Shown here: one piece after another, positions 1-64,000 of the stretch
How positions within the stretch are numbered: position 1 is the first letter of the stretch
How the letters are laid out: every line of letters starts with the position of its first letter
Origin: Phototrophicus methaneseepsis
GTDB taxonomy: Bacteria; Chloroflexota; Anaerolineae; Aggregatilineales; Phototrophicaceae
Assembly (NCBI RefSeq): GCF_015500095.1
Contig: NZ_CP062983.1
Coordinates: forward strand, 4,588,001-4,652,000
DNA: 64,000 nt
Direction of reading: 5' to 3'
Program-made: the position numbers and the translations under genes
Notes under the pieces: generated by a model
Database searches by the model: none
The model's input: the letters and a program-made list of their open reading frames with translations, nothing else
What the model was told of the DNA's origin: nothing

Positions 1-978
1 AGCCGCGAAAGCACCGAGCTTCATCAGCACGCCTGCATGGATCATCGACACAGCCGTTGGTGCCGCCACGTGACCATCTGGTGACCAGTTGTGGAAGGGG
101 AAAACACCTGCCAGGACGGCAAACCCGATGAAGATGAAGGGGAACCAGAATGTACCGAACGTCAGGACATCAATGCCGAAGTAACCACCCACATTGAAAA
201 TACCGTTTTCCGCAGCCAGCGTTAGCTGAACAAGGTTAAAGCTATAGGCCGTTGAGCCTTGCGGCAGCAGGCCGCTTTCGATAGCTGCCTGTAAGATCGC
301 GCTGCCCTGCTCCCCTGTGAAGTACGACCCAGCATAGAAGTACATCGCAACCGCACCAACCAGCGCCACAACGGAGCCGATCAAGATATAGAGCGTTAGC
401 TTCATACTGGCGTATTCACGTAGTTGGACCCAACCCCACCCAGCGATGAGTAGGTACATGGGGAAGATGGCAAGTTCATAAAAGAAGAAGAGCATAAATA
501 AATCGACCGCGACGAACACACCGAGTACGCCCGCCACCAACAGCATGAAGAAGGCCATAAATTCACGGATGCGATCCTGAATATTCCAGGATATAAGCAC
601 ACCCGCGACCGTCACCATACCCGTCAGGAGCACCATGGGGGCACTCAGGCCATCCACACCCACGTGCCACGCGATGCCCAACTGCTCAACCCATATATAT
701 CGCGCCTCAAAGACGAGGGACTCACTAAAGGCCCTGGTCGCCGTACTGGCGCCGATACTCGCATCGAAGGCGGGTTGGCCGGACATAAGGGTGCCCATCG
801 CTACCGCATTGTGATAGCTCAGGAACACCACCAGCGAGAGTGCCAGCAGTGATGCTGCCGCCGTGATCGCAACACCGCGAATAATGTCACGGTTTGCAGC
901 CGGCATAAACAGCAGAACGATACCGGCAATCGTCGGTATGGCGATGATGAGCGATAAAACGTCGAAACCAAAATCCAT
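1..978 (-). CDS. nuoM: NADH-quinone oxidoreductase subunit M, second copy (partial, 3' end outside window)
   Basis: The 326 visible codons run off the left edge. The product is an antiporter-like, proton-pumping membrane subunit of complex I. Direct signs of the NuoM type are VGVDGLSAPMVLLTGMVTV near residue 90, FFFYELAIFPMYLLIAGWGW near residue 145 (the glutamate of FYEL is the conserved TM5 carboxylate), and FPFHNWSPDGHVAAPTAVS followed by MIHAGVLMKLGAFAA at the visible end. These match NuoM rather than NuoN. It begins 5 nt after the stop of another nuoM, with AGGG 7 nt before the ATG. Two consecutive NuoM genes are unusual, because most bacteria have nuoL-M-N. A divergent NuoN is the main alternative, but the FYEL..PMYLLI and MIHAGVLMKLG blocks argue against it. 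Confidence 0.85.
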   Translation of the reverse strand, partial: MDFGFDVLSLIIAIPTIAGIVLLFMPAANRDIIRGVAITAAASLLALSLVVFLSYHNAVAMGTLMSGQPAFDASIGASTATRAFSESLVFEARYIWVEQLGIAWHVGVDGLSAPMVLLTGMVTVAGVLISWNIQDRIREFMAFFMLLVAGVLGVFVAVDLFMLFFFYELAIFPMYLLIAGWGWVQLREYASMKLTLYILIGSVVALVGAVAMYFYAGSYFTGEQGSAILQAAIESGLLPQGSTAYSFNLVQLTLAAENGIFNVGGYFGIDVLTFGTFWFPFIFIGFAVLAGVFPFHNWSPDGHVAAPTAVSMIHAGVLMKLGAFAA

Positions 979-982
979 TCGT

Positions 983-2677
983 TTACCCTATCCCGTTCAT
1001 TATCGCGGTCACACTGCCGTTGATCGTCAACAGAATCCAGTTCGGCAGGATACCTGTAATCAACATCAGGACCAGCAGCGGTGAAATCGCCACCATTTCA
1101 TTGAGGTGCAGTTCCAGGTTGGTGTTGAGCCACTTCATGTTGAAGGGACCATGCAATACAGCGCGGATGCCCTTCAGAATGTAGCTACCTGTGAACAGCA
1201 GGCCGATCATTGAAAGTGCCGTCAACACCGTGAACACCGGCCAAGTGCCGCGCACCACCAGGAATTCACCAATAAAGCCGTTCAGGCCCGGCAAGCCCAG
1301 GCTCGCCATACTGGTGAAGATGAAGATACCACCAAATATTGGGGCACGGACCCACAAGCCACCATACTCGGACATATCGCGCGTATGCGTCTTGTGATAC
1401 AAGCCACCTGCGAGCAAGAACATACCCGCTGCGCTCAGGCCATGGTTGAACATCTGCATGACCGCGCCGTTTGTGGCGATGATGCCCGTCTGGAGCATAT
1501 CCGCGCTCAGGCCAGCCGTTGACTGCTGTGCAGCCTGCCAGGATTCACCATAGAGCAAGGCCATCACCGCAACACCGATGCCGACGAAGCCCATATGATT
1601 GACTGAACTATAAGCAACCAGGCGTTTAATGTCATTCTGGCCGAAGGCTGCGAGCGCCCCAAGGACGATGCCAAGCACAGAAAGAATGGCGAAGATCGTG
1701 GCGAAGTTCATCCCGAAGATCGCTTCGCTGATCCACACATCCGGGAACAGCGGTACCACCAGACGGATGAAGCCATAAGCGCCTAACTTCAGCATGACGC
1801 CAGCCAACAACATGGAGCCAGCCGTAGGCGCTTCACCATGGGCATCTGGCAACCATGTATGGAAGGGCCAGATCGGCACTTTGATGGCGAAGGCGACGAA
1901 GAAGCCGATGAATGCAAGAGCCTTCACCGTCTCAATCGGGATACCCAGGAAGGAAGTCCCCAGGGTGTTGCTGAGCTGCGGCCAGATGACCGAGAGCGCC
2001 TGCATGTTATAAGTATTCATTCCAGCTTCGAAGCCAGGGAGCACGCCCTGAACTTGTGCAGCCATCTCAGGCGAGGCCAGCGACGACGCCCAACCAATGA
2101 GCTGAATCGCGAGCAGCATGCCGAGCGTGCCGCCGATGGAATAAATCATAAACTTGGTTGACGCATATAAGCGTCCGCCCGGGCTACCCCATTGGTTAAT
2201 CAAGAAGTACATGGGGACCAGGCTGAGTTCATAGAACAAGAAGAAGATCATCAAGTCCGTCGTCGCAAAGACGCCCATACTGCCTGCTTCGAACAGGAGC
2301 AGCAGCGCCAGATGGGCTGGCGCACGGTCGCTGACTTCCCAACTCACCAGGATCGCCAACGGCGATAAGATGCCCGTTAGCAAGATCATCGCGGCGCTGA
2401 TACCATCAATGCCGAATGAAATCTGTGAGCCCAGGAGCGCAAACCATGGCTGCGGCTCGCTAAACGTCAAATACCCGTAGCCTACGGACTCCGCGTTGTT
2501 CTGGTAGATAAAGAACACCGCAACCGCCAGCCCCAGCGTCAGCAGGGAAAAAGCCAACGCACCGATGCGCGCTAACCATGTCTGGCGGAAGAAGGCCCCC
2601 ACGACTACGGTTCCCACTGCTGGCAGCAAAATAAGTGCTAGCAGTGGGTCAATGCCGAAAATACTAAAGTCGATCAT
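983..2677 (-). CDS. nuoM: NADH-quinone oxidoreductase subunit M, first copy
   Basis: Encodes 564 residues, slightly longer than typical NuoM (about 500-510). Signature blocks are FGIDGISAAMILLTGILSP (residues ~89-107), FFLFYELSLVPMYFLINQWG (~146-165), WPFHTWLPDAHGEAPTAGS, LLAGVMLKLGAYGFIRLVVP, and the lysine-bearing FGQNDIKRLVAYSSVNHMGF. The product is one of the Mrp-antiporter-like proton channels of the complex I membrane arm. An insertion of about 45 residues after LIGWASS accounts for the extra length. The start ATG is preceded by AGGAG. The gene lies 9 nt after nuoL and 5 nt before a second nuoM-type gene, so all are probably one transcript. Confidence 0.95.
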   Translation of the reverse strand: MIDFSIFGIDPLLALILLPAVGTVVVGAFFRQTWLARIGALAFSLLTLGLAVAVFFIYQNNAESVGYGYLTFSEPQPWFALLGSQISFGIDGISAAMILLTGILSPLAILVSWEVSDRAPAHLALLLLFEAGSMGVFATTDLMIFFLFYELSLVPMYFLINQWGSPGGRLYASTKFMIYSIGGTLGMLLAIQLIGWASSLASPEMAAQVQGVLPGFEAGMNTYNMQALSVIWPQLSNTLGTSFLGIPIETVKALAFIGFFVAFAIKVPIWPFHTWLPDAHGEAPTAGSMLLAGVMLKLGAYGFIRLVVPLFPDVWISEAIFGMNFATIFAILSVLGIVLGALAAFGQNDIKRLVAYSSVNHMGFVGIGVAVMALLYGESWQAAQQSTAGLSADMLQTGIIATNGAVMQMFNHGLSAAGMFLLAGGLYHKTHTRDMSEYGGLWVRAPIFGGIFIFTSMASLGLPGLNGFIGEFLVVRGTWPVFTVLTALSMIGLLFTGSYILKGIRAVLHGPFNMKWLNTNLELHLNEMVAISPLLVLMLITGILPNWILLTINGSVTAIMNGIG

Positions 2678-2686
2678 GCATATCTC

Positions 2687-5110
2687 CTACTGCGCGGCCA
2701 CTGCGCCGCCGGCTGTCAGCGCGAAGAAGAGGCCAATGACCAGGATTGTGATTAGAACAGCCAGCAAATACTGCTGTACGCGCCCGGTTTGCGCGCCGCG
2801 CAGCCAGCCGCCTAGGTCGTAAATTGCTCTCGGGATACCATCACCCACACCATCAATCAACCATTTGTTGAGCACTTTGAATAGATCGCCCAACCAGGTG
2901 AATGCACGTGCGACAAAGTGCAAGAAGCCGTCAATCAGGCCCTTATCAACGAAGACATTGACCTGTTTAGCAACCCACTTCGCCGGTGCCACGAAGAGAA
3001 CACCATACAACTCATCAATATAGTAGCGGCGTTGCAGCGTGGTATACACGGAGCGCCCCAGAATATTGATGAGTGGGTCTTCCTGGCCGACCTGCAAAGG
3101 CTTGCGCCAATACATACGCCAACCCAGCCAGATGCCGCCCAACGCCACCGCGAACGATGTCAACAATGGAATCCAGTTAAACGGCGGGGCATCGACATGG
3201 AAGACTTCATTATGTGGCAGGGCATAAATCACCCAATGATGGAAGAAACTGTGATCCGGCGAGAAGATGCTACCCAGAATCGGGAAGTCCGTCGGCACGC
3301 CGACGAATCCCGCGAACAGGGCAAAGAATGACAGCACAATCAGCGGGAGCTGCATCGTGAAGGACACGACATTGCGCGGGCCACCCAATGTGGCGTGGTC
3401 GGCGGCTTCTGTGCGCGGTGCGCCCCAGAAGGTCAGGCCGATCTGACGCATGGTGTAGAAAGCCGTCAGGAAGGCCGCAATCGCCAGAACGAAGAAGACC
3501 AGTGCATGTGGGCCGAAGCCTTCCATCGTCCCTAACCAGGCATCTGCCAGGATTTCATCCTTCGACCAGAAGCCTGCCGTGATAAGCGGGAAGCCAGAAA
3601 GGGACAAACCACCAATCAAGAAAGTGTAGAAAGTGACGGGGATCTTCTTGGAAAGGCCGCCCATATTGCGCATATCCTGCGGATCGAAAGGCGGCTCCGC
3701 GTGACCGGAAACGCCATGTTCCTCGGCCATATCTTCAGCGGCTTCTTCCGTGCTTTCATCATGTTCATCATGATGGCCGGAATGAAGCGCGTGATGGTGA
3801 TGTTCATGCACGTGATGTTCACCGTGCTCCATGGCATGGATGACGGAGCCAGAAGCCATGAACAACAATGCTTTGAAGAAAGCGTGTGTAATAAGGTGGA
3901 AGGCTGCGGCCACATAAGCGCCGATACCCAATGCAGCCATCATAAAGCCAAGCTGGGAGATTGTCGAATACGCCAGCACAGCTTTAACGTCATTCTGGGC
4001 AACAGCCATCGTCGCTGAGAAGAGCGCCGTAAAGCTGCCAACAATCGCCATCAACAGCAACGGCTGGCTCAGCAAGCCATGATGTGGGTCTGCCGCGCCA
4101 AAGGCATCGCCAGAGCCTACAAAAAGTGGGTACATACGGATAACCGCGTAAATACCAGCGCTCACCATCGCGGCTGCATGGATCATCGCACTAACCGGCG
4201 TCGGGCCTTCCATCGCGTCTGGCAGCCAGACATGCAACGGGAACTGAGCCGATTTACCAATCGTACCGACGATCAGCAGCGTACCAATCAACCCCGCCGC
4301 GCTGAAGCCCCAGCTACCCAGGATAATGGCCGGGGTACCAGCCAGCATCTCTAGAGTGGCTTCATTCATGAGAATGTCGCGGAAGTTAAGCGTGCCCGTC
4401 ATAGCGAAGAGGTAAGCAATACCGAGCAGCATGACCACATCGGCCACGCGCGTGACGGTGAAGGCTTTGATCGCTGCTTTGTAGGCGCTCTCTTTTTCAA
4501 ACCAGAAGCCGATGAGCATATAAGAACACACACCCATGACTTCCCAGCCTGTGAAGAGCACCAGCAAGTTATCAGCAACTGTCAGGGTGAGCATCGCCCC
4601 GGCAAATAAGCTGATCAGTGCGAAGAAACGCGATTGACGCGGATCATTCGCCATATAGCCGATGCTATAGACGAAGATACACAGCACCGCAATCGGGACC
4701 ATCACCAACAAAAGCATATTGAGCGGATCAATCATGACGCCGATACGGAACGGTGTATCGCCTAATGCCATCCACTCAATTGAACTGGCGAATACTTCCT
4801 CGCCGAAGGTCCCGGCGCCAATCGCCAGTGCCTGCCCTACCAGGTTCAAACTGATGAGCAGAGCCGCAACCACACCGCTAATGCCAACAATAATGCTGAC
4901 AACACGGCTCCAATCCGCCACAATCGGCACATCCATGCCGTCATAATCTGGATGATGCCCGCCGTAGTGTTCATCCGTCGCTGGCAACCACTTCGCGCGG
5001 TTTGTCAGCAATGTGATGATGAAGAACGCCAGCAGCGGCCCAAAGGGGATCAGCCAGGGCAGCGTATTGGGGTTGGTAATGTCAATCAGTGGTAGTTCCA
5101 CAAGATTCAT
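2687..5110 (-). CDS. nuoL: NADH-quinone oxidoreductase subunit L with duplicated lateral-helix segment and His-rich insert
   Basis: Encodes 807 residues, much longer than E. coli NuoL (613). The core antiporter fold is clear: FRIGVMIDPLNMLLL, FTGWEVMGVCSYMLIGFWFE, FPLHVWLPDAMEGPTPVSA, MIHAAAMVSAGIYAVIRMYP, and NDVKAVLAYSTISQLGFM. Two departures stand out. A loop at about residues 424-480 is packed with His, Glu and Asp (HEHHHHALHSGHHDEHDE). In the C-terminal lateral amphipathic helix, residues ~720-745 and ~746-771 are tandem copies at exactly 26-residue spacing: LIDG at 725 and 751, and RAFTWLGDLFK against RAIYDLGGWLR. NuoL is the distal pump, and its lateral helix runs along the other antiporter subunits. 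A longer helix fits the second nuoM downstream. The start follows GGATAGGGT. Confidence 0.95.
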   Translation of the reverse strand: MNLVELPLIDITNPNTLPWLIPFGPLLAFFIITLLTNRAKWLPATDEHYGGHHPDYDGMDVPIVADWSRVVSIIVGISGVVAALLISLNLVGQALAIGAGTFGEEVFASSIEWMALGDTPFRIGVMIDPLNMLLLVMVPIAVLCIFVYSIGYMANDPRQSRFFALISLFAGAMLTLTVADNLLVLFTGWEVMGVCSYMLIGFWFEKESAYKAAIKAFTVTRVADVVMLLGIAYLFAMTGTLNFRDILMNEATLEMLAGTPAIILGSWGFSAAGLIGTLLIVGTIGKSAQFPLHVWLPDAMEGPTPVSAMIHAAAMVSAGIYAVIRMYPLFVGSGDAFGAADPHHGLLSQPLLLMAIVGSFTALFSATMAVAQNDVKAVLAYSTISQLGFMMAALGIGAYVAAAFHLITHAFFKALLFMASGSVIHAMEHGEHHVHEHHHHALHSGHHDEHDESTEEAAEDMAEEHGVSGHAEPPFDPQDMRNMGGLSKKIPVTFYTFLIGGLSLSGFPLITAGFWSKDEILADAWLGTMEGFGPHALVFFVLAIAAFLTAFYTMRQIGLTFWGAPRTEAADHATLGGPRNVVSFTMQLPLIVLSFFALFAGFVGVPTDFPILGSIFSPDHSFFHHWVIYALPHNEVFHVDAPPFNWIPLLTSFAVALGGIWLGWRMYWRKPLQVGQEDPLINILGRSVYTTLQRRYYIDELYGVLFVAPAKWVAKQVNVFVDKGLIDGFLHFVARAFTWLGDLFKVLNKWLIDGVGDGIPRAIYDLGGWLRGAQTGRVQQYLLAVLITILVIGLFFALTAGGAVAAQ

Positions 5111-5119
5111 TAAGTCACC

Positions 5120-5455
5120 CTATCCTCTCAACGTATCGGCTTCTTCAGGATCGACCGAGCGCCGATTGCGATAGACCGTAATAATAATCGCGAGGCCGAC
5201 TGCAGCTTCCGCCGCGGCCACGACCAACAAGAAGGCCGCAAAAACAATACCATTTAATTCCGAAGGTGCTGGTTGCGTCAGACTAGCGATCGTCGTGTTA
5301 TAGCGCCAGAACGCCACAGCGTTGATATTGACGGCATTGAGCATCAATTCAATGCTCATTAGCACGGCAACACCATTACGACGCGACAAGACGCCGAACA
5401 CACCCAGGCAAAAGAGCCCTGCGGCTACCGTTAAATACATCCATAAAGGGACCAT
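5120..5455 (-). CDS. nuoK: NADH-quinone oxidoreductase subunit K
   Basis: Encodes 111 residues, close to the usual ~100. Three membrane segments are visible, with the conserved glutamates in VLMSIELMLNAVNIN (TM2) and FLLVVAAAEAAVGLAII (TM3). These form part of the proton path between NuoJ and NuoN in complex I. The ATG overlaps the nuoJ stop by one base (TAATG), implying translational coupling. The C-terminal tail is short and charged (DPEEADTLRG). Confidence 0.97.
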   Translation of the reverse strand: MVPLWMYLTVAAGLFCLGVFGVLSRRNGVAVLMSIELMLNAVNINAVAFWRYNTTIASLTQPAPSELNGIVFAAFLLVVAAAEAAVGLAIIITVYRNRRSVDPEEADTLRG

Positions 5456-5991
5456 TATTCGCCAATCTCCTCTTCGTCCACATCGCGCGCGATGACGATA
5501 GCACCGATCATCGCAGCAGTGAGTAAGAGCGACGCCACCTCAAAGGGCAAGACATACCCTTCACCAGATACAAGTGCCAGGCCGAGGTCGGTTGTATTAC
5601 GCACAACATCCGACGCAGGCACAGCAAAGGCTTCATTCGCGCCAAATACAGGCCAGATCACGCCAACAATGAGCATGGCGAACAGAAGCGCTGCGCCAAT
5701 CGCAGTCGGCCATAAGCGGTTATAACGCGCTGTCAGATGCGTCAGGCTGCGAGTGAGCATCACTGCAAAGGTGAACAAAATGGCAATCGCACCGATGTAA
5801 ACCAACACCTGTACCGCTGCCAGGAACGGCGCACTCAGCAGGACGAAAAGCCCCGCCACACCGAACAAGCTCACCATCAGCCAGATCGTGCCCCGGAACA
5901 GGTTGCGATTCGTCACAACCCCGAAGCCACCACCCAAGGCCAGCAAACTAAAGATAAAAAATGCAATCGCACTAAAATCGATTTGAGACAT
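5455..5991 (-). CDS. nuoJ: NADH-quinone oxidoreductase subunit J
   Basis: Encodes 178 residues with five predicted membrane helices. The family block VQVLVYIGAIAILFTFAVML at about residues 60-80 carries the conserved TM3 region (YIGAI.ILF) with the pi-bulge that moves during turnover. The product is a membrane-arm subunit of complex I linking NuoA/H to NuoK. The start ATG has GGAG 5-6 nt upstream and also lies behind the GGATAGGGT motif seen at two other junctions of this operon. It follows nuoH directly: the nuoI gene normally found between H and J is absent here. Confidence 0.97.
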   Translation of the reverse strand: MSQIDFSAIAFFIFSLLALGGGFGVVTNRNLFRGTIWLMVSLFGVAGLFVLLSAPFLAAVQVLVYIGAIAILFTFAVMLTRSLTHLTARYNRLWPTAIGAALLFAMLIVGVIWPVFGANEAFAVPASDVVRNTTDLGLALVSGEGYVLPFEVASLLLTAAMIGAIVIARDVDEEEIGE

Positions 5992-6009
5992 GAAGCTCCT
6001 ACCCTATCC

Positions 6010-7242
6010 TTAATCGCCAGTGGCCCCGGCAACCGCGCGGCTCGCAGCACGTGCTTCTAATTCAGCACGGCTTTCGTTACCACTACGGCGCAGGCGGTTG
6101 ATAATCGGGATGCAGATCAGCACGTTCGAAAGCAACAGCACTATCGTCATAGGCAGCATTTCTACGAACGTACCCGTTTGCAGGGCCATATTACCCGCTT
6201 CATCGAGCGGTACGAGGCCAATTTCCTTCAGGACCATCACCAGGAAGGAAAGCACCAGCACATTGACAATGGAGATGGGCACTAGGAAGAACCAATTGAA
6301 TTTCATCACCTGGTCAATACGGAAGCGTGGGACCGTATTACGAATCCACAGCGAGACGAAATAGACCAGGGACGCCTTGACGCCCAGCCAGAAGAACGCA
6401 ATCAGCGGTTCCTGCCAGCCTGGGAAGAACCAGCCGCCCATAAAGAGGACCGCAATCAGGACGCCATTGGTGAAGACATGCAAGAACTCCGCAGCGAAGA
6501 ACATGCCGAACTTCATGCCGGAGTACTCAATATTGAAGCCTGCCACCAATTCCGATTCCGCCTCGATTAAGTCGAAGGGTGCACGGCCTGTTTCCGCCTG
6601 GGAAGATATAAAGAAGAGCAGCATCGCCAGCGGCGACATAAAGACAAACCACATCCCGCCCTGGGCATAAACAATATCCAGCATACTCATACTGCCTGCA
6701 AGCAAAACAGGCACCATCAGGGCGAAAACAAGTGGGATTTCATAGCTGACAAGCAGCGCAACGACGCGGAATGCACCGAGCAGCGCGTACTTGTTATTAC
6801 TGGCCCAACCTGCCGTCATGATAGCTAACGTGCCCAGGGACGCCACCGCGACAAAGTACAGCGCGCCAATTTCGAGATCAGCACCGAAGTGATACGGTGT
6901 ATAGGGCACAATCGCCCAGATCAAGGCCACAGAAGCAAATGAAATGAGCGGCGCGACATTGTATAGTAAGCGATCCGCTGCTGTCGGGGTAATGTCTTCT
7001 TTAACAAGCAATTTCAGGAGGTCTGCAAAAGTTTGTACGAGGCCAAAGGGGCCAACGCGGTTCGGACCAATACGGTCCTGGATGCGAGCAGCGATTTTAC
7101 GCTCGACCCAGATGAGGAAGATTACCGTTACAAGAGGTACCCCACTCACCGCAACCACAGCCAGCAGCAGAGACAAAAATTGGGCCAGGCCCACATCTAA
7201 ACCGCTTTGTGCTATTACCTCGCAGAGTCCGGTACAATCCAT
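6010..7242 (-). CDS. nuoH: NADH-quinone oxidoreductase subunit H
   Basis: Encodes 410 residues, longer than E. coli NuoH (325), with extra residues in the N-terminal and C-terminal tails. The diagnostic blocks are intact: FLIWVERKIAARIQDRIGPN (residues ~42-61), FGLVQTFADLLKLLVKED, SLGTLAIMTAGWASNNKYAL, AETGRAPFDLIEAESELVAG (the acidic quinone-site loop) and IRNTVPRFRIDQVMKFNW. The product anchors the peripheral arm and forms the quinone chamber of complex I. The C-terminal tail (ESRAELEARAASRAVAGATGD) is hydrophilic. It starts 33 nt after nuoA ends, in the same transcription unit. Confidence 0.97.
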   Translation of the reverse strand: MDCTGLCEVIAQSGLDVGLAQFLSLLLAVVAVSGVPLVTVIFLIWVERKIAARIQDRIGPNRVGPFGLVQTFADLLKLLVKEDITPTAADRLLYNVAPLISFASVALIWAIVPYTPYHFGADLEIGALYFVAVASLGTLAIMTAGWASNNKYALLGAFRVVALLVSYEIPLVFALMVPVLLAGSMSMLDIVYAQGGMWFVFMSPLAMLLFFISSQAETGRAPFDLIEAESELVAGFNIEYSGMKFGMFFAAEFLHVFTNGVLIAVLFMGGWFFPGWQEPLIAFFWLGVKASLVYFVSLWIRNTVPRFRIDQVMKFNWFFLVPISIVNVLVLSFLVMVLKEIGLVPLDEAGNMALQTGTFVEMLPMTIVLLLSNVLICIPIINRLRRSGNESRAELEARAASRAVAGATGD

Positions 7243-7275
7243 ACGTTGCTACTCCAATACTGCCGTGTGTGCAGC

Positions 7276-7638
7276 TTAGCGCCAGATCAATACGCCTTTA
7301 CGCCAGGCGTAAATCAGGGCATCCGTCAATAAGAAGATGAACAAGAGACCAGCCGCAAAGGCGAAGAAATCTAACTGGTGATAAGCCACAGCCCAGGGGA
7401 ATAAGAAGACCATCTCGACGTCAAAAACCAGAAAGATCAAGCCATAAATATAATACTGGACGCGGAACTGAACCCAGGTATCGCCAACCGTTTCGACACC
7501 GCATTCATACGTCTGGCTTTTAAGTACATTGGGTTTCTTGGGACGCAGTAATGTGGCGACACCGATTGGCAACATCGGCAGAATTGGCGCAAGTAATGCA
7601 AACACACCAATAAACGCCCATTCATTTAATACATTCAT
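7276..7638 (-). CDS. nuoA: NADH-quinone oxidoreductase subunit A
   Basis: Encodes 120 residues with three membrane helices. Family signatures are YECGVETVGDTWVQFRVQYY (residues ~44-63) and the second-helix block LIFLVFDVEMVFLFPWAV, which contains the conserved acidic pair. This is a membrane subunit of complex I at the junction with the quinone site. It is the first gene of the unit, followed by nuoH, whereas nuoB, C, D, E, F, G and I are not in the window. A sigma-70-like promoter lies about 115 bp upstream. Confidence 0.97.
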   Translation of the reverse strand: MNVLNEWAFIGVFALLAPILPMLPIGVATLLRPKKPNVLKSQTYECGVETVGDTWVQFRVQYYIYGLIFLVFDVEMVFLFPWAVAYHQLDFFAFAAGLLFIFLLTDALIYAWRKGVLIWR

Positions 7639-8050
7639 GGAGCAAATACTCCTGACAGAGACGGCTTCCTAAAAATTAAGAGATTTTTGTGCGCTTGGCA
7701 AACGACAATTCCAGCCCAAACGGGGTTTGCGCGATTTCTCACAAACGACATGAGTATAGCATCGTCGAGCGAAGCTAGCAATGGAATGGATGTATCACCA
7801 ACGCACCTAAATCGAATCGGATTGTAGCACAGAGACCTGAAGAAACAAAGCGGTTAAAATAGTGAATCAGGCTATTCTGTACAAATCACTGAGGGCATTT
7901 GCACAACCCCCTACATACGCAAATGAAATCAACAGCCTATTCAAAATTCTAGTCAACGAGCACCCACTGTTGGCCCAGTATAGGCTTGTATTACGACGCA
8001 GCATCGCGTACAAACGAAGCATGGTTCACTTTATGAGCAGGGAACGCCCT
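7639..8050. other. Divergent intergenic region between nuoA and the first FemAB gene
   Basis: About 410 bp separate nuoA from the preferred start of the FemAB gene. The nuo promoter candidate is at 7753-7781. The reading frame of the FemAB gene stays open back to a GTG at 7862. The residues it would add (positively charged, rich in Ala and Leu) have no match to the domain or to the paralogue, so I treat them as untranslated leader. I saw no hairpin terminator or RNA motif. Confidence 0.5.
7753..7781 (-). promoter_or_regulatory. Probable sigma-70 promoter of the nuo operon
   Basis: On the minus strand TTGCTA (4/6 match to -35) is followed after exactly 17 nt by TATACT (5/6 match to -10). It is oriented toward nuoA, with a leader of about 105 nt. 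Confidence 0.5.
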
Positions 8051-9064
8051 ATGTATGATATCCCCACTGCCGCCGAATGGGACGCCTTCGTCACACAGCA
8101 CCCACGCGGACATCTATTGCAACTCAGTGCCTGGGGCGATCTCAAATCAGCTTACGGTTGGGATGCCGGGCGTATCGCCCTGCGCGATGAGGGTCACATT
8201 ATCGCCGGGGCACAAATTCTATTTCGCAAATTGCCCCTGCGTTTGGGGACGATGGCCTATATTCCTTTTGGGGGCTATGTCACGGCAAGTTCGCAGTGGC
8301 CGGCCTTATGGCACGCCATTGATGCGTATTGCCAGGAACAAGGTGCCGCTTTCTTAAAATGGGAGCCAGGGCTTTACCTGGACGATGAACGGCCCGATTT
8401 TGCTGTTTTAGGCTTCCGGGGTAGTCCTCAGACAATCCAGCCCCCCAACACGATCTTGCTAGACATCAGCGATAGCGACGATGACATCATGGCACGCATG
8501 AACCAGGGCACGCGACGTAAAATCCGCAAAAGCCTGAAAAATGACATCCGCTATTATGAAGCTGAGCCGGGGGATGTCACGAAATTCACCAATCTGATGC
8601 ACATTACGGGCGAGCGCAATGAATTCGGCGTACATGAGCCGGATTACTATGCGATGCAATATGACCTCTTCGCTCCGGAACATGCCGCCCTCATCCTGGC
8701 TGAGCACGAAGGACAAACACTCGCCGGGGTATTCGTGTTCGCGGTGGGCGATACAGCCCAATATATTTCCGGCGCATCCTCCAACATCGACCGCAACCTG
8801 ATGGCAAGCTATGGGGTTCAGTGGAAGGCGATTGAGTGGGCGAAGGTCCGTGGCTGCCGCTATTATGACATGTGGGGCATCCCTGATGAGCCAGAAGCCA
8901 CACTAGAAGCCCAATTCCAGGATCGCAGCGATGGTTTGTGGGGCGTCTATGGCTTTAAACGTGGATGGGGCGGCCAAGTCATCCGTTCCGCCGGGGCCTG
9001 GGATATGGTATATAATGCCCTCATCTACCGAGCTTACCTGGCAGCTATCATGCTGCGAGGCTAA
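8051..9064 (+). CDS. FemA/FemB-type peptidoglycan bridge aminoacyltransferase, copy 1
   Basis: Encodes 337 residues from the ATG at 8051. The family transfers amino acids from aminoacyl-tRNA to the peptidoglycan precursor to build interpeptide bridges, acting at the cytoplasmic face of the membrane. The two-lobed GNAT-like fold is supported by HLLQLSAWGDLKSAYGWDAG near the N-terminus, MNQGTRRKIRKSLKNDI mid-protein (the basic segment typical of FemX), and ASSNIDRNLMASYGVQWKAI, YYDMWGIPDEPE and GLWGVYGFKRGWGG near the C-terminus. The start was chosen because AGGGA lies 7 nt upstream and the length then matches the paralogue next door. An in-frame GTG at 7862 and ATGs at 8021 and 8033 are alternatives. 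The amino acid donated cannot be read from the sequence. Confidence 0.88.
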   Translation: MYDIPTAAEWDAFVTQHPRGHLLQLSAWGDLKSAYGWDAGRIALRDEGHIIAGAQILFRKLPLRLGTMAYIPFGGYVTASSQWPALWHAIDAYCQEQGAAFLKWEPGLYLDDERPDFAVLGFRGSPQTIQPPNTILLDISDSDDDIMARMNQGTRRKIRKSLKNDIRYYEAEPGDVTKFTNLMHITGERNEFGVHEPDYYAMQYDLFAPEHAALILAEHEGQTLAGVFVFAVGDTAQYISGASSNIDRNLMASYGVQWKAIEWAKVRGCRYYDMWGIPDEPEATLEAQFQDRSDGLWGVYGFKRGWGGQVIRSAGAWDMVYNALIYRAYLAAIMLRG

Positions 9065-9138
9065 AAAAACAAATTAGATAATCAAAGCGATTTGTTGCCA
9101 AAAACGACTCACGCTACCATGCCTTAGGAGCAAATCCC

Positions 9139-10185
9139 ATTACTCTGGAAGCTTATATCATCAAAGATCGTGACGAGTGGAACGACCACTTGCGTGCTAT
9201 GCCCTATTCGCACATCCTGCAAACATGGGAATGGGGCGAATTTAAACACGCCACCGTAAACTGGAAGCCGTTCCGATGGGCCTTCAAACGGAATGAGGAA
9301 TTAGTCGCCATGGCCAGCGTCGGCCAGCGCCGTGTAGGTGCACTCAACGTGCTCTATGCCCCCAAAGGCCCCGTACTCGCCTACGATGATATCCAGCTCG
9401 CGCAGGAGATCATCGGCTGGTTAGAGAAGTGGGCCCGCCGCAAGCGCGCTATCTGGGTCAAAATCGACCCTGATGTACCGCTCGCTACGGGCGTTCCTGG
9501 CGAAGAAGACGATACCCCCTCCACCCTCGGTCAAACATTCAAAGATCTGATTGTCAAACGTCGCTGGCAGTTCAGTAAAGAACAGGTGCAGTTCCGCAAC
9601 ACGATTGTCATCGACTTAAACCAGAGCGAAGAAGACTTGTTCGCCAGTATGAGCCAGAACACCCGTCGCAAAGTGCGCCAGGCTGAAAAGAAAGGCGTAA
9701 CGATCCGCACAGCAGGTATCGATGACCTGCCAATACTCTACGATCTTTACGCCAACACGGGCGAACGTGATGATTTCATCATCCGGCCCTATAACTATTA
9801 CGCCACACTCTGGCGGGACTTCATGGAAGCTGGCTTGGCCCATGCTTTCATCGCAGAGTATGAGCATAAGCCTATTGCACACGTCATTCTGTTTCACTTT
9901 GGCAGCAAATGCTGGTATTTCTATGGAGCCTCTTCTAATGAAGAGCGCCAGCGTATGCCGAATTACGCTCTACAATGGAAAGCGATCCAATGGGCCAAAG
10001 CCCAGGGCTACGCCGCTTATGATATGTGGGGTGCGCCAGATGAATTCGACGAGAGCGACGGCATGTGGGGCGTCTATGAATTCAAACGAGGCTTTAGAGG
10101 CACAGTTGTACGCCATATTGGCGCATGGGATTACAGTCCCTTCCGTCCACTATACGCCCTCTATAACCGGACGCGCAGTCGTTAG
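9139..10185 (+). CDS. FemA/FemB-type peptidoglycan bridge aminoacyltransferase, copy 2 (apparent AUU start)
   Basis: Encodes about 348 residues. It parallels copy 1 block by block: SHILQTWEWGEFKHATVNW, MSQNTRRKVRQAEKKGV, GASSNEERQRMPNYALQWKA, YDMWGAPDEFDESDGMWGVY, FKRGFRG. The first ATG or TTG in frame (TTG 9190) would cut away DRDEWNDHLRA, which aligns with TAAEWDAFVTQ of copy 1. The frame is open upstream to 9082 but has no ATG, GTG or TTG there. AGGAG at 9126-9130 sits 8 nt before an ATT codon at 9139, so AUU initiation is the best fit, with CTG at 9145 second. It follows copy 1 by 74 nt on the same strand and is probably co-transcribed. Use of a near-cognate start implies weak or regulated initiation. 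Confidence 0.85.
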   Translation: MTLEAYIIKDRDEWNDHLRAMPYSHILQTWEWGEFKHATVNWKPFRWAFKRNEELVAMASVGQRRVGALNVLYAPKGPVLAYDDIQLAQEIIGWLEKWARRKRAIWVKIDPDVPLATGVPGEEDDTPSTLGQTFKDLIVKRRWQFSKEQVQFRNTIVIDLNQSEEDLFASMSQNTRRKVRQAEKKGVTIRTAGIDDLPILYDLYANTGERDDFIIRPYNYYATLWRDFMEAGLAHAFIAEYEHKPIAHVILFHFGSKCWYFYGASSNEERQRMPNYALQWKAIQWAKAQGYAAYDMWGAPDEFDESDGMWGVYEFKRGFRGTVVRHIGAWDYSPFRPLYALYNRTRSR

Positions 10186-10279
10186 CCCTGGCTCACCAGC
10201 CATTGAGCATATGCGACTATAGTCATCATCATGCGTAATGTGAACTAAAAGCAGATAGACGTGGCTGAGGGAGCGAAAT

Positions 10280-11194
10280 ATGTACGAGATGCGTTATATA
10301 GAGACCAATAATGTGATGCTGCATGTGGTCCTCGCAGGGCCGGAAGATGGCGAGCCCGTTTTCTTGCTCCATGGCTTCCCAGAATTCTGGTATGGGTGGC
10401 GGCAGCAAATTGATTTCTTAGCTCAAGAAGGCTACCGCGTCATCGTGCCGGACCAACGAGGCTACAACCTGAGCGACAAGCCCAAAGGCATCAGCGCGTA
10501 TAACATCACCAAGCTAGCAACTGACATTGATCAACTGGCAGAAACACTTGGCTATGAGAAAATCAACCTCGTCGGCCATGATTGGGGAGCCGCCGTCTCC
10601 TGGTGGTTAGCGACGATCTACCCGCAGCGCCTCAAAAAGCTGGTTATCTTAAACGTCCCCTATCCGAGCATCCTGCGCGATCATCTCATGAGCGGCAAAT
10701 GGGAGCAGCTCCTCAAGAGCTGGTATATCTTTGCTTTCCAGCTCCCCCTAGTGCCAGAAGCCATGGCAAGCATCGCCGATTATGAAGCCTTCGCCAATAT
10801 CCTGCGTTCAACCAGTAAAGAAGGCTCTTTTACAGAGGAAGACATCGCACGCTATAAGCGAGCCTGGGCACAACCCGGCGCGCTCACAGGTATGCTGAAT
10901 TGGTACCGGGCCATGATACGCCAGAATGCGGACCGCGTCCCGGCAGCACTGGCAGGCGAACAACCCAGGAATAAATCCAAGCGCATTACAACGCCAACGC
11001 TCATGCTCTGGGGAGAGAAAGACGTCGCCCTGACAAAAGACCTGGCGCAGCCGAGTATTGATCTGTGCGAAAATGGCGAACTGATTTTCTTCCCCAATGC
11101 CACGCACTGGGTACAGCACGACGAAGCCGAGGCCGTGAATCGGCATATCCTCAATTTCATCCAAGAAGCTGAGCCAGCCGCAGCCGATGCTTAA
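10280..11194 (+). CDS. Alpha/beta hydrolase, epoxide-hydrolase-like
   Basis: Encodes 304 residues. The oxyanion motif HGFPEFWYGWR is at 31-41. The nucleophile elbow is GHDWG with Asp101, so the nucleophile is an aspartate as in soluble epoxide hydrolases and haloalkane dehalogenases, not a serine. The acid is probably Asp248 (WGEKDVAL) and the base His276 (NATHWVQHD). Tyr209 in NWYRA and a cap tyrosine (Tyr149 in SWYIF) fit the two lid tyrosines that activate an epoxide, which favours epoxide hydrolase over dehalogenase. The likely reaction is epoxide to vicinal diol, in the cytosol, since there is no signal peptide. AGGGAG lies 6 nt before the ATG. A bidirectional terminator follows. Confidence 0.88.
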   Translation: MYEMRYIETNNVMLHVVLAGPEDGEPVFLLHGFPEFWYGWRQQIDFLAQEGYRVIVPDQRGYNLSDKPKGISAYNITKLATDIDQLAETLGYEKINLVGHDWGAAVSWWLATIYPQRLKKLVILNVPYPSILRDHLMSGKWEQLLKSWYIFAFQLPLVPEAMASIADYEAFANILRSTSKEGSFTEEDIARYKRAWAQPGALTGMLNWYRAMIRQNADRVPAALAGEQPRNKSKRITTPTLMLWGEKDVALTKDLAQPSIDLCENGELIFFPNATHWVQHDEAEAVNRHILNFIQEAEPAAADA

Positions 11195-11215
11195 GTAGCC
11201 AATACCACATATAAC

Positions 11216-11249
11216 AAAAAAGGGCGCTGATTGAGCGCCCTCATTATTT
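11216..11249. terminator. Bidirectional intrinsic terminator
   Basis: Stem GGGCGCT/AGCGCCC (11222-11228 with 11234-11240) and a 5-nt loop, preceded by an A run and followed by T-rich sequence. It sits between convergent genes. Confidence 0.8.
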
Positions 11250-11291
11250 TAGCTTGCTGGCTTTAATTGGCTGGTTTTAGCTTGCTGGCTT
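11247..11291. repeat. 17-bp direct repeat at the end of the zinc-ribbon gene
   Basis: TTTTAGCTTGCTGGCTT occurs at 11247-11263 and again at 11275-11291, a 28-bp period. The second copy contains the stop codon and last codons (KPAS-stop) of the minus-strand gene, and the first is an untranslated copy of that gene end. It looks like a small local duplication. Confidence 0.75.
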
Positions 11292-12353
11292 CAGAGAGCC
11301 ACAATCAGCAGCGCTTTCGTCCATAGCGCGCACCTGTACCGTAAATCGGTCGCCTTCTTCCGCAGCCTGCCAATCATTGATGCCAAAGTCACAACGATAG
11401 GTCTGGTCGCCATCATCCAGCTTAAACGTAATCCAATACGTGCTTTTACGGTCTTCTCGCTGGCAGCCAATGCGCTGTTGATTGGCACAGTTCAAGCTGA
11501 CCTGTGGCCAGAATGTATTCAGATCCAGCCCACTGGTGGTATAGGTATCATCAAGCGTGTAGCGCTCACCGGACCACTGGCACCAATCGTCATAAACAGG
11601 CTCACTACGATAGTTCGTATGGCAAACCTCACGCTCGCTAAAAGTCCCGTCGCCGTTATCACTGCGGACGACGTTACATGTCTGTCCATCCGGTACCTGG
11701 CGCGTCCCACGTTGACGTTCTACGCAGGTTCCTGGCACCATCGACACGTTATAGCCAGATGGCCGAGAATCTCGCCAACTACTTTCGCTAAAGTTGACGT
11801 ATTCCTCCACCGTGATAGTATGTTCCCATCCATGGCCCGTCACGACAACTGTGCGTTCTTCCGTCCGTAAGAAGAAAAGAGCCGCCGCCCCCAACAGCAC
11901 AATCGCCACCACCACAAAAGCGATGACGCGCATATTCAGGCCAGATGCGGCTGCCCCGGCATTTTTAGGTTTGACCCCAGCGCGCACCATCTCCGCGTCG
12001 AAGGATTCCTTCACCACATCGCGCGAGCCGCTGCTCTCAAACGATTCATACAAACCACGGGTTTGTTCCGCAAGCGTTTGGGCTTTAACGCCTTCCTCTA
12101 AAGAAGCACCACAGTTCTGGCAGAATTTGCTATCAGCGCCATTGAGCGTACCGCAAACGCTGCACGTCACATCCACACCAACAAAATGATGATCTTCAAC
12201 AGCAACTTTGTCTTCATCAGATGGATAGTAGCGTGACTTCGGGTCCTGCGCTGCGCCACAGTTCGGGCAAAAACGATGCGTTTTGCCAAGCAGCTTTTTA
12301 GTGCCGCAGTACTGGCAATCCCACAACATCTCGTAGGTTTTTTCGTTGCTCAT
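11277..12353 (-). CDS. Membrane-anchored double zinc-ribbon protein
   Basis: Encodes 358 residues. The N-terminus has two treble-clef zinc ribbons: CQYCGTKKLLGKTHRFCPNC at residues ~13-32 and CSVCGTLNGADSKFCQNC at ~64-81, four cysteines each. A charged linker is followed by one membrane helix near residues 143-165 (VIAFVVVAIVLLGAAALFFL). The remaining ~190 residues lie outside the membrane if the ribbons are cytosolic. That part holds at least six cysteines (CVERQRG, QTCNVV, VCHTNY, WCQWSG, NCANQQRIGC, RCDFG) and a repeated aromatic pattern, suggesting a disulfide-bonded beta domain of unknown function. Cytosolic ribbons plus an outer domain suggest sensing or scaffolding, but no specific role can be assigned. 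Confidence 0.75.
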   Translation of the reverse strand: MSNEKTYEMLWDCQYCGTKKLLGKTHRFCPNCGAAQDPKSRYYPSDEDKVAVEDHHFVGVDVTCSVCGTLNGADSKFCQNCGASLEEGVKAQTLAEQTRGLYESFESSGSRDVVKESFDAEMVRAGVKPKNAGAAASGLNMRVIAFVVVAIVLLGAAALFFLRTEERTVVVTGHGWEHTITVEEYVNFSESSWRDSRPSGYNVSMVPGTCVERQRGTRQVPDGQTCNVVRSDNGDGTFSEREVCHTNYRSEPVYDDWCQWSGERYTLDDTYTTSGLDLNTFWPQVSLNCANQQRIGCQREDRKSTYWITFKLDDGDQTYRCDFGINDWQAAEEGDRFTVQVRAMDESAADCGSLKPAS

Positions 12354-12502
12354 AAGTCTCTATGACTGTCTCAAAATTGGATCATTCTACTTTACAGTTT
12401 ACCATGATGCGGCTCCCGCGACCCATAAACAGCCGTAGATTTCCCATAAAAATAGTCTAGTCCCCTATGCTCAAGATTACACGACCCCAACACCCATAAG
12501 AG

Positions 12503-13021
12503 CTACAGGCCACGGTCTTCATCACTCGTGAGCAAACATGCGAGGATTTGCTCCGTTAACGATGACCGCCCTGTCAAATGGCTGCCGTCTTCTTCCCCAC
12601 AAAGCTTGAACCCATGTTTGTCATACAAGTGACGTGCAGCCGTTAAACCCTCAAACGTCGTCAGATAAACCCGATGGAATTGCTTTTCTCGGCAAAAATC
12701 CATAGCAGCATTCATCAATCGATTCCCTAAACCCAGGCCTTGATATGCCGGGTCTATAATGAACCAACGTATTCTAGCGCCCTCAACTTCAGCCTCAAGG
12801 CCATCAACGAAGATACTGCCGACAACCGCACCATCGACGTGCGCAAACCATGCGCCATCACGTGTAGGGTCCAGGCGGCCTAAAAATGCGGCCATCTCCG
12901 TGGCAACTTTAGCTTCAAAATAAAGCCCCAAATCCCAATGCTGTGCATAGTAAGCCCCATGCAGTTCGATGATCCGCCCAAGTGATCCCGGTGTATAACC
13001 CACCAATTCAATCGTGCGCAT
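12503..13021 (-). CDS. GNAT-family N-acetyltransferase
   Basis: Encodes 172 residues from the ATG at 13021; a GTG at 13051 would add ten residues. The acetyl-CoA binding motif A is IDPAYQGLGLGNRLMNAAMD (the Q-G-x-G-x-G/A type) and motif B is ARHLYDKHGFKLCGEE. The N-terminal block HGAYYAQHWDLGLYFEAKVA resembles the GNAT domains often fused to MarR regulators. The substrate is unknown. It is transcribed away from the adjacent XRE-type regulator, which may control it; that pairing is inferred only from position. Confidence 0.85.
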   Translation of the reverse strand: MRTIELVGYTPGSLGRIIELHGAYYAQHWDLGLYFEAKVATEMAAFLGRLDPTRDGAWFAHVDGAVVGSIFVDGLEAEVEGARIRWFIIDPAYQGLGLGNRLMNAAMDFCREKQFHRVYLTTFEGLTAARHLYDKHGFKLCGEEDGSHLTGRSSLTEQILACLLTSDEDRGL

Positions 13022-13145
13022 AAGGCATCGATCCCTTTCATTGACTTTCACTGAATACAGGCAAGTGGATTCCTAACTATGGTATTCTAGCGATGGAAAT
13101 CGGAGATGTCTTAGGCTCTTCGGTCTAATTGAATGGTCAGGTCGC

Positions 13146-13928
13146 ATGGCTATGAAACAGTCGCAAACCCCCGGTGGCAAGAGATTAAGATCACTCCGCC
13201 ATTTTTACAACAAAACACAGCTCGACATCGAGCTTGAGGCTGGTTTAGGGATAGGCTATCTTCAGAGGCTTGAACTCGGTCGCGTGAAGCAACCCGAACG
13301 CGAGACGATTGAGCGCATCCTCACGGCACTCAATGCGCACTACATCGAGCGAAGAGACCTGCTAGAGTTATTTGGCTATGTGGTGGATATGCCGCTGCCG
13401 GATGATGAAGCCATTCAATGGGCCATTTCAGTCTGCCATGATGAGCTGACTAGCGTTCAATTCCCGGCTTATTTGCTGGATTGTGGTCATCGTCTGCTCT
13501 ATTGGAACACCCAGACGTCTCGCCTGTTCGACACGTCGGTAGCTGATCATGTATCCATGCTGAAGTTGGTCTTCGATGCCAGTTACCATTGGATGCCTAA
13601 GATTAAAAACGAGGCTGAGTTCTTACCGGCCCAAATCCGGGCGCTTCGTTATGAGATGCAGCACTTCCACAATGAAGACTGGTACGAGGCCTTGATTGAC
13701 GACATGCTTTCGTGTCAAACATTCAGGCACTATTGGCAGGCAGAATCCGAGAAGATGATCCAGATACCAGCACGCCCCTTAACACCCCTGGAACTAGAAG
13801 TTGATCAACACATTTTGAGCTTCAGGCTTATTTCAGAGCCATTTGTCCAGGACAATCGCTTCCGGGTGATTTTTTATCTCCCGACAGACGCTCAAACTAT
13901 CCAGCAATGCCTGGATTGGTCCCAATAA
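13146..13928 (+). CDS. XRE-family transcriptional regulator with MmyB-like ligand domain
   Basis: Encodes 260 residues. Residues ~11-65 form a helix-turn-helix of the XRE type (GKRLRSLRHFYNKTQLDIE, then GIGYLQRLELGRVKQPERET). The remainder (VQFPAYLLDCGHRLLYWNTQ, FDASYHWMPKI, YEALIDDMLSCQTFRHYW, FRVIFYLPTDA) resembles the PAS-like MmyB ligand-binding domain found in many actinobacterial and Chloroflexi regulators, which may bind a fatty acid or similar small molecule. ATG codons lie at 13146 and 13152. It is divergent from the GNAT gene, with 124 bp between the starts. Confidence 0.8.
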   Translation: MAMKQSQTPGGKRLRSLRHFYNKTQLDIELEAGLGIGYLQRLELGRVKQPERETIERILTALNAHYIERRDLLELFGYVVDMPLPDDEAIQWAISVCHDELTSVQFPAYLLDCGHRLLYWNTQTSRLFDTSVADHVSMLKLVFDASYHWMPKIKNEAEFLPAQIRALRYEMQHFHNEDWYEALIDDMLSCQTFRHYWQAESEKMIQIPARPLTPLELEVDQHILSFRLISEPFVQDNRFRVIFYLPTDAQTIQQCLDWSQ

Positions 13929-13952
13929 AATGCTAAGATACAGGCTCAGACA

Positions 13953-13986
13953 TAAAAAAGGCGCACCCTGCGGTGCGCCTTTTTTA
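13953..13986. terminator. Bidirectional intrinsic terminator
   Basis: Stem AGGCGCACC/GGTGCGCCT (13959-13967 with 13972-13980), a 4-nt loop, an A run before it and a T run after it. It serves the regulator gene (plus) and the large secreted protein gene (minus). Confidence 0.9.
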
Positions 13987-14008
13987 TTGGATAGGCCAAA
14001 TATCAGGA

Positions 14009-17000
14009 CTATTCGTCAGCAGGTAGGATTGTGAAGGTAGAGCCAGCACTGCGCCCATACACTTCAGGGAAGTAAACTTCCTGCCCTGTCGCCGGGATGA
14101 CGTTATAGACGCCTTCCAGGCCAGCGCGCATGGTATACACGTATTCGTATGTGCCGGCTGGCAAATAAGTCGCGTGCAATACCACTTTCTCATCCATGAA
14201 TTCCGTACTGCTGAACCACCACCAACCCCAGCCACGGCTCAATGGGTCCTCACTATCCAACGTTGGACGTGTACCCACCTGCTGCGACGTGCTCAAGCCA
14301 GGGTCGACAGCTTCAGCACCTGCGGGCAGCGGATCTTCTACGACGACATAGTGCCGGCTGTTCGGCAGGATGATCGTCAAGCGAACCTGTACCAGATCCC
14401 CTACGTGGGCTTCTGTGATTGGCGTCTGGTCAGGATCATCAAGCAGCGTGTAGCGGCGTTCCAGGATGATGCCGCGTTCCAGCGGTTCGACATCTGGCAC
14501 AGGCAAGAAGGCCCGCAGATGCGCCGTATAGTAGAGAGCGCCTTCGCCCTCGCTGCGCGTAAAGCTAAGCTGATTCGCCTGATCAGCAAAGAGATCCGCT
14601 ACTTCAATGACGAGCGTTTCATCTTCGCTCACATTATCCGGCGTCACGTCCGTTTGCAGCATCTCATCGCCATTGACGCTGACGCTGTAGGTATAATCCG
14701 GCTGCAACTCGCCGCTGAGCGTCATAAATTCACTGAGCGTCATCAGTACCCAGGCTGTCTCCTGGCGTGTTTCCCAACGATCTGCTTGACGCTGTGTCAT
14801 CAGATAACGAATCGCTCCTGGGATAAGGTCGCTCTCTGGTCTCAGTTTGATAAGTGCGCTAACGATCATTGCCGTTGTACGGGTATCTGTGGACCAGTTG
14901 TAATACGTCCGCTCACCATCATGCCAGCGAATCCCCGTTGCAGTGATTTCAGCCGCGTTGACAAGTTCATTGGCTAAGGCATCCAGGCGCACATCATCAT
15001 CCGGGTTAAAGAGATAGATGTTTTGGGCCAGCAACGCCTGGGCATATAGGCTCAGGAATTGACGATTCTCATACAGATTGACCGTACGGGCAACATCTGG
15101 CGCACCAGAACGAGCTAACGCATACAACAGCATAGACTGGCGATCCATCTGCCAGCGCGACACCTGCGGCCCTACTGGGATCAAGCGCCGCTGCAAGAAG
15201 CTTTGAGCATCGCTAATAACGCTCTCCGATACCGGATAACCAGCGTCACGCGCTTCACTCAGGCCGAGCAGTGCATAAGCTGTGACCATTTCATCGCTGC
15301 GATCATTGAAGTACCACCCCCAGCCACCATCTGATTTTTGCTGAGCCAACAACTGTTGTAAGGACAGGCTCACGACACTATCGAGCGCAGCCTGTAGTTC
15401 ACTGCTTTCGACATCTAGCCCGGCAGCCTGCAAGGTGCGCATCGTCGCAATGTTGGGCAAGAAGCGGCTCACAACAGATTCAATGCTGCGATCATCATCC
15501 TGCACCAATACATAGAGGCTATCGAGTGCGGCAGCAGCCAGGGAATGATCGGTTGTAATCGTGACTTCGCCCTGCGTGGTATCGAAGCGTCGCGGTAGGA
15601 CGATTGATTCAACACGGGTATCCGCCGTACGGAGCACGCCCGCCGTGCCAACAGTCTCCGGCACTTCATAGCGATAGACAGGCAGCGTGCCTTCATCATC
15701 CAGGCTCACGCTGGAGACCGCACCATCGCTATAGTCGCCTGCATCCGCTGTAAAGGCCAGGACAACGCTGTCGACCACCTGGACTTCTACATTCCACACC
15801 ACACGGCGCGTGTCATGGGCAGGTACGGTGACAGTCTGCGAAGCATCTCCTTCGACAGTCAGACCCGTGCTCTGCATGGTCACGACCACGTCCTGATCTT
15901 CATCCGTATTGTTATTGACAACCGCCCCCAGCGTAACGTGATCACCCACGACAAAGAAGCGCGGTGTCGATGGACGAATCAACACAGGCTTGGTGCTGAT
16001 GAGGTCAAAGGTATCCTGCCCGACCAGGGTCAGGCCATCATCACCGCTTGTGATTGCGCGTGCGTCTAAACGCCAGGTTGTCAGGTTATCCGGTAAGCGC
16101 ACATCAAACGAGGCTGTACCATCTTCATCTGTGATAATCGACGGGTTCCAGTACGGCGTATCGATGAATTCACCGCGAATTTCGACAATGCCTTCGACCA
16201 TATCACCACCGCCGCCGCCACCTTTGATGGTATCGAGCGTTTCTTGTGTGAGTTGGTCCGTATTGATCGTCAGCGGCGTGCTCGTCCGAATACTCAGGCT
16301 CTGTTCACCATAGAAGAACGTCAGCAGAGGCCCACTATTCGGTGGCATCAATGACAATGCCGCTAGGTCCGTCACCCCCACGCCGACTTCCGCCTGAACC
16401 GGGTTGCCCTGCCAGTCGGTGACTTCCACAGTGTAATTCACAGTCTGCTGTGGCTGGGCTTCGTCCACATCGCTGGTGATATCGACGGTGAGTTCTTTGC
16501 GGTCAATCTCAACGCTGAACTCGGTATATCCTATTCTGAAGCCAGCAACAGGGTTATTCTCATCGACACCTTTGACGACATAAGCGCTGATGAACGCATT
16601 CGGCGCAAACGTCTCATCAATCGGCAGACGATAGATATAGGAGTTGCTATCCATGGTCACATGCTCAATCGAGAGCAAATCGCCACGTTCAACGGTAATG
16701 ACCGCTTCCGCTTCGCCCTGGAACGGCGAAGTAATCAGAATTTCGGCAACATCGCCTACTTCGTAGTTATCCTGGTCGGCAATCACATCAATGCGATTGC
16801 TGTTCTGCTGGCGCCAGGGGACATAACTGGTATCACTCACCCACATATTTGTCGATGCGCGCACTTCATTGCCCGCCTCATCCAATGTGGTGACAGTGAC
16901 TTTGTAGATACCACCATTCGGGGGCACAAAGCTAAACGTCGCTTCGCCATTTTCATCCGTCGTGACGGTATCCTCTGTGACGGGGATTTCTTCGACTTCA

Positions 17001-20000
17001 TAAGACCATGTCGTCCGGCCCGTATCGTCGCGCTCCTGCACGCTGGACCAGCGACGTTCGACGACTTCAACATCAATAGTCTGATTCGGGACGCTTTCAC
17101 TATCCCAATCGACGCTCACAATGTTGATAACCGCTTCTTCGCCCGCTGTAGAAACATAGGATTCTGCGCCAGCGCCGACGTACACAAGCCCCTTATGCAC
17201 AATCACTTCTGTACGACCAGCCACCACCTGATTGCTCTCATCTGTAACAGCGGCTTCAATCGTAAAGACCTGGCTTTGTGTGGCATCTTCCAATTCCGCA
17301 GGGACTTCGATCGTCACCATGCCCTGATCGTCGGTCACAGCATCGCCATCACCAATGAAGCCGCCAGACGAGCCATAGTACTCTGAGGGGCCACCATCTG
17401 CATCATAAGCGACAAAATCGTAGCGTCCCTGACCTTCATAGTCGAAGTAGTACCCCGACGAGATGATCGTATAGTGGACATCTGCATTGCGTACAGAACC
17501 GCCGAAGAAGTAGGTGCTATCAATGGTGATCTCAGCCGTATCTCCCTGGACGATTTCGCCCTCAGCAGCCGTCACATCAACGGTGAATTCCGGCAGTCGA
17601 TACTCCGCAACAGAGAAGCCCACGCCGCCACCTTCGCCACCATAGTCACGTTCGCTGGGCAGCTCTACAGAGAGATAGTAACTACCGAGCGATGCCCCAT
17701 CAGCAAGCTCCAGCTCGCCATGGAATGTGCCATATGGCGACAAAGTCAGGTCTTCTTTGTAAACGACCTCGCCATTGTTATCTGTGATCTGTACCGGGAC
17801 TGTTTCAAATTCAGGGCGAGTATAGGTTACATCGTCTTTATCACGCACGACGCCGCGGAAATAAACGGGCTGTCCTGGGCGATAAACCGGGCGATCCGTG
17901 TAAGCATATAGACGATAACGGCTGGGATAGAAATCCGAACTAACGTTAAACATCCATGGCGAGATGCCATTATCCCAATCACCAAACGCCAGACCAAACT
18001 GGTCATCGGTGTTCAACACGGCTAACCGTGGCGAATAAAGATCCAGCTCGCGCGGGGTATCCATCGTCATGATGCCATCCGCATCTGTCGTGCCCGTACC
18101 TACCACACCATCTAGAAAGATGACCTCAATCGGCACATCTGCCAATGGTAAGCCTGTTTGTACGTCCGTCGCCCATACGGTGACCGTATCCGGCGAGGCT
18201 TTCATCATTAGCACCGCAGTAGAAACCACCATGATATGGCGGCGAGGCGCCCAGCCCTGTTCATCAAATTCAGGCGTCTGGGCTGTTAACCAGTAGATGC
18301 CAGGATCAAGACGGCCTTCTTCATCCGCAGAAACCTGGATTGCTGTAACCTGCGCTTCTTCCGTGGTTTCGATGTAGTATTCGTCTTCGAAGCCTTCCGC
18401 CACCCAGGCTAAGTCGCCGCTAGAGAGCTCAACCTGCCACCACAGCAGATTGTTCCCTGTACACATAGGGCCGCCCACGATGGGCATTGTGTAATCTCGA
18501 TACAGCAGATCAACAATTTCACCCTCAGGCGGTGAAAGACGCGCACGCAGCGGATCTGGCTCTGTAATAACGCGCACCACATCCCCCACTTTCACACGGG
18601 GCTCCATGGCTGTAGGGCAAGCCTGCGCAGCGTTAAAGCCGCCTGCACCTAAGTTCAGCAGTTCATAGCGCAGGGCATTTTCTGGCGCGATGGAATCAAT
18701 GCTCCATTCACGCAACAGTTGATCAGTCTGCGGCCTATAGCCGCTCGTCGGATCATAGTAGTTATCATTTGTCAGCACATCGAGCAAAGCCTCTGTCGGC
18801 ATGCTGTACAACTCAAGGTCCACATGGCTAATATTCCGATGGCTGATGAACAACTCTGTGGGTGCTCGTTCAGCATTATAGAAGCCGATATTACCCGGGA
18901 CATTCAACGTCAATTCAGAAGAGTAGCGATCTGTTGTGTAGCTGAATGTATACGGCTCATCAATCGTATTACCATAAATATCTGCTGCGCCGGCTGCAAT
19001 CGTGATGGTATAGGTCGTACTCGGTTCCGTCGGGAACGACACCGAATAGGAATCATTCCATTCACCCCAGTAATATTCTGGCTCACGATATGGCTCCGGC
19101 GAGATCGTGATCAACTCCGGCAGCGTCTCGAAGTCCATCTCCGTGGAGAAGTTCACTGTAAAGCCACCATATGGCGGTGCTGTCTGCTCACCATCGCGCG
19201 GGTTCGTGCCAACAATGGAGGGATAGGGCACGGTGGCGAAGTTCCAGGATGGCGTATCGCCCAGGTCGCCGCCACTGGCGACAGCAGGCGGCTCGGTGAA
19301 GCCCGCCACATAGAGCGTCTCTAAATCCAGCAAGTCATCCGGTTGGAAGCGGAAACCTGCATTGTCTTCGCTCCATTCAAACGTACCACTGACGGACGGC
19401 CCCTCAGAGCCATCTGCCCGTAAGTAGAACATCTCCTCGACGCTCTCTGGTACCATCGGCTGACTAAAGCGCAGGCCGAGATCCGTCCCAAGTAAAACAT
19501 CGGATTCCTGCGGCTGTGGGAAGTATTCTTCTATGACAGGATGCAGTGTAGAGAACTGCCATTGGTATGGCTCATCAAAGACGGCGCCATCACTGGCGAC
19601 GAGAGACGGGTCCACGCTGACGGTATAGGTCGTACCGGCTGCAAGGCCCTCATCCGAAGGTGTGAAAATGTAAATTGACGTGTTGATCCATTCGCCTGTG
19701 CCTTCAATATCCGGCGAAAAGCTCAGCGGCTGCGGCAAATCGGGCATATCTTCAACAATCACCAGGGGCACAACGGGCCGATTGAAAATCGCCGTAATCG
19801 CCGTATCAGGGTTAACCTGGCTATCTGCCGCAGGGAATGTCTCGACAACACTCAGGAAACCAGTCGTCGAGTAGTCCAGGTCCAGCGAGGCCACCAACTG
19901 CGCACCATCCGCCCCACGAATGCGGTCATCAACGGTGAGCGTGTAGGTTGTTGCGCGTTCCCAACCCGCATCTGGCGTATAAACCAGCATATTGCCATCA

Positions 20001-20251
20001 CAAGTGACGGTGCCCGTCGTCTCAGGCGTGGTATAGATCGCAACCTGGGCAGTCTCACAATCCAGATCACGATCAAAATAGAGCGTGATAGCTTCGTCTA
20101 ACGCCAATTCCTGGCCGACCAGGGGGTCGCTATCAATGATTTGCAAAATGCTTGGAACTGCTCCGACACTCTCTTCCTGCGCGAATGCAGCAGGTAATGA
20201 GACCGACAATAACAGACCCATCAAAAGAAGCGCAGACATTCGTCGTAACAT
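14009..20251 (-). CDS. Secreted alpha-2-macroglobulin-like protein with Ig-like and SH3 domains, thioester absent
   Basis: Encodes 2080 residues. The start at 20251 is set by GAGGGGAAG 6-9 nt upstream and gives a signal peptide (MLRRMSALLLMGLLLSVSLP..AFA). Residues ~25-430 contain four SbsA/Big_5-like Ig modules (PAADSQVNPDTAITAIFNRP and similar). About residues 550-640 look like a bacterial SH3 module (DPLRARLSPPEGEIVDLL ... LLWWQVELSSGDLAWVAEG). From ~780 come macroglobulin domains (YTDRPVYRPGQPVYFRGVV), then the A2M core (TWRLDARAITSGDDGL, TKPVLIRPSTPRFFVVGDHV) and the alpha-helical thioester-type domain (SDGGWGWYFNDRSDEMVTAY). Where the thioester CxEQ should precede VSRFLPN, the sequence reads DDDRSIESVVSRFLPN, so covalent trapping is not possible by the usual chemistry. 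It is probably a protease-trapping or surface-protection protein. Confidence 0.88.
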   Translation of the reverse strand: MLRRMSALLLMGLLLSVSLPAAFAQEESVGAVPSILQIIDSDPLVGQELALDEAITLYFDRDLDCETAQVAIYTTPETTGTVTCDGNMLVYTPDAGWERATTYTLTVDDRIRGADGAQLVASLDLDYSTTGFLSVVETFPAADSQVNPDTAITAIFNRPVVPLVIVEDMPDLPQPLSFSPDIEGTGEWINTSIYIFTPSDEGLAAGTTYTVSVDPSLVASDGAVFDEPYQWQFSTLHPVIEEYFPQPQESDVLLGTDLGLRFSQPMVPESVEEMFYLRADGSEGPSVSGTFEWSEDNAGFRFQPDDLLDLETLYVAGFTEPPAVASGGDLGDTPSWNFATVPYPSIVGTNPRDGEQTAPPYGGFTVNFSTEMDFETLPELITISPEPYREPEYYWGEWNDSYSVSFPTEPSTTYTITIAAGAADIYGNTIDEPYTFSYTTDRYSSELTLNVPGNIGFYNAERAPTELFISHRNISHVDLELYSMPTEALLDVLTNDNYYDPTSGYRPQTDQLLREWSIDSIAPENALRYELLNLGAGGFNAAQACPTAMEPRVKVGDVVRVITEPDPLRARLSPPEGEIVDLLYRDYTMPIVGGPMCTGNNLLWWQVELSSGDLAWVAEGFEDEYYIETTEEAQVTAIQVSADEEGRLDPGIYWLTAQTPEFDEQGWAPRRHIMVVSTAVLMMKASPDTVTVWATDVQTGLPLADVPIEVIFLDGVVGTGTTDADGIMTMDTPRELDLYSPRLAVLNTDDQFGLAFGDWDNGISPWMFNVSSDFYPSRYRLYAYTDRPVYRPGQPVYFRGVVRDKDDVTYTRPEFETVPVQITDNNGEVVYKEDLTLSPYGTFHGELELADGASLGSYYLSVELPSERDYGGEGGGVGFSVAEYRLPEFTVDVTAAEGEIVQGDTAEITIDSTYFFGGSVRNADVHYTIISSGYYFDYEGQGRYDFVAYDADGGPSEYYGSSGGFIGDGDAVTDDQGMVTIEVPAELEDATQSQVFTIEAAVTDESNQVVAGRTEVIVHKGLVYVGAGAESYVSTAGEEAVINIVSVDWDSESVPNQTIDVEVVERRWSSVQERDDTGRTTWSYEVEEIPVTEDTVTTDENGEATFSFVPPNGGIYKVTVTTLDEAGNEVRASTNMWVSDTSYVPWRQQNSNRIDVIADQDNYEVGDVAEILITSPFQGEAEAVITVERGDLLSIEHVTMDSNSYIYRLPIDETFAPNAFISAYVVKGVDENNPVAGFRIGYTEFSVEIDRKELTVDITSDVDEAQPQQTVNYTVEVTDWQGNPVQAEVGVGVTDLAALSLMPPNSGPLLTFFYGEQSLSIRTSTPLTINTDQLTQETLDTIKGGGGGGDMVEGIVEIRGEFIDTPYWNPSIITDEDGTASFDVRLPDNLTTWRLDARAITSGDDGLTLVGQDTFDLISTKPVLIRPSTPRFFVVGDHVTLGAVVNNNTDEDQDVVVTMQSTGLTVEGDASQTVTVPAHDTRRVVWNVEVQVVDSVVLAFTADAGDYSDGAVSSVSLDDEGTLPVYRYEVPETVGTAGVLRTADTRVESIVLPRRFDTTQGEVTITTDHSLAAAALDSLYVLVQDDDRSIESVVSRFLPNIATMRTLQAAGLDVESSELQAALDSVVSLSLQQLLAQQKSDGGWGWYFNDRSDEMVTAYALLGLSEARDAGYPVSESVISDAQSFLQRRLIPVGPQVSRWQMDRQSMLLYALARSGAPDVARTVNLYENRQFLSLYAQALLAQNIYLFNPDDDVRLDALANELVNAAEITATGIRWHDGERTYYNWSTDTRTTAMIVSALIKLRPESDLIPGAIRYLMTQRQADRWETRQETAWVLMTLSEFMTLSGELQPDYTYSVSVNGDEMLQTDVTPDNVSEDETLVIEVADLFADQANQLSFTRSEGEGALYYTAHLRAFLPVPDVEPLERGIILERRYTLLDDPDQTPITEAHVGDLVQVRLTIILPNSRHYVVVEDPLPAGAEAVDPGLSTSQQVGTRPTLDSEDPLSRGWGWWWFSSTEFMDEKVVLHATYLPAGTYEYVYTMRAGLEGVYNVIPATGQEVYFPEVYGRSAGSTFTILPADE

Positions 20252-20358
20252 AGATGTCTTCCCCTCAAGAAGCGAATTCATATAATAATGGATTCAGTAA
20301 CAGATTATTTCGCTATGAATAACAGAACATCAGCAAAATATATGATACGTGCACCACT

Positions 20359-20364
20359 ATTATA
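20359..20364 (-). promoter_or_regulatory. Possible -10 box upstream of the alpha-2-macroglobulin gene
   Basis: The minus strand reads TATAAT about 110 nt before the ATG, in an AT-rich gap. No good -35 hexamer is found at 16-18 nt, so this is tentative. Confidence 0.3.
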
Positions 20365-20437
20365 CGACACACTTCATTGGGCAAAGGTTCCATCGCTCTA
20401 CGCTTGCCCTATTGCTCATCAATGGTCTGTATACACT

Positions 20438-21094
20438 TCAGGCCGGGGGGAAGCTCGTAAAAGGTAAACCCAGTAAATCTTTGAAGGCCTGCCAGTGCAA
20501 AGCCAGTAACTCACGCATAATCTGGTAGTTGTAACTGGGGCGGCCTGTGATTTCTTCTGGCGGCACAGGGCTGAATACGGCCTCAATGCCCGCTTTGTGG
20601 AACAGCCAATCGGCACGGAAGATATGATAGGCATCGCTCACCACGAGCGCTGTTTCCCAATCCTGCGCATCCATAATTTCGCGGCTGTACATGGCGTTCT
20701 CTTCTGTACTGGTGCTGGTCTCTTCCATATAGATGGCGTCATAAGGCACGCCAGCATTCAACAGAATTTCGCGGCAGGCTTCTGCCTCTGAGCGGGGATG
20801 GTGCTCTGTATAGCCACCTGTGCAAATGATGTTCTGGGCATAGCCCTGTTGCCAGAGCGCGGCCCCGCGCTCTACCCGGCGGATCATAGCCGGGCCTGCT
20901 CGCCCACCACGTAAAAGCCCTGCACCGAGCACGATAATCGTATCGGATTCCTGGGCGTTATCAATGCGGCCCACAGAATCAATGTGCACAGCAAGGGCGA
21001 TAACAACGCAAATCCATACAGCGAGGATGATCAAAATCACATTGAGAACACGCCGAGTGCGGCGCATGGGTGGTCGGGCCATAGGCAAACTCAT
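20438..21094 (-). CDS. YdcF/SanA-type membrane protein (DUF218)
   Basis: Encodes about 218 residues from the ATG at 21094; a TTG at 21118 and an ATG at 21082 are also possible. One N-terminal membrane helix (VLNVILIILAVWICVVIALA) precedes a DUF218 domain: TIIVLGAGLLRGGRAGPAM, RVERGAALWQQGYAQNIICT, GGYTEHHPRSEAEACREIL, STSTEENAMYSREIMD, LVVSDAYHIFRADWLF. The family includes ElyC and SanA, envelope-integrity proteins of unknown biochemistry, and S-adenosylmethionine-binding YdcF. The domain probably faces outward. The closing part (QIMRELLALHWQAFKDLLGL) is a usual end for the family. Confidence 0.82.
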   Translation of the reverse strand: MSLPMARPPMRRTRRVLNVILIILAVWICVVIALAVHIDSVGRIDNAQESDTIIVLGAGLLRGGRAGPAMIRRVERGAALWQQGYAQNIICTGGYTEHHPRSEAEACREILLNAGVPYDAIYMEETSTSTEENAMYSREIMDAQDWETALVVSDAYHIFRADWLFHKAGIEAVFSPVPPEEITGRPSYNYQIMRELLALHWQAFKDLLGLPFTSFPPA

Positions 21095-21194
21095 CAGGCT
21101 GGTATTCAAACATCGCAACAGTATACCAGCCGCAAACCACCCCAGCCTGAGAAACAGCTAATCGTTATCCAACGACTGCCCGACGCACATAGCA

Positions 21195-21982
21195 TCATAT
21201 CTGCTTTCTGTGTACCGGTTCCTTGCCTGCTAACAGGGCAATCAACTTAGCCAGAACAGTGATGTTCTTGACATACATAGCCTGAAAACGGGCCGTTCCT
21301 GATTGATGGGATTTGACAATCAGCAAGTTATTGTCAAAGAAAAGGTTGTTGATGTCTTCCAGGGGCAGGCTGCTCTTGGGCGTTTGATGTCATAGACGCG
21401 CTCCTTATTGATCGCCAACTTGCCATCAAAATCGACTTCGCCGTAAAGCTCAAATTTCTTCATATATTGGGGCAGCAAAAGCGCGTCAATTTGTATTGTG
21501 ATGTTGTTTATAAGTTCATTGAAATGTGTATGGTCGCAGTTAAACGCAACCACCTTCTTTTCACCTTTATAAAGTCGAAGTTCACCTGTATTTAGCGTAA
21601 TGATGAAATTATAAGTATCCCTCAACATCAAAGTCACGCTGGTAGCTGTGAACGTACCCCAATGCCAGCTTTGTTCACCAAAATTCGACTTTACAACAAG
21701 ACCATCTTTATAGACGAAGACACAATAGAAACGAATAAGCCGCCAAAGACTGATACAAAGAAAAAGCAAAGCAATATACCCAGGAAACGATTCAACTATA
21801 TTGACCACAAATCCAAACGGATCTCCATTTTGTAGTCCTTTTAAGCCTGGAATAATGATGTTGCCATCTCCATCAAACAAGGTTAGTCGAGTGAAGCCAG
21901 CCAGCAAAATGATCTTAGTCAAAGACCAATATATATTGACACGATGCTTGCTGATAAGTTCACCAAATTGAGGATGGTTCAC
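21195..21982 (-). pseudogene. Two-helix membrane protein gene with a single-base frameshift
   Basis: The first frame runs from 21982 to a stop at 21320 (220 codons). Two hydrophobic segments lie at ~18-36 and ~60-88, then a beta-rich soluble part reading FVYKDGLVVKSNFGEQSWHW and YGEVDFDGKLAINKERVYDI. After the AAA at 21383-21385 the product turns into RPRAACPWKTSTTF, unlike the preceding text. In the neighbouring frame the same DNA continues as TPKSSLPLEDINNLFFDNNL and QAMYVKNITVLAKLIALLAG, ending at 21195 and fitting the preceding domain well. One missing A in the AAAC run explains both. It could be a real mutation, a sequencing error or a slippage site. The function of the intact protein is unknown. 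Confidence 0.65.
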
Positions 21983-22088
21983 AGACTTTTCACCTGTTAG
22001 ATTAACCTACTACCTAAGTGTACTTGCAAGCTCCACTTGTAACCATTTACCTTTGTGAACTTTGTGTCTTTGTGGTTTAAATGCAAAA

Positions 22089-22110
22089 GGGCGCAGCAAA
22101 TGCCACGCCC
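22089..22110 (-). terminator. Probable terminator of the ribonucleotide reductase gene
   Basis: On the minus strand GGGCG and CGCCC arms close a 12-nt loop and are followed by TTTTGCATTT, starting about 40 nt after the nrdJ stop. The stem is shorter than in the other terminators of the window. Between it and nrdJ (22120-22142) lie two ACTCAGCACT copies flanking the inverted repeat AGTCCTCAGGACT. Confidence 0.5.
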
Positions 22111-22147
22111 CTTACTCAGCACTCAGTCCTCAGGACTCAGCACTTCT

Positions 22148-24727
22148 TTAACACTCACTGTACCCACACGTCAGGCATTTACGGCAGCCCTCAGCACGAA
22201 TCAGCGAGATCGTGCCACATTCCGGGCACATATCGGCATTCGCATAGACCGAATTTTCATCAGACTTAACCTCTATCTCAGCAGGTGCCACATCCGGCGC
22301 ATGGTGATGGCCGTTGCCATTGCTATGACCATTCATGGGCAGGCCAAGCTGGTGCGAGGCTTCTGGCGGGAAATAATGGGCTTGCAGCGCACGCGCGACC
22401 GCATCCGGCAGAGATAGCACACGCTGTGGACCAAAGCCAACCGGGCGTGCACCGCCGATATCCTGCAACTGCTCGATAATGAGCTTGAGCATTTCGCGAC
22501 GGTTGTGCGGGGCCGTGGTGCGCAGTTGCAAGCTGATCATACGGCCCAGGGCTTCTGCATCAGCCTGAATATCGCTGCCAGCTTTGCCCACAGTGATGAA
22601 CGTCTCAAACGGGAAATCGTTCTCATCGCTGTTCATGGTGATGTAACTCTTGCCGAAGGGTGTATTGAACTTAATCGTCGTCCCACTGAGCTGTTCTGGG
22701 CGCGGATAGACGCGATGCGGCGTGGCAACAGGTTCGCTGCTCTCCGCTTTGGTCTCGGCCTTCTTCTTAATCGTATCCATCTCTTTTTCGGCGCGTTCAT
22801 CGCCTTTAAGCATGAGGACCTGCTCATCGCGGCTGCCATCACGATAGATAGTGCCGCCTTTGCAGCCCAACTCATACATATACAGGTACAGGTCGCTGAC
22901 CTGTTCTACTGTGTATTCATTGGGCACATTGCAGGTCTTGCTGATGGCGCTGTCGATCCACTTCTGGAAGGCACCCTGCACCTTAACGTGTTCACGTGGG
23001 GCCAGGTCCATCGCCGTCACATAGTAATCCGGCAGTTCGGTCGCATCCGGGTTTTGTTCATAATATTCAGCCACAATCGGCACCTGTTCTTCATGCAAGC
23101 CCAGGCGGCTCTTGCGATAGTACACCCAGGAGAAGAAAGGCTCGATGCCGGTGCTGGTGTTGACCATGGTGCCAGTCGTACCCGTCGGGGCCTGCGTCAG
23201 CAGCGTAACGTTACGAATGCCATCTTCCGCGATACTCTCACGGACGTGATCCGGCATCTGCTGCATATAACCGCTTTCCAGGAACTTCTCGGCGTCGAAC
23301 ATCGGGAAGCTGCCTTTTTCCTTCGCCAGATCGCTGGATGTTTCGTAAGCGGCCACCGCAATGGCTTTGTAAACCTTGTCGATGAATTCAACCGATTCAT
23401 CACTACCATAGCGAATGCCCACGCGCAGCATCAACTCAGCAATACCCATCGTGCCCAGACCGACACGGCGCTCATTGAACTGCATATCGCGGTTTTCATC
23501 GAAGAAGTAAGGTGTCGTATCAATCACATTATCCAGGAAGCGTGTCGCATAGCGCACAGCCTTATCCAGTTCATCCCAGGCAACATCATGGGCATCCGCA
23601 TCATAAAAACGAGCCAGATTTAACGCGCCCAGGTTACATACGGACCAGGCCCCTAACGGCTGTTCGCCGCATGGATTTGTGCTCACCAGAGGATTGAAGT
23701 ACCAACTGTTGGCCATCTTATTACTGCGCTCGCGGAACCAGACCCCCGGCTCTGCGGAAATCCAGGCGCTTTCGATGATAGCATCCCACAACTCACGCGC
23801 TTTGATCGTCTTATAGTGAATGACCTTATGGCCTGCCGCCATCCATGTATCTAAGTCGCCATCCCACAGCTCGTCATAATCCGGGTCGCTGGTATCCGGG
23901 AACATCAAGTCCCAGTCTTCATCAGCCTTGATCGCATCCATCAACTTGTCAGAAATACCCACGCTGATGTTGGCATTGGTGATCTTGCCCATCTCGCGCT
24001 TGCTACTGATGAAATCAAAAACATCAGGATGCCAATCATTGAGGATGAGCATCAGCGCACCACGACGGCTACCGCCCTGCTCAATCAGGCCCGTGACGAA
24101 GCTATACAACGCCCCCCAGGAAACAGACCCGCTGGAACGACCGTTAACGCCCTTCACATAGGCGTGGCGTGGGCGCAACGTCGAGAGATTAATACCGACA
24201 CCACCACCACGGGACATAATTTCTGTCATCTGCGTCAGGGTCCCCATGATGCCTTCACGGGAATCCTGCGGCGAAGGAATGACATAGCAGTTATAAAACG
24301 TCAAATCCTGGTCTGTACCGGCTGCCGTCAGGATACGCCCACCTGGAACGAACTTCCAATCATCCAGCAACCAGCGGAAGTTTTCCGTCCAGGTCTTACG
24401 GAGCTTCTGGTTTTTTTCGACCTTCGCAATACCTGCCGCAACGCGCTCCATCATCTGTTCTGGCTGCGTCTCTAACGGCTTGTCTACATGCTCAATATCA
24501 CGCTCGACAACTTCACCATCGCGTAATTCGATAGTGACATTCGGTAGGAGGAGTTCTGTAACCGTGCCAATTTCTCGCTGACCAGTCGCAGCGTTGACAA
24601 CCACAATGACAGTATCGCCTACGGCGAGCGTATCGCGGCTCATATCCTTTTGAGCATAACGATCCAGAAAAATTTTATAGCCCAATTCATGGAGAGCATT
24701 ACGCTGCGTATCACGCGATTGAACCAT
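22148..24727 (-). CDS. nrdJ: Adenosylcobalamin-dependent (class II) ribonucleotide reductase
   Basis: Encodes 859 residues. Reduces ribonucleotides to deoxyribonucleotides using a cobalamin-generated thiyl radical, independent of oxygen. Catalytic features are LTFYNCYVIPSPQDSREG (first redox cysteine), SRGGGVGINLSTLRPRHAYV, GSVSWGALYSFVTGLIEQGG, STNPCGEQPLGAWSVCNLGA (the NPCGEQ loop with the radical cysteine and glutamate), and LLTQAPTGTTGTMVNTSTGI. The C-terminus has a Cys-rich tail (MCPECGTISLIRAEGCRKCL, then CGYSEC), typical for delivery of reducing equivalents. A beta-rich segment at residues ~38-80 is inserted near the N-terminus. I found no intein. The upstream region contains possible operator repeats but no convincing cobalamin riboswitch. 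Confidence 0.96.
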   Translation of the reverse strand: MVQSRDTQRNALHELGYKIFLDRYAQKDMSRDTLAVGDTVIVVVNAATGQREIGTVTELLLPNVTIELRDGEVVERDIEHVDKPLETQPEQMMERVAAGIAKVEKNQKLRKTWTENFRWLLDDWKFVPGGRILTAAGTDQDLTFYNCYVIPSPQDSREGIMGTLTQMTEIMSRGGGVGINLSTLRPRHAYVKGVNGRSSGSVSWGALYSFVTGLIEQGGSRRGALMLILNDWHPDVFDFISSKREMGKITNANISVGISDKLMDAIKADEDWDLMFPDTSDPDYDELWDGDLDTWMAAGHKVIHYKTIKARELWDAIIESAWISAEPGVWFRERSNKMANSWYFNPLVSTNPCGEQPLGAWSVCNLGALNLARFYDADAHDVAWDELDKAVRYATRFLDNVIDTTPYFFDENRDMQFNERRVGLGTMGIAELMLRVGIRYGSDESVEFIDKVYKAIAVAAYETSSDLAKEKGSFPMFDAEKFLESGYMQQMPDHVRESIAEDGIRNVTLLTQAPTGTTGTMVNTSTGIEPFFSWVYYRKSRLGLHEEQVPIVAEYYEQNPDATELPDYYVTAMDLAPREHVKVQGAFQKWIDSAISKTCNVPNEYTVEQVSDLYLYMYELGCKGGTIYRDGSRDEQVLMLKGDERAEKEMDTIKKKAETKAESSEPVATPHRVYPRPEQLSGTTIKFNTPFGKSYITMNSDENDFPFETFITVGKAGSDIQADAEALGRMISLQLRTTAPHNRREMLKLIIEQLQDIGGARPVGFGPQRVLSLPDAVARALQAHYFPPEASHQLGLPMNGHSNGNGHHHAPDVAPAEIEVKSDENSVYANADMCPECGTISLIRAEGCRKCLTCGYSEC

Positions 24728-25150
24728 TTGCTCTTCACCTCACATTCTATGGCTACTACGGACAAATAATCTAAAGTCCAAAGCATATGCAGGGAACACA
24801 AATCGAACGCCGAGCTAATTAACCCACGCTTATACGACGTTATCCCACGCCAACTTAATTGTCCCACTGCATGTTTGGTTGTTTTGCGGAGTTGGTCGTC
24901 CTGGGAGGGATAAACCGCGATAAATGACCAACGGTGCACTTGTTTTTATATCACGATGTAGAACGGTTGTCCACCAAAATCAGGTAATTTAAAGGTTAGA
25001 AAAAGGTTTATTGATGTTACAGGAAAAATACACAAAAGCCTTTTCTTATGGCACAGACAAGAATTCACATACCAAAAAGTTTGTAGGCCTGTAATAATGG
25101 CCCAAGTGACAAACGCTTTTGTAACATCTGCCTGGCATAAAAGCTGGAGT
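24728..25150. other. Long upstream region of nrdJ
   Basis: More than 400 bp without a believable gene. A minus-strand open frame overlapping the nrdJ start (24640-24939) has no family features. The region holds the three GTGGG repeats near nrdJ and a distant inverted repeat GATGTTACA (25013-25021) / TGTAACATC (25120-25128). I looked for conserved B12-box-like sequence and saw none. Confidence 0.5.
24817..24869 (-). promoter_or_regulatory. Three GTGGG repeats upstream of nrdJ, candidate operator
   Basis: On the minus strand GTGGGACAATTA, GTGGGATAACGT and GTGGGTTAATTA occur with repeat-to-repeat distances of 19 and 21 nt, i.e. about two helical turns, roughly 100-140 nt before the nrdJ ATG. 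The spacing suggests a protein binding one DNA face. The core resembles GTGGGATAG upstream of mraZ in this window. Confidence 0.45.
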
Positions 25151-25155
25151 CAAGA

Positions 25156-25813
25156 CCACCCGCATAGCGGGTGGCTTGATCCAGCCCTATAAGGGCTTGG
25201 CACTTGCTGCACCTCAAGGTGCTCTTTCACTGCGTTCAAGCCGATGCATCGATTACCTGGCTAACCCCTAAAGGGGTCGTCATGCTCTTTTGTGCTGATC
25301 CGATCCATCATTTGATCGTGTTTCTCTTGCTCACGCACGTACTTTGCGATCGTCGCTTCATTCAGTCCTACTGTGCTTACGTAGTAGCCTCGCGCCCAGA
25401 AATGCCGATTCCCGAACTTGTATTTTAGATTCGCATGGCGGTCAAAGATCATCGTGGCACTCTTGCCTTTCAGATAGCCCATGATAACCGACACGCTATA
25501 TTTGGGTGGGATCGATACTAACAGATGGATGTGATCGATTCGGGCGTTTCCCTCTATGATCTCCACGCCTTTCCACTTGCACAAATCCTTCAATATCTCC
25601 ACAATACTGGCTTTGTACTGGTTGTAGATTACTTTCCGTCGGTACTTGGGCGTGAACACGATGTGATACTTACACATCCATTTCGTGTGTGCTAGACTTT
25701 TGCTCATGGATTTCACTCCTCGTTATAGAGTTGGCGGCTTGAACACTGCCATCCTAACGGGAGTGATTTTCTTTTCCTATAAGGCTTTTCTTCTCCACCC
25801 GCATAGCGGGTGG
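25156..25813 (-). mobile_element. IS200-type insertion sequence (IS200/IS605 family)
   Basis: The element is about 660-700 bp with a single tnpA. The same 19-nt hairpin, CCACCCGCATAGCGGGTGG, stands at both ends (25156-25174 and 25795-25813) in the same orientation. Both sides also carry a CCTATAAGG block next to the hairpin. Subterminal hairpins rather than inverted terminal repeats fit single-strand transposition by Y1 enzymes. Further small hairpins (25184-25196, 25209-25222, 25826-25838) lie in or beside the ends. It sits in the neutral gap between the ftsZ terminator and the nrdJ upstream region. Exact outer limits cannot be fixed without an empty-site comparison. Confidence 0.8.
25261..25707 (-). 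CDS. tnpA: IS200-type Y1 transposase TnpA
   Basis: Encodes 148 residues from the ATG at 25707, with GAGG about 10 nt upstream; a GTG at 25716 is possible. The HUH metal motif is DHIHLLVS (His62 and His64 counted from the GTG). The catalytic tyrosine is Tyr126 in NEATIAKYVREQEKHD, with the helper Gln130, matching the IS608 and IS200 layout. KYHIVFTPKYRRKV and FWARGYYVSTVG are family blocks. Full length and apparently intact. A hairpin, ACCCCTAAAGGGGT, covers the stop codon and may end transcription. No tnpB lies nearby. Confidence 0.93.
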   Translation of the reverse strand: MSKSLAHTKWMCKYHIVFTPKYRRKVIYNQYKASIVEILKDLCKWKGVEIIEGNARIDHIHLLVSIPPKYSVSVIMGYLKGKSATMIFDRHANLKYKFGNRHFWARGYYVSTVGLNEATIAKYVREQEKHDQMMDRISTKEHDDPFRG

Positions 25814-25859
25814 TTTTCTGTTTCGTGCCTTCGGCACTCAACTCACTGAAGTGCCTAAT

Positions 25860-25885
25860 AAAAAAGGGAAGGACGAAGCCTTCCC
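25860..25885 (-). terminator. Intrinsic terminator of the division cluster (after ftsZ)
   Basis: On the minus strand GGGAAGG and CCTTCCC close a 6-nt loop followed by six T residues, about 25 nt past the ftsZ stop. Transcription of the cluster should end here. Confidence 0.85.
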
Positions 25886-25908
25886 CTGGTTTGTTGCCTA
25901 TCAGCGTG

Positions 25909-27117
25909 TTAGTTGTTCTTACGACGCCGCAGGAAGGCCGGGATATCCTGGTCGCTATCATCCCAGACGCGTGGTTCTGGCGGTGCCGCCGGGCGCGGCT
26001 GAGACGGTGGAGGCGTCTGCGGCTGTGATGGGGCCTGAGCCTGAGGACGTTCCACAGGGACCTGTGGGCGCTGTTCCGGTGGCTGCTGTGCCGGCATCTG
26101 GGTACGTGGGCGCTGCTGTTGAACGGGCTGCTCCGTGCGGATGCGGCGCTCGGCACGGCTTTGCTCAAAACCCGTCGCGACAACCGTGATACGGACCTCG
26201 TCACCCAGGTTCTCATCAATCTGGGCACCAAAGATCAGGTTCACTTCAGGATGTGCGCTCTCACGGATGATCGCAGCAGCTTCGTTGACCTCGAACAGGG
26301 TCAGGTCGCTGCCACCGGTAATGTTGAACAGAATGCCACGAGCACCATCTATCGTCACATCGAGCAAGCCACTGGTGATGGCCTTCTCAGCGGCCTTACG
26401 AGCACGATCATCGCCCTCACCATGACCAACAGCCATAAGCGCTGCGCCACCTTCGGACATAATCGTGCGGACGTCTGCGAAGTCCAGGTTGATAAGCGCA
26501 GGTACCGTAATCAGTTCGGAAATACCCTGAATACCCTGGCGCAAGACATCATCCGCTAATGAAAATGCTTGTTGCAGGGTCGCGCGCTTATCTGCCATCT
26601 GCAACAGGCGATCATTTGGAATCACAATGAGGGTATCGACCTGGCTCTTCAGCGTCTCAATACCATTGTTGGCGAATTGGCCGCGGCGTGCACCCTCAAA
26701 GGTGAAAGGCCGCGTCACCACGCCAATCGTCAATGCGCCCAGTTCTTTTGCAATCTGTGCAATCACTGGCGAAGCACCCGTCCCGGTACCACCACCCATA
26801 CCACAGGCGATGAAGACCATGTCGGCACCCCGCAGGACCTCGTACAGATCATCAGCGCTCTCCTCAGCGGCTTTCTTGCCGATCTCAGGATTACCGCCTG
26901 CACCAAGGCCACGAGTCAGCTTTTCGCCAATGCGGACGCGTGTCTTGGCCTTAGACAGCATCAGTGCTTGACTGTCAGTGTTAACCGCAATGAACTCAAC
27001 ACCGCCAAGGCCCTCTGTAATCATGCGGTTCACAGCGTTGTTACCACCGCCACCGACACCAATCACTTTAATTTGTGCAAAGTTCTCGCTGCCTAATACT
27101 TCAAGTTCGTCCATCAT
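25909..27117 (-). CDS. ftsZ: Cell division GTPase FtsZ
   Basis: Encodes 402 residues from the ATG at 27117, chosen because the family begins near [20 protein letters not shown] and AGGGA lies about 10 nt upstream. The frame is open to 27204. The tubulin-like GTPase signatures are [34 protein letters not shown] (the G-box loop) and [21 protein letters not shown] Pro/Gln-rich linker of about 60 residues ([18 protein letters not shown]) leads to the conserved tail [12 protein letters not shown], which binds FtsA and other partners. The product polymerises at midcell to form the division ring. It is the last gene of the cluster, 118 nt after ftsA. Confidence 0.98.
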
Positions 27118-27235
27118 AAGCGCATTGTCCCTATCAATTTTCGCAAACCTTACGATTTTCTTATCTAACCCTATGGTCTTATTGTACGCATAACCACCCT
27201 GCATGCAAGCAAGACCATTGCCCTATAGGCATGTT

Positions 27236-28480
27236 TTACTCGTCCCGGTCATCGGGCAGCAAGCGGCGCAAAAAGCCACCGAGCATCGAACCAATGTCCA
27301 GGCCAGGGGCCGGACTGCTGCCATTGCTGCGCGGTTCCGCGACTGTATCCAGATTCAGGCCCATTCGCAGCAACCCGATGCTCGTGCTATAAGATGGATT
27401 CTTGAGGGTATCCGCCATGCCTGTTAGCTTTTCCGGCTTGGCAATCCGCACAGGGCAATCGAGTATCTCCTGCGCCACATCCTGAATCCCCGGCAATTGC
27501 ACCGAGCCACCCGTAATCACCGCGCCAGCGCGCAGCAACCCAGAGTAACCAGAACGTTTAATCTCTTTTTGCACCAATTCAAAGATTTCTTCCACGCGAT
27601 ATTCAATCGCCATGGCAAGGTCTTTACGCGTGAATTCCTGGGGAACGCCTTCGCCAAAAGGCTCGACAAGGAAGGTCTCTAACGAGCTAACCGCACGCCG
27701 CTGCGCATGCCCATGCTGAATTTTCACGACTTCAGCCAATTCAAAGGGCGCATGCAGCAAATAAGTGATGTCATGCGTGATGAGATTGCCTGCAACCGGG
27801 ATCACTGCTGTATGCCAGACGGTGCCTTCTACGAAAATGGCAATGTCTGTGGTGCCGCCACCAATATCAATGATGACGACGCCCGCTTCGCGCTCTTCCG
27901 GGTTGAGCACAGCTTCGCCCGCCGCTAATGGGTTCAGGATGAAGCGATCAACCAGAATGCCCGCACCTTCTGCGGCTTGCTCAAGATTAGCAAGGCTGGT
28001 TGAGGATGCCGTGATAATATGCGCGTCAACCTCCAGCCGGAAAGCATGCATCCCTATGGGGTGGCGCACCCCCTCCTGCCCATCGAGCGTGTAACTGCGC
28101 GGCACGATATGCAGCACTTCGCGGTTATGCGGGATAGCAATCGCACGAGCCGCGTCCATCGCTTTTTCCAGGTCTTCTTCATTGACGCTGCGCGAGCCTG
28201 CAATACCCGTCATGCCACGGCTGGTCAACGAGGCGATATGCCCACCAGCGACGCTCACAAACGCACGACGAATCTGGTATCCGCTTGTTTTTTCTGCTTT
28301 GTGGACACTTGCGGAAATAGCAGCAACCAGAGCCTGCACATCATTGACAACCCCCTTCTTCATACCCTGCGACGGCTCAATACCAACGCCGAGAATCTGA
28401 ATATCGTCCGGGCGTACTTCGCCAACAACGGTGCAAATCTTATGGGTGCCTATATCCAGGCCTACGACAATATCGCTCAT
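27236..28480 (-). CDS. ftsA: Cell division protein FtsA
   Basis: Encodes 414 residues with an actin-like ATPase fold: VGLDIGTHKICTVVGEV (phosphate 1), VVIIDIGGGTTDIAIFVEGT (phosphate 2) and LRAGAVITGGSVQLPGI (adenosine loop). The inserted 1C domain spans about residues 85-160 and reads VPRSYTLDGQEGVRHPIGMH. The C-terminus after a Gly/Ser/Pro linker is an amphipathic helix (SMLGGFLRRLLPDDRDE) that ties FtsZ filaments to the membrane. A 268-bp gap separates it from ftsQ, leaving room for a separate ftsAZ promoter. Confidence 0.98.
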   Translation of the reverse strand: MSDIVVGLDIGTHKICTVVGEVRPDDIQILGVGIEPSQGMKKGVVNDVQALVAAISASVHKAEKTSGYQIRRAFVSVAGGHIASLTSRGMTGIAGSRSVNEEDLEKAMDAARAIAIPHNREVLHIVPRSYTLDGQEGVRHPIGMHAFRLEVDAHIITASSTSLANLEQAAEGAGILVDRFILNPLAAGEAVLNPEEREAGVVIIDIGGGTTDIAIFVEGTVWHTAVIPVAGNLITHDITYLLHAPFELAEVVKIQHGHAQRRAVSSLETFLVEPFGEGVPQEFTRKDLAMAIEYRVEEIFELVQKEIKRSGYSGLLRAGAVITGGSVQLPGIQDVAQEILDCPVRIAKPEKLTGMADTLKNPSYSTSIGLLRMGLNLDTVAEPRSNGSSPAPGLDIGSMLGGFLRRLLPDDRDE

Positions 28481-28749
28481 GTACTTCGTCCAGCATACCT
28501 ACGCTACGTGCGTCATACTTGATCAGTTACATATGATTCGTTACATGATCTGTTATACAAGTCAATGGGTATCTCGGATAGTCAGCAGCATTACGACTCA
28601 TCCGTTAGATTCTGAAAATGATATGCCCCACCCACAGTATAAAACGGTTCATCGTCGTCAACCACAGGCATTTTATCCAACCTTTGCGCTATAGACATGG
28701 CCCCTGAAGGCGGCAGCCAATCCTGTAATCACAAAAGCAGGGCAGTGAT
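28481..28749 (-). promoter_or_regulatory. Gap between ftsQ and ftsA with possible ftsAZ promoter
   Basis: 268 bp without a gene inside an otherwise tight cluster. Around 28525-28560 the element GTTAC/TAT recurs three times (GTTACAT, GTTACAT, GTTATAC) at 12-14 nt spacing. On the minus strand TTGACT near 28566 could be a -35 box, but no clear -10 is seen. A secondary promoter for ftsAZ here is plausible but unproven. Confidence 0.3.
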
Positions 28750-29568
28750 CTAGCGTGCTATGGTATCCACGTAAGGATAATCCGGTATCGCGACGTTAAT
28801 TTCCGTCGGTTGGACCCCCTGACTGACCATCCGCTGTACCAGGGTTTGATAAATCGAGAACTTCTCATCCATGCCGGTGCCAGTGCCGAACCACGCATCC
28901 CAGCCGCCGCCATCGGTATAACCAAGCCCCTTAACGGGATCGTATCGCAGTTCCGTTAAGCCATCTGGCAGTAGTTCTCTCAGTTGTAGCGCCCCAAACA
29001 CGACATCATCATCAATCTCACCATCTAATGCCAGCCCTTCTTCACTGGCATTCGGCACGACGACCACCTGGACGAGATCATCACGTTGTTCACGCTGCGC
29101 CATTACCCGGCCATTGTTATCCAACCAGATAGGCGCGCCATCCTCGACCCACGTCAGCACAGGCTCACGCTCTTCAACAGTGATGGTCACCATTTGCGGC
29201 GGCCAGCTCAGGCGCACATCCACATCAGCCACAGAAGACGACCGCATGACATTCTCACGGACTTGATCCGGGTTGACCCAGAAGATATGCATATTCGCAA
29301 TATCCGCAAAGGCGAAGACTTCTTCCTTCGTTAGGTAGCGCGTACCACCCACGCCAATGCTGTGAATGTAAAATGCATCTGATGAGAAGAACAAACCCAG
29401 CAAACCGGAGAGGCTCACCACAATCGCGAGGCTCACAAGCCGCCAGCTAAAGCCCTGGCTTCGTGGGCTGATCTGCTCACCGGGGCCACGCGCCACACGG
29501 TTTCTATCCGTGCGAACAACAGCGGCCTGACGTGTGCGGCGGCGACGATCGCGGCTGTTACTGGACAT
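28750..29568 (-). CDS. ftsQ: Cell division protein FtsQ (POTRA domain)
   Basis: Encodes 272 residues. A basic cytosolic N-terminus rich in Arg (SRDRRRRTRQAAVVRTDRNR) precedes one membrane helix (LVSLAIVVSLSGLLGLFFSS, ~45-65). A POTRA domain follows (IHSIGVGGTRYLTKEEVFAF, then VRENVMRSSSVADVDVRLSW with PPQMVTITVEEREPV), and then the FtsQ/DivIB beta domain (DGAPIWLDNNGRVMAQRE). The product bridges early and late divisome proteins and binds FtsB/FtsL. A 127-bp gap separates it from the preceding small membrane gene. Confidence 0.93.
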   Translation of the reverse strand: MSSNSRDRRRRTRQAAVVRTDRNRVARGPGEQISPRSQGFSWRLVSLAIVVSLSGLLGLFFSSDAFYIHSIGVGGTRYLTKEEVFAFADIANMHIFWVNPDQVRENVMRSSSVADVDVRLSWPPQMVTITVEEREPVLTWVEDGAPIWLDNNGRVMAQREQRDDLVQVVVVPNASEEGLALDGEIDDDVVFGALQLRELLPDGLTELRYDPVKGLGYTDGGGWDAWFGTGTGMDEKFSIYQTLVQRMVSQGVQPTEINVAIPDYPYVDTIAR

Positions 29569-29695
29569 GCCTTACTCGATTGCTTTCAGGACAATACACA
29601 TAATGGCTCGGAATATAACAAGATTATAACGACAGTGTACAGGATGGATACCACCGACGCAACGACACGCAGGCGATTTTAGACGGTCACTTCGT

Positions 29696-29959
29696 CTAGA
29701 AGTTGACCTTAGGCGGATCATCACAGGGCTTGTCATCGCCCTCATCATCTGGCGATTGCTCGTCCTGATTATAGAGCGCGTTGATTTTACGCTTACGCTT
29801 GCTCACACGCCATGCCTGCAAGCCCATATAGGCTAATGCGCCTACGTAAAGTGCAATGCCGACGACGATAAATATCCAGTTACGCCGTGTGCCAGAAAGC
29901 AACAGTACCAGCACACCGCTAATGAGCATCATCAATGTGAGGCTTATTCGCAAGAACAT
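29696..29959 (-). CDS. Small two-helix membrane protein in the division cluster
   Basis: Encodes 87 residues. The ATG overlaps the murB stop (TGATG), strong evidence that it is translated by coupling. Two helices (LRISLTLMMLISGVLVLLLS and WIFIVVGIALYVGALAYMGL) are followed by a basic stretch (RVSKRKRKI) and an acidic tail (DEQSPDDEGDDKPCDD). No family is recognised. Position between murB and ftsQ suggests a role in division or wall synthesis, by context only. Confidence 0.7.
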   Translation of the reverse strand: MFLRISLTLMMLISGVLVLLLSGTRRNWIFIVVGIALYVGALAYMGLQAWRVSKRKRKINALYNQDEQSPDDEGDDKPCDDPPKVNF

Positions 29960-30870
29960 CACCACTCACCCAACAATTCAATTTCCAACTCTAATTGTAC
30001 ACCCTGTTGAGACAACACTGTGTTCTGGACGTGCTGTATCAGGGCGTAATAGTCGCTGGCGGTACCAATGGCGCTGTTCACCATGAAGTTAGCATGTACA
30101 GGCGATACCTGCACCCCACCGATCCCGGCACCTTTCAGGCCGCAGGCTTCAATCAAACGACCTGCATAGTCGCCGGGTGGATTCTTAAAAATGCTGCCCA
30201 GGCTGGCCCCAGGCGGTTGGGTCCGTGTGCGATAGGCATTGAAGTGCGTCATTTTCTCTCTGATGGCGGCCTGTTCCCCGGCTGGCAATGTGAGTGCAGC
30301 GTCCAGCACCAAAAAACGCCGATCCTGGCAGTGCTTGAGCACAGTCGAGCGATAGGCGAACTGCATCTGCTCCGGCGTATAGATCACCCGCCCACGTCCA
30401 TATTCCAGGACGGTCACGACAGGCCGACTAGCGGCCATATCGCTGCCATGCGCACCCGCATTATTAACAATCGCTCCGCCAACAGTCCCCGGCACGCCAA
30501 CGGCCCATTCTATGCCCGCGATGCCATGCTGCTGGCAGTAGCGCGTCAACTTCACCAACCCCATCCCGGCACTGGCGACCACTTTATAAGTATCACCCTG
30601 GCGCTCCTGCTGAACAGAAGCCAGTTGATTGACAATGACCAGGCCTTGGACGCCCTGATCGCTGATGAGCACATTAGAGCCTTTGCCCAACACCCGCACC
30701 GGGATGTCATCATCCCATGCAGCCTGGATCACCTGCTCAAGAAACGGCGCATGGTCTGGTTCGCGAACCAATAAGAACAACTCCGCAGGCCCACCCAGGC
30801 GCGCCGCTGTATACTTCGCCAGGGGCACATTGCGCTCCAACCTCGGCGTTAAGGCATCAAAAGCACCCAT
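29959..30870 (-). CDS. murB: UDP-N-acetylenolpyruvoylglucosamine reductase
   Basis: Encodes 303 residues. NADPH- and FAD-dependent reduction of the enolpyruvyl ether to UDP-MurNAc, in the cytosol. FAD-binding blocks are [20 protein letters not shown] and [29 protein letters not shown] and [20 protein letters not shown] contain the proton-donor serine region, and [23 protein letters not shown] closes the site. The length and YRxS block fit the type II form found in many Gram-positives. The start overlaps the murC stop by one base (TAATG). Confidence 0.97.
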
Positions 30871-32258
30871 TAGCGTTGGCTTTCTAAATAGGCCAGGTAC
30901 TCCACGCCGATTTGGGGAGCATCGCCTGCACTCATGATGAGCACGACAGCGGGAGCCTGTACGCCATCTATGAGCCGCTGAGCCGCATCGTGAAATGTTG
31001 CAGCATAGTAAGCATCATCATGATGCATAGCCTGGACGAGTTTCTCGCCAGTAATGCCAGGGACAGGCGCTTCTCGTGCGGCGTAAATACTCGTCACAAT
31101 TACATGGTCCGCAGCCACAAATGCTTTCGCAAAATCATCGAACAATTCCTGGGTGCGGCTGTATGTGTGCGGCTGCCAGATCGCCCAGACATCGCGATCC
31201 GGGTAGCGTGCATGGGCGACATCAATCATCTTACGGATAGCCGTAGGATGATGCGCATAATCATCCACAATCGCGATGCCATCGACCTCAGCGCGCAGGT
31301 CAAAACGCCGCCCCGCGCCTTTAAAGGTCGCCAGGGCCGCAGCAGCCGTATCGAAAGGAACGCCCTGTAGATCCGCCACGATGAGCGCAGCCAGAGCGTT
31401 GAACACATTATGCTCACCGGGAATACTCAATGCGAGAGAACCCAGCAACTCGTTGCCACGCCAGACCGTAAAATGCAGCTTCCCGCCCTCATAAGCTAAT
31501 TCACGAGCGGACCAATCTGCATCGGCAGATTGAATACCAAAAGTGATCGTTGGCAGCCCGTCGTGCTGGCGAGCGCGTGCCAGTGCAGCCGAGCCTGCAT
31601 CATCGGCACAAGCGACAAGCACACCCTCATCACTCAACAGCGAAACAAAACGCTCAAAAGCCGCTGTAAATTGCTGTGGTGATTTGAAAAAATCAGGATG
31701 ATCCCATTCCACATTGTTGACAACGGCAATATCCGGTTTCAGCCCCAGGAACATATAGTCGTATTCGTCCGCTTCGATGACGAAAGCAGGACCCTGGCCT
31801 GCTGCCGCATTCTGGCCTGTATTCATCAGCACGCCGCCAACGATATACGAGGGGTCTTGCCCGGCCGTAAGGAGGATATGCGCCGTCATGGAGGTGGTCG
31901 TCGTCTTACCATGTGTGCCCGAGATGCAAATCGCCTGCTGGCCTGCCATCAATTCAGCAATCATATCGGAGCGCTTCACAACCGGGATGCCCTGTGCTAA
32001 GGCTGCTTGCACCTCAACATGATCATCTGGCACAGCCGATGAACGCAGCACCAGGTCCGCCCCATCTACATAAGCTGCATCATGGCCGATGTATACCGTC
32101 ACACCCTCCGCGGCGAGCGACGCCGCTAAAGGCCCCTGATTGCGGTCAGAGCCTGTAACAGTGTAGCCACGTTGCAACAAGACACGCGCAATTGCGGAAA
32201 GGCCCGTACCACCAACGCCAATAAAGTGAATTTGTTGTCCTGGTTTGAGAAGGGTCAT
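30870..32258 (-). CDS. murC: UDP-N-acetylmuramate--L-alanine ligase
   Basis: Encodes 462 residues. ATP-dependent ligation of L-Ala to UDP-MurNAc. The N-terminal Rossmann block IHFIGVGGTGLSAIARVLL, the P-loop ISGTHGKTTTTSMTAHILL, the FVIEADEYDYMFLGLKPDIA metal site, VNNVEWDHPDFFKS, and the C-terminal ligase block IVDDYAHHPTAIRKMIDVA are all present. It is the usual length. It begins 7 nt after the CvpA-like gene upstream and overlaps murB. Confidence 0.98.
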   Translation of the reverse strand: MTLLKPGQQIHFIGVGGTGLSAIARVLLQRGYTVTGSDRNQGPLAASLAAEGVTVYIGHDAAYVDGADLVLRSSAVPDDHVEVQAALAQGIPVVKRSDMIAELMAGQQAICISGTHGKTTTTSMTAHILLTAGQDPSYIVGGVLMNTGQNAAAGQGPAFVIEADEYDYMFLGLKPDIAVVNNVEWDHPDFFKSPQQFTAAFERFVSLLSDEGVLVACADDAGSAALARARQHDGLPTITFGIQSADADWSARELAYEGGKLHFTVWRGNELLGSLALSIPGEHNVFNALAALIVADLQGVPFDTAAAALATFKGAGRRFDLRAEVDGIAIVDDYAHHPTAIRKMIDVAHARYPDRDVWAIWQPHTYSRTQELFDDFAKAFVAADHVIVTSIYAAREAPVPGITGEKLVQAMHHDDAYYAATFHDAAQRLIDGVQAPAVVLIMSAGDAPQIGVEYLAYLESQR

Positions 32259-32265
32259 AAGCGAA

Positions 32266-32790
32266 TTAAGCGACGTAGAGGACGATCATGAGTAAGATGA
32301 TGACCAGGATGGCTAAAGCGTCTCCGCCACCGCTGACGCCGCTCAGCAGGACCATCGGGATCGCATTTAAAGACTGCGCACTGGGTGAATCCAAGGCAGG
32401 CGCGATCACCTGCGGAATGGGATATTCGTTAATATCGAGGAAGTACCACAGCGTGCCACCCACGAGGTAGCCATTCAAAAAGCCTGCAATACTCCCCAAC
32501 AAGCTCTCTTGCAGGTCAAATTCACGCTGGCTATTTTCTTCGCCGAATTCATCGGCGTTATAGACGATGAAGACGAAGACGATAAAAATACCCGCCTGTA
32601 TCCAAAAGCTCTGAGCAGGGTCCATCAGCACAAAAAAGGTACTGCGCAAAAATGGATCAAATTGGAAGAGGGCGAAGATACCCAGCAAGATACCCGCCGA
32701 GCCAACCAATTCGCGCGTCCATCCACGCAAAAAGCCCATGACAGCGAAGAAGATAGCCATAGCCCACATGAATGATGACAATTGAATCAT
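32266..32790 (-). CDS. CvpA-like membrane protein, copy B
   Basis: Encodes 174 residues with four predicted membrane helices: residues ~5-22, ~28-45, ~62-80 and the last 20. The topology, the GFLRGWTRELVGSAGILLGI opening and the central GFLNGYLVGGTLWYFLDINE block resemble the CvpA family of membrane proteins, known in colicin V production and envelope stress. The last block is almost identical in the gene immediately upstream, so the two are tandem paralogues. The central loop differs, being acidic here (DEFGEENSQREFDLQ). Placement between murG and murC suggests work in wall synthesis or division; this is inferred. Confidence 0.72.
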   Translation of the reverse strand: MIQLSSFMWAMAIFFAVMGFLRGWTRELVGSAGILLGIFALFQFDPFLRSTFFVLMDPAQSFWIQAGIFIVFVFIVYNADEFGEENSQREFDLQESLLGSIAGFLNGYLVGGTLWYFLDINEYPIPQVIAPALDSPSAQSLNAIPMVLLSGVSGGGDALAILVIILLMIVLYVA

Positions 32791-32826
32791 GAGTCGTTTC
32801 CGTCGTCCCTGAGTTGTTTGCGCGGT

Positions 32827-33402
32827 CTAAATCAGGATTAGCACCAGGATGAACAAGAATACCACAGCCAGCGCCAACAAGTTCCCATCATTCTGCGTGA
32901 GCAGATAAAGCGGCAGGTTGTTGACGGCCTGGGCATTGGCTGTATTCGCCAGCGGTGCCGTAATATACGGCGACAGAGGATAATCGCCCGTCCCGCCAAT
33001 GCGGTTAATATCTAGGAAGTACCACAACGTCCCGCCGACGAGATAACCATTTAAGAGGCCAATCAAGCCACCTAAAACGCGTGACTGCAACGGATCACGG
33101 CCACGATCCCGCGAACGGCCACCACCAGCCCGCTCGCGCACGGCCTGTATGCCCACAATCGCCCGCTGCTGATAAGCGAAGAAGACAATCACCAGGAAGA
33201 TCACACACTGCACATAAAATAGCTGGTCTGGCGGCAGCGAAGCGAAGAGTTCAAAGCGAATGGTGCTGTCGAACTGGAACATAGCAAACAAGCCCAGCAT
33301 AATCCCCGCGAGCGAGATCACCTCTTTTGTGAAGCCGCGCAGGGTGCCGATGTAGCCAAAATAAGCCATCATCAAATAGACGATAATCGATAGCTCTAAC
33401 AT
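32827..33402 (-). CDS. CvpA-like membrane protein, copy A
   Basis: Encodes 191 residues from the ATG at 33402, preceded by GGAG at 9 nt; the frame is open further upstream into murG. Helices match copy B: YLMMAYFGYIGTLRGFTKEV, SLAGIMLGLFAMFQFDS, FYVQCVIFLVIVFFAYQ, and a hydrophobic end (LLALAVVFLFILVLILI). The shared block GLLNGYLVGGTLWYFLDINR follows a basic loop (ERAGGGRSRDRGRDPLQS), opposite in charge to the acidic loop of copy B, which would suit a heterodimer. It lies 58 nt after murG. Confidence 0.72.
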   Translation of the reverse strand: MLELSIIVYLMMAYFGYIGTLRGFTKEVISLAGIMLGLFAMFQFDSTIRFELFASLPPDQLFYVQCVIFLVIVFFAYQQRAIVGIQAVRERAGGGRSRDRGRDPLQSRVLGGLIGLLNGYLVGGTLWYFLDINRIGGTGDYPLSPYITAPLANTANAQAVNNLPLYLLTQNDGNLLALAVVFLFILVLILI

Positions 33403-33460
33403 GCTCGCCTGCTCCGACCTGCCAAGTGTTCCACTCCAAAAATTATCAAAGGTCGCGCCC

Positions 33461-34561
33461 TTATTGGGCCATTTCCAGCAATAAATCCGCGATGTTTTGC
33501 GCACCGTGTGCGCTACCGAGCGCCTTCGCTGCGGCTTTCATCTGTACGGATGTGCCCTCATCGTACATCAGGCGGCGTATCGTGGGCAATAAGGTATCCG
33601 CCATTTGTTCATCATCCAACCGCACCGCCGCGCTATGCTCCGCTAAGTAATCCGCGTTCACACGCTGATAACGCCACGCATACGGATAAGGTACCAGGAT
33701 GCCTGGTAAGCCATAATACGTCAATTCACCCAATGTACTGGCACCTGCCCGCGCAACAGCCAGATCAGAGGCCGCGTAAGCAAGGTGCATCTGGTCACTA
33801 TACGCCAACGGATGATAAAGCGTCGCATCTGGCAGATCAGCCGTCGCTGCCTGCGAACGGTCCCAATCCAATTGCCCTGTAATGTGAATGACCTGAATAC
33901 CATCAGCCAGTAGATCGGGCAAAATCGCCTCTACAGCCTGATTGATGCTGCGCGCGCCCCGGCTCCCCCCTGTAATGAGGAGGGTCTTGCGGGCCGGGTC
34001 CAGGCCAAAACAAGCCTGCCCTTCTTCGCGCGTAGCCGTCATAAACGCGCCACGCAGCGGATAGCCTGTCGCCACAATTTGCCCAGGTTTGAAGAATGGC
34101 GCGGATGCATCGACCGTAGTTGCGACTTTTTCAGCGAAGCGGCTCAATACACGGATTGTGCTACCTGGCTCAATATCCGGCAAATAGACAAGCATTGGGA
34201 TGCCACGCACACGCGCCGCCAGGGCAACGGGCACATTGGCCCAGCCCCCAGTGAGTAAGATCGCCTGCGGCTTATGCCGCCCCATAAATTGCCAGGCTTG
34301 TAAAACCCCCAGGCCCATCTTCACCATACTGCTGATAGCACGCAATGGATTAACGCCCACAATCGGCCCGGCGAAGACTTCGCCATAGGCTGCGAAGGGG
34401 ACGTCATAGGCATCAACCAGTTGTTTTTCGAAGCCGCCACCGCCACGAGTGCCGATGAAGGTCAGCTCATGACCGTCGCCGGACTTGTGCAGCACTTCCG
34501 CTACGGCTAGTGCGGGATAAACGTGCCCGCCGGTTCCCCCAGCCCCAATCAGTAGTCGCAC
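33461..34561 (-). CDS. murG: UDP-GlcNAc:lipid I N-acetylglucosaminyltransferase
   Basis: Encodes 366 residues. Transfers GlcNAc to lipid I to make lipid II at the inner membrane face. N-terminal LLIGAGGTGGHVYPALAVAE is the acceptor-side glycine loop. LLITGGSRGARSINQAVEAI and the C-terminal ARAGASTLGELTYYGLPGIL are the donor-sugar motifs, with YPYAWRYQRVNADYL in place of the usual PYPxAxxxHQxxNA, so the family His is not conserved. The start is GTG, with GGAGG 7 nt upstream. Both this ribosome site and the first 31 codons lie inside ftsW. Confidence 0.96.
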   Translation of the reverse strand: MRLLIGAGGTGGHVYPALAVAEVLHKSGDGHELTFIGTRGGGGFEKQLVDAYDVPFAAYGEVFAGPIVGVNPLRAISSMVKMGLGVLQAWQFMGRHKPQAILLTGGWANVPVALAARVRGIPMLVYLPDIEPGSTIRVLSRFAEKVATTVDASAPFFKPGQIVATGYPLRGAFMTATREEGQACFGLDPARKTLLITGGSRGARSINQAVEAILPDLLADGIQVIHITGQLDWDRSQAATADLPDATLYHPLAYSDQMHLAYAASDLAVARAGASTLGELTYYGLPGILVPYPYAWRYQRVNADYLAEHSAAVRLDDEQMADTLLPTIRRLMYDEGTSVQMKAAAKALGSAHGAQNIADLLLEMAQ

Positions 34562-35789
34562 CGGAAGACCTCCGTTTGGCTGTATTCTGTCGCAACGTCG
34601 CGACCCGGCTGACGCTCAACATCAAACCGACGCCCATCATCAAAACCAGTAATGCCGAGCCGCCATAGCTAATGAACGGCAGCGGCAACCCAGACGCCGG
34701 GATCACATTCGTCATAACCGCAATATTTAAAAGCGCCTGGATCGCAACCCAGACGGTGAAGCCCATCGCCAGCAGCGCACCAAAGCTGTCGTTTGAGCGA
34801 CGCGCAATCTGGAAGCCACGAACAACAAAGGCGACAAATAGCAATACGACAAAGGCCGCCCCCACAACGCCCAACTCTTCGCCTATCACAGCGAAGATAC
34901 TATCTGTATGTGGCGCGGGCAGCGCATTGTTGAATTTCTGCGTTCCCTGGCCTAACCCCATGCCGAACCAACCGCCATTCACAAAGGCGATGATGGCACC
35001 CTGGATATGGTCGCCAGCTTCTGTCGGGTCGCTCAGGCCCTGGAGGTACTCCGTCACACGGACCTGGGCCGTGGGGTTCGTTTGCAGCACCATAACCGCC
35101 GCCAACAAGCCCACAATGCCGACCACGACAAAATGCCAGACGCGCGCACCCGCCAAAAAATACATCGTGACAGCCGTGGTCACAATCACAACAGCAGAAC
35201 TCAAGTCTGGCTGTAGGGCGATAGGCACAACGAGCAAACCAATGAGCACGCCAAAAGGAATCAGCCCATAGAGTAAGCTATCGACACGCGTGTTACGAGC
35301 GCTCAACCACGCCGCCATATAAAACACAACTGTGAACTCCGCTAATTCCGATGGCTGCAAGCGCCCACCAACCAGCGAACGACGCGCATTAAACACATCA
35401 TCACCGAAGGCCCATACAGCAATCAGTGCACCGAGCGTAATCAGCAGCAAAAGCGGGCTAAAGCGCTTCCAGAAGCGATAATCAACGATGGTGAAGAAAG
35501 CCATCGCCGCCACAGCCAGCACCACATTGCGCATGTGGTCTTGTAAGAAGATGGCCGTGCTGGACCCGCGAGATTCCAAACTCCAGTTAAATGTCGTACT
35601 GAAAACCATCATGCTGCCAATCACAACCAGCAGGCCGACGATAATCAGCAGCGGTTTATCCAATGTCGCCCAGAAGCTCATCTTCTCTTCGGATGGTCGC
35701 TCCTGCACGGGGGCGGCGGCTGTCCGGGGTGCTGCACGCACCACACGCCGCAAAGGGCCTGGGCTGTCATATACGCTTTGTTCCGTCAT
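34467..35789 (-). CDS. ftsW: Lipid II polymerase / cell division protein FtsW
   Basis: Encodes 440 residues of the SEDS family with ten membrane helices. An N-terminal cytosolic extension of ~45 residues (Pro/Arg/Glu rich) precedes them. Family signs are GGRLQPSELAEFTVVFYMAA (catalytic-region aspartate replaced by Glu/Ala context), LVVPIALQPDLSSAVVI, GGWFGMGLGQGTQKFNNALP, AHTDSIFAVIGEELGVVGAA and LPLPFISYGGSALLVLMMGV. It polymerises glycan strands with its partner FtsI during septation. The last ~31 residues (RRARLSRTSRSGSAAQVRRR) are basic and serine-rich and overlap murG by 95 bp. Confidence 0.95.
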   Translation of the reverse strand: MTEQSVYDSPGPLRRVVRAAPRTAAAPVQERPSEEKMSFWATLDKPLLIIVGLLVVIGSMMVFSTTFNWSLESRGSSTAIFLQDHMRNVVLAVAAMAFFTIVDYRFWKRFSPLLLLITLGALIAVWAFGDDVFNARRSLVGGRLQPSELAEFTVVFYMAAWLSARNTRVDSLLYGLIPFGVLIGLLVVPIALQPDLSSAVVIVTTAVTMYFLAGARVWHFVVVGIVGLLAAVMVLQTNPTAQVRVTEYLQGLSDPTEAGDHIQGAIIAFVNGGWFGMGLGQGTQKFNNALPAPHTDSIFAVIGEELGVVGAAFVVLLFVAFVVRGFQIARRSNDSFGALLAMGFTVWVAIQALLNIAVMTNVIPASGLPLPFISYGGSALLVLMMGVGLMLSVSRVATLRQNTAKRRSSGATTDWGWGNRRARLSRTSRSGSAAQVRRRS

Positions 35790-35962
35790 GCCCGTTCCTT
35801 AAAAACCAACAACGACAAATCCCTGTTTACAACCAACAGGCTGCACGTGCAGCCCGTCTATCCATTCAATTCATGAATTAAGTGAGTCTAGAAGACGCCA
35901 TACCATGACATGTAACTTCATGGTTGGTTTCATTATAATGATGATACACCAATTTAGTGACC
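35790..35962 (-). promoter_or_regulatory. murD-ftsW gap with perfect palindromes
   Basis: The 173-bp gap contains two perfect palindromes, GGCTGCACGTGCAGCC at 35839-35854 and AATTCATGAATT at 35868-35879. ftsW itself has AAGGAACGGGC just before its ATG. The GC-rich palindrome lacks a T run on either side, so it is a better operator or RNA hairpin candidate than a terminator. Confidence 0.4.
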
Positions 35963-37366
35963 TTACAACTTCGACACAATCTTACGGAAATGCTCGCCAC
36001 GCGCTTCAAAATCCGGGTAGGCATCATAGCTAGTCCCGCCGGGCGAGAGTAAGACGACATGGCCCGGTTGTGCCACTTCCTGGGCGAGCAAAACAGCTTC
36101 ATCGAGCGTTTCGACGCTGCTAACATGCCGCTGATCCGCGCCCATCAAGCGCAGCATACGCATGACCTTGGTCCGCACCTGCTTATCCCCCTCGCGCCCA
36201 AAGAGGATAATATGATCAGCCTTTTGTAAAGCGAGATGTACGGCTTCCTGCCATGGCAGGTCCTTATCCGCACCACCCAGTAGCAAAACAAGGCGCTCAT
36301 CAAAGCTGCGCAGGGCTGCTACCAGCCGCTCCGGCGCGGTGGCGATACTATCGTTAATATACGTCACGCCGTTGACGTCACGCACCTTTTCCAGCCGATG
36401 CGGCACCGGCTTAAAATCACAGACGACTTGCCGCATCGTCTCCGGCTCAATCCCAGGGCGATCCAACGCCAGACCAAGCGCCCCCGCAATCGCGCAGGCA
36501 GCCAGCACATTCATCACATTATGGTCGCCAAGTAGTGGGACCTCCGCCCGATCCATGAGCACATGGGGCACATAATCGTAACTGGCAGACCCGGCCAGCA
36601 TCAGCCGATCTCCCATCAAAAATGTGCCGTTGGGCACAATGTCATACATGCTGAACCAGACCAGTTCATCTGCAATGACGAGCGGCTCCAACGACTCGGA
36701 TATTTCATCATCCTTGCACAACACAGCCACATCGCCGGGGTATTGATGGCGCAGAATATTGGCCTTGGCAGCGATATAATTTTGCATTGTCTTATGGCGA
36801 TCAAGATGGTTAGGGGTGATATTGAGCACAGCGGCAACACGTGGGCTGGTCGTCATGAGTTCAAGCTGAAAAGAAGACAGCTCCATAATAACGACGTCAT
36901 CCGGCGTGATTTTATCGAGGTCATCCAGCAAGACATCGCCAATATTGCCACCAACATAGGTGTTATAGCCTGCCGCCTGGATAATCTGCGTCGTGAGGGT
37001 GGTTGTGGTCGTCTTGCCAGCACTGCCTGTGATGCCTACGACAGGGGCTTTGCAGCGCTCCATGAAGAGCTGCGCATCATTTGTAATAGCCACACCACGT
37101 TCAACCGCCTCTTGTATGAGCGACAGCGTCAGCGGCACACCACCAGAAATGCAGATCAGGTCCGCATCATCCAATAACGTCAGGGGATGCTCTCCCAGGA
37201 CAAAATCCACCTGAGGGAATTGACCTTGTTCCAGTAAAAGCTGTTCGCTGGTCCGGCGATCACTCACCGTGACGTGTGCGCCTTGGGTTGGTAGCCAGCG
37301 CGCCAGGGCACGCCCCTGCCGACCAAAACCCAACACAATCACGTGTTTGCCATTGAGTTCATGCAT
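35963..37366 (-). CDS. murD: UDP-N-acetylmuramoylalanine--D-glutamate ligase
   Basis: Encodes 467 residues from the ATG at 37366, with AGGGAA just upstream; a TTG 15 nt earlier is less likely. It adds D-Glu to UDP-MurNAc-L-Ala with ATP. The N-terminal HVIVLGFGRQGRALARWLP block, P-loop VVGITGSAGKTTTTTLTTQI, VIMELSSFQLELMTTSPRVA, LNITPNHLDRHKTMQNYIAA and the C-terminal YINDSIATAPERLVAALRSF with VVLLSPGGTSYDAYPDFEAR are all typical. It lies between mraY and ftsW, where murE and murF usually precede it in other dcw clusters. Confidence 0.97.
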   Translation of the reverse strand: MHELNGKHVIVLGFGRQGRALARWLPTQGAHVTVSDRRTSEQLLLEQGQFPQVDFVLGEHPLTLLDDADLICISGGVPLTLSLIQEAVERGVAITNDAQLFMERCKAPVVGITGSAGKTTTTTLTTQIIQAAGYNTYVGGNIGDVLLDDLDKITPDDVVIMELSSFQLELMTTSPRVAAVLNITPNHLDRHKTMQNYIAAKANILRHQYPGDVAVLCKDDEISESLEPLVIADELVWFSMYDIVPNGTFLMGDRLMLAGSASYDYVPHVLMDRAEVPLLGDHNVMNVLAACAIAGALGLALDRPGIEPETMRQVVCDFKPVPHRLEKVRDVNGVTYINDSIATAPERLVAALRSFDERLVLLLGGADKDLPWQEAVHLALQKADHIILFGREGDKQVRTKVMRMLRLMGADQRHVSSVETLDEAVLLAQEVAQPGHVVLLSPGGTSYDAYPDFEARGEHFRKIVSKL

Positions 37367-37423
37367 GGTGTTCCCTAACAAGCTTTCCTCAATTCCATTT
37401 TTTCACTGTAATTATAACAAACT

Positions 37424-38452
37424 TTATATCAACGCTAGGGCCACACCAATCATGGCACTAAGGATACCCACCAGCCAGAAACGCTGTACCACCTGCGTTT
37501 CGCTCCATCCGACCAGCTCAAAATGATGGTGCAGCGGCGTACGCCTGAAAGGCCGAATATCCTGGCCCAGGTAGCGCCGAGTCAATTTAGCAGAAGCCAC
37601 CTGAATCATCACGCTAACTGTTTCCATCACCGGGACAATTGCCACAATCGGCAGCAGTGCCCACTGCCCTGTCATCACAGCGACAATGCCCAGCGTCGCC
37701 CCCAGAGGCAGCGACCCCGCATCCCCCATAAAGAGTTGGGCCGGGTGTGCATTGAACCATAAAAAAGCGAAGCAGGCCCCCACCAGGATAAAGCATAATT
37801 GCACGACGAAAATCTGGCCTTGTAAGAAAGCAATCACGCCATAGGCGGCAAAGGCACTGGCGCAGATAATCCCCGCCAGCCCATCCATGCCATCTGTCAG
37901 GTTCACAGCGTTGGACATCCCGACAATGATGAACATCGTCATCGGGATGAAAATCACAGGTGATAAGGGGATTGAAACCGGAATTAGTGGGATAAGGATC
38001 TGGTTTGCCAGAGCAAAACCGCCTTGATATAGCGAGAGCATCACCGCAGCGGCACCAGCCAGGACGAGCTGCGCCAGGAATTTGATACGCCCGGAAAGGC
38101 CTTCCCCATGAATACCGCGTGATGTCTGGATACCTTCCCAGTCATCAATCAGGCCCAACAAAGAAAATCCAATTAGCACCGCCAACGGCAAAAAGACGCT
38201 CGCACCCTGCCCATCCTGGACGATGCGCGCCAGACTCAGCGCCAACACGATAATCACTGTAGGCACAATAATCATAATGCCGCCCATCGTCGGCGTGCCC
38301 ACCTTATGACCATGTGAATCCTGTAATTCAATACGGATTTGTTTGCCAATCTTAAGGCGGCGCAAAATCTCTACAAATGGCCCGCCCCAAATAACGCCCA
38401 ACAGGAAGGTCATACCGCCAACCGTTAGCGCGAGTGGGAGTTGTGTCCCCAT
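37424..38452 (-). CDS. mraY: Phospho-N-acetylmuramoyl-pentapeptide transferase
   Basis: Encodes 342 residues from the ATG at 38452, where GAGG lies 4 nt upstream. Transfers phospho-MurNAc-pentapeptide to undecaprenyl phosphate to form lipid I in the membrane. The family sites are HKVGTPTMGGIMIIVPTVI, FSLLGLIDDWEGIQTSRGI (aspartate pair), MSNAVNLTDGMDGLAGIICA (second aspartate site) and LWFNAHPAQLFMGDAGSLPL (third). PFRRTPLHHHFELVGWSETQ gives the histidine loop. Ten membrane helices are expected. It follows the ftsI-type gene by about 45 nt. Confidence 0.97.
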   Translation of the reverse strand: MGTQLPLALTVGGMTFLLGVIWGGPFVEILRRLKIGKQIRIELQDSHGHKVGTPTMGGIMIIVPTVIIVLALSLARIVQDGQGASVFLPLAVLIGFSLLGLIDDWEGIQTSRGIHGEGLSGRIKFLAQLVLAGAAAVMLSLYQGGFALANQILIPLIPVSIPLSPVIFIPMTMFIIVGMSNAVNLTDGMDGLAGIICASAFAAYGVIAFLQGQIFVVQLCFILVGACFAFLWFNAHPAQLFMGDAGSLPLGATLGIVAVMTGQWALLPIVAIVPVMETVSVMIQVASAKLTRRYLGQDIRPFRRTPLHHHFELVGWSETQVVQRFWLVGILSAMIGVALALI

Positions 38453-38496
38453 AGGTCCTCTTTTCAATCCATTGTGGCATTCGCCACACAGGCATC

Positions 38497-40269
38497 TTAG
38501 CGCAGCGTACCCGTTTGCCCACCCTGAGATGCCAGATCCAACCGCACACTATCTTCCGGGATGCCCAGGTGCAGCACGAGTTTTTCCGCCAATTGGCGGA
38601 ATGCAGGCGCAGCCGTCATACTCCCCCAGATCGAAGTTGTCGGACGATCCAGACGAATCAGCACGGTCACACGCGGGTTATCCGCCGGGAAGAAGCCGAT
38701 AAAGCTAGCAATCGAGGTATTCGGTTCGTAACCGATTGCATTCGGTATCTGCGCGGTGCCCGTCTTACCTGCGATACTGTAACCTGGAATGACAGCCATA
38801 GCCGGATCACCATCTGTGACGACGTGCACCATCATATCGCGTACACGGTGCGCTGTATCTGCCAGCACCACGCGCCGCAGCACAATAGGCTCAATATTCT
38901 GGATCGTATCGCCAGAAATACGCTGGCTGACGATACGCGGCTGCATCATCAGGCCATCATTCGCAATCGCATTCACAGCCGTCACCATTTGCAGCGGGGT
39001 GACCGTTAGACCCTGGCCGAAGCTGTTCGTCAGCAAGTCGCTCTCGCTCCAATCGCTGTCGCCAGGTTCTTTCATCTGCCCAGGGACTTCTCCCGCGAGA
39101 TCGACGCGCGTTAACTCCCCAATGCCGAAGCGCCGCAACCCCTGATAAAAGGCATCGCGCCCCATTTCAAGCGCCATCGTCGCCACACCAATATTGAGCG
39201 AGTTCACCAGCACATCCGTCGCATTACGGACGCCATAAGCGCGTTCGTCCCAGTTGCGAACGGTAATACTGGCCTCGTTCAATTGGCCGGTATCGTTATA
39301 AGACCAGTTTTCATCCACAGTGCCAAACTCAATCGCCGTTGCGACAGTCAGCACCTTAAAGATGGAACCCGGCTCATAAGCATCGACAATGGCTGGCGTC
39401 CGCAACAAATCTGTATTCTGGCCGCCAGGGTCATTCGGGTCAAATGTCGGGCTAGAAGCCATCGCCAGAATATCGCCCGTGCGCGATTCCATCACAATGA
39501 TGGTGCCGCTCCTAGCCCCATACTGGCTGAGGTAAGATTGTAATTCACTCTCAACGAGATACTGTAATTCACGATCAATCGTCAGGACGAGGTCCATACC
39601 CCGCTGGTTGATTTCTATGCCCGTCTCAGGGGCGTAGAGCGGCACTGTGCTGATCGTTTCATCAATCGCACGCCCTGCCAGTTCATCGTTGTAAGCCGCC
39701 TCAACACCCATCGCGCCAGTGGCGTTCTCATCAATCGTAAAGCCGACAATCTGCGATGCCAGCGTTCCCTGCGGGTAAAAGCGGTTAGCGACACGCTCAA
39801 TCGTGACGGGCAGCAGCAATGTCTCATTGTCGATAATCTGCTGACCAATTTCAGCAGAGACAGGGCCTTCTTCTGTAATAGGCACCCAACTCTGGGATGA
39901 ATTGGCAATTTTCTGATAAATATCAAATTCATCCATGCCCAGGATGAGGGCAAGCTCTCGCGAGACGGTCGTCGGGTCCGTCACCAAGTTGGGGCTCACA
40001 CCGATGCGATATTCAATCTGGTTAAAGGCCAACGGCTCACCATCGCGGTCATAGATGAGGCCGCGCTCAGCCGGGATGCGCTCAACAAAGCTGGTATTGG
40101 CAGCACCACGCGCCCGGAACTCTCGTGCGACTTCTGGCGAGAGCCATTGGAAGCTGGCGACTGCAAGCAGTAGCAAAGCACTAGCCAGCACAAGGAAGGT
40201 AATCACAATCGGAATACGCTTATGGATCGTATCAAGCTGGTTTGGGCGTTGTGGGGTTGCACTTGCCAT
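38497..40269 (-). CDS. ftsI: Septal peptidoglycan transpeptidase (FtsI/PBP2-type penicillin-binding protein)
   Basis: Encodes 590 residues. A short cytosolic N-terminus and one helix (IVITFLVLASALLLLAVASF) are followed by the pedestal domain (IPAERGLIYDRDGEPLAFN). The transpeptidase domain has all three active-site motifs: SIFK in AYEPGSIFKVLTVATAIE (catalytic Ser), SLN in LVNSLNIGVATMALEMG, and KTGT in YSIAGKTGTAQIPNAIG. It crosslinks septal peptidoglycan, and its SEDS partner FtsW is encoded downstream. No PASTA repeats are present, unlike many Gram-positive relatives. Confidence 0.95.
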   Translation of the reverse strand: MASATPQRPNQLDTIHKRIPIVITFLVLASALLLLAVASFQWLSPEVAREFRARGAANTSFVERIPAERGLIYDRDGEPLAFNQIEYRIGVSPNLVTDPTTVSRELALILGMDEFDIYQKIANSSQSWVPITEEGPVSAEIGQQIIDNETLLLPVTIERVANRFYPQGTLASQIVGFTIDENATGAMGVEAAYNDELAGRAIDETISTVPLYAPETGIEINQRGMDLVLTIDRELQYLVESELQSYLSQYGARSGTIIVMESRTGDILAMASSPTFDPNDPGGQNTDLLRTPAIVDAYEPGSIFKVLTVATAIEFGTVDENWSYNDTGQLNEASITVRNWDERAYGVRNATDVLVNSLNIGVATMALEMGRDAFYQGLRRFGIGELTRVDLAGEVPGQMKEPGDSDWSESDLLTNSFGQGLTVTPLQMVTAVNAIANDGLMMQPRIVSQRISGDTIQNIEPIVLRRVVLADTAHRVRDMMVHVVTDGDPAMAVIPGYSIAGKTGTAQIPNAIGYEPNTSIASFIGFFPADNPRVTVLIRLDRPTTSIWGSMTAAPAFRQLAEKLVLHLGIPEDSVRLDLASQGGQTGTLR

Positions 40270-40319
40270 AGATCGCTATCCTTCTTGCTATAGGCGTCTT
40301 GATAGGCTCTCTAATCGGA

Positions 40320-40784
40320 TTAGCGGCCAAAGCCTTCGAACTGCCAACTCAGGCTATCAATTTGCTGCTGCAGCCACCCGGAAAATGTCTCATCATACTG
40401 GACGATTGGCGCTGTATCATCCTGAGATTCCAGATCAACAACCGTCTCTTCACGATACGGGTTATAGCCATCAATAACGACATACTGAACTTCCTGCGGG
40501 GTGGCAGGCCTGAAACCTAATTGCTGAGCACGGGCTTCAAGCCGGGGGATTGTCTTCAGTTCAGCGATTTCCACGCGCAGTTGCTCATTGGCAAATTCCA
40601 GACGGTCACGTTCTTCAATCATGGCTGCGATTTCGCGGTTTGTCGCCACGTAAGACGCAACCTGGGACAAATACACACCCGCGAAAATCAACGCCAACAC
40701 CATAGCCAGCCCTAATAATATCGCTGCCTGGTTTTGAGGACGCCATGTGCGCCGCCCTAATGTATGGTCTACCCAACGACTCAT
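40320..40784 (-). CDS. ftsL: FtsL/FtsB-like septum formation protein
   Basis: Encodes 154 residues. A basic N-terminus (GRRTWRPQNQ), a membrane helix (AAILLGLAMVLALIFAGVYL, ~19-38) and a coiled coil at ~45-85 (REIAAMIEERDRLEFANEQL with RVEIAELKTI) are followed by ARAQQLGFRPATPQEVQYVV, which is the FtsL/DivIC-type ending. An acidic tail of about 50 residues (YREETVVDLESQDD) is longer than usual. Position between rsmH and ftsI is the standard location of ftsL. It bridges FtsQ and FtsW/FtsI. Confidence 0.85.
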   Translation of the reverse strand: MSRWVDHTLGRRTWRPQNQAAILLGLAMVLALIFAGVYLSQVASYVATNREIAAMIEERDRLEFANEQLRVEIAELKTIPRLEARAQQLGFRPATPQEVQYVVIDGYNPYREETVVDLESQDDTAPIVQYDETFSGWLQQQIDSLSWQFEGFGR

Positions 40785-40896
40785 AAGAGAGAACTCAACT
40801 CATCTGACGTTCTGGTCACATTGCTTCTCGTTGATTCTTGCACTGAGTTTACTCGCAATTTGCCCACAGCGAAATGTGGCGTTGTGTCATCGCAGA

Positions 40897-41814
40897 TTAA
40901 GCGCGCTTCTGGACGACACGGAGTTTGCTGCTGCGGCTGCGCGGATTCTCGCTCACTTCAGCGCTCTCCGGGACGATAGGCTTGCGCGTCACAAGGTCCA
41001 CAGTCGCGGCCTTTTCCTGTATAGAAGCCATCCCTGGCGGGGCCACGATTTCCGTGCTGGCTTCTTTAAAAACCTGCTTGACGATGCGATCTTCCAGGCT
41101 GTGGAAGGTGATTACAGCCAGCCGCCCACCCGGCACGAGTAAATCAATCGCGATAGGAAGCGTTTCTTCCAGCACGCGCAGTTCATCATTCACAGCGATG
41201 CGCAGCGCCTGAAAAACACGTGTTGCCGGATGAATGCCACTCTTATCATAACGCGGCATCGCCCTGGAGACTGTCTCCGCCAATTGTTGCGTACGCGTAA
41301 AAGGGCGTTGTTCCACAATAGCGCGTGCGATACGCCCTGAATAGCGTTCTTCACCATAACGCCGGAAGATGTCTGCAAGGTCATCCGCTGCCCAGTTATT
41401 GACGATATCTGCCGCTGAAGGCCGCCCATCATTGGGCGTAAAGCGCATATCCAGCGGGCCATCTGTACGAAAGGCAAAACCGCGTTCAGCCGTATCAAGC
41501 TGCATAGAAGAGACGCCCAGATCCAACAAAATCGCATCAACGGCTTGCCAGCCCAATAAAGCGGCCTGCTGCTTCATCGTGCGGTAACTAGCCTGGACGA
41601 TCTTGGCACGTTCACCATACGGGGCCAACACGTCCTGAGCGATGCCAATTGCCTGCACATCGAGATCCAGGCCCAGCACAGTCTCTACGCCAGCATCTAA
41701 TAAGGCCTGTGTATGCCCACCTGCCCCCAGGGTGCCATCAATCGCACGCTGAACAGGGCCGTGTGGCAGCAAATAATCAATTGTCTCTTGTCGTAAAACG
41801 GAAATATGGCTCAT
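40897..41814 (-). CDS. rsmH: 16S rRNA (cytosine(1402)-N4)-methyltransferase
   Basis: Encodes 305 residues. Methylates N4 of C1402 in the ribosomal P site using S-adenosylmethionine. The N-terminus HISVLRQETIDYLLPHGPVQ, the SAM loop DGTLGAGGHTQALLDAG, LLDLGVSSMQLDTAERGFAF, MRFTPNDGRPSAADIVNNW and the end block VITFHSLEDRIVKQVFKEA are all diagnostic. It begins 10 nt after mraZ, as in most dcw clusters. Confidence 0.97.
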   Translation of the reverse strand: MSHISVLRQETIDYLLPHGPVQRAIDGTLGAGGHTQALLDAGVETVLGLDLDVQAIGIAQDVLAPYGERAKIVQASYRTMKQQAALLGWQAVDAILLDLGVSSMQLDTAERGFAFRTDGPLDMRFTPNDGRPSAADIVNNWAADDLADIFRRYGEERYSGRIARAIVEQRPFTRTQQLAETVSRAMPRYDKSGIHPATRVFQALRIAVNDELRVLEETLPIAIDLLVPGGRLAVITFHSLEDRIVKQVFKEASTEIVAPPGMASIQEKAATVDLVTRKPIVPESAEVSENPRSRSSKLRVVQKRA

Positions 41815-41824
41815 ATAGGCAGGG

Positions 41825-42253
41825 TCACAACGTCAATGATAACCAATCGCTGCTATCTTCCAGTACATTGGAGACGCTGTCCAGTGTGGTGCGCCACTTA
41901 CTGGGCTCCCAGATTTCAATAAACGTCTCCATCCCAACGAGTAAGGCTTGATTATCCAACCCGGCATAGGTCCGCAGATAATTCGGAATCAGGATGCGGC
42001 CCTGACGGTCACAAGCCAGTTCCACCGCGCCGGAAAATAACAAACGACGAAGTGCGCGCCCTTTCGCGTGGGTAATCGGGAGCTGGTTGAGCTGGTTCGT
42101 TACGGTCTGCCAGGCCTCCGGCGGGAAGATCACGAGGTTACAATCCAGGCCACGGGTGAGGATCGCACCATCATCCAATTGAGGCCGAAAACGCGCCGGG
42201 ACAATTAAGCGACCTTTTGTATCCAGATGATGCGAAAATTCGCCCCAGAACAT
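41825..42253 (-). CDS. mraZ: MraZ transcriptional regulator
   Basis: Encodes 142 residues with two SpoVT/AbrB-like DNA-binding repeats: HHLDTKGRLIVPARFRPQL at ~8-26 and ELACDRQGRILIPNYLRTYA at ~77-96. MraZ is a ring-shaped repressor that binds direct repeats upstream of its own gene, the first of the dcw cluster. Candidate sites are at 42310-42345. The C-terminus (DSVSNVLEDSSDWLSLTL) is normal. Confidence 0.96.
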   Translation of the reverse strand: MFWGEFSHHLDTKGRLIVPARFRPQLDDGAILTRGLDCNLVIFPPEAWQTVTNQLNQLPITHAKGRALRRLLFSGAVELACDRQGRILIPNYLRTYAGLDNQALLVGMETFIEIWEPSKWRTTLDSVSNVLEDSSDWLSLTL

Positions 42254-42303
42254 GTGATTGACCCCGAATAATTCATGCTTGCATGCGGATGATGACGCTC
42301 GTT

Positions 42304-42345
42304 ACTATACCACACTATCCCACACGGAAACTACAAGAATCCCAC
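42304..42345 (-). promoter_or_regulatory. Candidate mraZ promoter with MraZ-type repeats
   Basis: On the minus strand GTGGGATAGT is followed directly by GTGGTATAGT, a 10-nt direct repeat, with a further GTGGGATTCT 22 nt upstream. TATAGT at the end of the second repeat fits a -10 box (5/6). GTGG repeats with 10-nt period and 5-nt spacers are the known MraZ target, so autoregulation is likely. No good -35 was found. Confidence 0.55.
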
Positions 42346-42486
42346 ATATCGTTGTTTCTTAACAAGCTGTCGTGCAACCTGCCCAAGCATCTTACTTTCA
42401 TCAAAACATCACAGCTTAGGCGCAAAATAAACATAACACTTTGATAGACTCGAAAAGATCACTTTAGTCATTAAAGGCCTATCAAT

Positions 42487-44880
42487 ATGATGAAACAGCG
42501 TTTTATAAGCTGCCTTTTTTTGCTCGTAACATTGCAATTTATCCTGATACTCTCTACACCTTCCCTGGCCCAGGACACAGACAAGACATTGACGCTGACG
42601 ACAGTCGATGGCGAGCGGCTATTTCATCTGCATACGCCGCCCCAGGCTGAGGAAGAAGCGATTCCGCTTGTGATCGCCCTGCATCCAATTGCGTCATCTG
42701 GTCATGCCATGCAAGCGATAACAGGCTTGAACGATGCCGCAGATCAATATGGATTTGCAGTCGCCTACCCTGAGGCACTTAGTTTTTATTGGGATGATGG
42801 CCGTGCCGCCGCTGGCATGGTCGCCGATGACGGCGAAATTGACGATGTGGGTTTCATCAGCGCGATGATTGATGTCATCGCGCAAGAAACTGACATTCAT
42901 ACAGATCAAGTTCATCTGACAGGATTGGGCAACGGCGGCACCATGGCTTATCGGCTGGCCTGCCAGTTGCCGGGGCGCTTCGCCAGTGTGGCGGTGGTTG
43001 GTGCGCTGATGTGGGACTATCAGCCAGATAACTGTCCTCCCGGCGATGCGCCTATCAATATGCTCATCATCCATGGCAGCGACGACTCCACCTATAGGAT
43101 AGATGGTCGCACCTTCCCCCCTGGCGAAGCAGCCGAAGAAGCCATCAGCATCCTCAGCTTAGAAGAAACCATTCGTTTCTGGATGGCATACGACCACTGC
43201 GAAGCAGAGCCAACCGCTTATAATCGCGCGCCATTGACAACCTATACGTGCCAGGATGAAGCGGCTATCCACGCCTATACCATCATCTCAGGTGAAAATG
43301 GTTGGCCGCGAATGGGTGATGACCTGCGCCTGAACCAGTTCGGCATTGATACAACGACGATTATCGCGCGTTACTTCATGGAAGGCGTGCCACCACTGGA
43401 CGACATGACCCAGACAACGCCACCGCCAACTGAACTGGCACGCAGTTACCAGATGTATATCCCAACGACCTATACCTTCGACGAGGCTGTGCCGCTGGTG
43501 ATGGTGCTGCATGGTCGCCCAGGCTCTGCTGGCGGAATTGCCCTCATTACGGATATGAACACCATTGCAGAAGAAAATGGCTTCATCGTCGTTTACCCGG
43601 AAGGCATGATCCCACCCAGTGAAACAGCACGTGGCTGGAATTACGTCCGCGATGTTCCCCTTTTCCGCCCTGCCGATAGCTCCGCCATTAGCCAGCGGGA
43701 CGATGTGCAATTCCTGGTGGATCTGGTGCACGATATCGCGGAAATCGCACCGATTGATACAGACCGAGCCTATGTAACGGGGTTTTCCAACGGTGGCTTT
43801 ATGACACAGCGCTTAGCCTGTGACGCCAGCGGCACTTTTGCGGCCTTTGCCGCCGCTGGCTCGACCCTTTCCTGGGGCATGACGGAAATTTGCGAAGGCA
43901 AGCCCCCTATTCCCCTATTGATGATGCATGGTACCGACGACATCAGCGTGCCCTGGACGGGGACCACAGGCAACATCGGCGGCCAGCAAATCTACGTCAC
44001 AGCGCCTATACCCAATACGGTTGTGTTCTGGGCACAACATAATGGGTGTGGGCAGGTCGCCCCTGAGCAAGAAAATATTCCGTCATCGGGCGATTCTCCA
44101 GAAACAAGCGTCATCTTCGTACGATATACGCAGTGCGAAGAACCCTTAACCTTTGTCGGCGTGACGGGTGGTGGGCATAACTGGCCCGGCGTTCCAGGCC
44201 GCATCGGCGAGCAAATCGCGGGCGACGTTAATCTGGATATTCACGCCGGGCAAGTCGTCTGGGATTTTATGAGCCAGTTCACGTTGGATGAAGCGCGTAT
44301 CGAAGCTGCAGAAGCCGCAGCAACGCCTTCCGCACCCATCATCATTGATGAAACCGCAGCAACTGAATCCGCGGAAGTGCGCAACGCGCGTGAAGTCGTG
44401 GCAACCTTACAACGCGGCGGTTTCATCGTCTACTATCGGCATGGAGAACAAAACCCCGACTATACTGACGAGACATGCACCGAACCTGGCGCCCTGACGG
44501 ATAACGGCGATGATCAAGCCACATTACTGGCGACGGTGCTGGAACGGCTCACACTCCATGTCGATCATGTGCTGACGACAGGCACATGCGCCGCCCAGCA
44601 AAGCATCGCACGGACCTTTTCAGAAGCCGTTGCTGAAGAAGCAACGCGCTATGAAGACACAGCCGCTTTACAGGAGGCACTTTCAGCGATACCACAAGCC
44701 GACGCCATCACGCTCATGGTGGGGGATGGCAACCTGTTGGAAGCCCTAACAGGACAATCACTCGGCCCGGCAGAAACGCTCATCGTACGGCCAACAGGCA
44801 CGAACTTTGAGGTATTAACGATAGCTTCTGTATATGATTGGCTTTACCTGGCAAATCTTGTAGACGAGGATCCCGAATAA
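42487..44880 (+). CDS. Secreted double PHB-depolymerase/LpqC-type esterase fused to a histidine-phosphatase-like domain
   Basis: Encodes 797 residues with a signal peptide (FISCLFLLVTLQFILILSTP..SLAQ). Residues ~35-300 form a first alpha/beta hydrolase of the LpqC (polyhydroxybutyrate depolymerase-like) family, but its nucleophile elbow reads GLGNGG (146-151), so the serine is missing. Residues ~315-600 form a second copy with an intact elbow GFSNGG (Ser434) and a likely base in GVTGGGHNWPGVPG. Residues ~630-797 resemble the histidine phosphatase fold, with YYRHGE (His652) after GGFIV, but the usual late histidine is replaced (VGDGN near 745). The substrate is probably an ester polymer or acetylated polysaccharide outside the cell. 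It is followed directly by a paralogue. Confidence 0.82.
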   Translation: MMKQRFISCLFLLVTLQFILILSTPSLAQDTDKTLTLTTVDGERLFHLHTPPQAEEEAIPLVIALHPIASSGHAMQAITGLNDAADQYGFAVAYPEALSFYWDDGRAAAGMVADDGEIDDVGFISAMIDVIAQETDIHTDQVHLTGLGNGGTMAYRLACQLPGRFASVAVVGALMWDYQPDNCPPGDAPINMLIIHGSDDSTYRIDGRTFPPGEAAEEAISILSLEETIRFWMAYDHCEAEPTAYNRAPLTTYTCQDEAAIHAYTIISGENGWPRMGDDLRLNQFGIDTTTIIARYFMEGVPPLDDMTQTTPPPTELARSYQMYIPTTYTFDEAVPLVMVLHGRPGSAGGIALITDMNTIAEENGFIVVYPEGMIPPSETARGWNYVRDVPLFRPADSSAISQRDDVQFLVDLVHDIAEIAPIDTDRAYVTGFSNGGFMTQRLACDASGTFAAFAAAGSTLSWGMTEICEGKPPIPLLMMHGTDDISVPWTGTTGNIGGQQIYVTAPIPNTVVFWAQHNGCGQVAPEQENIPSSGDSPETSVIFVRYTQCEEPLTFVGVTGGGHNWPGVPGRIGEQIAGDVNLDIHAGQVVWDFMSQFTLDEARIEAAEAAATPSAPIIIDETAATESAEVRNAREVVATLQRGGFIVYYRHGEQNPDYTDETCTEPGALTDNGDDQATLLATVLERLTLHVDHVLTTGTCAAQQSIARTFSEAVAEEATRYEDTAALQEALSAIPQADAITLMVGDGNLLEALTGQSLGPAETLIVRPTGTNFEVLTIASVYDWLYLANLVDEDPE

Positions 44881-46638
44881 ATGGCTGTTCGACGTTTTAC
44901 AACACCCAAACAAGGTATAACGATCTTCATTGTTTTATGGCTGTGCTTGATGAGCACTTCATGGGCACAGGCACAGACAGAACAGCCTATCACGCACCTA
45001 GAGCACAACGGCTATGATCGGACATACCATGTCGTTACGCCCACATCGTATGAAGAAGGCACACCGCTGCCGCTGTTAATTGCACTACACGGTACGGGCA
45101 TGTCCGGCAAAGCCATGCAAGCCCTGACGGACTTCGACACAATGGCTGAGACATATGGCTTCCTCGTCGCTTATCCGAATAGCGCCTCACCGCAGTGGGC
45201 TTTCAACACAGCGGATGATGCAGGTGACATCGACGATCTTGGCTATATACAGGCGCTCATCACGCAGATGCAGCAGGACTATAGCATTGCTCAGGATCAA
45301 GTTTATCTGGCAGGCTATGGCAGCGGCGGCTTGATGGCGGCACGACTCGCCTGTACGATACCGGAACAACTCAATAGTGTGGTCGTTGTCGGCCCGATGC
45401 TATTGGGCGCGTTTGAAAGCGAATGCGCCGAGCCTGCTAGCGCGCCTGTCAGCCTATTATTTATGCACGGCAGCGAAGACCCAATGTATCTCTCCGAGGG
45501 GGATGCAGCTAATGACATCTGGAGCGTGCAGGCAAGCCTCGACTTTTGGGCTGAACGCAATGGGTGTGATACAGCGACCATCCATGAAGAAGAAAACATC
45601 TTCATCTATGATGACTGCCCGGCAGATGGCAGCATTGCCCTTTATACTGTCCTGGGCGGCAAACAAAACTGGCCCCGCATCGGCGACTACAGCCTCAATA
45701 ACTTCGGCATTGATGCCACTGAGATCATCAGTCGCTATCTGCTACGAGAGACGCTTGGCGATGAAAGCTGGCAAATCACGCAAGAAGCCCCCTATGAGGA
45801 CCTCGCACGCGGCTATACCTTCTATGTACCCAGCACATACGATGCCAACGAGCCAATGCCTGCAATCGTGCTTCTGCATGGCAAAGGCAGTACCGGGACA
45901 TCAACATCGTCTTCCAGCGAGATGATCCCCATTGCAGAGCGCGAAGGCATCATCATGATTTACCCGGATGGCATCAACAACGAGTGGCAGTATATGCGCG
46001 GCATGCCCTATTATCGGGATCAGGGCATTGATGATACGCAATTCCTGCGCGACCTCGTCAGTGATCTCTCAAAGGATTTAAATATCGACGCCTCCAGAGT
46101 ATATGTTGGCGGGATCAGCAACGGCGGCTTTATGACACAACGGCTGGCCTGTGATGGCCTAGACACCTTCGCAGCCTTTGGTAGTGTGATGGCGTCCGCC
46201 TTTTATGGCCTGGACCTCATCTGTGCGGACCAACCCCCGGCCCCCTTAATGATGGTCAGTGGCACCGGGGACCCCATCGTGCCCTGGGAAGGAACGCCTA
46301 TGCAGTTGCCGGATGGCATGGTTTATCTCTCAGCACCTGTACCCAGTACGGTCCAATTCTGGGTAGAGCACAATGGCTGTGATGAACAGGACTACACAGT
46401 AGAAGAAGTGGCGCCATCTCGTGAAGATACTTCTCTACGCATCCTGGATATGGACCACTGCCAAGGCCGGGGACGGCTGCGCTTCTATGCTGTGATCAAT
46501 GGCGGCCATACCTGGCCTGGGGTCGATTGGGATAGCGAAAGTTTGCTCGGCAAGACCAACTTCGACATCAACACAGGTGAAGAATTGTGGCAGTTCTTCC
46601 AACAATATACGCTGCCAACGACAGAACCTGCAGACTAA
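44881..46638 (+). CDS. Secreted double PHB-depolymerase/LpqC-type esterase
   Basis: Encodes 585 residues and begins at the base after the upstream stop, so the two are co-transcribed. The signal peptide (GITIFIVLWLCLMSTSWAQA) is followed by two hydrolase domains. Domain 1 has GYGSGG at 145-150 in place of the family's G-x-S-N-G-G, again without serine at the standard position (Gly147; Ser148 is one residue off). Domain 2 has GISNGG with Ser413 and the base region NGGHTWPGVDWD, and looks active. It shares LLHGKGSTGTS, FMTQRLACDG and PWEGTP-type blocks with the neighbour, but lacks the phosphatase-like end. A strong terminator follows. Confidence 0.85.
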   Translation: MAVRRFTTPKQGITIFIVLWLCLMSTSWAQAQTEQPITHLEHNGYDRTYHVVTPTSYEEGTPLPLLIALHGTGMSGKAMQALTDFDTMAETYGFLVAYPNSASPQWAFNTADDAGDIDDLGYIQALITQMQQDYSIAQDQVYLAGYGSGGLMAARLACTIPEQLNSVVVVGPMLLGAFESECAEPASAPVSLLFMHGSEDPMYLSEGDAANDIWSVQASLDFWAERNGCDTATIHEEENIFIYDDCPADGSIALYTVLGGKQNWPRIGDYSLNNFGIDATEIISRYLLRETLGDESWQITQEAPYEDLARGYTFYVPSTYDANEPMPAIVLLHGKGSTGTSTSSSSEMIPIAEREGIIMIYPDGINNEWQYMRGMPYYRDQGIDDTQFLRDLVSDLSKDLNIDASRVYVGGISNGGFMTQRLACDGLDTFAAFGSVMASAFYGLDLICADQPPAPLMMVSGTGDPIVPWEGTPMQLPDGMVYLSAPVPSTVQFWVEHNGCDEQDYTVEEVAPSREDTSLRILDMDHCQGRGRLRFYAVINGGHTWPGVDWDSESLLGKTNFDINTGEELWQFFQQYTLPTTEPAD

Positions 46639-46647
46639 ATACGTTAT

Positions 46648-46679
46648 AAAAACGGGCACACAATGATGTGCCCGTTTTT
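46648..46679. terminator. Intrinsic terminator after the esterase pair
   Basis: Stem CGGGCACA/TGTGCCCG (46653-46660 with 46667-46674) and a 6-nt loop, flanked by an A run and a T run of five each. Confidence 0.9.
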
Positions 46680-46734
46680 AATCCATTTCGTCATATCAAT
46701 TTCCCCAAAGAGCAACTCACATATAGTCAAGCCA

Positions 46735-46762
46735 CTGACAACACGTTAAAATAGAACATAAT
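46735..46762 (+). promoter_or_regulatory. Probable uvrC promoter
   Basis: CTGACA (5/6 to -35), 16-nt spacer, CATAAT (5/6 to -10). Transcription would start about 20 nt before the uvrC start codon, directly downstream of the preceding terminator. Confidence 0.55.
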
Positions 46763-46786
46763 TCCGAAAAACATTTTTCCAACCAG

Positions 46787-48682
46787 ATGCATATGCCTTT
46801 TCAACCAAGCGATCACATCCGCACCATTCTCGATAATCTGCCGATGAAGCCCGGCGTCTACATCATGAAGAATGACAAGGGCAAAATCATCTATATCGGC
46901 AAAGCGAAGTATCTGCGGCACCGCGTGCGCAGTTACTTCACTGCTAATGCAGATGGCACGCGCAAAACGCTTAAAATGCGCGCGCAGGTACGAGACATTG
47001 ATTACATTATCGCGGAGAGTGAGGTAAAGGCCCTCATTCTGGAAGATACGCTCATCAAGAAGCATAAACCGCGCTATAACATTATGCTGAAGGATGATAA
47101 GCGCTATCCCTATATTCGCATCTCCTGGCAAGAAGATTACCCCAAAGTGGAGACGACGCGCCGTGTCGAGAATGATGGTGCACGCTACTTTGGGCCTTAT
47201 GCAGCTATGTGGGCAGTACAGAATACGCTGCGCGTGCTGCGGAAAGCCTTCCCCTATCTGACGTGTGATCGCGACATCACAGGCCAGGATGAGCGCGCCT
47301 GCCTGTTCTACGACCTCAAGCTGTGTAATGCGCCTTGCATCGGCGCTGTTAACCGAGATGAATATCGGGCGATGATCCAGGAACTCATGGATGTGCTCAG
47401 TGGCAAAAGCGAAGGCGTCTTAGGTCGGCTGGAAGAAGAAATGATGGGTGCTTCTGAAGATCTCAACTTCGAGAAAGCTGCCGCCATCCGCGACCAGATT
47501 AAAGCGATTCACTTCATCACCACGCGCCACAAGGCCGTCAGCCCCAAGATGACCGATCACGATGTCATCGCTATCGCGCGAGAAAATGACGATGCTGTTG
47601 TGCAAATCCTGTTCATCCGTAACGGCAAACTCATTGGCAGCGACAGCCGCGTGCTGGATAACGCCGATGAAGAAACAGATGAATCTATCCTGGAACAATT
47701 CATTCCACAGTTTTACAGCGAAATGGCCGATGTACCCCGTGAACTGATCCTGCCAAGTGAAATTGAAGAAGCGCGCATCCTGGAGCGCTGGCTGCGCGAT
47801 AAGCGCCATGGCAGCAAGGTGGAAATTACCGTGCCGCAGCGTGGTAATAAACGCAGCCTGATTCAGCTCGCCCAGGAAAATGCAAACGATGCCCTGCGGA
47901 TGATGCGCGCCCAATACGAGGCCGACGTCACCAAGCAGGAAACATCCCTCACAGAGCTACAAACCGAGATGAGCCTGCCGCGCATCCCTAACCGCATTGA
48001 GTGTTTCGACATCAGCACTACACAAGGCACAGCCATTACCGCCAGCCGTGTGGTCTTCGTGCAGGGCGTGCCGCGCAAAAGTGAATATCGCCGCTTCAAC
48101 ATCCGCACGGTGGACCACTTCGGCAGTGATGATTACCAATCCATGCGCGAGGCGCTCACAAGGCGATTCAATCGTTGGCAAAATGCCCAGCTAGAAGACA
48201 CGGGCATCACGACGCCGGATGGCAAAGATAAAAATGAAACCTGGAAGCTCCTGCCCGACCTGCTACTGATTGATGGCGGTAAAGGCCAGCTTGGTATTGC
48301 TGTGGAAGTGCTCAAGGAGTTTGACCTGTTTGGCAAGGTGCCCGTAGCAGGCTTAGCAAAGCAGTTCGAAGAACTGTATATTCCTGGCGAGAGCAAGCCT
48401 ATCGTGTTACCAAGGCGCAGTCCGGCGCTCTATCTGGTGCAGCGCGTCCGCGACGAAGCCCACCGCTTCGCCATCACGAGCCATCGTAATCGCCGCAGCA
48501 AAGCCGGTATGGTCAGCCAATTAGAGAGCATCCCCGGCATTGGCCCCAAAAAGCGCAAAGCCCTGCTCAAACATTTTGGCAACAGCATCGACCGCATCAA
48601 GAAAGCCAGCGCTGATGAACTCATGCAGGTCGCAGGCATCAACGAAAAGCTGGCAGAGACCATCATCATCGGTTTAGACTAA
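46787..48682 (+). CDS. uvrC: UvrABC excinuclease subunit C
   Basis: Encodes 631 residues. Makes the 3' and 5' incisions around bulky DNA lesions after UvrA/UvrB loading. The GIY-YIG nuclease (GVYIMKNDKGKIIYIGKAKY) is at residues ~23-50. The UVR domain that contacts UvrB (FEKAAAIRDQIKAIHFITTR) is near 225-245. The UvrC RNase H-like domain (IECFDISTTQGTAITASRVV, LLIDGGKGQLGIAVEVL) carries the 5' nuclease. A helix-hairpin-helix pair ends the protein (SIPGIGPKKRKALLKHFGN, MQVAGINEKLAETI). All domains are intact. ATGs at 46787 and 46793 are both possible, with no clear ribosome site. Confidence 0.97.
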   Translation: MHMPFQPSDHIRTILDNLPMKPGVYIMKNDKGKIIYIGKAKYLRHRVRSYFTANADGTRKTLKMRAQVRDIDYIIAESEVKALILEDTLIKKHKPRYNIMLKDDKRYPYIRISWQEDYPKVETTRRVENDGARYFGPYAAMWAVQNTLRVLRKAFPYLTCDRDITGQDERACLFYDLKLCNAPCIGAVNRDEYRAMIQELMDVLSGKSEGVLGRLEEEMMGASEDLNFEKAAAIRDQIKAIHFITTRHKAVSPKMTDHDVIAIARENDDAVVQILFIRNGKLIGSDSRVLDNADEETDESILEQFIPQFYSEMADVPRELILPSEIEEARILERWLRDKRHGSKVEITVPQRGNKRSLIQLAQENANDALRMMRAQYEADVTKQETSLTELQTEMSLPRIPNRIECFDISTTQGTAITASRVVFVQGVPRKSEYRRFNIRTVDHFGSDDYQSMREALTRRFNRWQNAQLEDTGITTPDGKDKNETWKLLPDLLLIDGGKGQLGIAVEVLKEFDLFGKVPVAGLAKQFEELYIPGESKPIVLPRRSPALYLVQRVRDEAHRFAITSHRNRRSKAGMVSQLESIPGIGPKKRKALLKHFGNSIDRIKKASADELMQVAGINEKLAETIIIGLD

Positions 48683-48708
48683 GCACGTTTGGAACGGACG
48701 CCAGCCTC

Positions 48709-49395
48709 ATGACAGAAAACATCCCTTACGTGCCAGCGCCCTGGTCCTTGACGGGTGATGGCTATATTCTGGTTTATCGCTTCTCGCGGGAATTTGCCTT
48801 GCAGCACGGCTTTATCCCGCCGCAACAACGCGACACCTTCAAGGGTGGGCTCGGTACCGTGATGATCGTCAACTATCACAGTTCCGATGTGGGGCCTTAT
48901 GGTGAGCTGCTATTCGTTCCGGGGTTGTTCCAAATGGATGGCAAATCCCGCTTTTCAATCACGAAGATATACGTCTCTACCCAGATCAGCGTGAATAACG
49001 GCTGGGAGAACTGGGCCATCCCTAAAGAACGTGCCGATTTCGATTTCCGGCAAGGGCCAGCACGCAGTGAGCTTATCTCCGTCAGCCTGGAGGGAACGCC
49101 GTTCTTCCAGATGCAGATGCAGCCCTACGGCCCACAGATTCCTGTCAACACAGCCTGGCTGCCTATCAAAGCGACGCTAGGGCAATATAAAATGCATACG
49201 CTCATGCTAACAGCACCGAGTGGCAAAGGGCGCGTTCAGCTCGCTCACATCCGGCAAGCCAACATCAACGGTTCATCCTTCCCGGATGTCACACCCCTGA
49301 AGCCGCTACTGGCGCTCAAAGCTGCTGACGTCCAACTGCAATTCCCGGTCGCAGACGTCATCACTCAGCCGCAACTCGCGCAGGATACCTTATGA
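48709..49395 (+). CDS. Acetoacetate-decarboxylase-like protein
   Basis: Encodes 228 residues. The opening YVPAPWSLTGDGYILVYRF, the core YGELLFVPGLFQMDGKSRFS followed by TKIYVSTQISVNNGWENWAI, and PKERADFDFRQG follow the acetoacetate decarboxylase superfamily, whose members decarboxylate beta-keto acids or do related Schiff-base chemistry through a lysine. I cannot place the catalytic lysine with certainty; PKERADF is the best candidate. The stop overlaps the next ATG (ATGA), so it is coupled to the SDR gene. The pair may process one metabolite. Confidence 0.7.
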   Translation: MTENIPYVPAPWSLTGDGYILVYRFSREFALQHGFIPPQQRDTFKGGLGTVMIVNYHSSDVGPYGELLFVPGLFQMDGKSRFSITKIYVSTQISVNNGWENWAIPKERADFDFRQGPARSELISVSLEGTPFFQMQMQPYGPQIPVNTAWLPIKATLGQYKMHTLMLTAPSGKGRVQLAHIRQANINGSSFPDVTPLKPLLALKAADVQLQFPVADVITQPQLAQDTL

Positions 49396-50183
49396 AGATC
49401 GCCAACAAAAACATCATCCTGACAGGGGCCGCTTCTGGGATTGGGCGCGCTTTGCTCGACCAGCTTGCAGCCTATCCAGCGCGAATTTTGGTTGTGGACG
49501 TCAATATCGACGCTTTGCAGGCCGCTGTCGATGCCCAGGCCAATAAGCCAGCACAAATCAGGGCCTTCCAGGCTAATTTGATGGAACAGGCAGGCGTAGA
49601 TGCCGTTTTTGAGGAAGCTCTACACTGGATGGGCACTGTGGATCTGTTCATCGCCAATGCAGGCTTTGCTTATTACGAAGCACTAGCGGCGGCTGATTGG
49701 TCCCATATCGAGAGAATATTCCAGCTAAACACCTTCTCCCCTATTTATACAGCTCAGCGCATGCGAGACCTCAATGAAGGACGCCCGTACCATATGGTGA
49801 TACAGGCCTCTGCCATGGCGAAGTTCAATCTGCCAGGGTACGCACTTTATGGCGCGACCAAATCCGCCCTGGATCGCTTTGCGGAGGTTTATCGCTACGA
49901 ACTGCCCGACCACGCCCATCTAACCCTGGTTTACCCAATCGCCACCCGCACGAACTTCTTCAAAACTGCGAATGATGGCACCCCGATTCCCTGGCCCACA
50001 CAAACGCCTGAGACCGTTGCTAAAGCCATGATACGTGGCATTGAGCAAGACCAGGATCAGGTTTATCCATCCCGTTTTTTCCGTGTGGGGTGGATCGTGG
50101 CACAAGTCATCCCTCAGCTAAAGACAATCTACCAACGCTGGCAAAATGTCAGTTTTCAGCGGTGGATCAATACCCCAAAATAA
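49392..50183 (+). CDS. Short-chain dehydrogenase/reductase
   Basis: Encodes 263 residues. The classical SDR cofactor loop IILTGAASGIGRALLDQLA is at residues ~8-26 (TGxxxGxG). ILVVDVNIDAL follows, where the Asp after beta-2 suggests NAD preference. LFIANAGFAYYEAL carries NAG, and LPGYALYGATKSALDRFAEV carries the catalytic Tyr-x-x-x-Lys. A serine in VIQASAMAKF completes the triad. The C-terminal hydrophobic/aromatic region (VGWIVAQVIPQLKTIYQRW) may be membrane-associated. It is translationally coupled to the decarboxylase-like gene upstream. Confidence 0.9.
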   Translation: MKIANKNIILTGAASGIGRALLDQLAAYPARILVVDVNIDALQAAVDAQANKPAQIRAFQANLMEQAGVDAVFEEALHWMGTVDLFIANAGFAYYEALAAADWSHIERIFQLNTFSPIYTAQRMRDLNEGRPYHMVIQASAMAKFNLPGYALYGATKSALDRFAEVYRYELPDHAHLTLVYPIATRTNFFKTANDGTPIPWPTQTPETVAKAMIRGIEQDQDQVYPSRFFRVGWIVAQVIPQLKTIYQRWQNVSFQRWINTPK

Positions 50184-50340
50184 GCTTCTGACGCCTGCAA
50201 TTGCCCCGCTCTTTATCAGGCCCATGCCCTGGTCATCCTGAGTGGCGCTACATAACCCTTGAACCATGACTTCCAAGACGTCTCTCCCAAAGAGAATTCG
50301 TCAAATTCACTTAAGAAAATTCACCTGAACTTTTATGCAA

Positions 50341-50369
50341 TTGTCAACAATTCATGGTAGCCTTAATGT
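50341..50369 (+). promoter_or_regulatory. Weak promoter candidate for the surface-protein gene
   Basis: TTGTCA (5/6 to -35), 17-nt spacer, TAATGT (3/6 to -10), about 30 nt before the GTG start. The rest of the 217-bp gap shows no other feature. Confidence 0.3.
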
Positions 50370-50400
50370 TCCGAAGCGTGTATCTTTACTTTAAAGACAT

Positions 50401-53400
50401 GTGAAGTATAAGCGGTTTGAATTACAATTGAATCGGAAGCCTGAAGGGTTTTCATTACAACAAGCTAGTGGGGATGTGGGGACTGTGCGCGAGAATATCT
50501 TGTTCTATCGCTCTGGTAAATTTACAGTTTATATCTTGATGCTGATCGGGTTTGCCTTTTTGCTGTTTTCATCGGCAGCAACAACATCAGCACAAGCATC
50601 GAACCTGACTATTACACCACTGACATGGAATATCGTCGGCCTGGATAGCAACTCGCCAACAAGTGGACCCTATCTCTTCCCTGTTGGGGCACGCGTCTGT
50701 GCCACCACAGCAACGACGAACATCAACGTGACGTTTAGCTGGCAAACAGCAAACACCAACATCAACCTCAGAAGCGGCTCTCTCTCAACAATCAACATCC
50801 CTTCCCTGAGCGCTGCGCAGTGTACGGATGCTTATTTTGAGATCGAAGTTAACCGCGTCGCAGGTGCCTATGAAACAGCCCGGCGTTACGTCATCACGGC
50901 CTCGGACGGTAGTTCAACGGCATCCACGCCAACACCGCGTGAACTTTATGTCGAGCGATTAATCTCACAGAATCGCAACGCAACCACCAATATTCGCTTT
51001 GGGACCAGCCTCCCCAGCCTGACATCTGTTGCGCCTGGTGGGTCGATGAACCTGCTCGTTGGCAACACATACTATATTGAACTCACAGGGAATACAGCCA
51101 CACAGGGCTATGAACAGCTCGAAACGTTCATTTCATTAGCCAACACTGTCTTCCGTATCCTTTCCGTCAGTACCACTTATACAGCCAATACATCGCCTTA
51201 TGTTTCCACCCCGAACGATAAGCTCTATGCGGATGCCTGTTTGTGGGAAAATGACCCCAACAGCCCGAACTACCGGGCCTGCCTGGATAGCGGCAAAAAA
51301 GCTGGCGGCACCATCGTCACGACATACCAGGTGCAGATTATCGGGGGTGGTGGCACCACGCAATCGCTCAACAGCCTGATTTATGACTTCTCTGGGGCAA
51401 GCTTCCACTACAACAGCGATTATGGTGTCGGCGCACGTTTTGCGAATATTATCGACCCGACATCCGTCGATATTTCCAAGCGATTCGCACCGGCGACAAC
51501 CAGCGTTGGGGGCACATCCACGCTGATTTTCACCCTGACCAACCCGAACGGTGGCGCTATCTCTGGCTATAACTTCGTCGATAATCTGCCTGCGGGGATG
51601 CAGGTAGCCAGCACGCCATCCGCAACAACGAGCGGCTGTGGCACGCCAACCTTTGCCCCAACAGCAGGCGCGACGAGCCTCAGCTTTTCCAACGGTACAG
51701 TAGCGGGCAACAGCACCTGTACCATCTCAGTAAACGTCACGACGTCGGCAGCGAATACTTACACCAATACAACCAATAACCTGTTCGTTGGCACTGTCGA
51801 CACAGGCAAAACGGCAACAGCAGATTTAACCGTCACAACAGCCCCACCGCCGCCAACATGTACATCCGGCCTATCCTTAGCCACATGGACCTTCCCGCTT
51901 GCGAGCAGTGCCACTAACCCGGCAGCCACCTCATCGACGGTGACCACCTCATCCGCTGCTGGCCTGGGAGGCACAACGCCTTCAAGAGCTTTCATCAACT
52001 CTCTGACCTATACGGGTACCTCTGGCTCCTGGGAAATGGACAATGTCGCCACAGGCACAACATTGGTGACGACGAATAACCAGTACTTCCAATTCGGCAT
52101 TAACACAACAGGGATTGAATCCGTCACCTTGTCTTTTGCCGCACAACGAACCACACAGGGTGCCAGAAACCTCCAACTCTACTATGGCGCCGCAGCCGGA
52201 ACAGCTTCTAACGTCTATTCACTGGCATCAGCCGGCAGTTGGTCTGCATTCGGCCCTCTGACAATTAACACAGGCCTGAATGCCAGCGGCATTACCTTAT
52301 TCCGGTTTTATGTTTATAACGCTGGCGTCACCAATAACGGCCACTCCATCTACATGGACGATGTGACGTTCACAGGCTGTGGTACGCCGCAGCAGCCCAC
52401 ACTGACTAAAGCGTTTACGCCGAGCGTCATCGCTGCCAACGGCACGTCTTCGCTCACTTTCACGCTAACCAATCCGAACCAGATCGCACTGACCAATGCC
52501 AGCTTCACCGACGATCTCCCCTCTGGTATGACGGTCGCGAACCCAACCGGTGCCTCAACAACCTGTGGTGGCACATGGACGCCCACCAGTGGCAACACAT
52601 CCCTGAGCTTCTCCGGCGGGACAATCCCCGCTAATGGCAGTTGTACGGTTACGGTGGCTGTCACAACCACCGTAGCAGGGCCCAGTACCAACGTCAGCGG
52701 GTTCATCTCTACAACGCAGACAGGTCAGAACAATGGGACAGGTGGGTCTGCTGCTGCGACGTTAACCGTCGTCTTGCCGCCTGAACTTGACAAGATTTTC
52801 TCACCTAATCCAATTCTGGCCGGGGGCACATCGACCTTAACATTCAAGGTCACCAACCCCAACCCGAACACCGCTATCAGCGGGGTCGCGTTTACGGATA
52901 ATCTCCCAGCGGGAGTCGTTATCGCCAATCCACCAACAGCAAGCACAAGCGGCTGTGGCAGCCCAACATTTGCCCCGGTAGCTGGCAGCGGCGTAGCGAC
53001 CTTCTCAGGCGGTACTATTGCGGCAGGTGGCACCTGTACAGCAAGTGTCAACGTCACAGCATCCGGGACAGGCACCTATAACAACGTCACTAGCAATGTG
53101 ACTCACATTGTCAACAGCCAGACCGTAGCAGGCAACACAGCTTCGGACACGCTGACGGTGAATGCACCCAGTCCGAGCATTACACTGCTTAAGCAGGTGG
53201 GCCTGAATACAGGCAGTGAACCCTGGCTAACGTATCTTGCCCTGCCAGAAGGACAGGGGCTCTACTACTTACTCACGATTGAAAATACGGGTGATGTGCC
53301 TCTGACGGGCATCACAATTAACGATCCAACCGTCAATGCATCAGGCTGTGTGTGGAGTGATCCGCTGCCTGTTGCCTCTGCCAGCAATGAGAATCACATT

Positions 53401-56400
53401 GATACTTGTATCATTGGGCCTGTGACTGCCATCGCGGGCGAGACAATTAATACCGCACAGGCGTCAGGCACTTATAACAGTACGCCCTATACTGATAATG
53501 CGTCAGCGGCTTATGCAACCACAGGCCTGACGGTCGTCAAAGCAGCAACCCCAACGAGCTATACAGCCGCCGGGGAAACAATCAACTATACCTTCACCGT
53601 CACAAATAGCGGCAGTGCAACGCTTAGTGGCCCCATCACAATCGACGATGACATCACGACAGATGAGGCTTGCCCAGAACTCAATACCATTGGCAATAAT
53701 GACAATTTCTTCAATCCTTCTGAGCAAATCGAATGTACAGCCAGCTATTTAACGACGAGCTCTGATGTCAATGCAGGGAGTGTGGTCAACATTGCATCTG
53801 CATCCGCAGAGGACACCACCTCGCCCACAGATACCGTCACGGTGACAGGCCCGGCCATACCGATTGAAGCGAATAATGATAACTTCTCAGGGACGCCGAT
53901 TGTTGGCGCTACCGGTGGCAATACAGCGACGGTCTACACCAATGACACGCTGAATAGCGTAGCTTTCGCTAACACGGATGTGACACCCAGCATCACGGCA
54001 GATGGCGGCCTTACAGGTGTGAGCATCAATGCCGATGGCACGATCACCGTGCCGGCAGGAACACCTGCAAACACCTATACCGTCTCCTATCAGATTTGCC
54101 AGGCGCTGAACGCCACCAACTGCGATACAGCCGATGTCACGATTGTCGTCAGTGCGGCTGCTATTGTTGCCAACGATGATGATTTTTCCGGCACACCGAT
54201 CGCTAGCTCAGCAGGTGGCAATACAGCAACGGTTTACACCAATGACATGCTCAATGGCGCGGCCTTCGCGACAACCGATGTGACACCCAGCATCACGGCA
54301 GATGGCGGCCTTACAGGCGTGAGCATCAATGCCGATGGCACGATCACTGTCCCGGCAGGAACACCTGCAAACACCTATACCGTCTCCTACCAAATTTGCG
54401 AAGTGCTTAACCCGACAAACTGCGACCCAGCGAATGTCACAATCGTCGTCGCAGCCAACCCCATTGTCGCCAACAATGACGACTTCAGCACCACACCCAT
54501 CACCAGCGGCGCAGGGGGCAATACATCAACGGTCTACACCAATGACACGCTCAATGGCGTGGCCTTCGCGACGTCCGACGTCACGGCGAGCATCACGGCA
54601 GATGGCGGCCTTACAGGTGTGAGCATCAACGCCGATGGCACAATAACCGTCCCACCGGGCACACCACCCAACTCTTACACCGTCACCTATGAAATCTGCG
54701 AAGCGGCCAACCCGACCAACTGCGATACAGCAGACGTGACGATTGTCGTCGCATCCAACTCCATTGTCGCCAACAATGACGACTTCAGCGCCACACCCAT
54801 CACCAGCGGCGCAGGGGGCAATACACCAACGGTCTACACCAATGACACGCTCAATGGCGTGGCCTTCGCTACAACCGACGTGACGGCGAGCATCACCGGT
54901 AATGGTGGCCTTACAGGTGTGAGCATCAATGCCGATGGTACAGTGAGCGTCCCGGCGGGAACAGCACCTGCAACCTACACCATCACCTATGAAATCTGCG
55001 AAGTCGCCAACCCGACCAACTGCGATACAGCAGACGTGACGATTGTCGTCGTCGCCGATGTCATCGACGCTATTAACGACGACTTCAGCACCACGCCCAT
55101 CACCAGCGGTACAGGCGGCGATACGCCGAGCGTATTCACAAATGACACCCTCAACGGTGTACCATTCGCGCCAACGGATGTCACCGCGAACATCACAGAT
55201 GATGGCGGCATCACAGGGGTCCTCATCAATGCGGATGGCACCCTGACGATCCCACCCGGCACACCACCCGGCTCCTACACTATCGTCTATGAAATCTGCG
55301 AAGTCGCCAACCCAACCAACTGCGATACGGGTAGTGTGACCGTCGTTGTGGCCGCAAACCCCATTGTGGCGACCAATGACGACTTTACGACATCCCCTGT
55401 ATCGGGCGGTACAGGCGGCGATACGCCGAGCGTATTCACAAATGATACACTCAATGGGGTACCATTCGCGCCAACGGATGTCACCGCGAGCATCACAGAT
55501 GATGGCGGCATCACAGGGATCCTCATCAATGCAGATGGCACCCTGACGATCCCACCCGGCACACCACCCGGATCTTACACCATCGTCTATGAAATCTGTG
55601 AAGTCGCCAACCCAACCAACTGTGATACAGCAGAGGCCATAGTCGCCATCAATGCGGCGGGCATGGCAGATCTCTCAGTGGATAAGACAGCAAACGTCAC
55701 CAGTATGGGAGACCCCACACAATTTGCTGTAGATGATGTCATCGAATACACCATCACGCTGACGAACATCGGCGCAGAAACAGCAAATAACGTCGTTGTT
55801 GAAGATCGACTTTCGGCCAATCTGGAATTTACAGCCATCACGGGTGGGACGATGTCAGGCTCCTGCGCCCACGATGGTACCAACCCAGGCGGGACGATTA
55901 CCTGTAACGTCGCCAGCATCTTATCTGGGACTCAACTCACGTTAGTCTATAACGTAAGAGTCGATTCGCTGCTGACGGGGCCAACGGATACCTACAGCAA
56001 CGTTGCAGAAGTCATGGCATCCGACGAACCCGACCCCAACTCAACACCGGGGAATGGCGTCCCAACAGAAGATGATTACATCAGCCTTGAACTGCCCTGG
56101 ATTTATGACCCGCCCTATGGCGTCAAGACGAATGATGGCGGAGACCCGGTTTTGCAATGGTCGATGATCTGGTACAACCCGACACCTGTGGATGCCACCA
56201 ACGTTACAGTGACGGATCCTATCCTGGCAGGCACAACTTATCGTGGCCCTGTAACGTGTAATGTGTTCGGCAGTTCGGTGACGACACGCTGCGAATATGA
56301 TGCAGGAACCGACAGTATCATCTGGGAAGGGACCATCGCAGGCATCACCCCAGGTGGCACAATTCAGGATAATCGGCTGGAAATTACCTTCGTTGTGGAT

Positions 56401-56781
56401 GTTGATGATAGCATTGATGACCTGGAAAATATCGCCAGTCTGACGATACCGAGCTTTGGCACAGGCCCCTTTACGACGCAGGCGAGCAGTTCCTGGTCAC
56501 TGACGGCCACGCCAACGCCAACAACCCCTGCACCGCCGACAGAAACGAACGAGCCACCAGCTCAACCGACTTCGGCTGCGACAGCAGAGGCAACACCATT
56601 GCCATCTGAGCCAACCTTGACACCTCAGCTTGATCCAGAGGCGTTAGGCGTCACAGAACTACCCAGCACGGGCGAAACGCCCTCCTGGCGTCCGTTGTTG
56701 ATCTTATTTATTGGCGGTCTCCTGGGTGTCTGTGTCATCGCCTGGGGCTACATCCGCAAACACTTCTTGCAGCGAGACTAG
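50401..56781 (+). CDS. Giant LPXTG-anchored surface protein with DUF11-like and 100-residue tandem repeats
   Basis: Encodes 2126 residues from a GTG. A late signal sequence lies at ~40-66 (FTVYILMLIGFAFLLFSSAA). Residues ~354-480, ~662-790 and ~792-920 are DUF11-like beta modules (SKRFAPATTSVGGTSTLIFT, TKAFTPSVIAANGTSSLTFT, DKIFSPNPILAGGTSTLTFK). A separate beta-sandwich sits at ~481-660. DUF11-type domains follow to ~1154. Six near-identical repeats of exactly 100 residues fill 1155-1754. Two more DUF11-type domains, a Thr/Pro-rich stalk (~2035-2085) and a sortase signal complete it: LPSTG at 2087-2091, a hydrophobic stretch (LLILFIGGLLGVCVIAWGYI) and a basic tail. Such proteins serve in adhesion or surface layers. 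A strong terminator follows. Confidence 0.88.
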   Translation: MKYKRFELQLNRKPEGFSLQQASGDVGTVRENILFYRSGKFTVYILMLIGFAFLLFSSAATTSAQASNLTITPLTWNIVGLDSNSPTSGPYLFPVGARVCATTATTNINVTFSWQTANTNINLRSGSLSTINIPSLSAAQCTDAYFEIEVNRVAGAYETARRYVITASDGSSTASTPTPRELYVERLISQNRNATTNIRFGTSLPSLTSVAPGGSMNLLVGNTYYIELTGNTATQGYEQLETFISLANTVFRILSVSTTYTANTSPYVSTPNDKLYADACLWENDPNSPNYRACLDSGKKAGGTIVTTYQVQIIGGGGTTQSLNSLIYDFSGASFHYNSDYGVGARFANIIDPTSVDISKRFAPATTSVGGTSTLIFTLTNPNGGAISGYNFVDNLPAGMQVASTPSATTSGCGTPTFAPTAGATSLSFSNGTVAGNSTCTISVNVTTSAANTYTNTTNNLFVGTVDTGKTATADLTVTTAPPPPTCTSGLSLATWTFPLASSATNPAATSSTVTTSSAAGLGGTTPSRAFINSLTYTGTSGSWEMDNVATGTTLVTTNNQYFQFGINTTGIESVTLSFAAQRTTQGARNLQLYYGAAAGTASNVYSLASAGSWSAFGPLTINTGLNASGITLFRFYVYNAGVTNNGHSIYMDDVTFTGCGTPQQPTLTKAFTPSVIAANGTSSLTFTLTNPNQIALTNASFTDDLPSGMTVANPTGASTTCGGTWTPTSGNTSLSFSGGTIPANGSCTVTVAVTTTVAGPSTNVSGFISTTQTGQNNGTGGSAAATLTVVLPPELDKIFSPNPILAGGTSTLTFKVTNPNPNTAISGVAFTDNLPAGVVIANPPTASTSGCGSPTFAPVAGSGVATFSGGTIAAGGTCTASVNVTASGTGTYNNVTSNVTHIVNSQTVAGNTASDTLTVNAPSPSITLLKQVGLNTGSEPWLTYLALPEGQGLYYLLTIENTGDVPLTGITINDPTVNASGCVWSDPLPVASASNENHIDTCIIGPVTAIAGETINTAQASGTYNSTPYTDNASAAYATTGLTVVKAATPTSYTAAGETINYTFTVTNSGSATLSGPITIDDDITTDEACPELNTIGNNDNFFNPSEQIECTASYLTTSSDVNAGSVVNIASASAEDTTSPTDTVTVTGPAIPIEANNDNFSGTPIVGATGGNTATVYTNDTLNSVAFANTDVTPSITADGGLTGVSINADGTITVPAGTPANTYTVSYQICQALNATNCDTADVTIVVSAAAIVANDDDFSGTPIASSAGGNTATVYTNDMLNGAAFATTDVTPSITADGGLTGVSINADGTITVPAGTPANTYTVSYQICEVLNPTNCDPANVTIVVAANPIVANNDDFSTTPITSGAGGNTSTVYTNDTLNGVAFATSDVTASITADGGLTGVSINADGTITVPPGTPPNSYTVTYEICEAANPTNCDTADVTIVVASNSIVANNDDFSATPITSGAGGNTPTVYTNDTLNGVAFATTDVTASITGNGGLTGVSINADGTVSVPAGTAPATYTITYEICEVANPTNCDTADVTIVVVADVIDAINDDFSTTPITSGTGGDTPSVFTNDTLNGVPFAPTDVTANITDDGGITGVLINADGTLTIPPGTPPGSYTIVYEICEVANPTNCDTGSVTVVVAANPIVATNDDFTTSPVSGGTGGDTPSVFTNDTLNGVPFAPTDVTASITDDGGITGILINADGTLTIPPGTPPGSYTIVYEICEVANPTNCDTAEAIVAINAAGMADLSVDKTANVTSMGDPTQFAVDDVIEYTITLTNIGAETANNVVVEDRLSANLEFTAITGGTMSGSCAHDGTNPGGTITCNVASILSGTQLTLVYNVRVDSLLTGPTDTYSNVAEVMASDEPDPNSTPGNGVPTEDDYISLELPWIYDPPYGVKTNDGGDPVLQWSMIWYNPTPVDATNVTVTDPILAGTTYRGPVTCNVFGSSVTTRCEYDAGTDSIIWEGTIAGITPGGTIQDNRLEITFVVDVDDSIDDLENIASLTIPSFGTGPFTTQASSSWSLTATPTPTTPAPPTETNEPPAQPTSAATAEATPLPSEPTLTPQLDPEALGVTELPSTGETPSWRPLLILFIGGLLGVCVIAWGYIRKHFLQRD
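53863..55662 (+). repeat. Six tandem 300-bp repeats inside the surface-protein gene
   Basis: Repeat units start at 53863, 54163, 54463, 54763, 55063 and 55363, all exactly 300 bp. Each encodes a module opening with NNDDFS(G/T)TP, then GGNTxTVYTNDTLNGVAF, GGLTGVSINADGT and YEICEVANPTNCDTADVTIV. At DNA level units 1-2, 3-4 and 5-6 resemble each other most, suggesting stepwise duplication or gene conversion. Confidence 0.95.
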
Positions 56782-56802
56782 CGAAATCTAGCGAAGAAAG
56801 AC

Positions 56803-56842
56803 AAAAAAGAGGGGCTTATCTGATTGATAAGCCCCTCTTTTT
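56803..56842. terminator. Bidirectional intrinsic terminator
   Basis: A 12-bp stem GAGGGGCTTATC/GATAAGCCCCTC (56809-56820 with 56826-56837) and a 5-nt loop, with A and T runs on either side. It sits between the convergent surface-protein and arginase-fold genes. Confidence 0.93.
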
Positions 56843-56884
56843 AACTCAGTTTTTAACCCAACAAATGAGAATACCTGCTGCGTT

Positions 56885-57676
56885 TTACGATGCAGCTTCA
56901 GCCAGGGCGCGAATATAGCGCAGGGTCGTCTGCATTGATTTTTCAGCACCAGGAAGTGCATTGTTCCACAATGTGAAGGATACTCCCGCGATGGTGGCAT
57001 CCCGGCCCACGCGCTCAATCGCAGGCAGGAGTTGCTCTACATGTGGGCCACCTGCGGCTGGATAGCTCACAGCAGGCAAATCGTCCAGATGGCTGATATC
57101 TGTATCGAAGTGGATATAGAGCGGCTTCTTCGGCAGCGGCTGCGTTAGCAAATCAGCGACATCTGACATAATAGTCACCTCGCTGTTATAGAGCAAATCA
57201 GCCTCAGCCGGGTCCAGATCGCGCACATCCGTAATGAATACATCACGCGCCGCCAATGGGGACAGCCCAAGGCCCTGCAACCAGTGCTGATTACCCTGAC
57301 CCACCAATGCCGCAAGAGGCATCCCACCTAAAAAGCCGCTGAGGGTCGTTTCAGGCGTATTGAAATCCCCATGCGCATCAAACCACAAAACTGCCGGATT
57401 ATGGTTTTCCAGCCCTTTAGCCACGCCCAGGGAGGTTGTGCAATCCCCAGCGAATATGAGAGGCACGCTGTCACTGTGCGCTTGTATCGCTGCGGCTAAA
57501 GCGAGATTTACAGCAACGATTGGCTCCTCGACAGCATCAAAATCAGGCGCCAACTCGACCCACTCTGCATTCAATTCCTCAGCGATGCCATTGGCCCGGA
57601 TCACTTCTACGGAGCCGGTATACGCCGCTTTGCCACCGAGCCAATACGGCACGCCGATACAAACAAATTGTGTCAT
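56885..57676 (-). CDS. Arginase/agmatinase-fold protein with altered metal site
   Basis: Encodes 263 residues of the ureohydrolase superfamily. VLWFDAHGDFNTPET contains DAHxD (Asp100, His102, Asp104), and YIHFDTDISHLDD contains DxD (Asp191, Asp193), four or five of the metal ligands. The first ligand block, usually GGDHS, reads AGDCTTS (Cys79 for His). A cysteine there also occurs in some arginase-fold proteins that are not arginases. The substrate is therefore uncertain: a guanidino compound hydrolase, a deacetylase-like role or a non-catalytic protein are all possible. The length (263) is shorter than typical arginase (~300). Confidence 0.8.
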   Translation of the reverse strand: MTQFVCIGVPYWLGGKAAYTGSVEVIRANGIAEELNAEWVELAPDFDAVEEPIVAVNLALAAAIQAHSDSVPLIFAGDCTTSLGVAKGLENHNPAVLWFDAHGDFNTPETTLSGFLGGMPLAALVGQGNQHWLQGLGLSPLAARDVFITDVRDLDPAEADLLYNSEVTIMSDVADLLTQPLPKKPLYIHFDTDISHLDDLPAVSYPAAGGPHVEQLLPAIERVGRDATIAGVSFTLWNNALPGAEKSMQTTLRYIRALAEAAS

Positions 57677-57701
57677 GAGATTTCTGACTGCCCGTGTAGG
57701 C

Positions 57702-58283
57702 CTATGGAATCACAAGGCGCTGGCCTGCATAGATACGATTCAGGTTATAAATACCATTTGCTTCGGCCAGCCGCCACACATTCACGCCAAAGTAATTGGC
57801 AATGCGCAGCATCGTATCGCCATAGCGCACATAATAGACATTGGATGGAGTCGGCTGAGGTTGTGGCGCAGGGGGTACATACCCACCTGACGGGATGTAG
57901 ATCACCATACCAGCATAAATCCAGTTGGCATTGGCAATGCCGTTATAACTTGCCAGGGCCTGCCATGTCGTACCATACCAATCCGCGATCTTCTTGAGTG
58001 TATCGCCCGCTTTGACAACGTACTGCGTCGCGCTCGGTGCGGGTGCAGGTGTATTCCACGAAGACGGAATCAGCAAGCGCTGCCCGGCATAGATACGGCT
58101 GGGGTTCACAATGCTGTTGTAAGAGACAATCACGTTCAGGGGAACCCCATAATGGTTGGCAATCGCCCCCAGCGTATCCCCAGGCTGGACAATATAAACC
58201 CGATCCTGAGCACTGACAACTTGCGTCCCCAGGACCAGGAGCACCATGACGAGCACGACACGTGTCATCAACTTTCGGTACAT
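57702..58283 (-). CDS. Secreted triple-LysM cell-wall-binding protein
   Basis: Encodes 193 residues from the ATG at 58283, with GGAGG 7 nt upstream. The frame is open back to 58526, but that extra part has no protein-like character. The signal peptide (LMTRVVLVMVLLVLGTQVVS) is followed by three LysM domains: VYIVQPGDTLGAIANHYGVP (~28-75), YVVKAGDTLKKIADWYGTTW (~89-133), and YYVRYGDTMLRIANYFGVNV (~150-193), each ending in IYAG..(L/I)(V/L)IP. Linkers are Pro-rich (PAPQPQPTP). LysM binds peptidoglycan or chitin-like glycans. No enzymatic domain is present. Confidence 0.92.
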   Translation of the reverse strand: MYRKLMTRVVLVMVLLVLGTQVVSAQDRVYIVQPGDTLGAIANHYGVPLNVIVSYNSIVNPSRIYAGQRLLIPSSWNTPAPAPSATQYVVKAGDTLKKIADWYGTTWQALASYNGIANANWIYAGMVIYIPSGGYVPPAPQPQPTPSNVYYVRYGDTMLRIANYFGVNVWRLAEANGIYNLNRIYAGQRLVIP

Positions 58284-58594
58284 ATGACTTCCTCCCTCAT
58301 CTACAAATACCCAATTTATGCTATAAAATCTGTCTAGTTGTGCCTCCCCGTAGGCATGGTTCAGGCTGCCGCTTGCGCGGTGCCGAGTGGATGCGTTAAG
58401 GTTAGCGTCTGTCTTACACACAACCTGATATGATTTTAATGCGAAACGAAAAAACGTGCAGAAAGTCTTACTAGATTGGCTCCATCCGTTTCGCATGACA
58501 AACCATGATCGGGCATCGTCGTCCATAGGCTGTGCTGTATATTAAGTAGACACAATTCATATTGAAAAAGTTCACTTTGTTGGAGATTTAGGCT
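58284..58594. promoter_or_regulatory. Divergent region between LysM and acyl-CoA ligase genes
   Basis: This 311-bp region contains a 10-bp inverted repeat, ATGCGAAACG at 58439-58448 and CGTTTCGCAT at 58487-58496, with 38 nt between arms. It lies about 100-155 bp before the acyl-CoA ligase and could be an operator bound by a looping or dimeric regulator. No gene is recognised in the region. Confidence 0.4.
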
Positions 58595-60394
58595 GTGGTT
58601 ACATACGCAGATCGCCCTTGGTTAAAACATTATCCGGCAGGCGTCCCGGCTTCTCTAAAGCCATACCCGGACATGACAATCCCGGATTACCTCAGACAAA
58701 CTGCCAAGCGCGTCCCCAAAAACCCGGCCCTCGTGACCAGCGTGCGCTTGCCTGTCGTGGGGCACCAAGCCCATACCATGACTTACGGTGAGCTCGACCA
58801 TGATAGCGATATTCTGGCTGCTGCCCTGATCGACCTGGGACTTGAAAAAGGCCAGACCGTCATTCTATGTATGCCGAATACCACCAATTTCATCATCTCA
58901 TATTACGCCATTTTGAAAGCGGGGGGCGTGGTCTGCGCCCTGAACCCGGCCTACCCGGCCCAGAAGTTAGGTAAGCTGGCTGATGAAGCCGATGCGGTCA
59001 TGGTACTGACGCTCACCAACCTGTACAGCACATTTAAAGAAATCCAGTACAGGACCAAGGTAAAGCACATCATCGTCAGCAACATCAAAGAGTATTTTCA
59101 TCGTCTGGTGCGCATCGCCTTCACCCGCACGCAGGAAAAACCCGGCGGTCACTATCTGGCAAAAGTCGAAGTCGGGGATTATTGGTTACAAGATTTGCTC
59201 AAAAAATATAAGAAGAAAAAGCCGGAAGTTGAAATTACCCCGGATGACATCGCCGTCATGCAATTCACAGGTGGCACAACAGGCGACCCTAAAGGGGCAC
59301 TCGCCAGCCATCGCGCTTTGTGTGCAAGCACGCAGCAGATCGAATCGTGGATTGATGTGGACTGGCCTAAAGGCAGCATGCCCCCCATGGAAAAACGCGT
59401 CGTCTTGGCGATGCTGCCCATGTTCCATGTGTATGGCCTCATCGTGCTGGTTCATCAGGCCACGAACGCCGGTTGGAAGATCATCCTCGTGCCAGACCCA
59501 CGCGACATGAACCACGTGGTCGATCTCATTGATGTTTATAAGCCACATATCACCCTGGGTGTACCTATGATGTTCCATGCCATTGGCACGCATCCGCGTA
59601 TGGTGAATGGCGAAGTCAACATGAAGCACTCCAAGATTACCATCTGCGGTGCGGCTCCCTTGCATCCATCCATCACGGAAGCCATGCGCCATACAGGGGC
59701 AGAAGTCCGTGAAGGCTACGGCCTGAGCGAAGTCCCGGCAGGTAATCACTGCAATCCCATCATCGGCCAGCCCAACCGGGATAACTCCGTCGGCATCCCT
59801 ATGATTGATGTCGATTGCCGGGTGATGGATATTGCCACTGGCACCCAGGAAGTACCCGTGGGCGAAGTTGGCGAGATCATCCTCAACGCGCCCAACCTGA
59901 TGGAAGGCTACTACAAACAGCCCGAAGAAACAGCCAATGTCCTGCGTGAACATGACGGCAAACTATGGGTTTATACAGGTGACGTTGGCTATATGGATGA
60001 AGACGGTTATTTCTACCTGGTCGACCGTAAGAAGGATATGGCCCTCATTGGCGGCTTTAATGTCTATCCTGGCCCAGTCGAGAAAATACTCAAGTCGCAC
60101 CCAGATGTGATTGATGCAGGCGTGTGGTATATCCCGCATCCACGTGTAGAAGGCCAGGAAGCCCTACAGGCCTGGGTCGTCGCTCGCCCTGGCACAGACG
60201 TCAAAAAGGGGGACCTCATCAATCACTGTAAACCTTACCTCGCACCCTACGAGATCCCACGTCGCTTTGAATTCGTCGATGAACTGCCTTACAGCGATGC
60301 TGGTAAGCTACTGCGCCGCAAACTGCCGGAGATCAAAGCCAGTCGCCGTCGTCGCAGCCAAGCCGAGGTCGAACCCACGGAAGCCAGCGCCTAA
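58595..60394 (+). CDS. Long-chain fatty acid--CoA ligase (ANL superfamily)
   Basis: Encodes 599 residues from a GTG with GGAG 9 nt upstream. ATP-dependent activation of a carboxylic acid to acyl-AMP and then acyl-CoA. The P-loop-like A3 motif VMQFTGGTTGDPKGALASHR is near residues 223-242. Others are REGYGLSEVPAGN (A5), WVYTGDVGYMDEDGYFYLVD with RKKDMALIGGFNVYPG (A7/A8 hinge) and the catalytic lysine in YSDAGKLLRRKL (A10). It resembles FadD. A basic insert (LLKKYKKKKPEVEI) precedes A3. The C-terminal tail is basic and short. Chain length cannot be inferred. Confidence 0.92.
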   Translation: MVTYADRPWLKHYPAGVPASLKPYPDMTIPDYLRQTAKRVPKNPALVTSVRLPVVGHQAHTMTYGELDHDSDILAAALIDLGLEKGQTVILCMPNTTNFIISYYAILKAGGVVCALNPAYPAQKLGKLADEADAVMVLTLTNLYSTFKEIQYRTKVKHIIVSNIKEYFHRLVRIAFTRTQEKPGGHYLAKVEVGDYWLQDLLKKYKKKKPEVEITPDDIAVMQFTGGTTGDPKGALASHRALCASTQQIESWIDVDWPKGSMPPMEKRVVLAMLPMFHVYGLIVLVHQATNAGWKIILVPDPRDMNHVVDLIDVYKPHITLGVPMMFHAIGTHPRMVNGEVNMKHSKITICGAAPLHPSITEAMRHTGAEVREGYGLSEVPAGNHCNPIIGQPNRDNSVGIPMIDVDCRVMDIATGTQEVPVGEVGEIILNAPNLMEGYYKQPEETANVLREHDGKLWVYTGDVGYMDEDGYFYLVDRKKDMALIGGFNVYPGPVEKILKSHPDVIDAGVWYIPHPRVEGQEALQAWVVARPGTDVKKGDLINHCKPYLAPYEIPRRFEFVDELPYSDAGKLLRRKLPEIKASRRRRSQAEVEPTEASA

Positions 60395-60430
60395 AAGGGG
60401 CTTCTCTCAAACAACATTTCACAATTCAGG

Positions 60431-60458
60431 GCATAGCGGAGTTGCTATGCTCTTTTTA
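60431..60458 (+). terminator. Intrinsic terminator of the acyl-CoA ligase gene
   Basis: Stem GCATAGC/GCTATGC (60431-60437 with 60444-60450) and a 6-nt loop, followed by TCTTTTTATT. It overlaps the last codons of the convergent glycerate kinase gene. Confidence 0.7.
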
Positions 60459-61596
60459 TTTGCAGCAGATAACCTAGCCGCAGGGCCGTTTGCTCAATCA
60501 GGTGACGACCATTCGCCAGGGCATCCTCCAGCGACATCGGTTCATTGATGATGGGCAGCACAGCCTGCAAACCCGCTTCATGCAGCGTGGCATCATCCGT
60601 CTGCAACCCACCGACCAGAGCTACCGTCGGGACACCATGTTCACGTGCCAGCCGCGCCACGCCAATCGGCCCCTTGCCATAAATCGTCTGCTCATCCATA
60701 CGCCCCTCCCCCGTGATCACCAGATCAGCCTGGGCCAGATGATCGACAAAGTGATTATGTTCCAGCAACAGGTCGATGCCCGACACAATGCGCCCACCCA
60801 GGAAGGCGATTAAGCTAGCAGAGAGTGCCCCGGCAGCACCACCACCAACCAGTTCACGCACATCGACGCCATGCTGCTCAGCAATTAGCGTGAAGAAGTG
60901 GCACAAATTATCTTCCAGCGTGGGCACCATGTCAGGGGTTGCGCCTTTTTGTGGGCCAAAAACCGCCGCCGCACCTGTTAGGCCCAGGGTCGGGTTCTCC
61001 ACATCAGACGCAATGATTATTTCGCAGCCTTGCCAGCGTGCGTCCAGTAGACTTGTATCAATTGTGACGAGCTTGGCTAAGCCAGCATTGCCGTGTGGGA
61101 TCGGCTCACCTGCTTTATCTAGCAAGCGAACGCCCAAAGCACGCAGCGCCCCCATACCCCCATCGACTGTCGCGCTGCCCCCCATGCCAATGATGAAGCG
61201 CCGCATACCCCGCTCTAAGGCATCTTGCATCAGTTGCCCGGTGCCATAGGTATCCGTCACAAAAGGATTCAACTGCTCATCAGGAATCAGCTCAATACCG
61301 GAGGCCTGGGCCATCTCAATAACAGCCGTCCGGTCATCCGGCAGGAGGCCATAATCAGCCTGCACGTCTCGTCCCAGAGGATCGCATACCGAGAGCGTCA
61401 CACGCTCGCCGCCCTGTGCCAGCCACGCATCAACCGTACCATTGCCCCCATCAGCAATCGGCAGACGATGCGTCACAGCATTCAGGCCGCTACGGATAAG
61501 GCCCCTATCCATTGCTTCTGCCACCGCAGCGGCCCCCAGGCAGTGCTTAAATGCCCCTGGTGCAATCAAAATGTGCGACACGTTCCCGCTCATCAT
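60445..61596 (-). CDS. Glycerate kinase
   Basis: Encodes 383 residues of the GlxK/GarK (type 1) family, which phosphorylates D-glycerate with ATP to give 2-phosphoglycerate. Family blocks are ILIAPGAFKHCLGAAAVAEA (residues ~10-29), HRLPIADGGNGTVDAWL, GTGQLMQDALERGMRRFIIG, MGGSATVDGGMGALRALGV, ASDVENPTLGLTGAAAVFGP, QKGATPDMV, GGGAAGALSASLIAFLGGRI, and DLVITGEGRMDEQTIYGKGP. All catalytic loops look intact. Either of two adjacent ATGs may start it. It is divergent from the SH3/FecR-like gene. Confidence 0.95.
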   Translation of the reverse strand: MMSGNVSHILIAPGAFKHCLGAAAVAEAMDRGLIRSGLNAVTHRLPIADGGNGTVDAWLAQGGERVTLSVCDPLGRDVQADYGLLPDDRTAVIEMAQASGIELIPDEQLNPFVTDTYGTGQLMQDALERGMRRFIIGMGGSATVDGGMGALRALGVRLLDKAGEPIPHGNAGLAKLVTIDTSLLDARWQGCEIIIASDVENPTLGLTGAAAVFGPQKGATPDMVPTLEDNLCHFFTLIAEQHGVDVRELVGGGAAGALSASLIAFLGGRIVSGIDLLLEHNHFVDHLAQADLVITGEGRMDEQTIYGKGPIGVARLAREHGVPTVALVGGLQTDDATLHEAGLQAVLPIINEPMSLEDALANGRHLIEQTALRLGYLLQIKRA

Positions 61597-61759
61597 ATGC
61601 CTTTCAAATCATGGAAGAGACCCAACAAGATAGGGTCTATTCTAACGGATGCCTCACGCTTACCCCACGATGCAGCCTTATCATAGGAAGATTACAGGTA
61701 TAATAACTCTGTGGAAGCGGCACTGCCGCACATTATGAATACATACCGGAGACGACCAT

Positions 61760-63757
61760 ATGCGTTTGCCAATACGCTTATTCATTTGCCTTGTCGCCCT
61801 GAGCTTGTTACTCAGCAGCGCGATGAGCATCCTGGCACAAGATGCCCCAACACCCTTTATTCCCGTCATATCAGACGATGAAGGGGGTGACAATTCAGCC
61901 GCACCCACGCTTGATGCGAACGTGACACCAGTGCCAACACAGGCTAATCCGGCTGAAACAACTGTCCCTGACCAGGAAGGCACGCCAACAGAACCTACAG
62001 AGCAGCCAGCAGAAGCCACACCGACCCCACTACCAGAAGCGCAAATCCCGAATGAAGCTCTCGAATGCCCGATACAAGTGCAGGAAGCTGTGACGGCAAC
62101 AGAACTCATCTGTACAGACATGCTGCCCGGACAGGCTTGCATCGGCAACGGTATCATTCAGGCACAGCCGCGCACAGCCACAGAAGGCTTCGCGTTCAGC
62201 CAGCCCGGCGACCGCACCGAGTTCAGCGGCCTGAACAGCCTCGCGCTAACCACCTCGAACACAGAAAATTTAGTCTGGGCTATCGTCGATGCCGTAGCGC
62301 CCTTCACAACGCGTGACAGTGGCACCAGTGCCAATGCGACCTTGATCGCCTTTGGCGATGTCTCCATGAGCAATACAGGCGATACCTACGACCCCAACTT
62401 CCAGACAGCGACTGTCCTGGCGCAACAAGGCCTGAACGTACGCCGCACACCTGATGAACGCGGCGTGGTCGTCTACCAGTTGGAGCCATCCCAAGAAGTT
62501 GTCGTCACCGGGCGTACTGCTGATAACCAGTGGATTCGTATTGAAATCCCAAGCGCTTTTAGCGGTGTAGGTTGGGTCTATGCGCCCTATATGGGTGTTG
62601 ATTTGGAGACACTCGAATATGTCGATGCCGATTCACCTCGCCCGCAATTGGAGGCCCCGGAATTTGGTCCCATGCAGGCCTTCAGCATGCAGAGCACACG
62701 TTATGAAAGCTGCGAAAATACGCCCGATAGTGGCCTGCTGATTCAGTCACCCTCCGGCCTGGCGGATGCGGTGTTGGTGCGCATTAATGGCGTACGAATC
62801 GAGTTGAATGGCGCGGTCTTCGTGCAGGCACAGCCGGACATGGGTATGGAAGTCGATGTTCTGGAAGGCGAAGCGCTCATTAATGCTGCCGATACAGATG
62901 TCACTGCGACAGCGGGCAACGCCGTTCGCGTCGGCATGACCGCAGAGATGACGCCCAACAGTGCGCCTAGCATCTTCGGCTATGATGAAACCGCTGTAGG
63001 CCTGCTGCCAATTAGCTTGCTGCCACGTCCGTTTGGCGTCATGCCAGCCAGTGGTGAAGCAGCGCCAACACCACTGCCAAGCGATGCAGACGATACAACC
63101 CAAACGGCGGACGATACGTCAGCAGCCAGCACCCCAGCCGCGCCCAGTGTGGCTGAATGCCTCATTACAGCCGTTGATGCCCCTAAGAATATCCGCAGCG
63201 GCCCCGGCGTGAGCTTCCCCACAGTGGGGGCTCTGGCATCTGGCAGCAGCACAGTAGCTACAGGTCAGGCCAATGACAGCTTTAACTTTACATGGTATCA
63301 GGTAGAAGAAGGCTGGTTACGCTTCGATACAGTGGAAGCTTCGCCTGGTTGTACGGACCTACCCGTTGTGGAAGCACCAACGCAAGCAGCCGTCACGCCG
63401 ACGATAACGGCAACCCCGTCGATCAGCCTCTCCTCTAGTGAGTTGGGTGCTGTCTGTGCAACTGGCAGCGTCAGCACGAGCGGCACATCGGCCGGTGAAG
63501 AATTGGCCCTGGAACTGGGCGGCACGTGGCAAGCAACGAGTGGCACCCGCATCACGGTGACAACCAATGGTGGCATGTTCCGAGGTGAATATGGCGACTA
63601 CATCCGCCTCACTGACAGCAACGATGTGATCCTGGCGCAATCCGGCGAGAGCACCTCACTGAGCTATACCTTTACAGCAGATACCACCTTTACGATTGGA
63701 TTTTCGGCAGCCAATGGTGATACGGTCCAGGCGACGATAACCTGCGCCTCTGCTTAG
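61760..63757 (+). CDS. Secreted SH3 and FecR-like domain protein
   Basis: Encodes 665 residues. A signal peptide (LFICLVALSLLLSSAMSILA) is followed by a Thr/Pro/Glu-rich stalk (~30-100). An SH3-type module comes at ~215-275 (LNVRRTPDERGVVVYQLEPS, GWVYAPYM). A FecR-like segment lies at ~325-395 (LADAVLVRINGVRIELNGAV, VDVLEGEALINAAD). A second linker leads to another SH3 module at ~465-535 (KNIRSGPGVSFPTVGALASG). The last ~100 residues form a beta-sandwich (ELALELGGTWQATSGTRITV). No enzyme motif is seen. It probably binds the wall or another surface component. ATG at 61760 with GGAG about 9 nt upstream. Confidence 0.82.
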   Translation: MRLPIRLFICLVALSLLLSSAMSILAQDAPTPFIPVISDDEGGDNSAAPTLDANVTPVPTQANPAETTVPDQEGTPTEPTEQPAEATPTPLPEAQIPNEALECPIQVQEAVTATELICTDMLPGQACIGNGIIQAQPRTATEGFAFSQPGDRTEFSGLNSLALTTSNTENLVWAIVDAVAPFTTRDSGTSANATLIAFGDVSMSNTGDTYDPNFQTATVLAQQGLNVRRTPDERGVVVYQLEPSQEVVVTGRTADNQWIRIEIPSAFSGVGWVYAPYMGVDLETLEYVDADSPRPQLEAPEFGPMQAFSMQSTRYESCENTPDSGLLIQSPSGLADAVLVRINGVRIELNGAVFVQAQPDMGMEVDVLEGEALINAADTDVTATAGNAVRVGMTAEMTPNSAPSIFGYDETAVGLLPISLLPRPFGVMPASGEAAPTPLPSDADDTTQTADDTSAASTPAAPSVAECLITAVDAPKNIRSGPGVSFPTVGALASGSSTVATGQANDSFNFTWYQVEEGWLRFDTVEASPGCTDLPVVEAPTQAAVTPTITATPSISLSSSELGAVCATGSVSTSGTSAGEELALELGGTWQATSGTRITVTTNGGMFRGEYGDYIRLTDSNDVILAQSGESTSLSYTFTADTTFTIGFSAANGDTVQATITCASA

Positions 63758-63771
63758 TCACATTCTGAAAC

Positions 63772-63804
63772 AAAAACGCCCTGCTTGTGCAGGGCGTTTT
63801 TTGA
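63772..63804. terminator. Intrinsic terminator after the SH3/FecR-like gene
   Basis: Stem ACGCCCTGC/GCAGGGCGT (63776-63784 with 63789-63797), a 4-nt loop, and a T run. Confidence 0.92.
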
Positions 63805-63810
63805 TCCCAT

Positions 63811-63845
63811 TGACGCTTCAAAGAACAAAAATTTACTATATACAA
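63811..63845 (+). promoter_or_regulatory. Possible promoter in the last intergenic region
   Basis: TTGACG followed after 18 nt by TACTAT, in AT-rich DNA between the terminator and the next probable start codon. Tentative. Confidence 0.3.
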
Positions 63846-63977
63846 ATAATTAAGTAATGTTCAAAAATTAATTCTTATTCAAGAATAACTGGCATAAAAT
63901 AGGCTTAGCTGTCATCATAGTACTTCAGATGACGTGTTTAGTACCTGCGGTATCTGAACTTATATCGGGAGCAGCCT

Positions 63978-64000
63978 ATGCTATCCAAAAACTTGCCCAG
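63978..64000 (+). CDS. Probable start of a further gene (cut by window end)
   Basis: GGGAG lies 6 nt before an ATG, followed by seven open codons (LSKNLP). Too short to identify; only the ribosome site and the position after a terminator support it. Confidence 0.35.

What the first reader, a model, noticed from the sequence alone, without database searches (positions are those of the whole stretch)
1..5110. Complex I with two NuoM subunits and a lengthened NuoL lateral helix
Two adjacent genes (983-2677 and 978 leftward) both carry NuoM-type blocks. In NuoL the C-terminal lateral helix contains a 26-residue tandem duplication (LIDG at residues 725 and 751; RAFTWLGDLFK against RAIYDLGGWLR). 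The lateral helix spans the antiporter subunits, so an extra segment is what a second NuoM would need. I recall that so-called 2M complex I types with an extra NuoM and an inserted NuoL helix segment were proposed from genome surveys, in Nitrospira among others. Finding both changes together here suggests a complex with one more pumping module, perhaps for low-energy quinones or reverse electron flow.
Basis: partly seen in the sequence, partly recalled or inferred. Interest (0 to 1): 0.75.

Follow-up and report, generated by a model that had tools for sequence, protein, structure and literature searches.

The report
Chloroflexota complex I, four antiporter subunits
The window holds part of a known bacterial energy enzyme (complex I) that carries one extra pump-like subunit; that extra subunit lacks a lysine that ordinary complex I needs to work, so whether it really pumps one more proton is an open and testable question.

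Summary
Confirmed: the window carries nuoA-H-J-K-L-M1 and the start of a second nuoM (M2); the genome continues M2, then nuoN. Both M proteins are NuoM by profile and tree, and NuoL's lateral-helix region is about 26 residues longer than usual. This is the "2M" complex I already described for Chloroflexota (passages in PMC7117926, PMC8004040, PMC3150298), so the locus is a new member of a known kind. (1) The long lateral helix is not exclusive to 2M operons: it also occurs beside a single NuoM, including in this genome's own second complex I. (2) In every M2 examined (98; more) the TM7 lysine (E. coli NuoM K234; the Paracoccus equivalent is called essential in PMC9802314) is Leu, Thr or Met, and a NuoL-like TM8 histidine is gained in 96 of 98. 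All 92 M1 and 42 single NuoM examined keep the lysine. M2 is conserved and under purifying selection, so it probably works, but with a rewired gate. A fifth pumped proton is therefore unproven. I could not read the founding paper to see whether it noted the lysine.

The parts
1..978 (-). nuoM2, first 326 of 573 codons (the whole gene is L013:7258-8979, nuoN is L013:5713-7257, both reaching outside the window). Extra antiporter-like subunit.
   Evidence: TIGR01972 414.2 bits; own clade in the tree, SH-aLRT 99
112..114 (-). M2 codon 289 (Leu), the place of the TM7 lysine (E. coli NuoM K234)
37..39 (-). M2 codon 314 (His in TM8; mostly Leu in M1 and in single NuoM; one alignment column from the TM8 His of NuoL)
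983..2677 (-). nuoM1, 564 aa, keeps TM5 Glu, TM7 Lys, TM8 Lys, TM12 Glu
2687..5110 (-). nuoL, 807 aa
   Evidence: AlphaFold2 mean pLDDT 77.9
2798..3025 (-). lateral helix of NuoL (residues 696-771, one helix in the model, low confidence there)
2876..2953 (-). first 26-residue unit (residues 720-745)
2798..2875 (-). second 26-residue unit (residues 746-771), 9 of 26 identical to the first
5120..5455 (-). nuoK, 111 aa (named by reading and place; not run against a profile library)
   Evidence: kept in the same place in relatives
5455..5991 (-). nuoJ, 178 aa
   Evidence: NF005168 115.6 bits, under its cut-off of 154
6010..7242 (-). nuoH, 410 aa
   Evidence: NF004741 328.5 bits, over its cut-off of 305
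7276..7638 (-). nuoA, 120 aa
   Evidence: NF005839 121.1 bits, under its cut-off of 163

Best explanation
This is the membrane arm of a Chloroflexota-type 2M complex I, gene order A-H-J-K-L-M1-M2-N. M2 is a real fourth antiporter-like subunit, most likely placed between M1 and N, with NuoL's lengthened lateral helix strapping four subunits. M2 keeps the main proton wire (TM5 Glu, a TM8 Lys, two His, TM12 Glu) in most lineages but has lost the TM7 lysine of the Glu-Lys gate and gained a TM8 histidine of NuoL type. I think it still carries charge or protons, but under altered gating, so the H+/2e- ratio cannot be read off the subunit count. Shown: gene content, order, the residue changes, purifying selection. 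Inferred: incorporation, position in the complex, the role of the histidine, any proton count.
For: Of 80 related loci, 63 show the full order A-H-J-K-L-M1-M2-N as single frames; M1 stands directly before M2 in 76 of 76 loci that hold both, and N directly after M2 in 77 of 77. M1 and M2 are each one clade, SH-aLRT 99, each found in the window's class and in genomes of another class. 2M NuoL spacing is 74-75 in 71 of 71 measurable loci and 73-77 in 17 further 2M loci. TM7 Lys: 0 of 98 M2 (96 Leu, 1 Met, 1 Thr), 92 of 92 M1, 42 of 42 single NuoM; TM8 His in 96 of 98 M2. M2 mean pairwise identity 0.741 over 64 loci against 0.700 (M1), 0.711 (L), 0.653 (N); dN/dS 0.069 against L046 (M1 0.058, L 0.093, N 0.099). 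M2 model matches NuoM-type chains first, TM 0.81 by query length. Paper passages: K232 essential (PMC9802314); the ion pair gates proton transfer (PMC11496545).
Against: The long lateral helix also occurs outside 2M operons (10 of 43 such NuoL rows, E. coli included; and L208), so it does not prove incorporation. The helix is modelled with block pLDDT of 48-68. In 10 of the 15 M2 the TM8 Lys is displaced by one residue, and in 5 of them H348 is Gly. I saw no chain titled as a 2M complex among the 50 best structure matches shown for each model. If the TM7 lysine is indispensable in every antiporter subunit, M2 may carry no protons at all.
Confidence: 0.55

Rival explanations
1. M2 is a full fourth pump with canonical chemistry, so the complex moves five protons per two electrons (the view credited to Chadwick et al. 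2018 in the passages read).
For: TM5 Glu in 98, TM8 Lys in 97 and TM12 Glu in 97 (one gap) of 98 M2; M2 is conserved; an extra proton for the extra NuoM is cited in PMC7117926, PMC8004040 and PMC6606698 (passages).
Against: TM7 Lys is absent in every M2 examined, and its equivalent is called essential for catalysis in ordinary NuoM (PMC9802314).
Confidence: 0.2
2. M2 is a non-pumping spacer or relay that transmits the coupling signal and lengthens the arm.
For: Loss of the gate lysine in all M2 examined; in 10 of 15 M2 the TM8 Lys is displaced by one position (LKN or LKA in place of MKL) and in 5 of these H348 is Gly; some kin have the long-helix NuoL and an M1-type NuoM without M2 (L147, L148, L208).
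Against: The other axis residues are kept in most lineages and M2 is better conserved than L, M1 and N; a mere spacer would be expected to lose more of them.
Confidence: 0.2
3. M2 is made but is not part of this complex; the long lateral helix is an unrelated NuoL trait.
For: NuoL beside a single NuoM also can have the long helix.
Against: M1-M2 and M2-N order is the same in every related locus that shows both genes (76 and 77 loci); every 2M locus measured has the long spacing.
Confidence: 0.05

Closest known systems
2M complex I of Chloroflexota (Chadwick et al. 2018, not held; described in passages of PMC7117926, PMC8004040, PMC3150298)
   Same: Second nuoM between nuoM1 and nuoN (as in C. 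aggregans); nuoB, fused nuoCD and nuoI elsewhere (L191; PMC7117926); no nuoEFG beside the operon.
   Different: Nothing found that sets this locus apart; the passages read do not mention the TM7 lysine.
Nitrospira 2M complex I (clade 3; PMC6606698 and PMC9040806, passages)
   Same: Second NuoM and lengthened NuoL; PMC9040806 reports a 26-residue insert in MrpD2 of Manganitrophaceae and one of similar length in Nitrospira NuoL.
   Different: The N. moscoviensis cluster lacks nuoE, F and H; the operon here has nuoH. No Nitrospira sequence was compared here.
Ordinary complex I NuoM (E. coli b2277)
   Same: Antiporter fold, TM5 Glu, TM8 Lys, TM12 Glu.
   Different: M2 has Leu for K234 and His for L259.

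Membership tests
2M complex I | two NuoM genes beside nuoL and nuoN | tested here: met
2M complex I | lengthened NuoL lateral helix | tested here: met
   Spacing 74 against 44-49; not exclusive to 2M operons
2M complex I, Chloroflexota type | nuoB, fused nuoCD and nuoI away from the operon | tested here: met
   L191: PF01058, PF00329+PF00346 in one ORF, and a Fer4 protein taken for NuoI; that they serve this complex is inferred
2M complex I | fourth subunit incorporated and pumping a fifth proton | not testable with these tools
   Needs biochemistry; loss of the TM7 Lys speaks against canonical pumping
NuoM (ND4) | TM7 lysine of the Glu-Lys gate | tested here: not met
   M2 has Leu289; M1 has Lys266
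NuoM (ND4) | profile, fold and tree placement | tested here: met

The most novel reading that the evidence does not exclude
Across Chloroflexota the extra NuoM is a distinct antiporter-like class, with the TM7 gate lysine lost and a NuoL-like TM8 histidine gained, that works without the Glu-Lys switch held to be essential in ordinary complex I; so the 2M complex is a natural experiment against, or beyond, the five-proton model.
Probability: 0.4. Interest if true: 0.7.

Novelty: new member of a known kind. Interest (0 to 1): 0.42.

Why it matters
How many protons complex I pumps per subunit, and whether the Glu-Lys ion pair is the switch, are disputed. A conserved fourth antiporter-like subunit lacking that lysine in every copy examined gives a natural test, and it cautions against counting pumps from subunit number or lateral-helix length.

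Tried and rejected
NuoN misread as NuoM: rejected. Recent duplication of M1 as the source of M2: rejected, since M2 is a deep separate clade and M1 is sister to single NuoM of L128, L147 and L148 (quick tree, SH-aLRT only, long branches flagged). Decay of M2 as a pseudogene: rejected (dN/dS 0.069 on one pair; M2 is one frame in all 80 loci, some cut by contig ends). Long lateral helix as an exclusive mark of 2M: rejected. Loss of the TM8 Lys in the G003 family: first read as Ala, then seen as a one-residue displacement (LKA). A second NuoM elsewhere in six long-helix single-NuoM genomes: beyond their L, M and N genes G157 and G033 have one weak PF00361 frame each (75.7 and 55.9 bits); G037 has one more strong frame (C19:69312, 568 aa) and a weak one; G153 has three and G171 and G238 two further frames each. 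I classified none of these. G033 and G037 show no match better than 37% to M2 among the rows listed; G157 was not in that sample. An amphipathicity profile of the lateral helix did not separate the cases and is not used.

Full report
What is there. The window is bases 4588001-4652000 of a 5.63 Mb, one-contig genome. On the minus strand it carries nuoA (7276-7638), nuoH (6010-7242), nuoJ (5455-5991), nuoK (5120-5455), nuoL (2687-5110), nuoM1 (983-2677) and the first 326 codons of a second nuoM (978 leftward). In the genome the second nuoM is 573 aa and nuoN follows at once, then ATP synthase genes. NCBIfam names M1 and M2 NDH_I_M (440.5 and 414.2 bits, cut-off 263.8) and the next gene NuoN (394.5 bits, cut-off 332.6).

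The genome has a second, separate complex I: L014 holds E, F, G, H, I, J, K, L, M, N (F by PF01512, L, M, N, H and J, the others by reading), with B, C and D just upstream (D by PF00346, B and C by reading). A NuoB, a fused NuoCD and a Fer4 protein that I take for NuoI lie together at about 3.49 Mb, the arrangement PMC7117926 describes for Chloroflexota 2M complexes (passage). One NuoF gene was found in the genome, in the other complex I, so the electron donor of the 2M complex is unknown.

How common. A scan of named genome contigs with M2 found 101 relatives and kept the best 80 as loci; 79 bear titles of the Chloroflexota (Chloroflexi, Anaerolineae and the like) and one (L108) a cyanobacterial name. 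Of the 80, 63 show A-H-J-K-L-M1-M2-N as single frames; of the other 17, 15 lack genes at one end of the stretch, L110 has a split nuoL, and L124 has split frames and shows no nuoK (L117 has both a short end and a split nuoH). M1 stands directly before M2 in 76 of 76 loci that hold both and N directly after M2 in 77 of 77. C. aggregans has the extra nuoM between nuoM1 and nuoN and transcribes the set (PMC8004040, passages); C. aurantiacus has duplicated nuoM genes (PMC3150298, passages).

Tree. Of 109 NuoM and NuoN rows (quick IQ-TREE, SH-aLRT only, several long branches flagged), M1 (32 rows) and M2 (32 rows) are each one side of a branch with 99 support; the single NuoM of long-helix operons L128, L147 and L148 are sister to M1 (99). 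The NuoL tree, built without the last 130 residues, puts L147 outside the 2M NuoL (97) and L128 and L148 inside (87). So M2 was perhaps lost in L128 and L148, or the long helix came first; I cannot decide.

Lateral helix. I measured residues between the DELY and QTG anchors on an alignment with E. coli NuoL. The 71 measurable loci of L046-L125 gave 74 (41) or 75 (30). In the 60 regions that I chose across the phylum, plus this genome and E. coli, 17 further 2M loci gave 73-77, and 33 NuoL outside 2M operons gave 44-49 (E. coli 44; L178 shows no NuoM in its stretch). But ten NuoL beside a single NuoM gave 73-78: L014 (own canonical), L128, L129, L131, L134, L147, L148, L154, L155, L172. L156 was cut and dropped; L140 (72) is cut after NuoL. 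In 16 more regions the twelve NuoL seen gave 72-74 by a simpler count, eleven of them with M2; the other, L208, has M1 followed by unrelated genes up to the contig end, with no M2 or N. The AlphaFold2 model of NuoL (mean pLDDT 77.9) has one helix at 696-771, with block pLDDT of 48-68 there. Of 16 rows tested singly, a repeat at offset 26 is clear in L147 (score 61) and L128 (48), present in the window, L125 and L148 (28-30), weak in L141 and L145, and absent in L127, L130 and L139. PMC9040806 likewise reports such inserts in NuoL of other complex I types of Manganitrophaceae (passage).

The missing lysine. At the position of E. coli NuoM K234 the window M2 has Leu289. Leu in 80 and Met in 1 of 81 M2; M1 has Lys in 77 of 78, one gap. 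Leu 25, Thr 5 of 30 M2 across the class (own included); 98 M2 have Leu 96, Met 1, Thr 1; 92 of 92 M1 and 42 of 42 single NuoM (E. coli and the own canonical one included) have Lys; all of 15 M2 rows have Leu (six are genomes already). These sets overlap and are not to be added. In the 98, TM5 Glu is in 98, TM8 Lys in 97, TM12 Glu in 97 (one gap), H322 in 98, H348 in 97. Against a simple picture: in 10 of the 15 rows the TM8 Lys is displaced by one residue (LKN, LKA), and in 5 of these H348 is Gly. Other M2-specific changes lie at TM7 and TM8: Pro236 to Gly, Leu244 to Ser, Ala247 to Gly, Glu250 to Ala, Leu259 to His (letters of the M1 and single-NuoM consensus, E. coli numbering); the His is in 96 of 98 (two Leu) and 15 of 15. 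In an L/M/N alignment it lies one column from the TM8 His of NuoL.

M2 is not decaying: mean pairwise identity 0.741 over 64 loci, above L (0.711), M1 (0.700) and N (0.653), below A (0.747) and K (0.757); dN/dS 0.069 against L046 (one pair, Nei-Gojobori, dS 1.14; M1 0.058). Its model (L046, mean pLDDT 84.6) matches NuoM-type chains first (8e9i_M, TM 0.81 by query length).

Why it matters for mechanism. PMC9802314 (passages) states that E141, K232 and E405 of the Paracoccus NuoM equivalent are essential for catalysis, and that the lateral helix has a purely structural role. PMC11496545 (passages) describes the Glu-Lys ion pair as controlling proton transfer from some distance off the main path. 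M2 keeps the path in most lineages and loses one half of the pair. So it may conduct under other control, or only relay; a fifth proton does not follow.

In print. In the listings and in the passages that I opened, nothing mentions the lysine loss in M2; I did not read those papers whole, and Chadwick et al. 2018 is not held, so it may be there. That TM12 Glu is special to NuoM is from PMC7419157 (passages). E. coli residue numbers E144, K234, K265, H322, H348 and E407 are recalled and fit the E. coli sequence.

Noticed in passing
L014:7991-9439 (own genome, C1 about 2.438 Mb): The NuoJ of the other complex I is 482 aa and carries a DUF4397 domain (47.7 bits, residues 128-244) inside the NuoJ sequence.
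   Followed up: no
L013:2344-3228 and 3553-5184: ATP synthase genes follow nuoN; one joins a b-subunit domain and part of a delta (OSCP) domain, and the a subunit is 543 aa with a long acidic insert.
   Followed up: no
L014:9842-12499: The own canonical NuoL (885 aa) has a long acidic insert in mid-protein and a lateral-helix region about 29 residues longer than usual beside only one NuoM.
   Followed up: partly
L154, L155, L172 (small genomes of 1.5-1.8 Mb, one contig each): Single-NuoM operons with spacing 78 in NuoL; L154 and L172 show a repeat at offset 29 in the lateral helix.
   Followed up: partly
L208 (G101:C136): A long-spacing NuoL and an M1-type NuoM are followed by unrelated genes instead of M2 and N.
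   Followed up: partly
window 7862-9064: A FemAB-family protein (148.5 bits) divergent from the nuo operon; 9190-10185 looks like a second one by reading.
   Followed up: no
L108 (contig titled Pleurocapsa minor): A contig named as a cyanobacterium carries the Chloroflexota 2M operon at 68% identity in M2; the name or the bin may be wrong.
   Followed up: no
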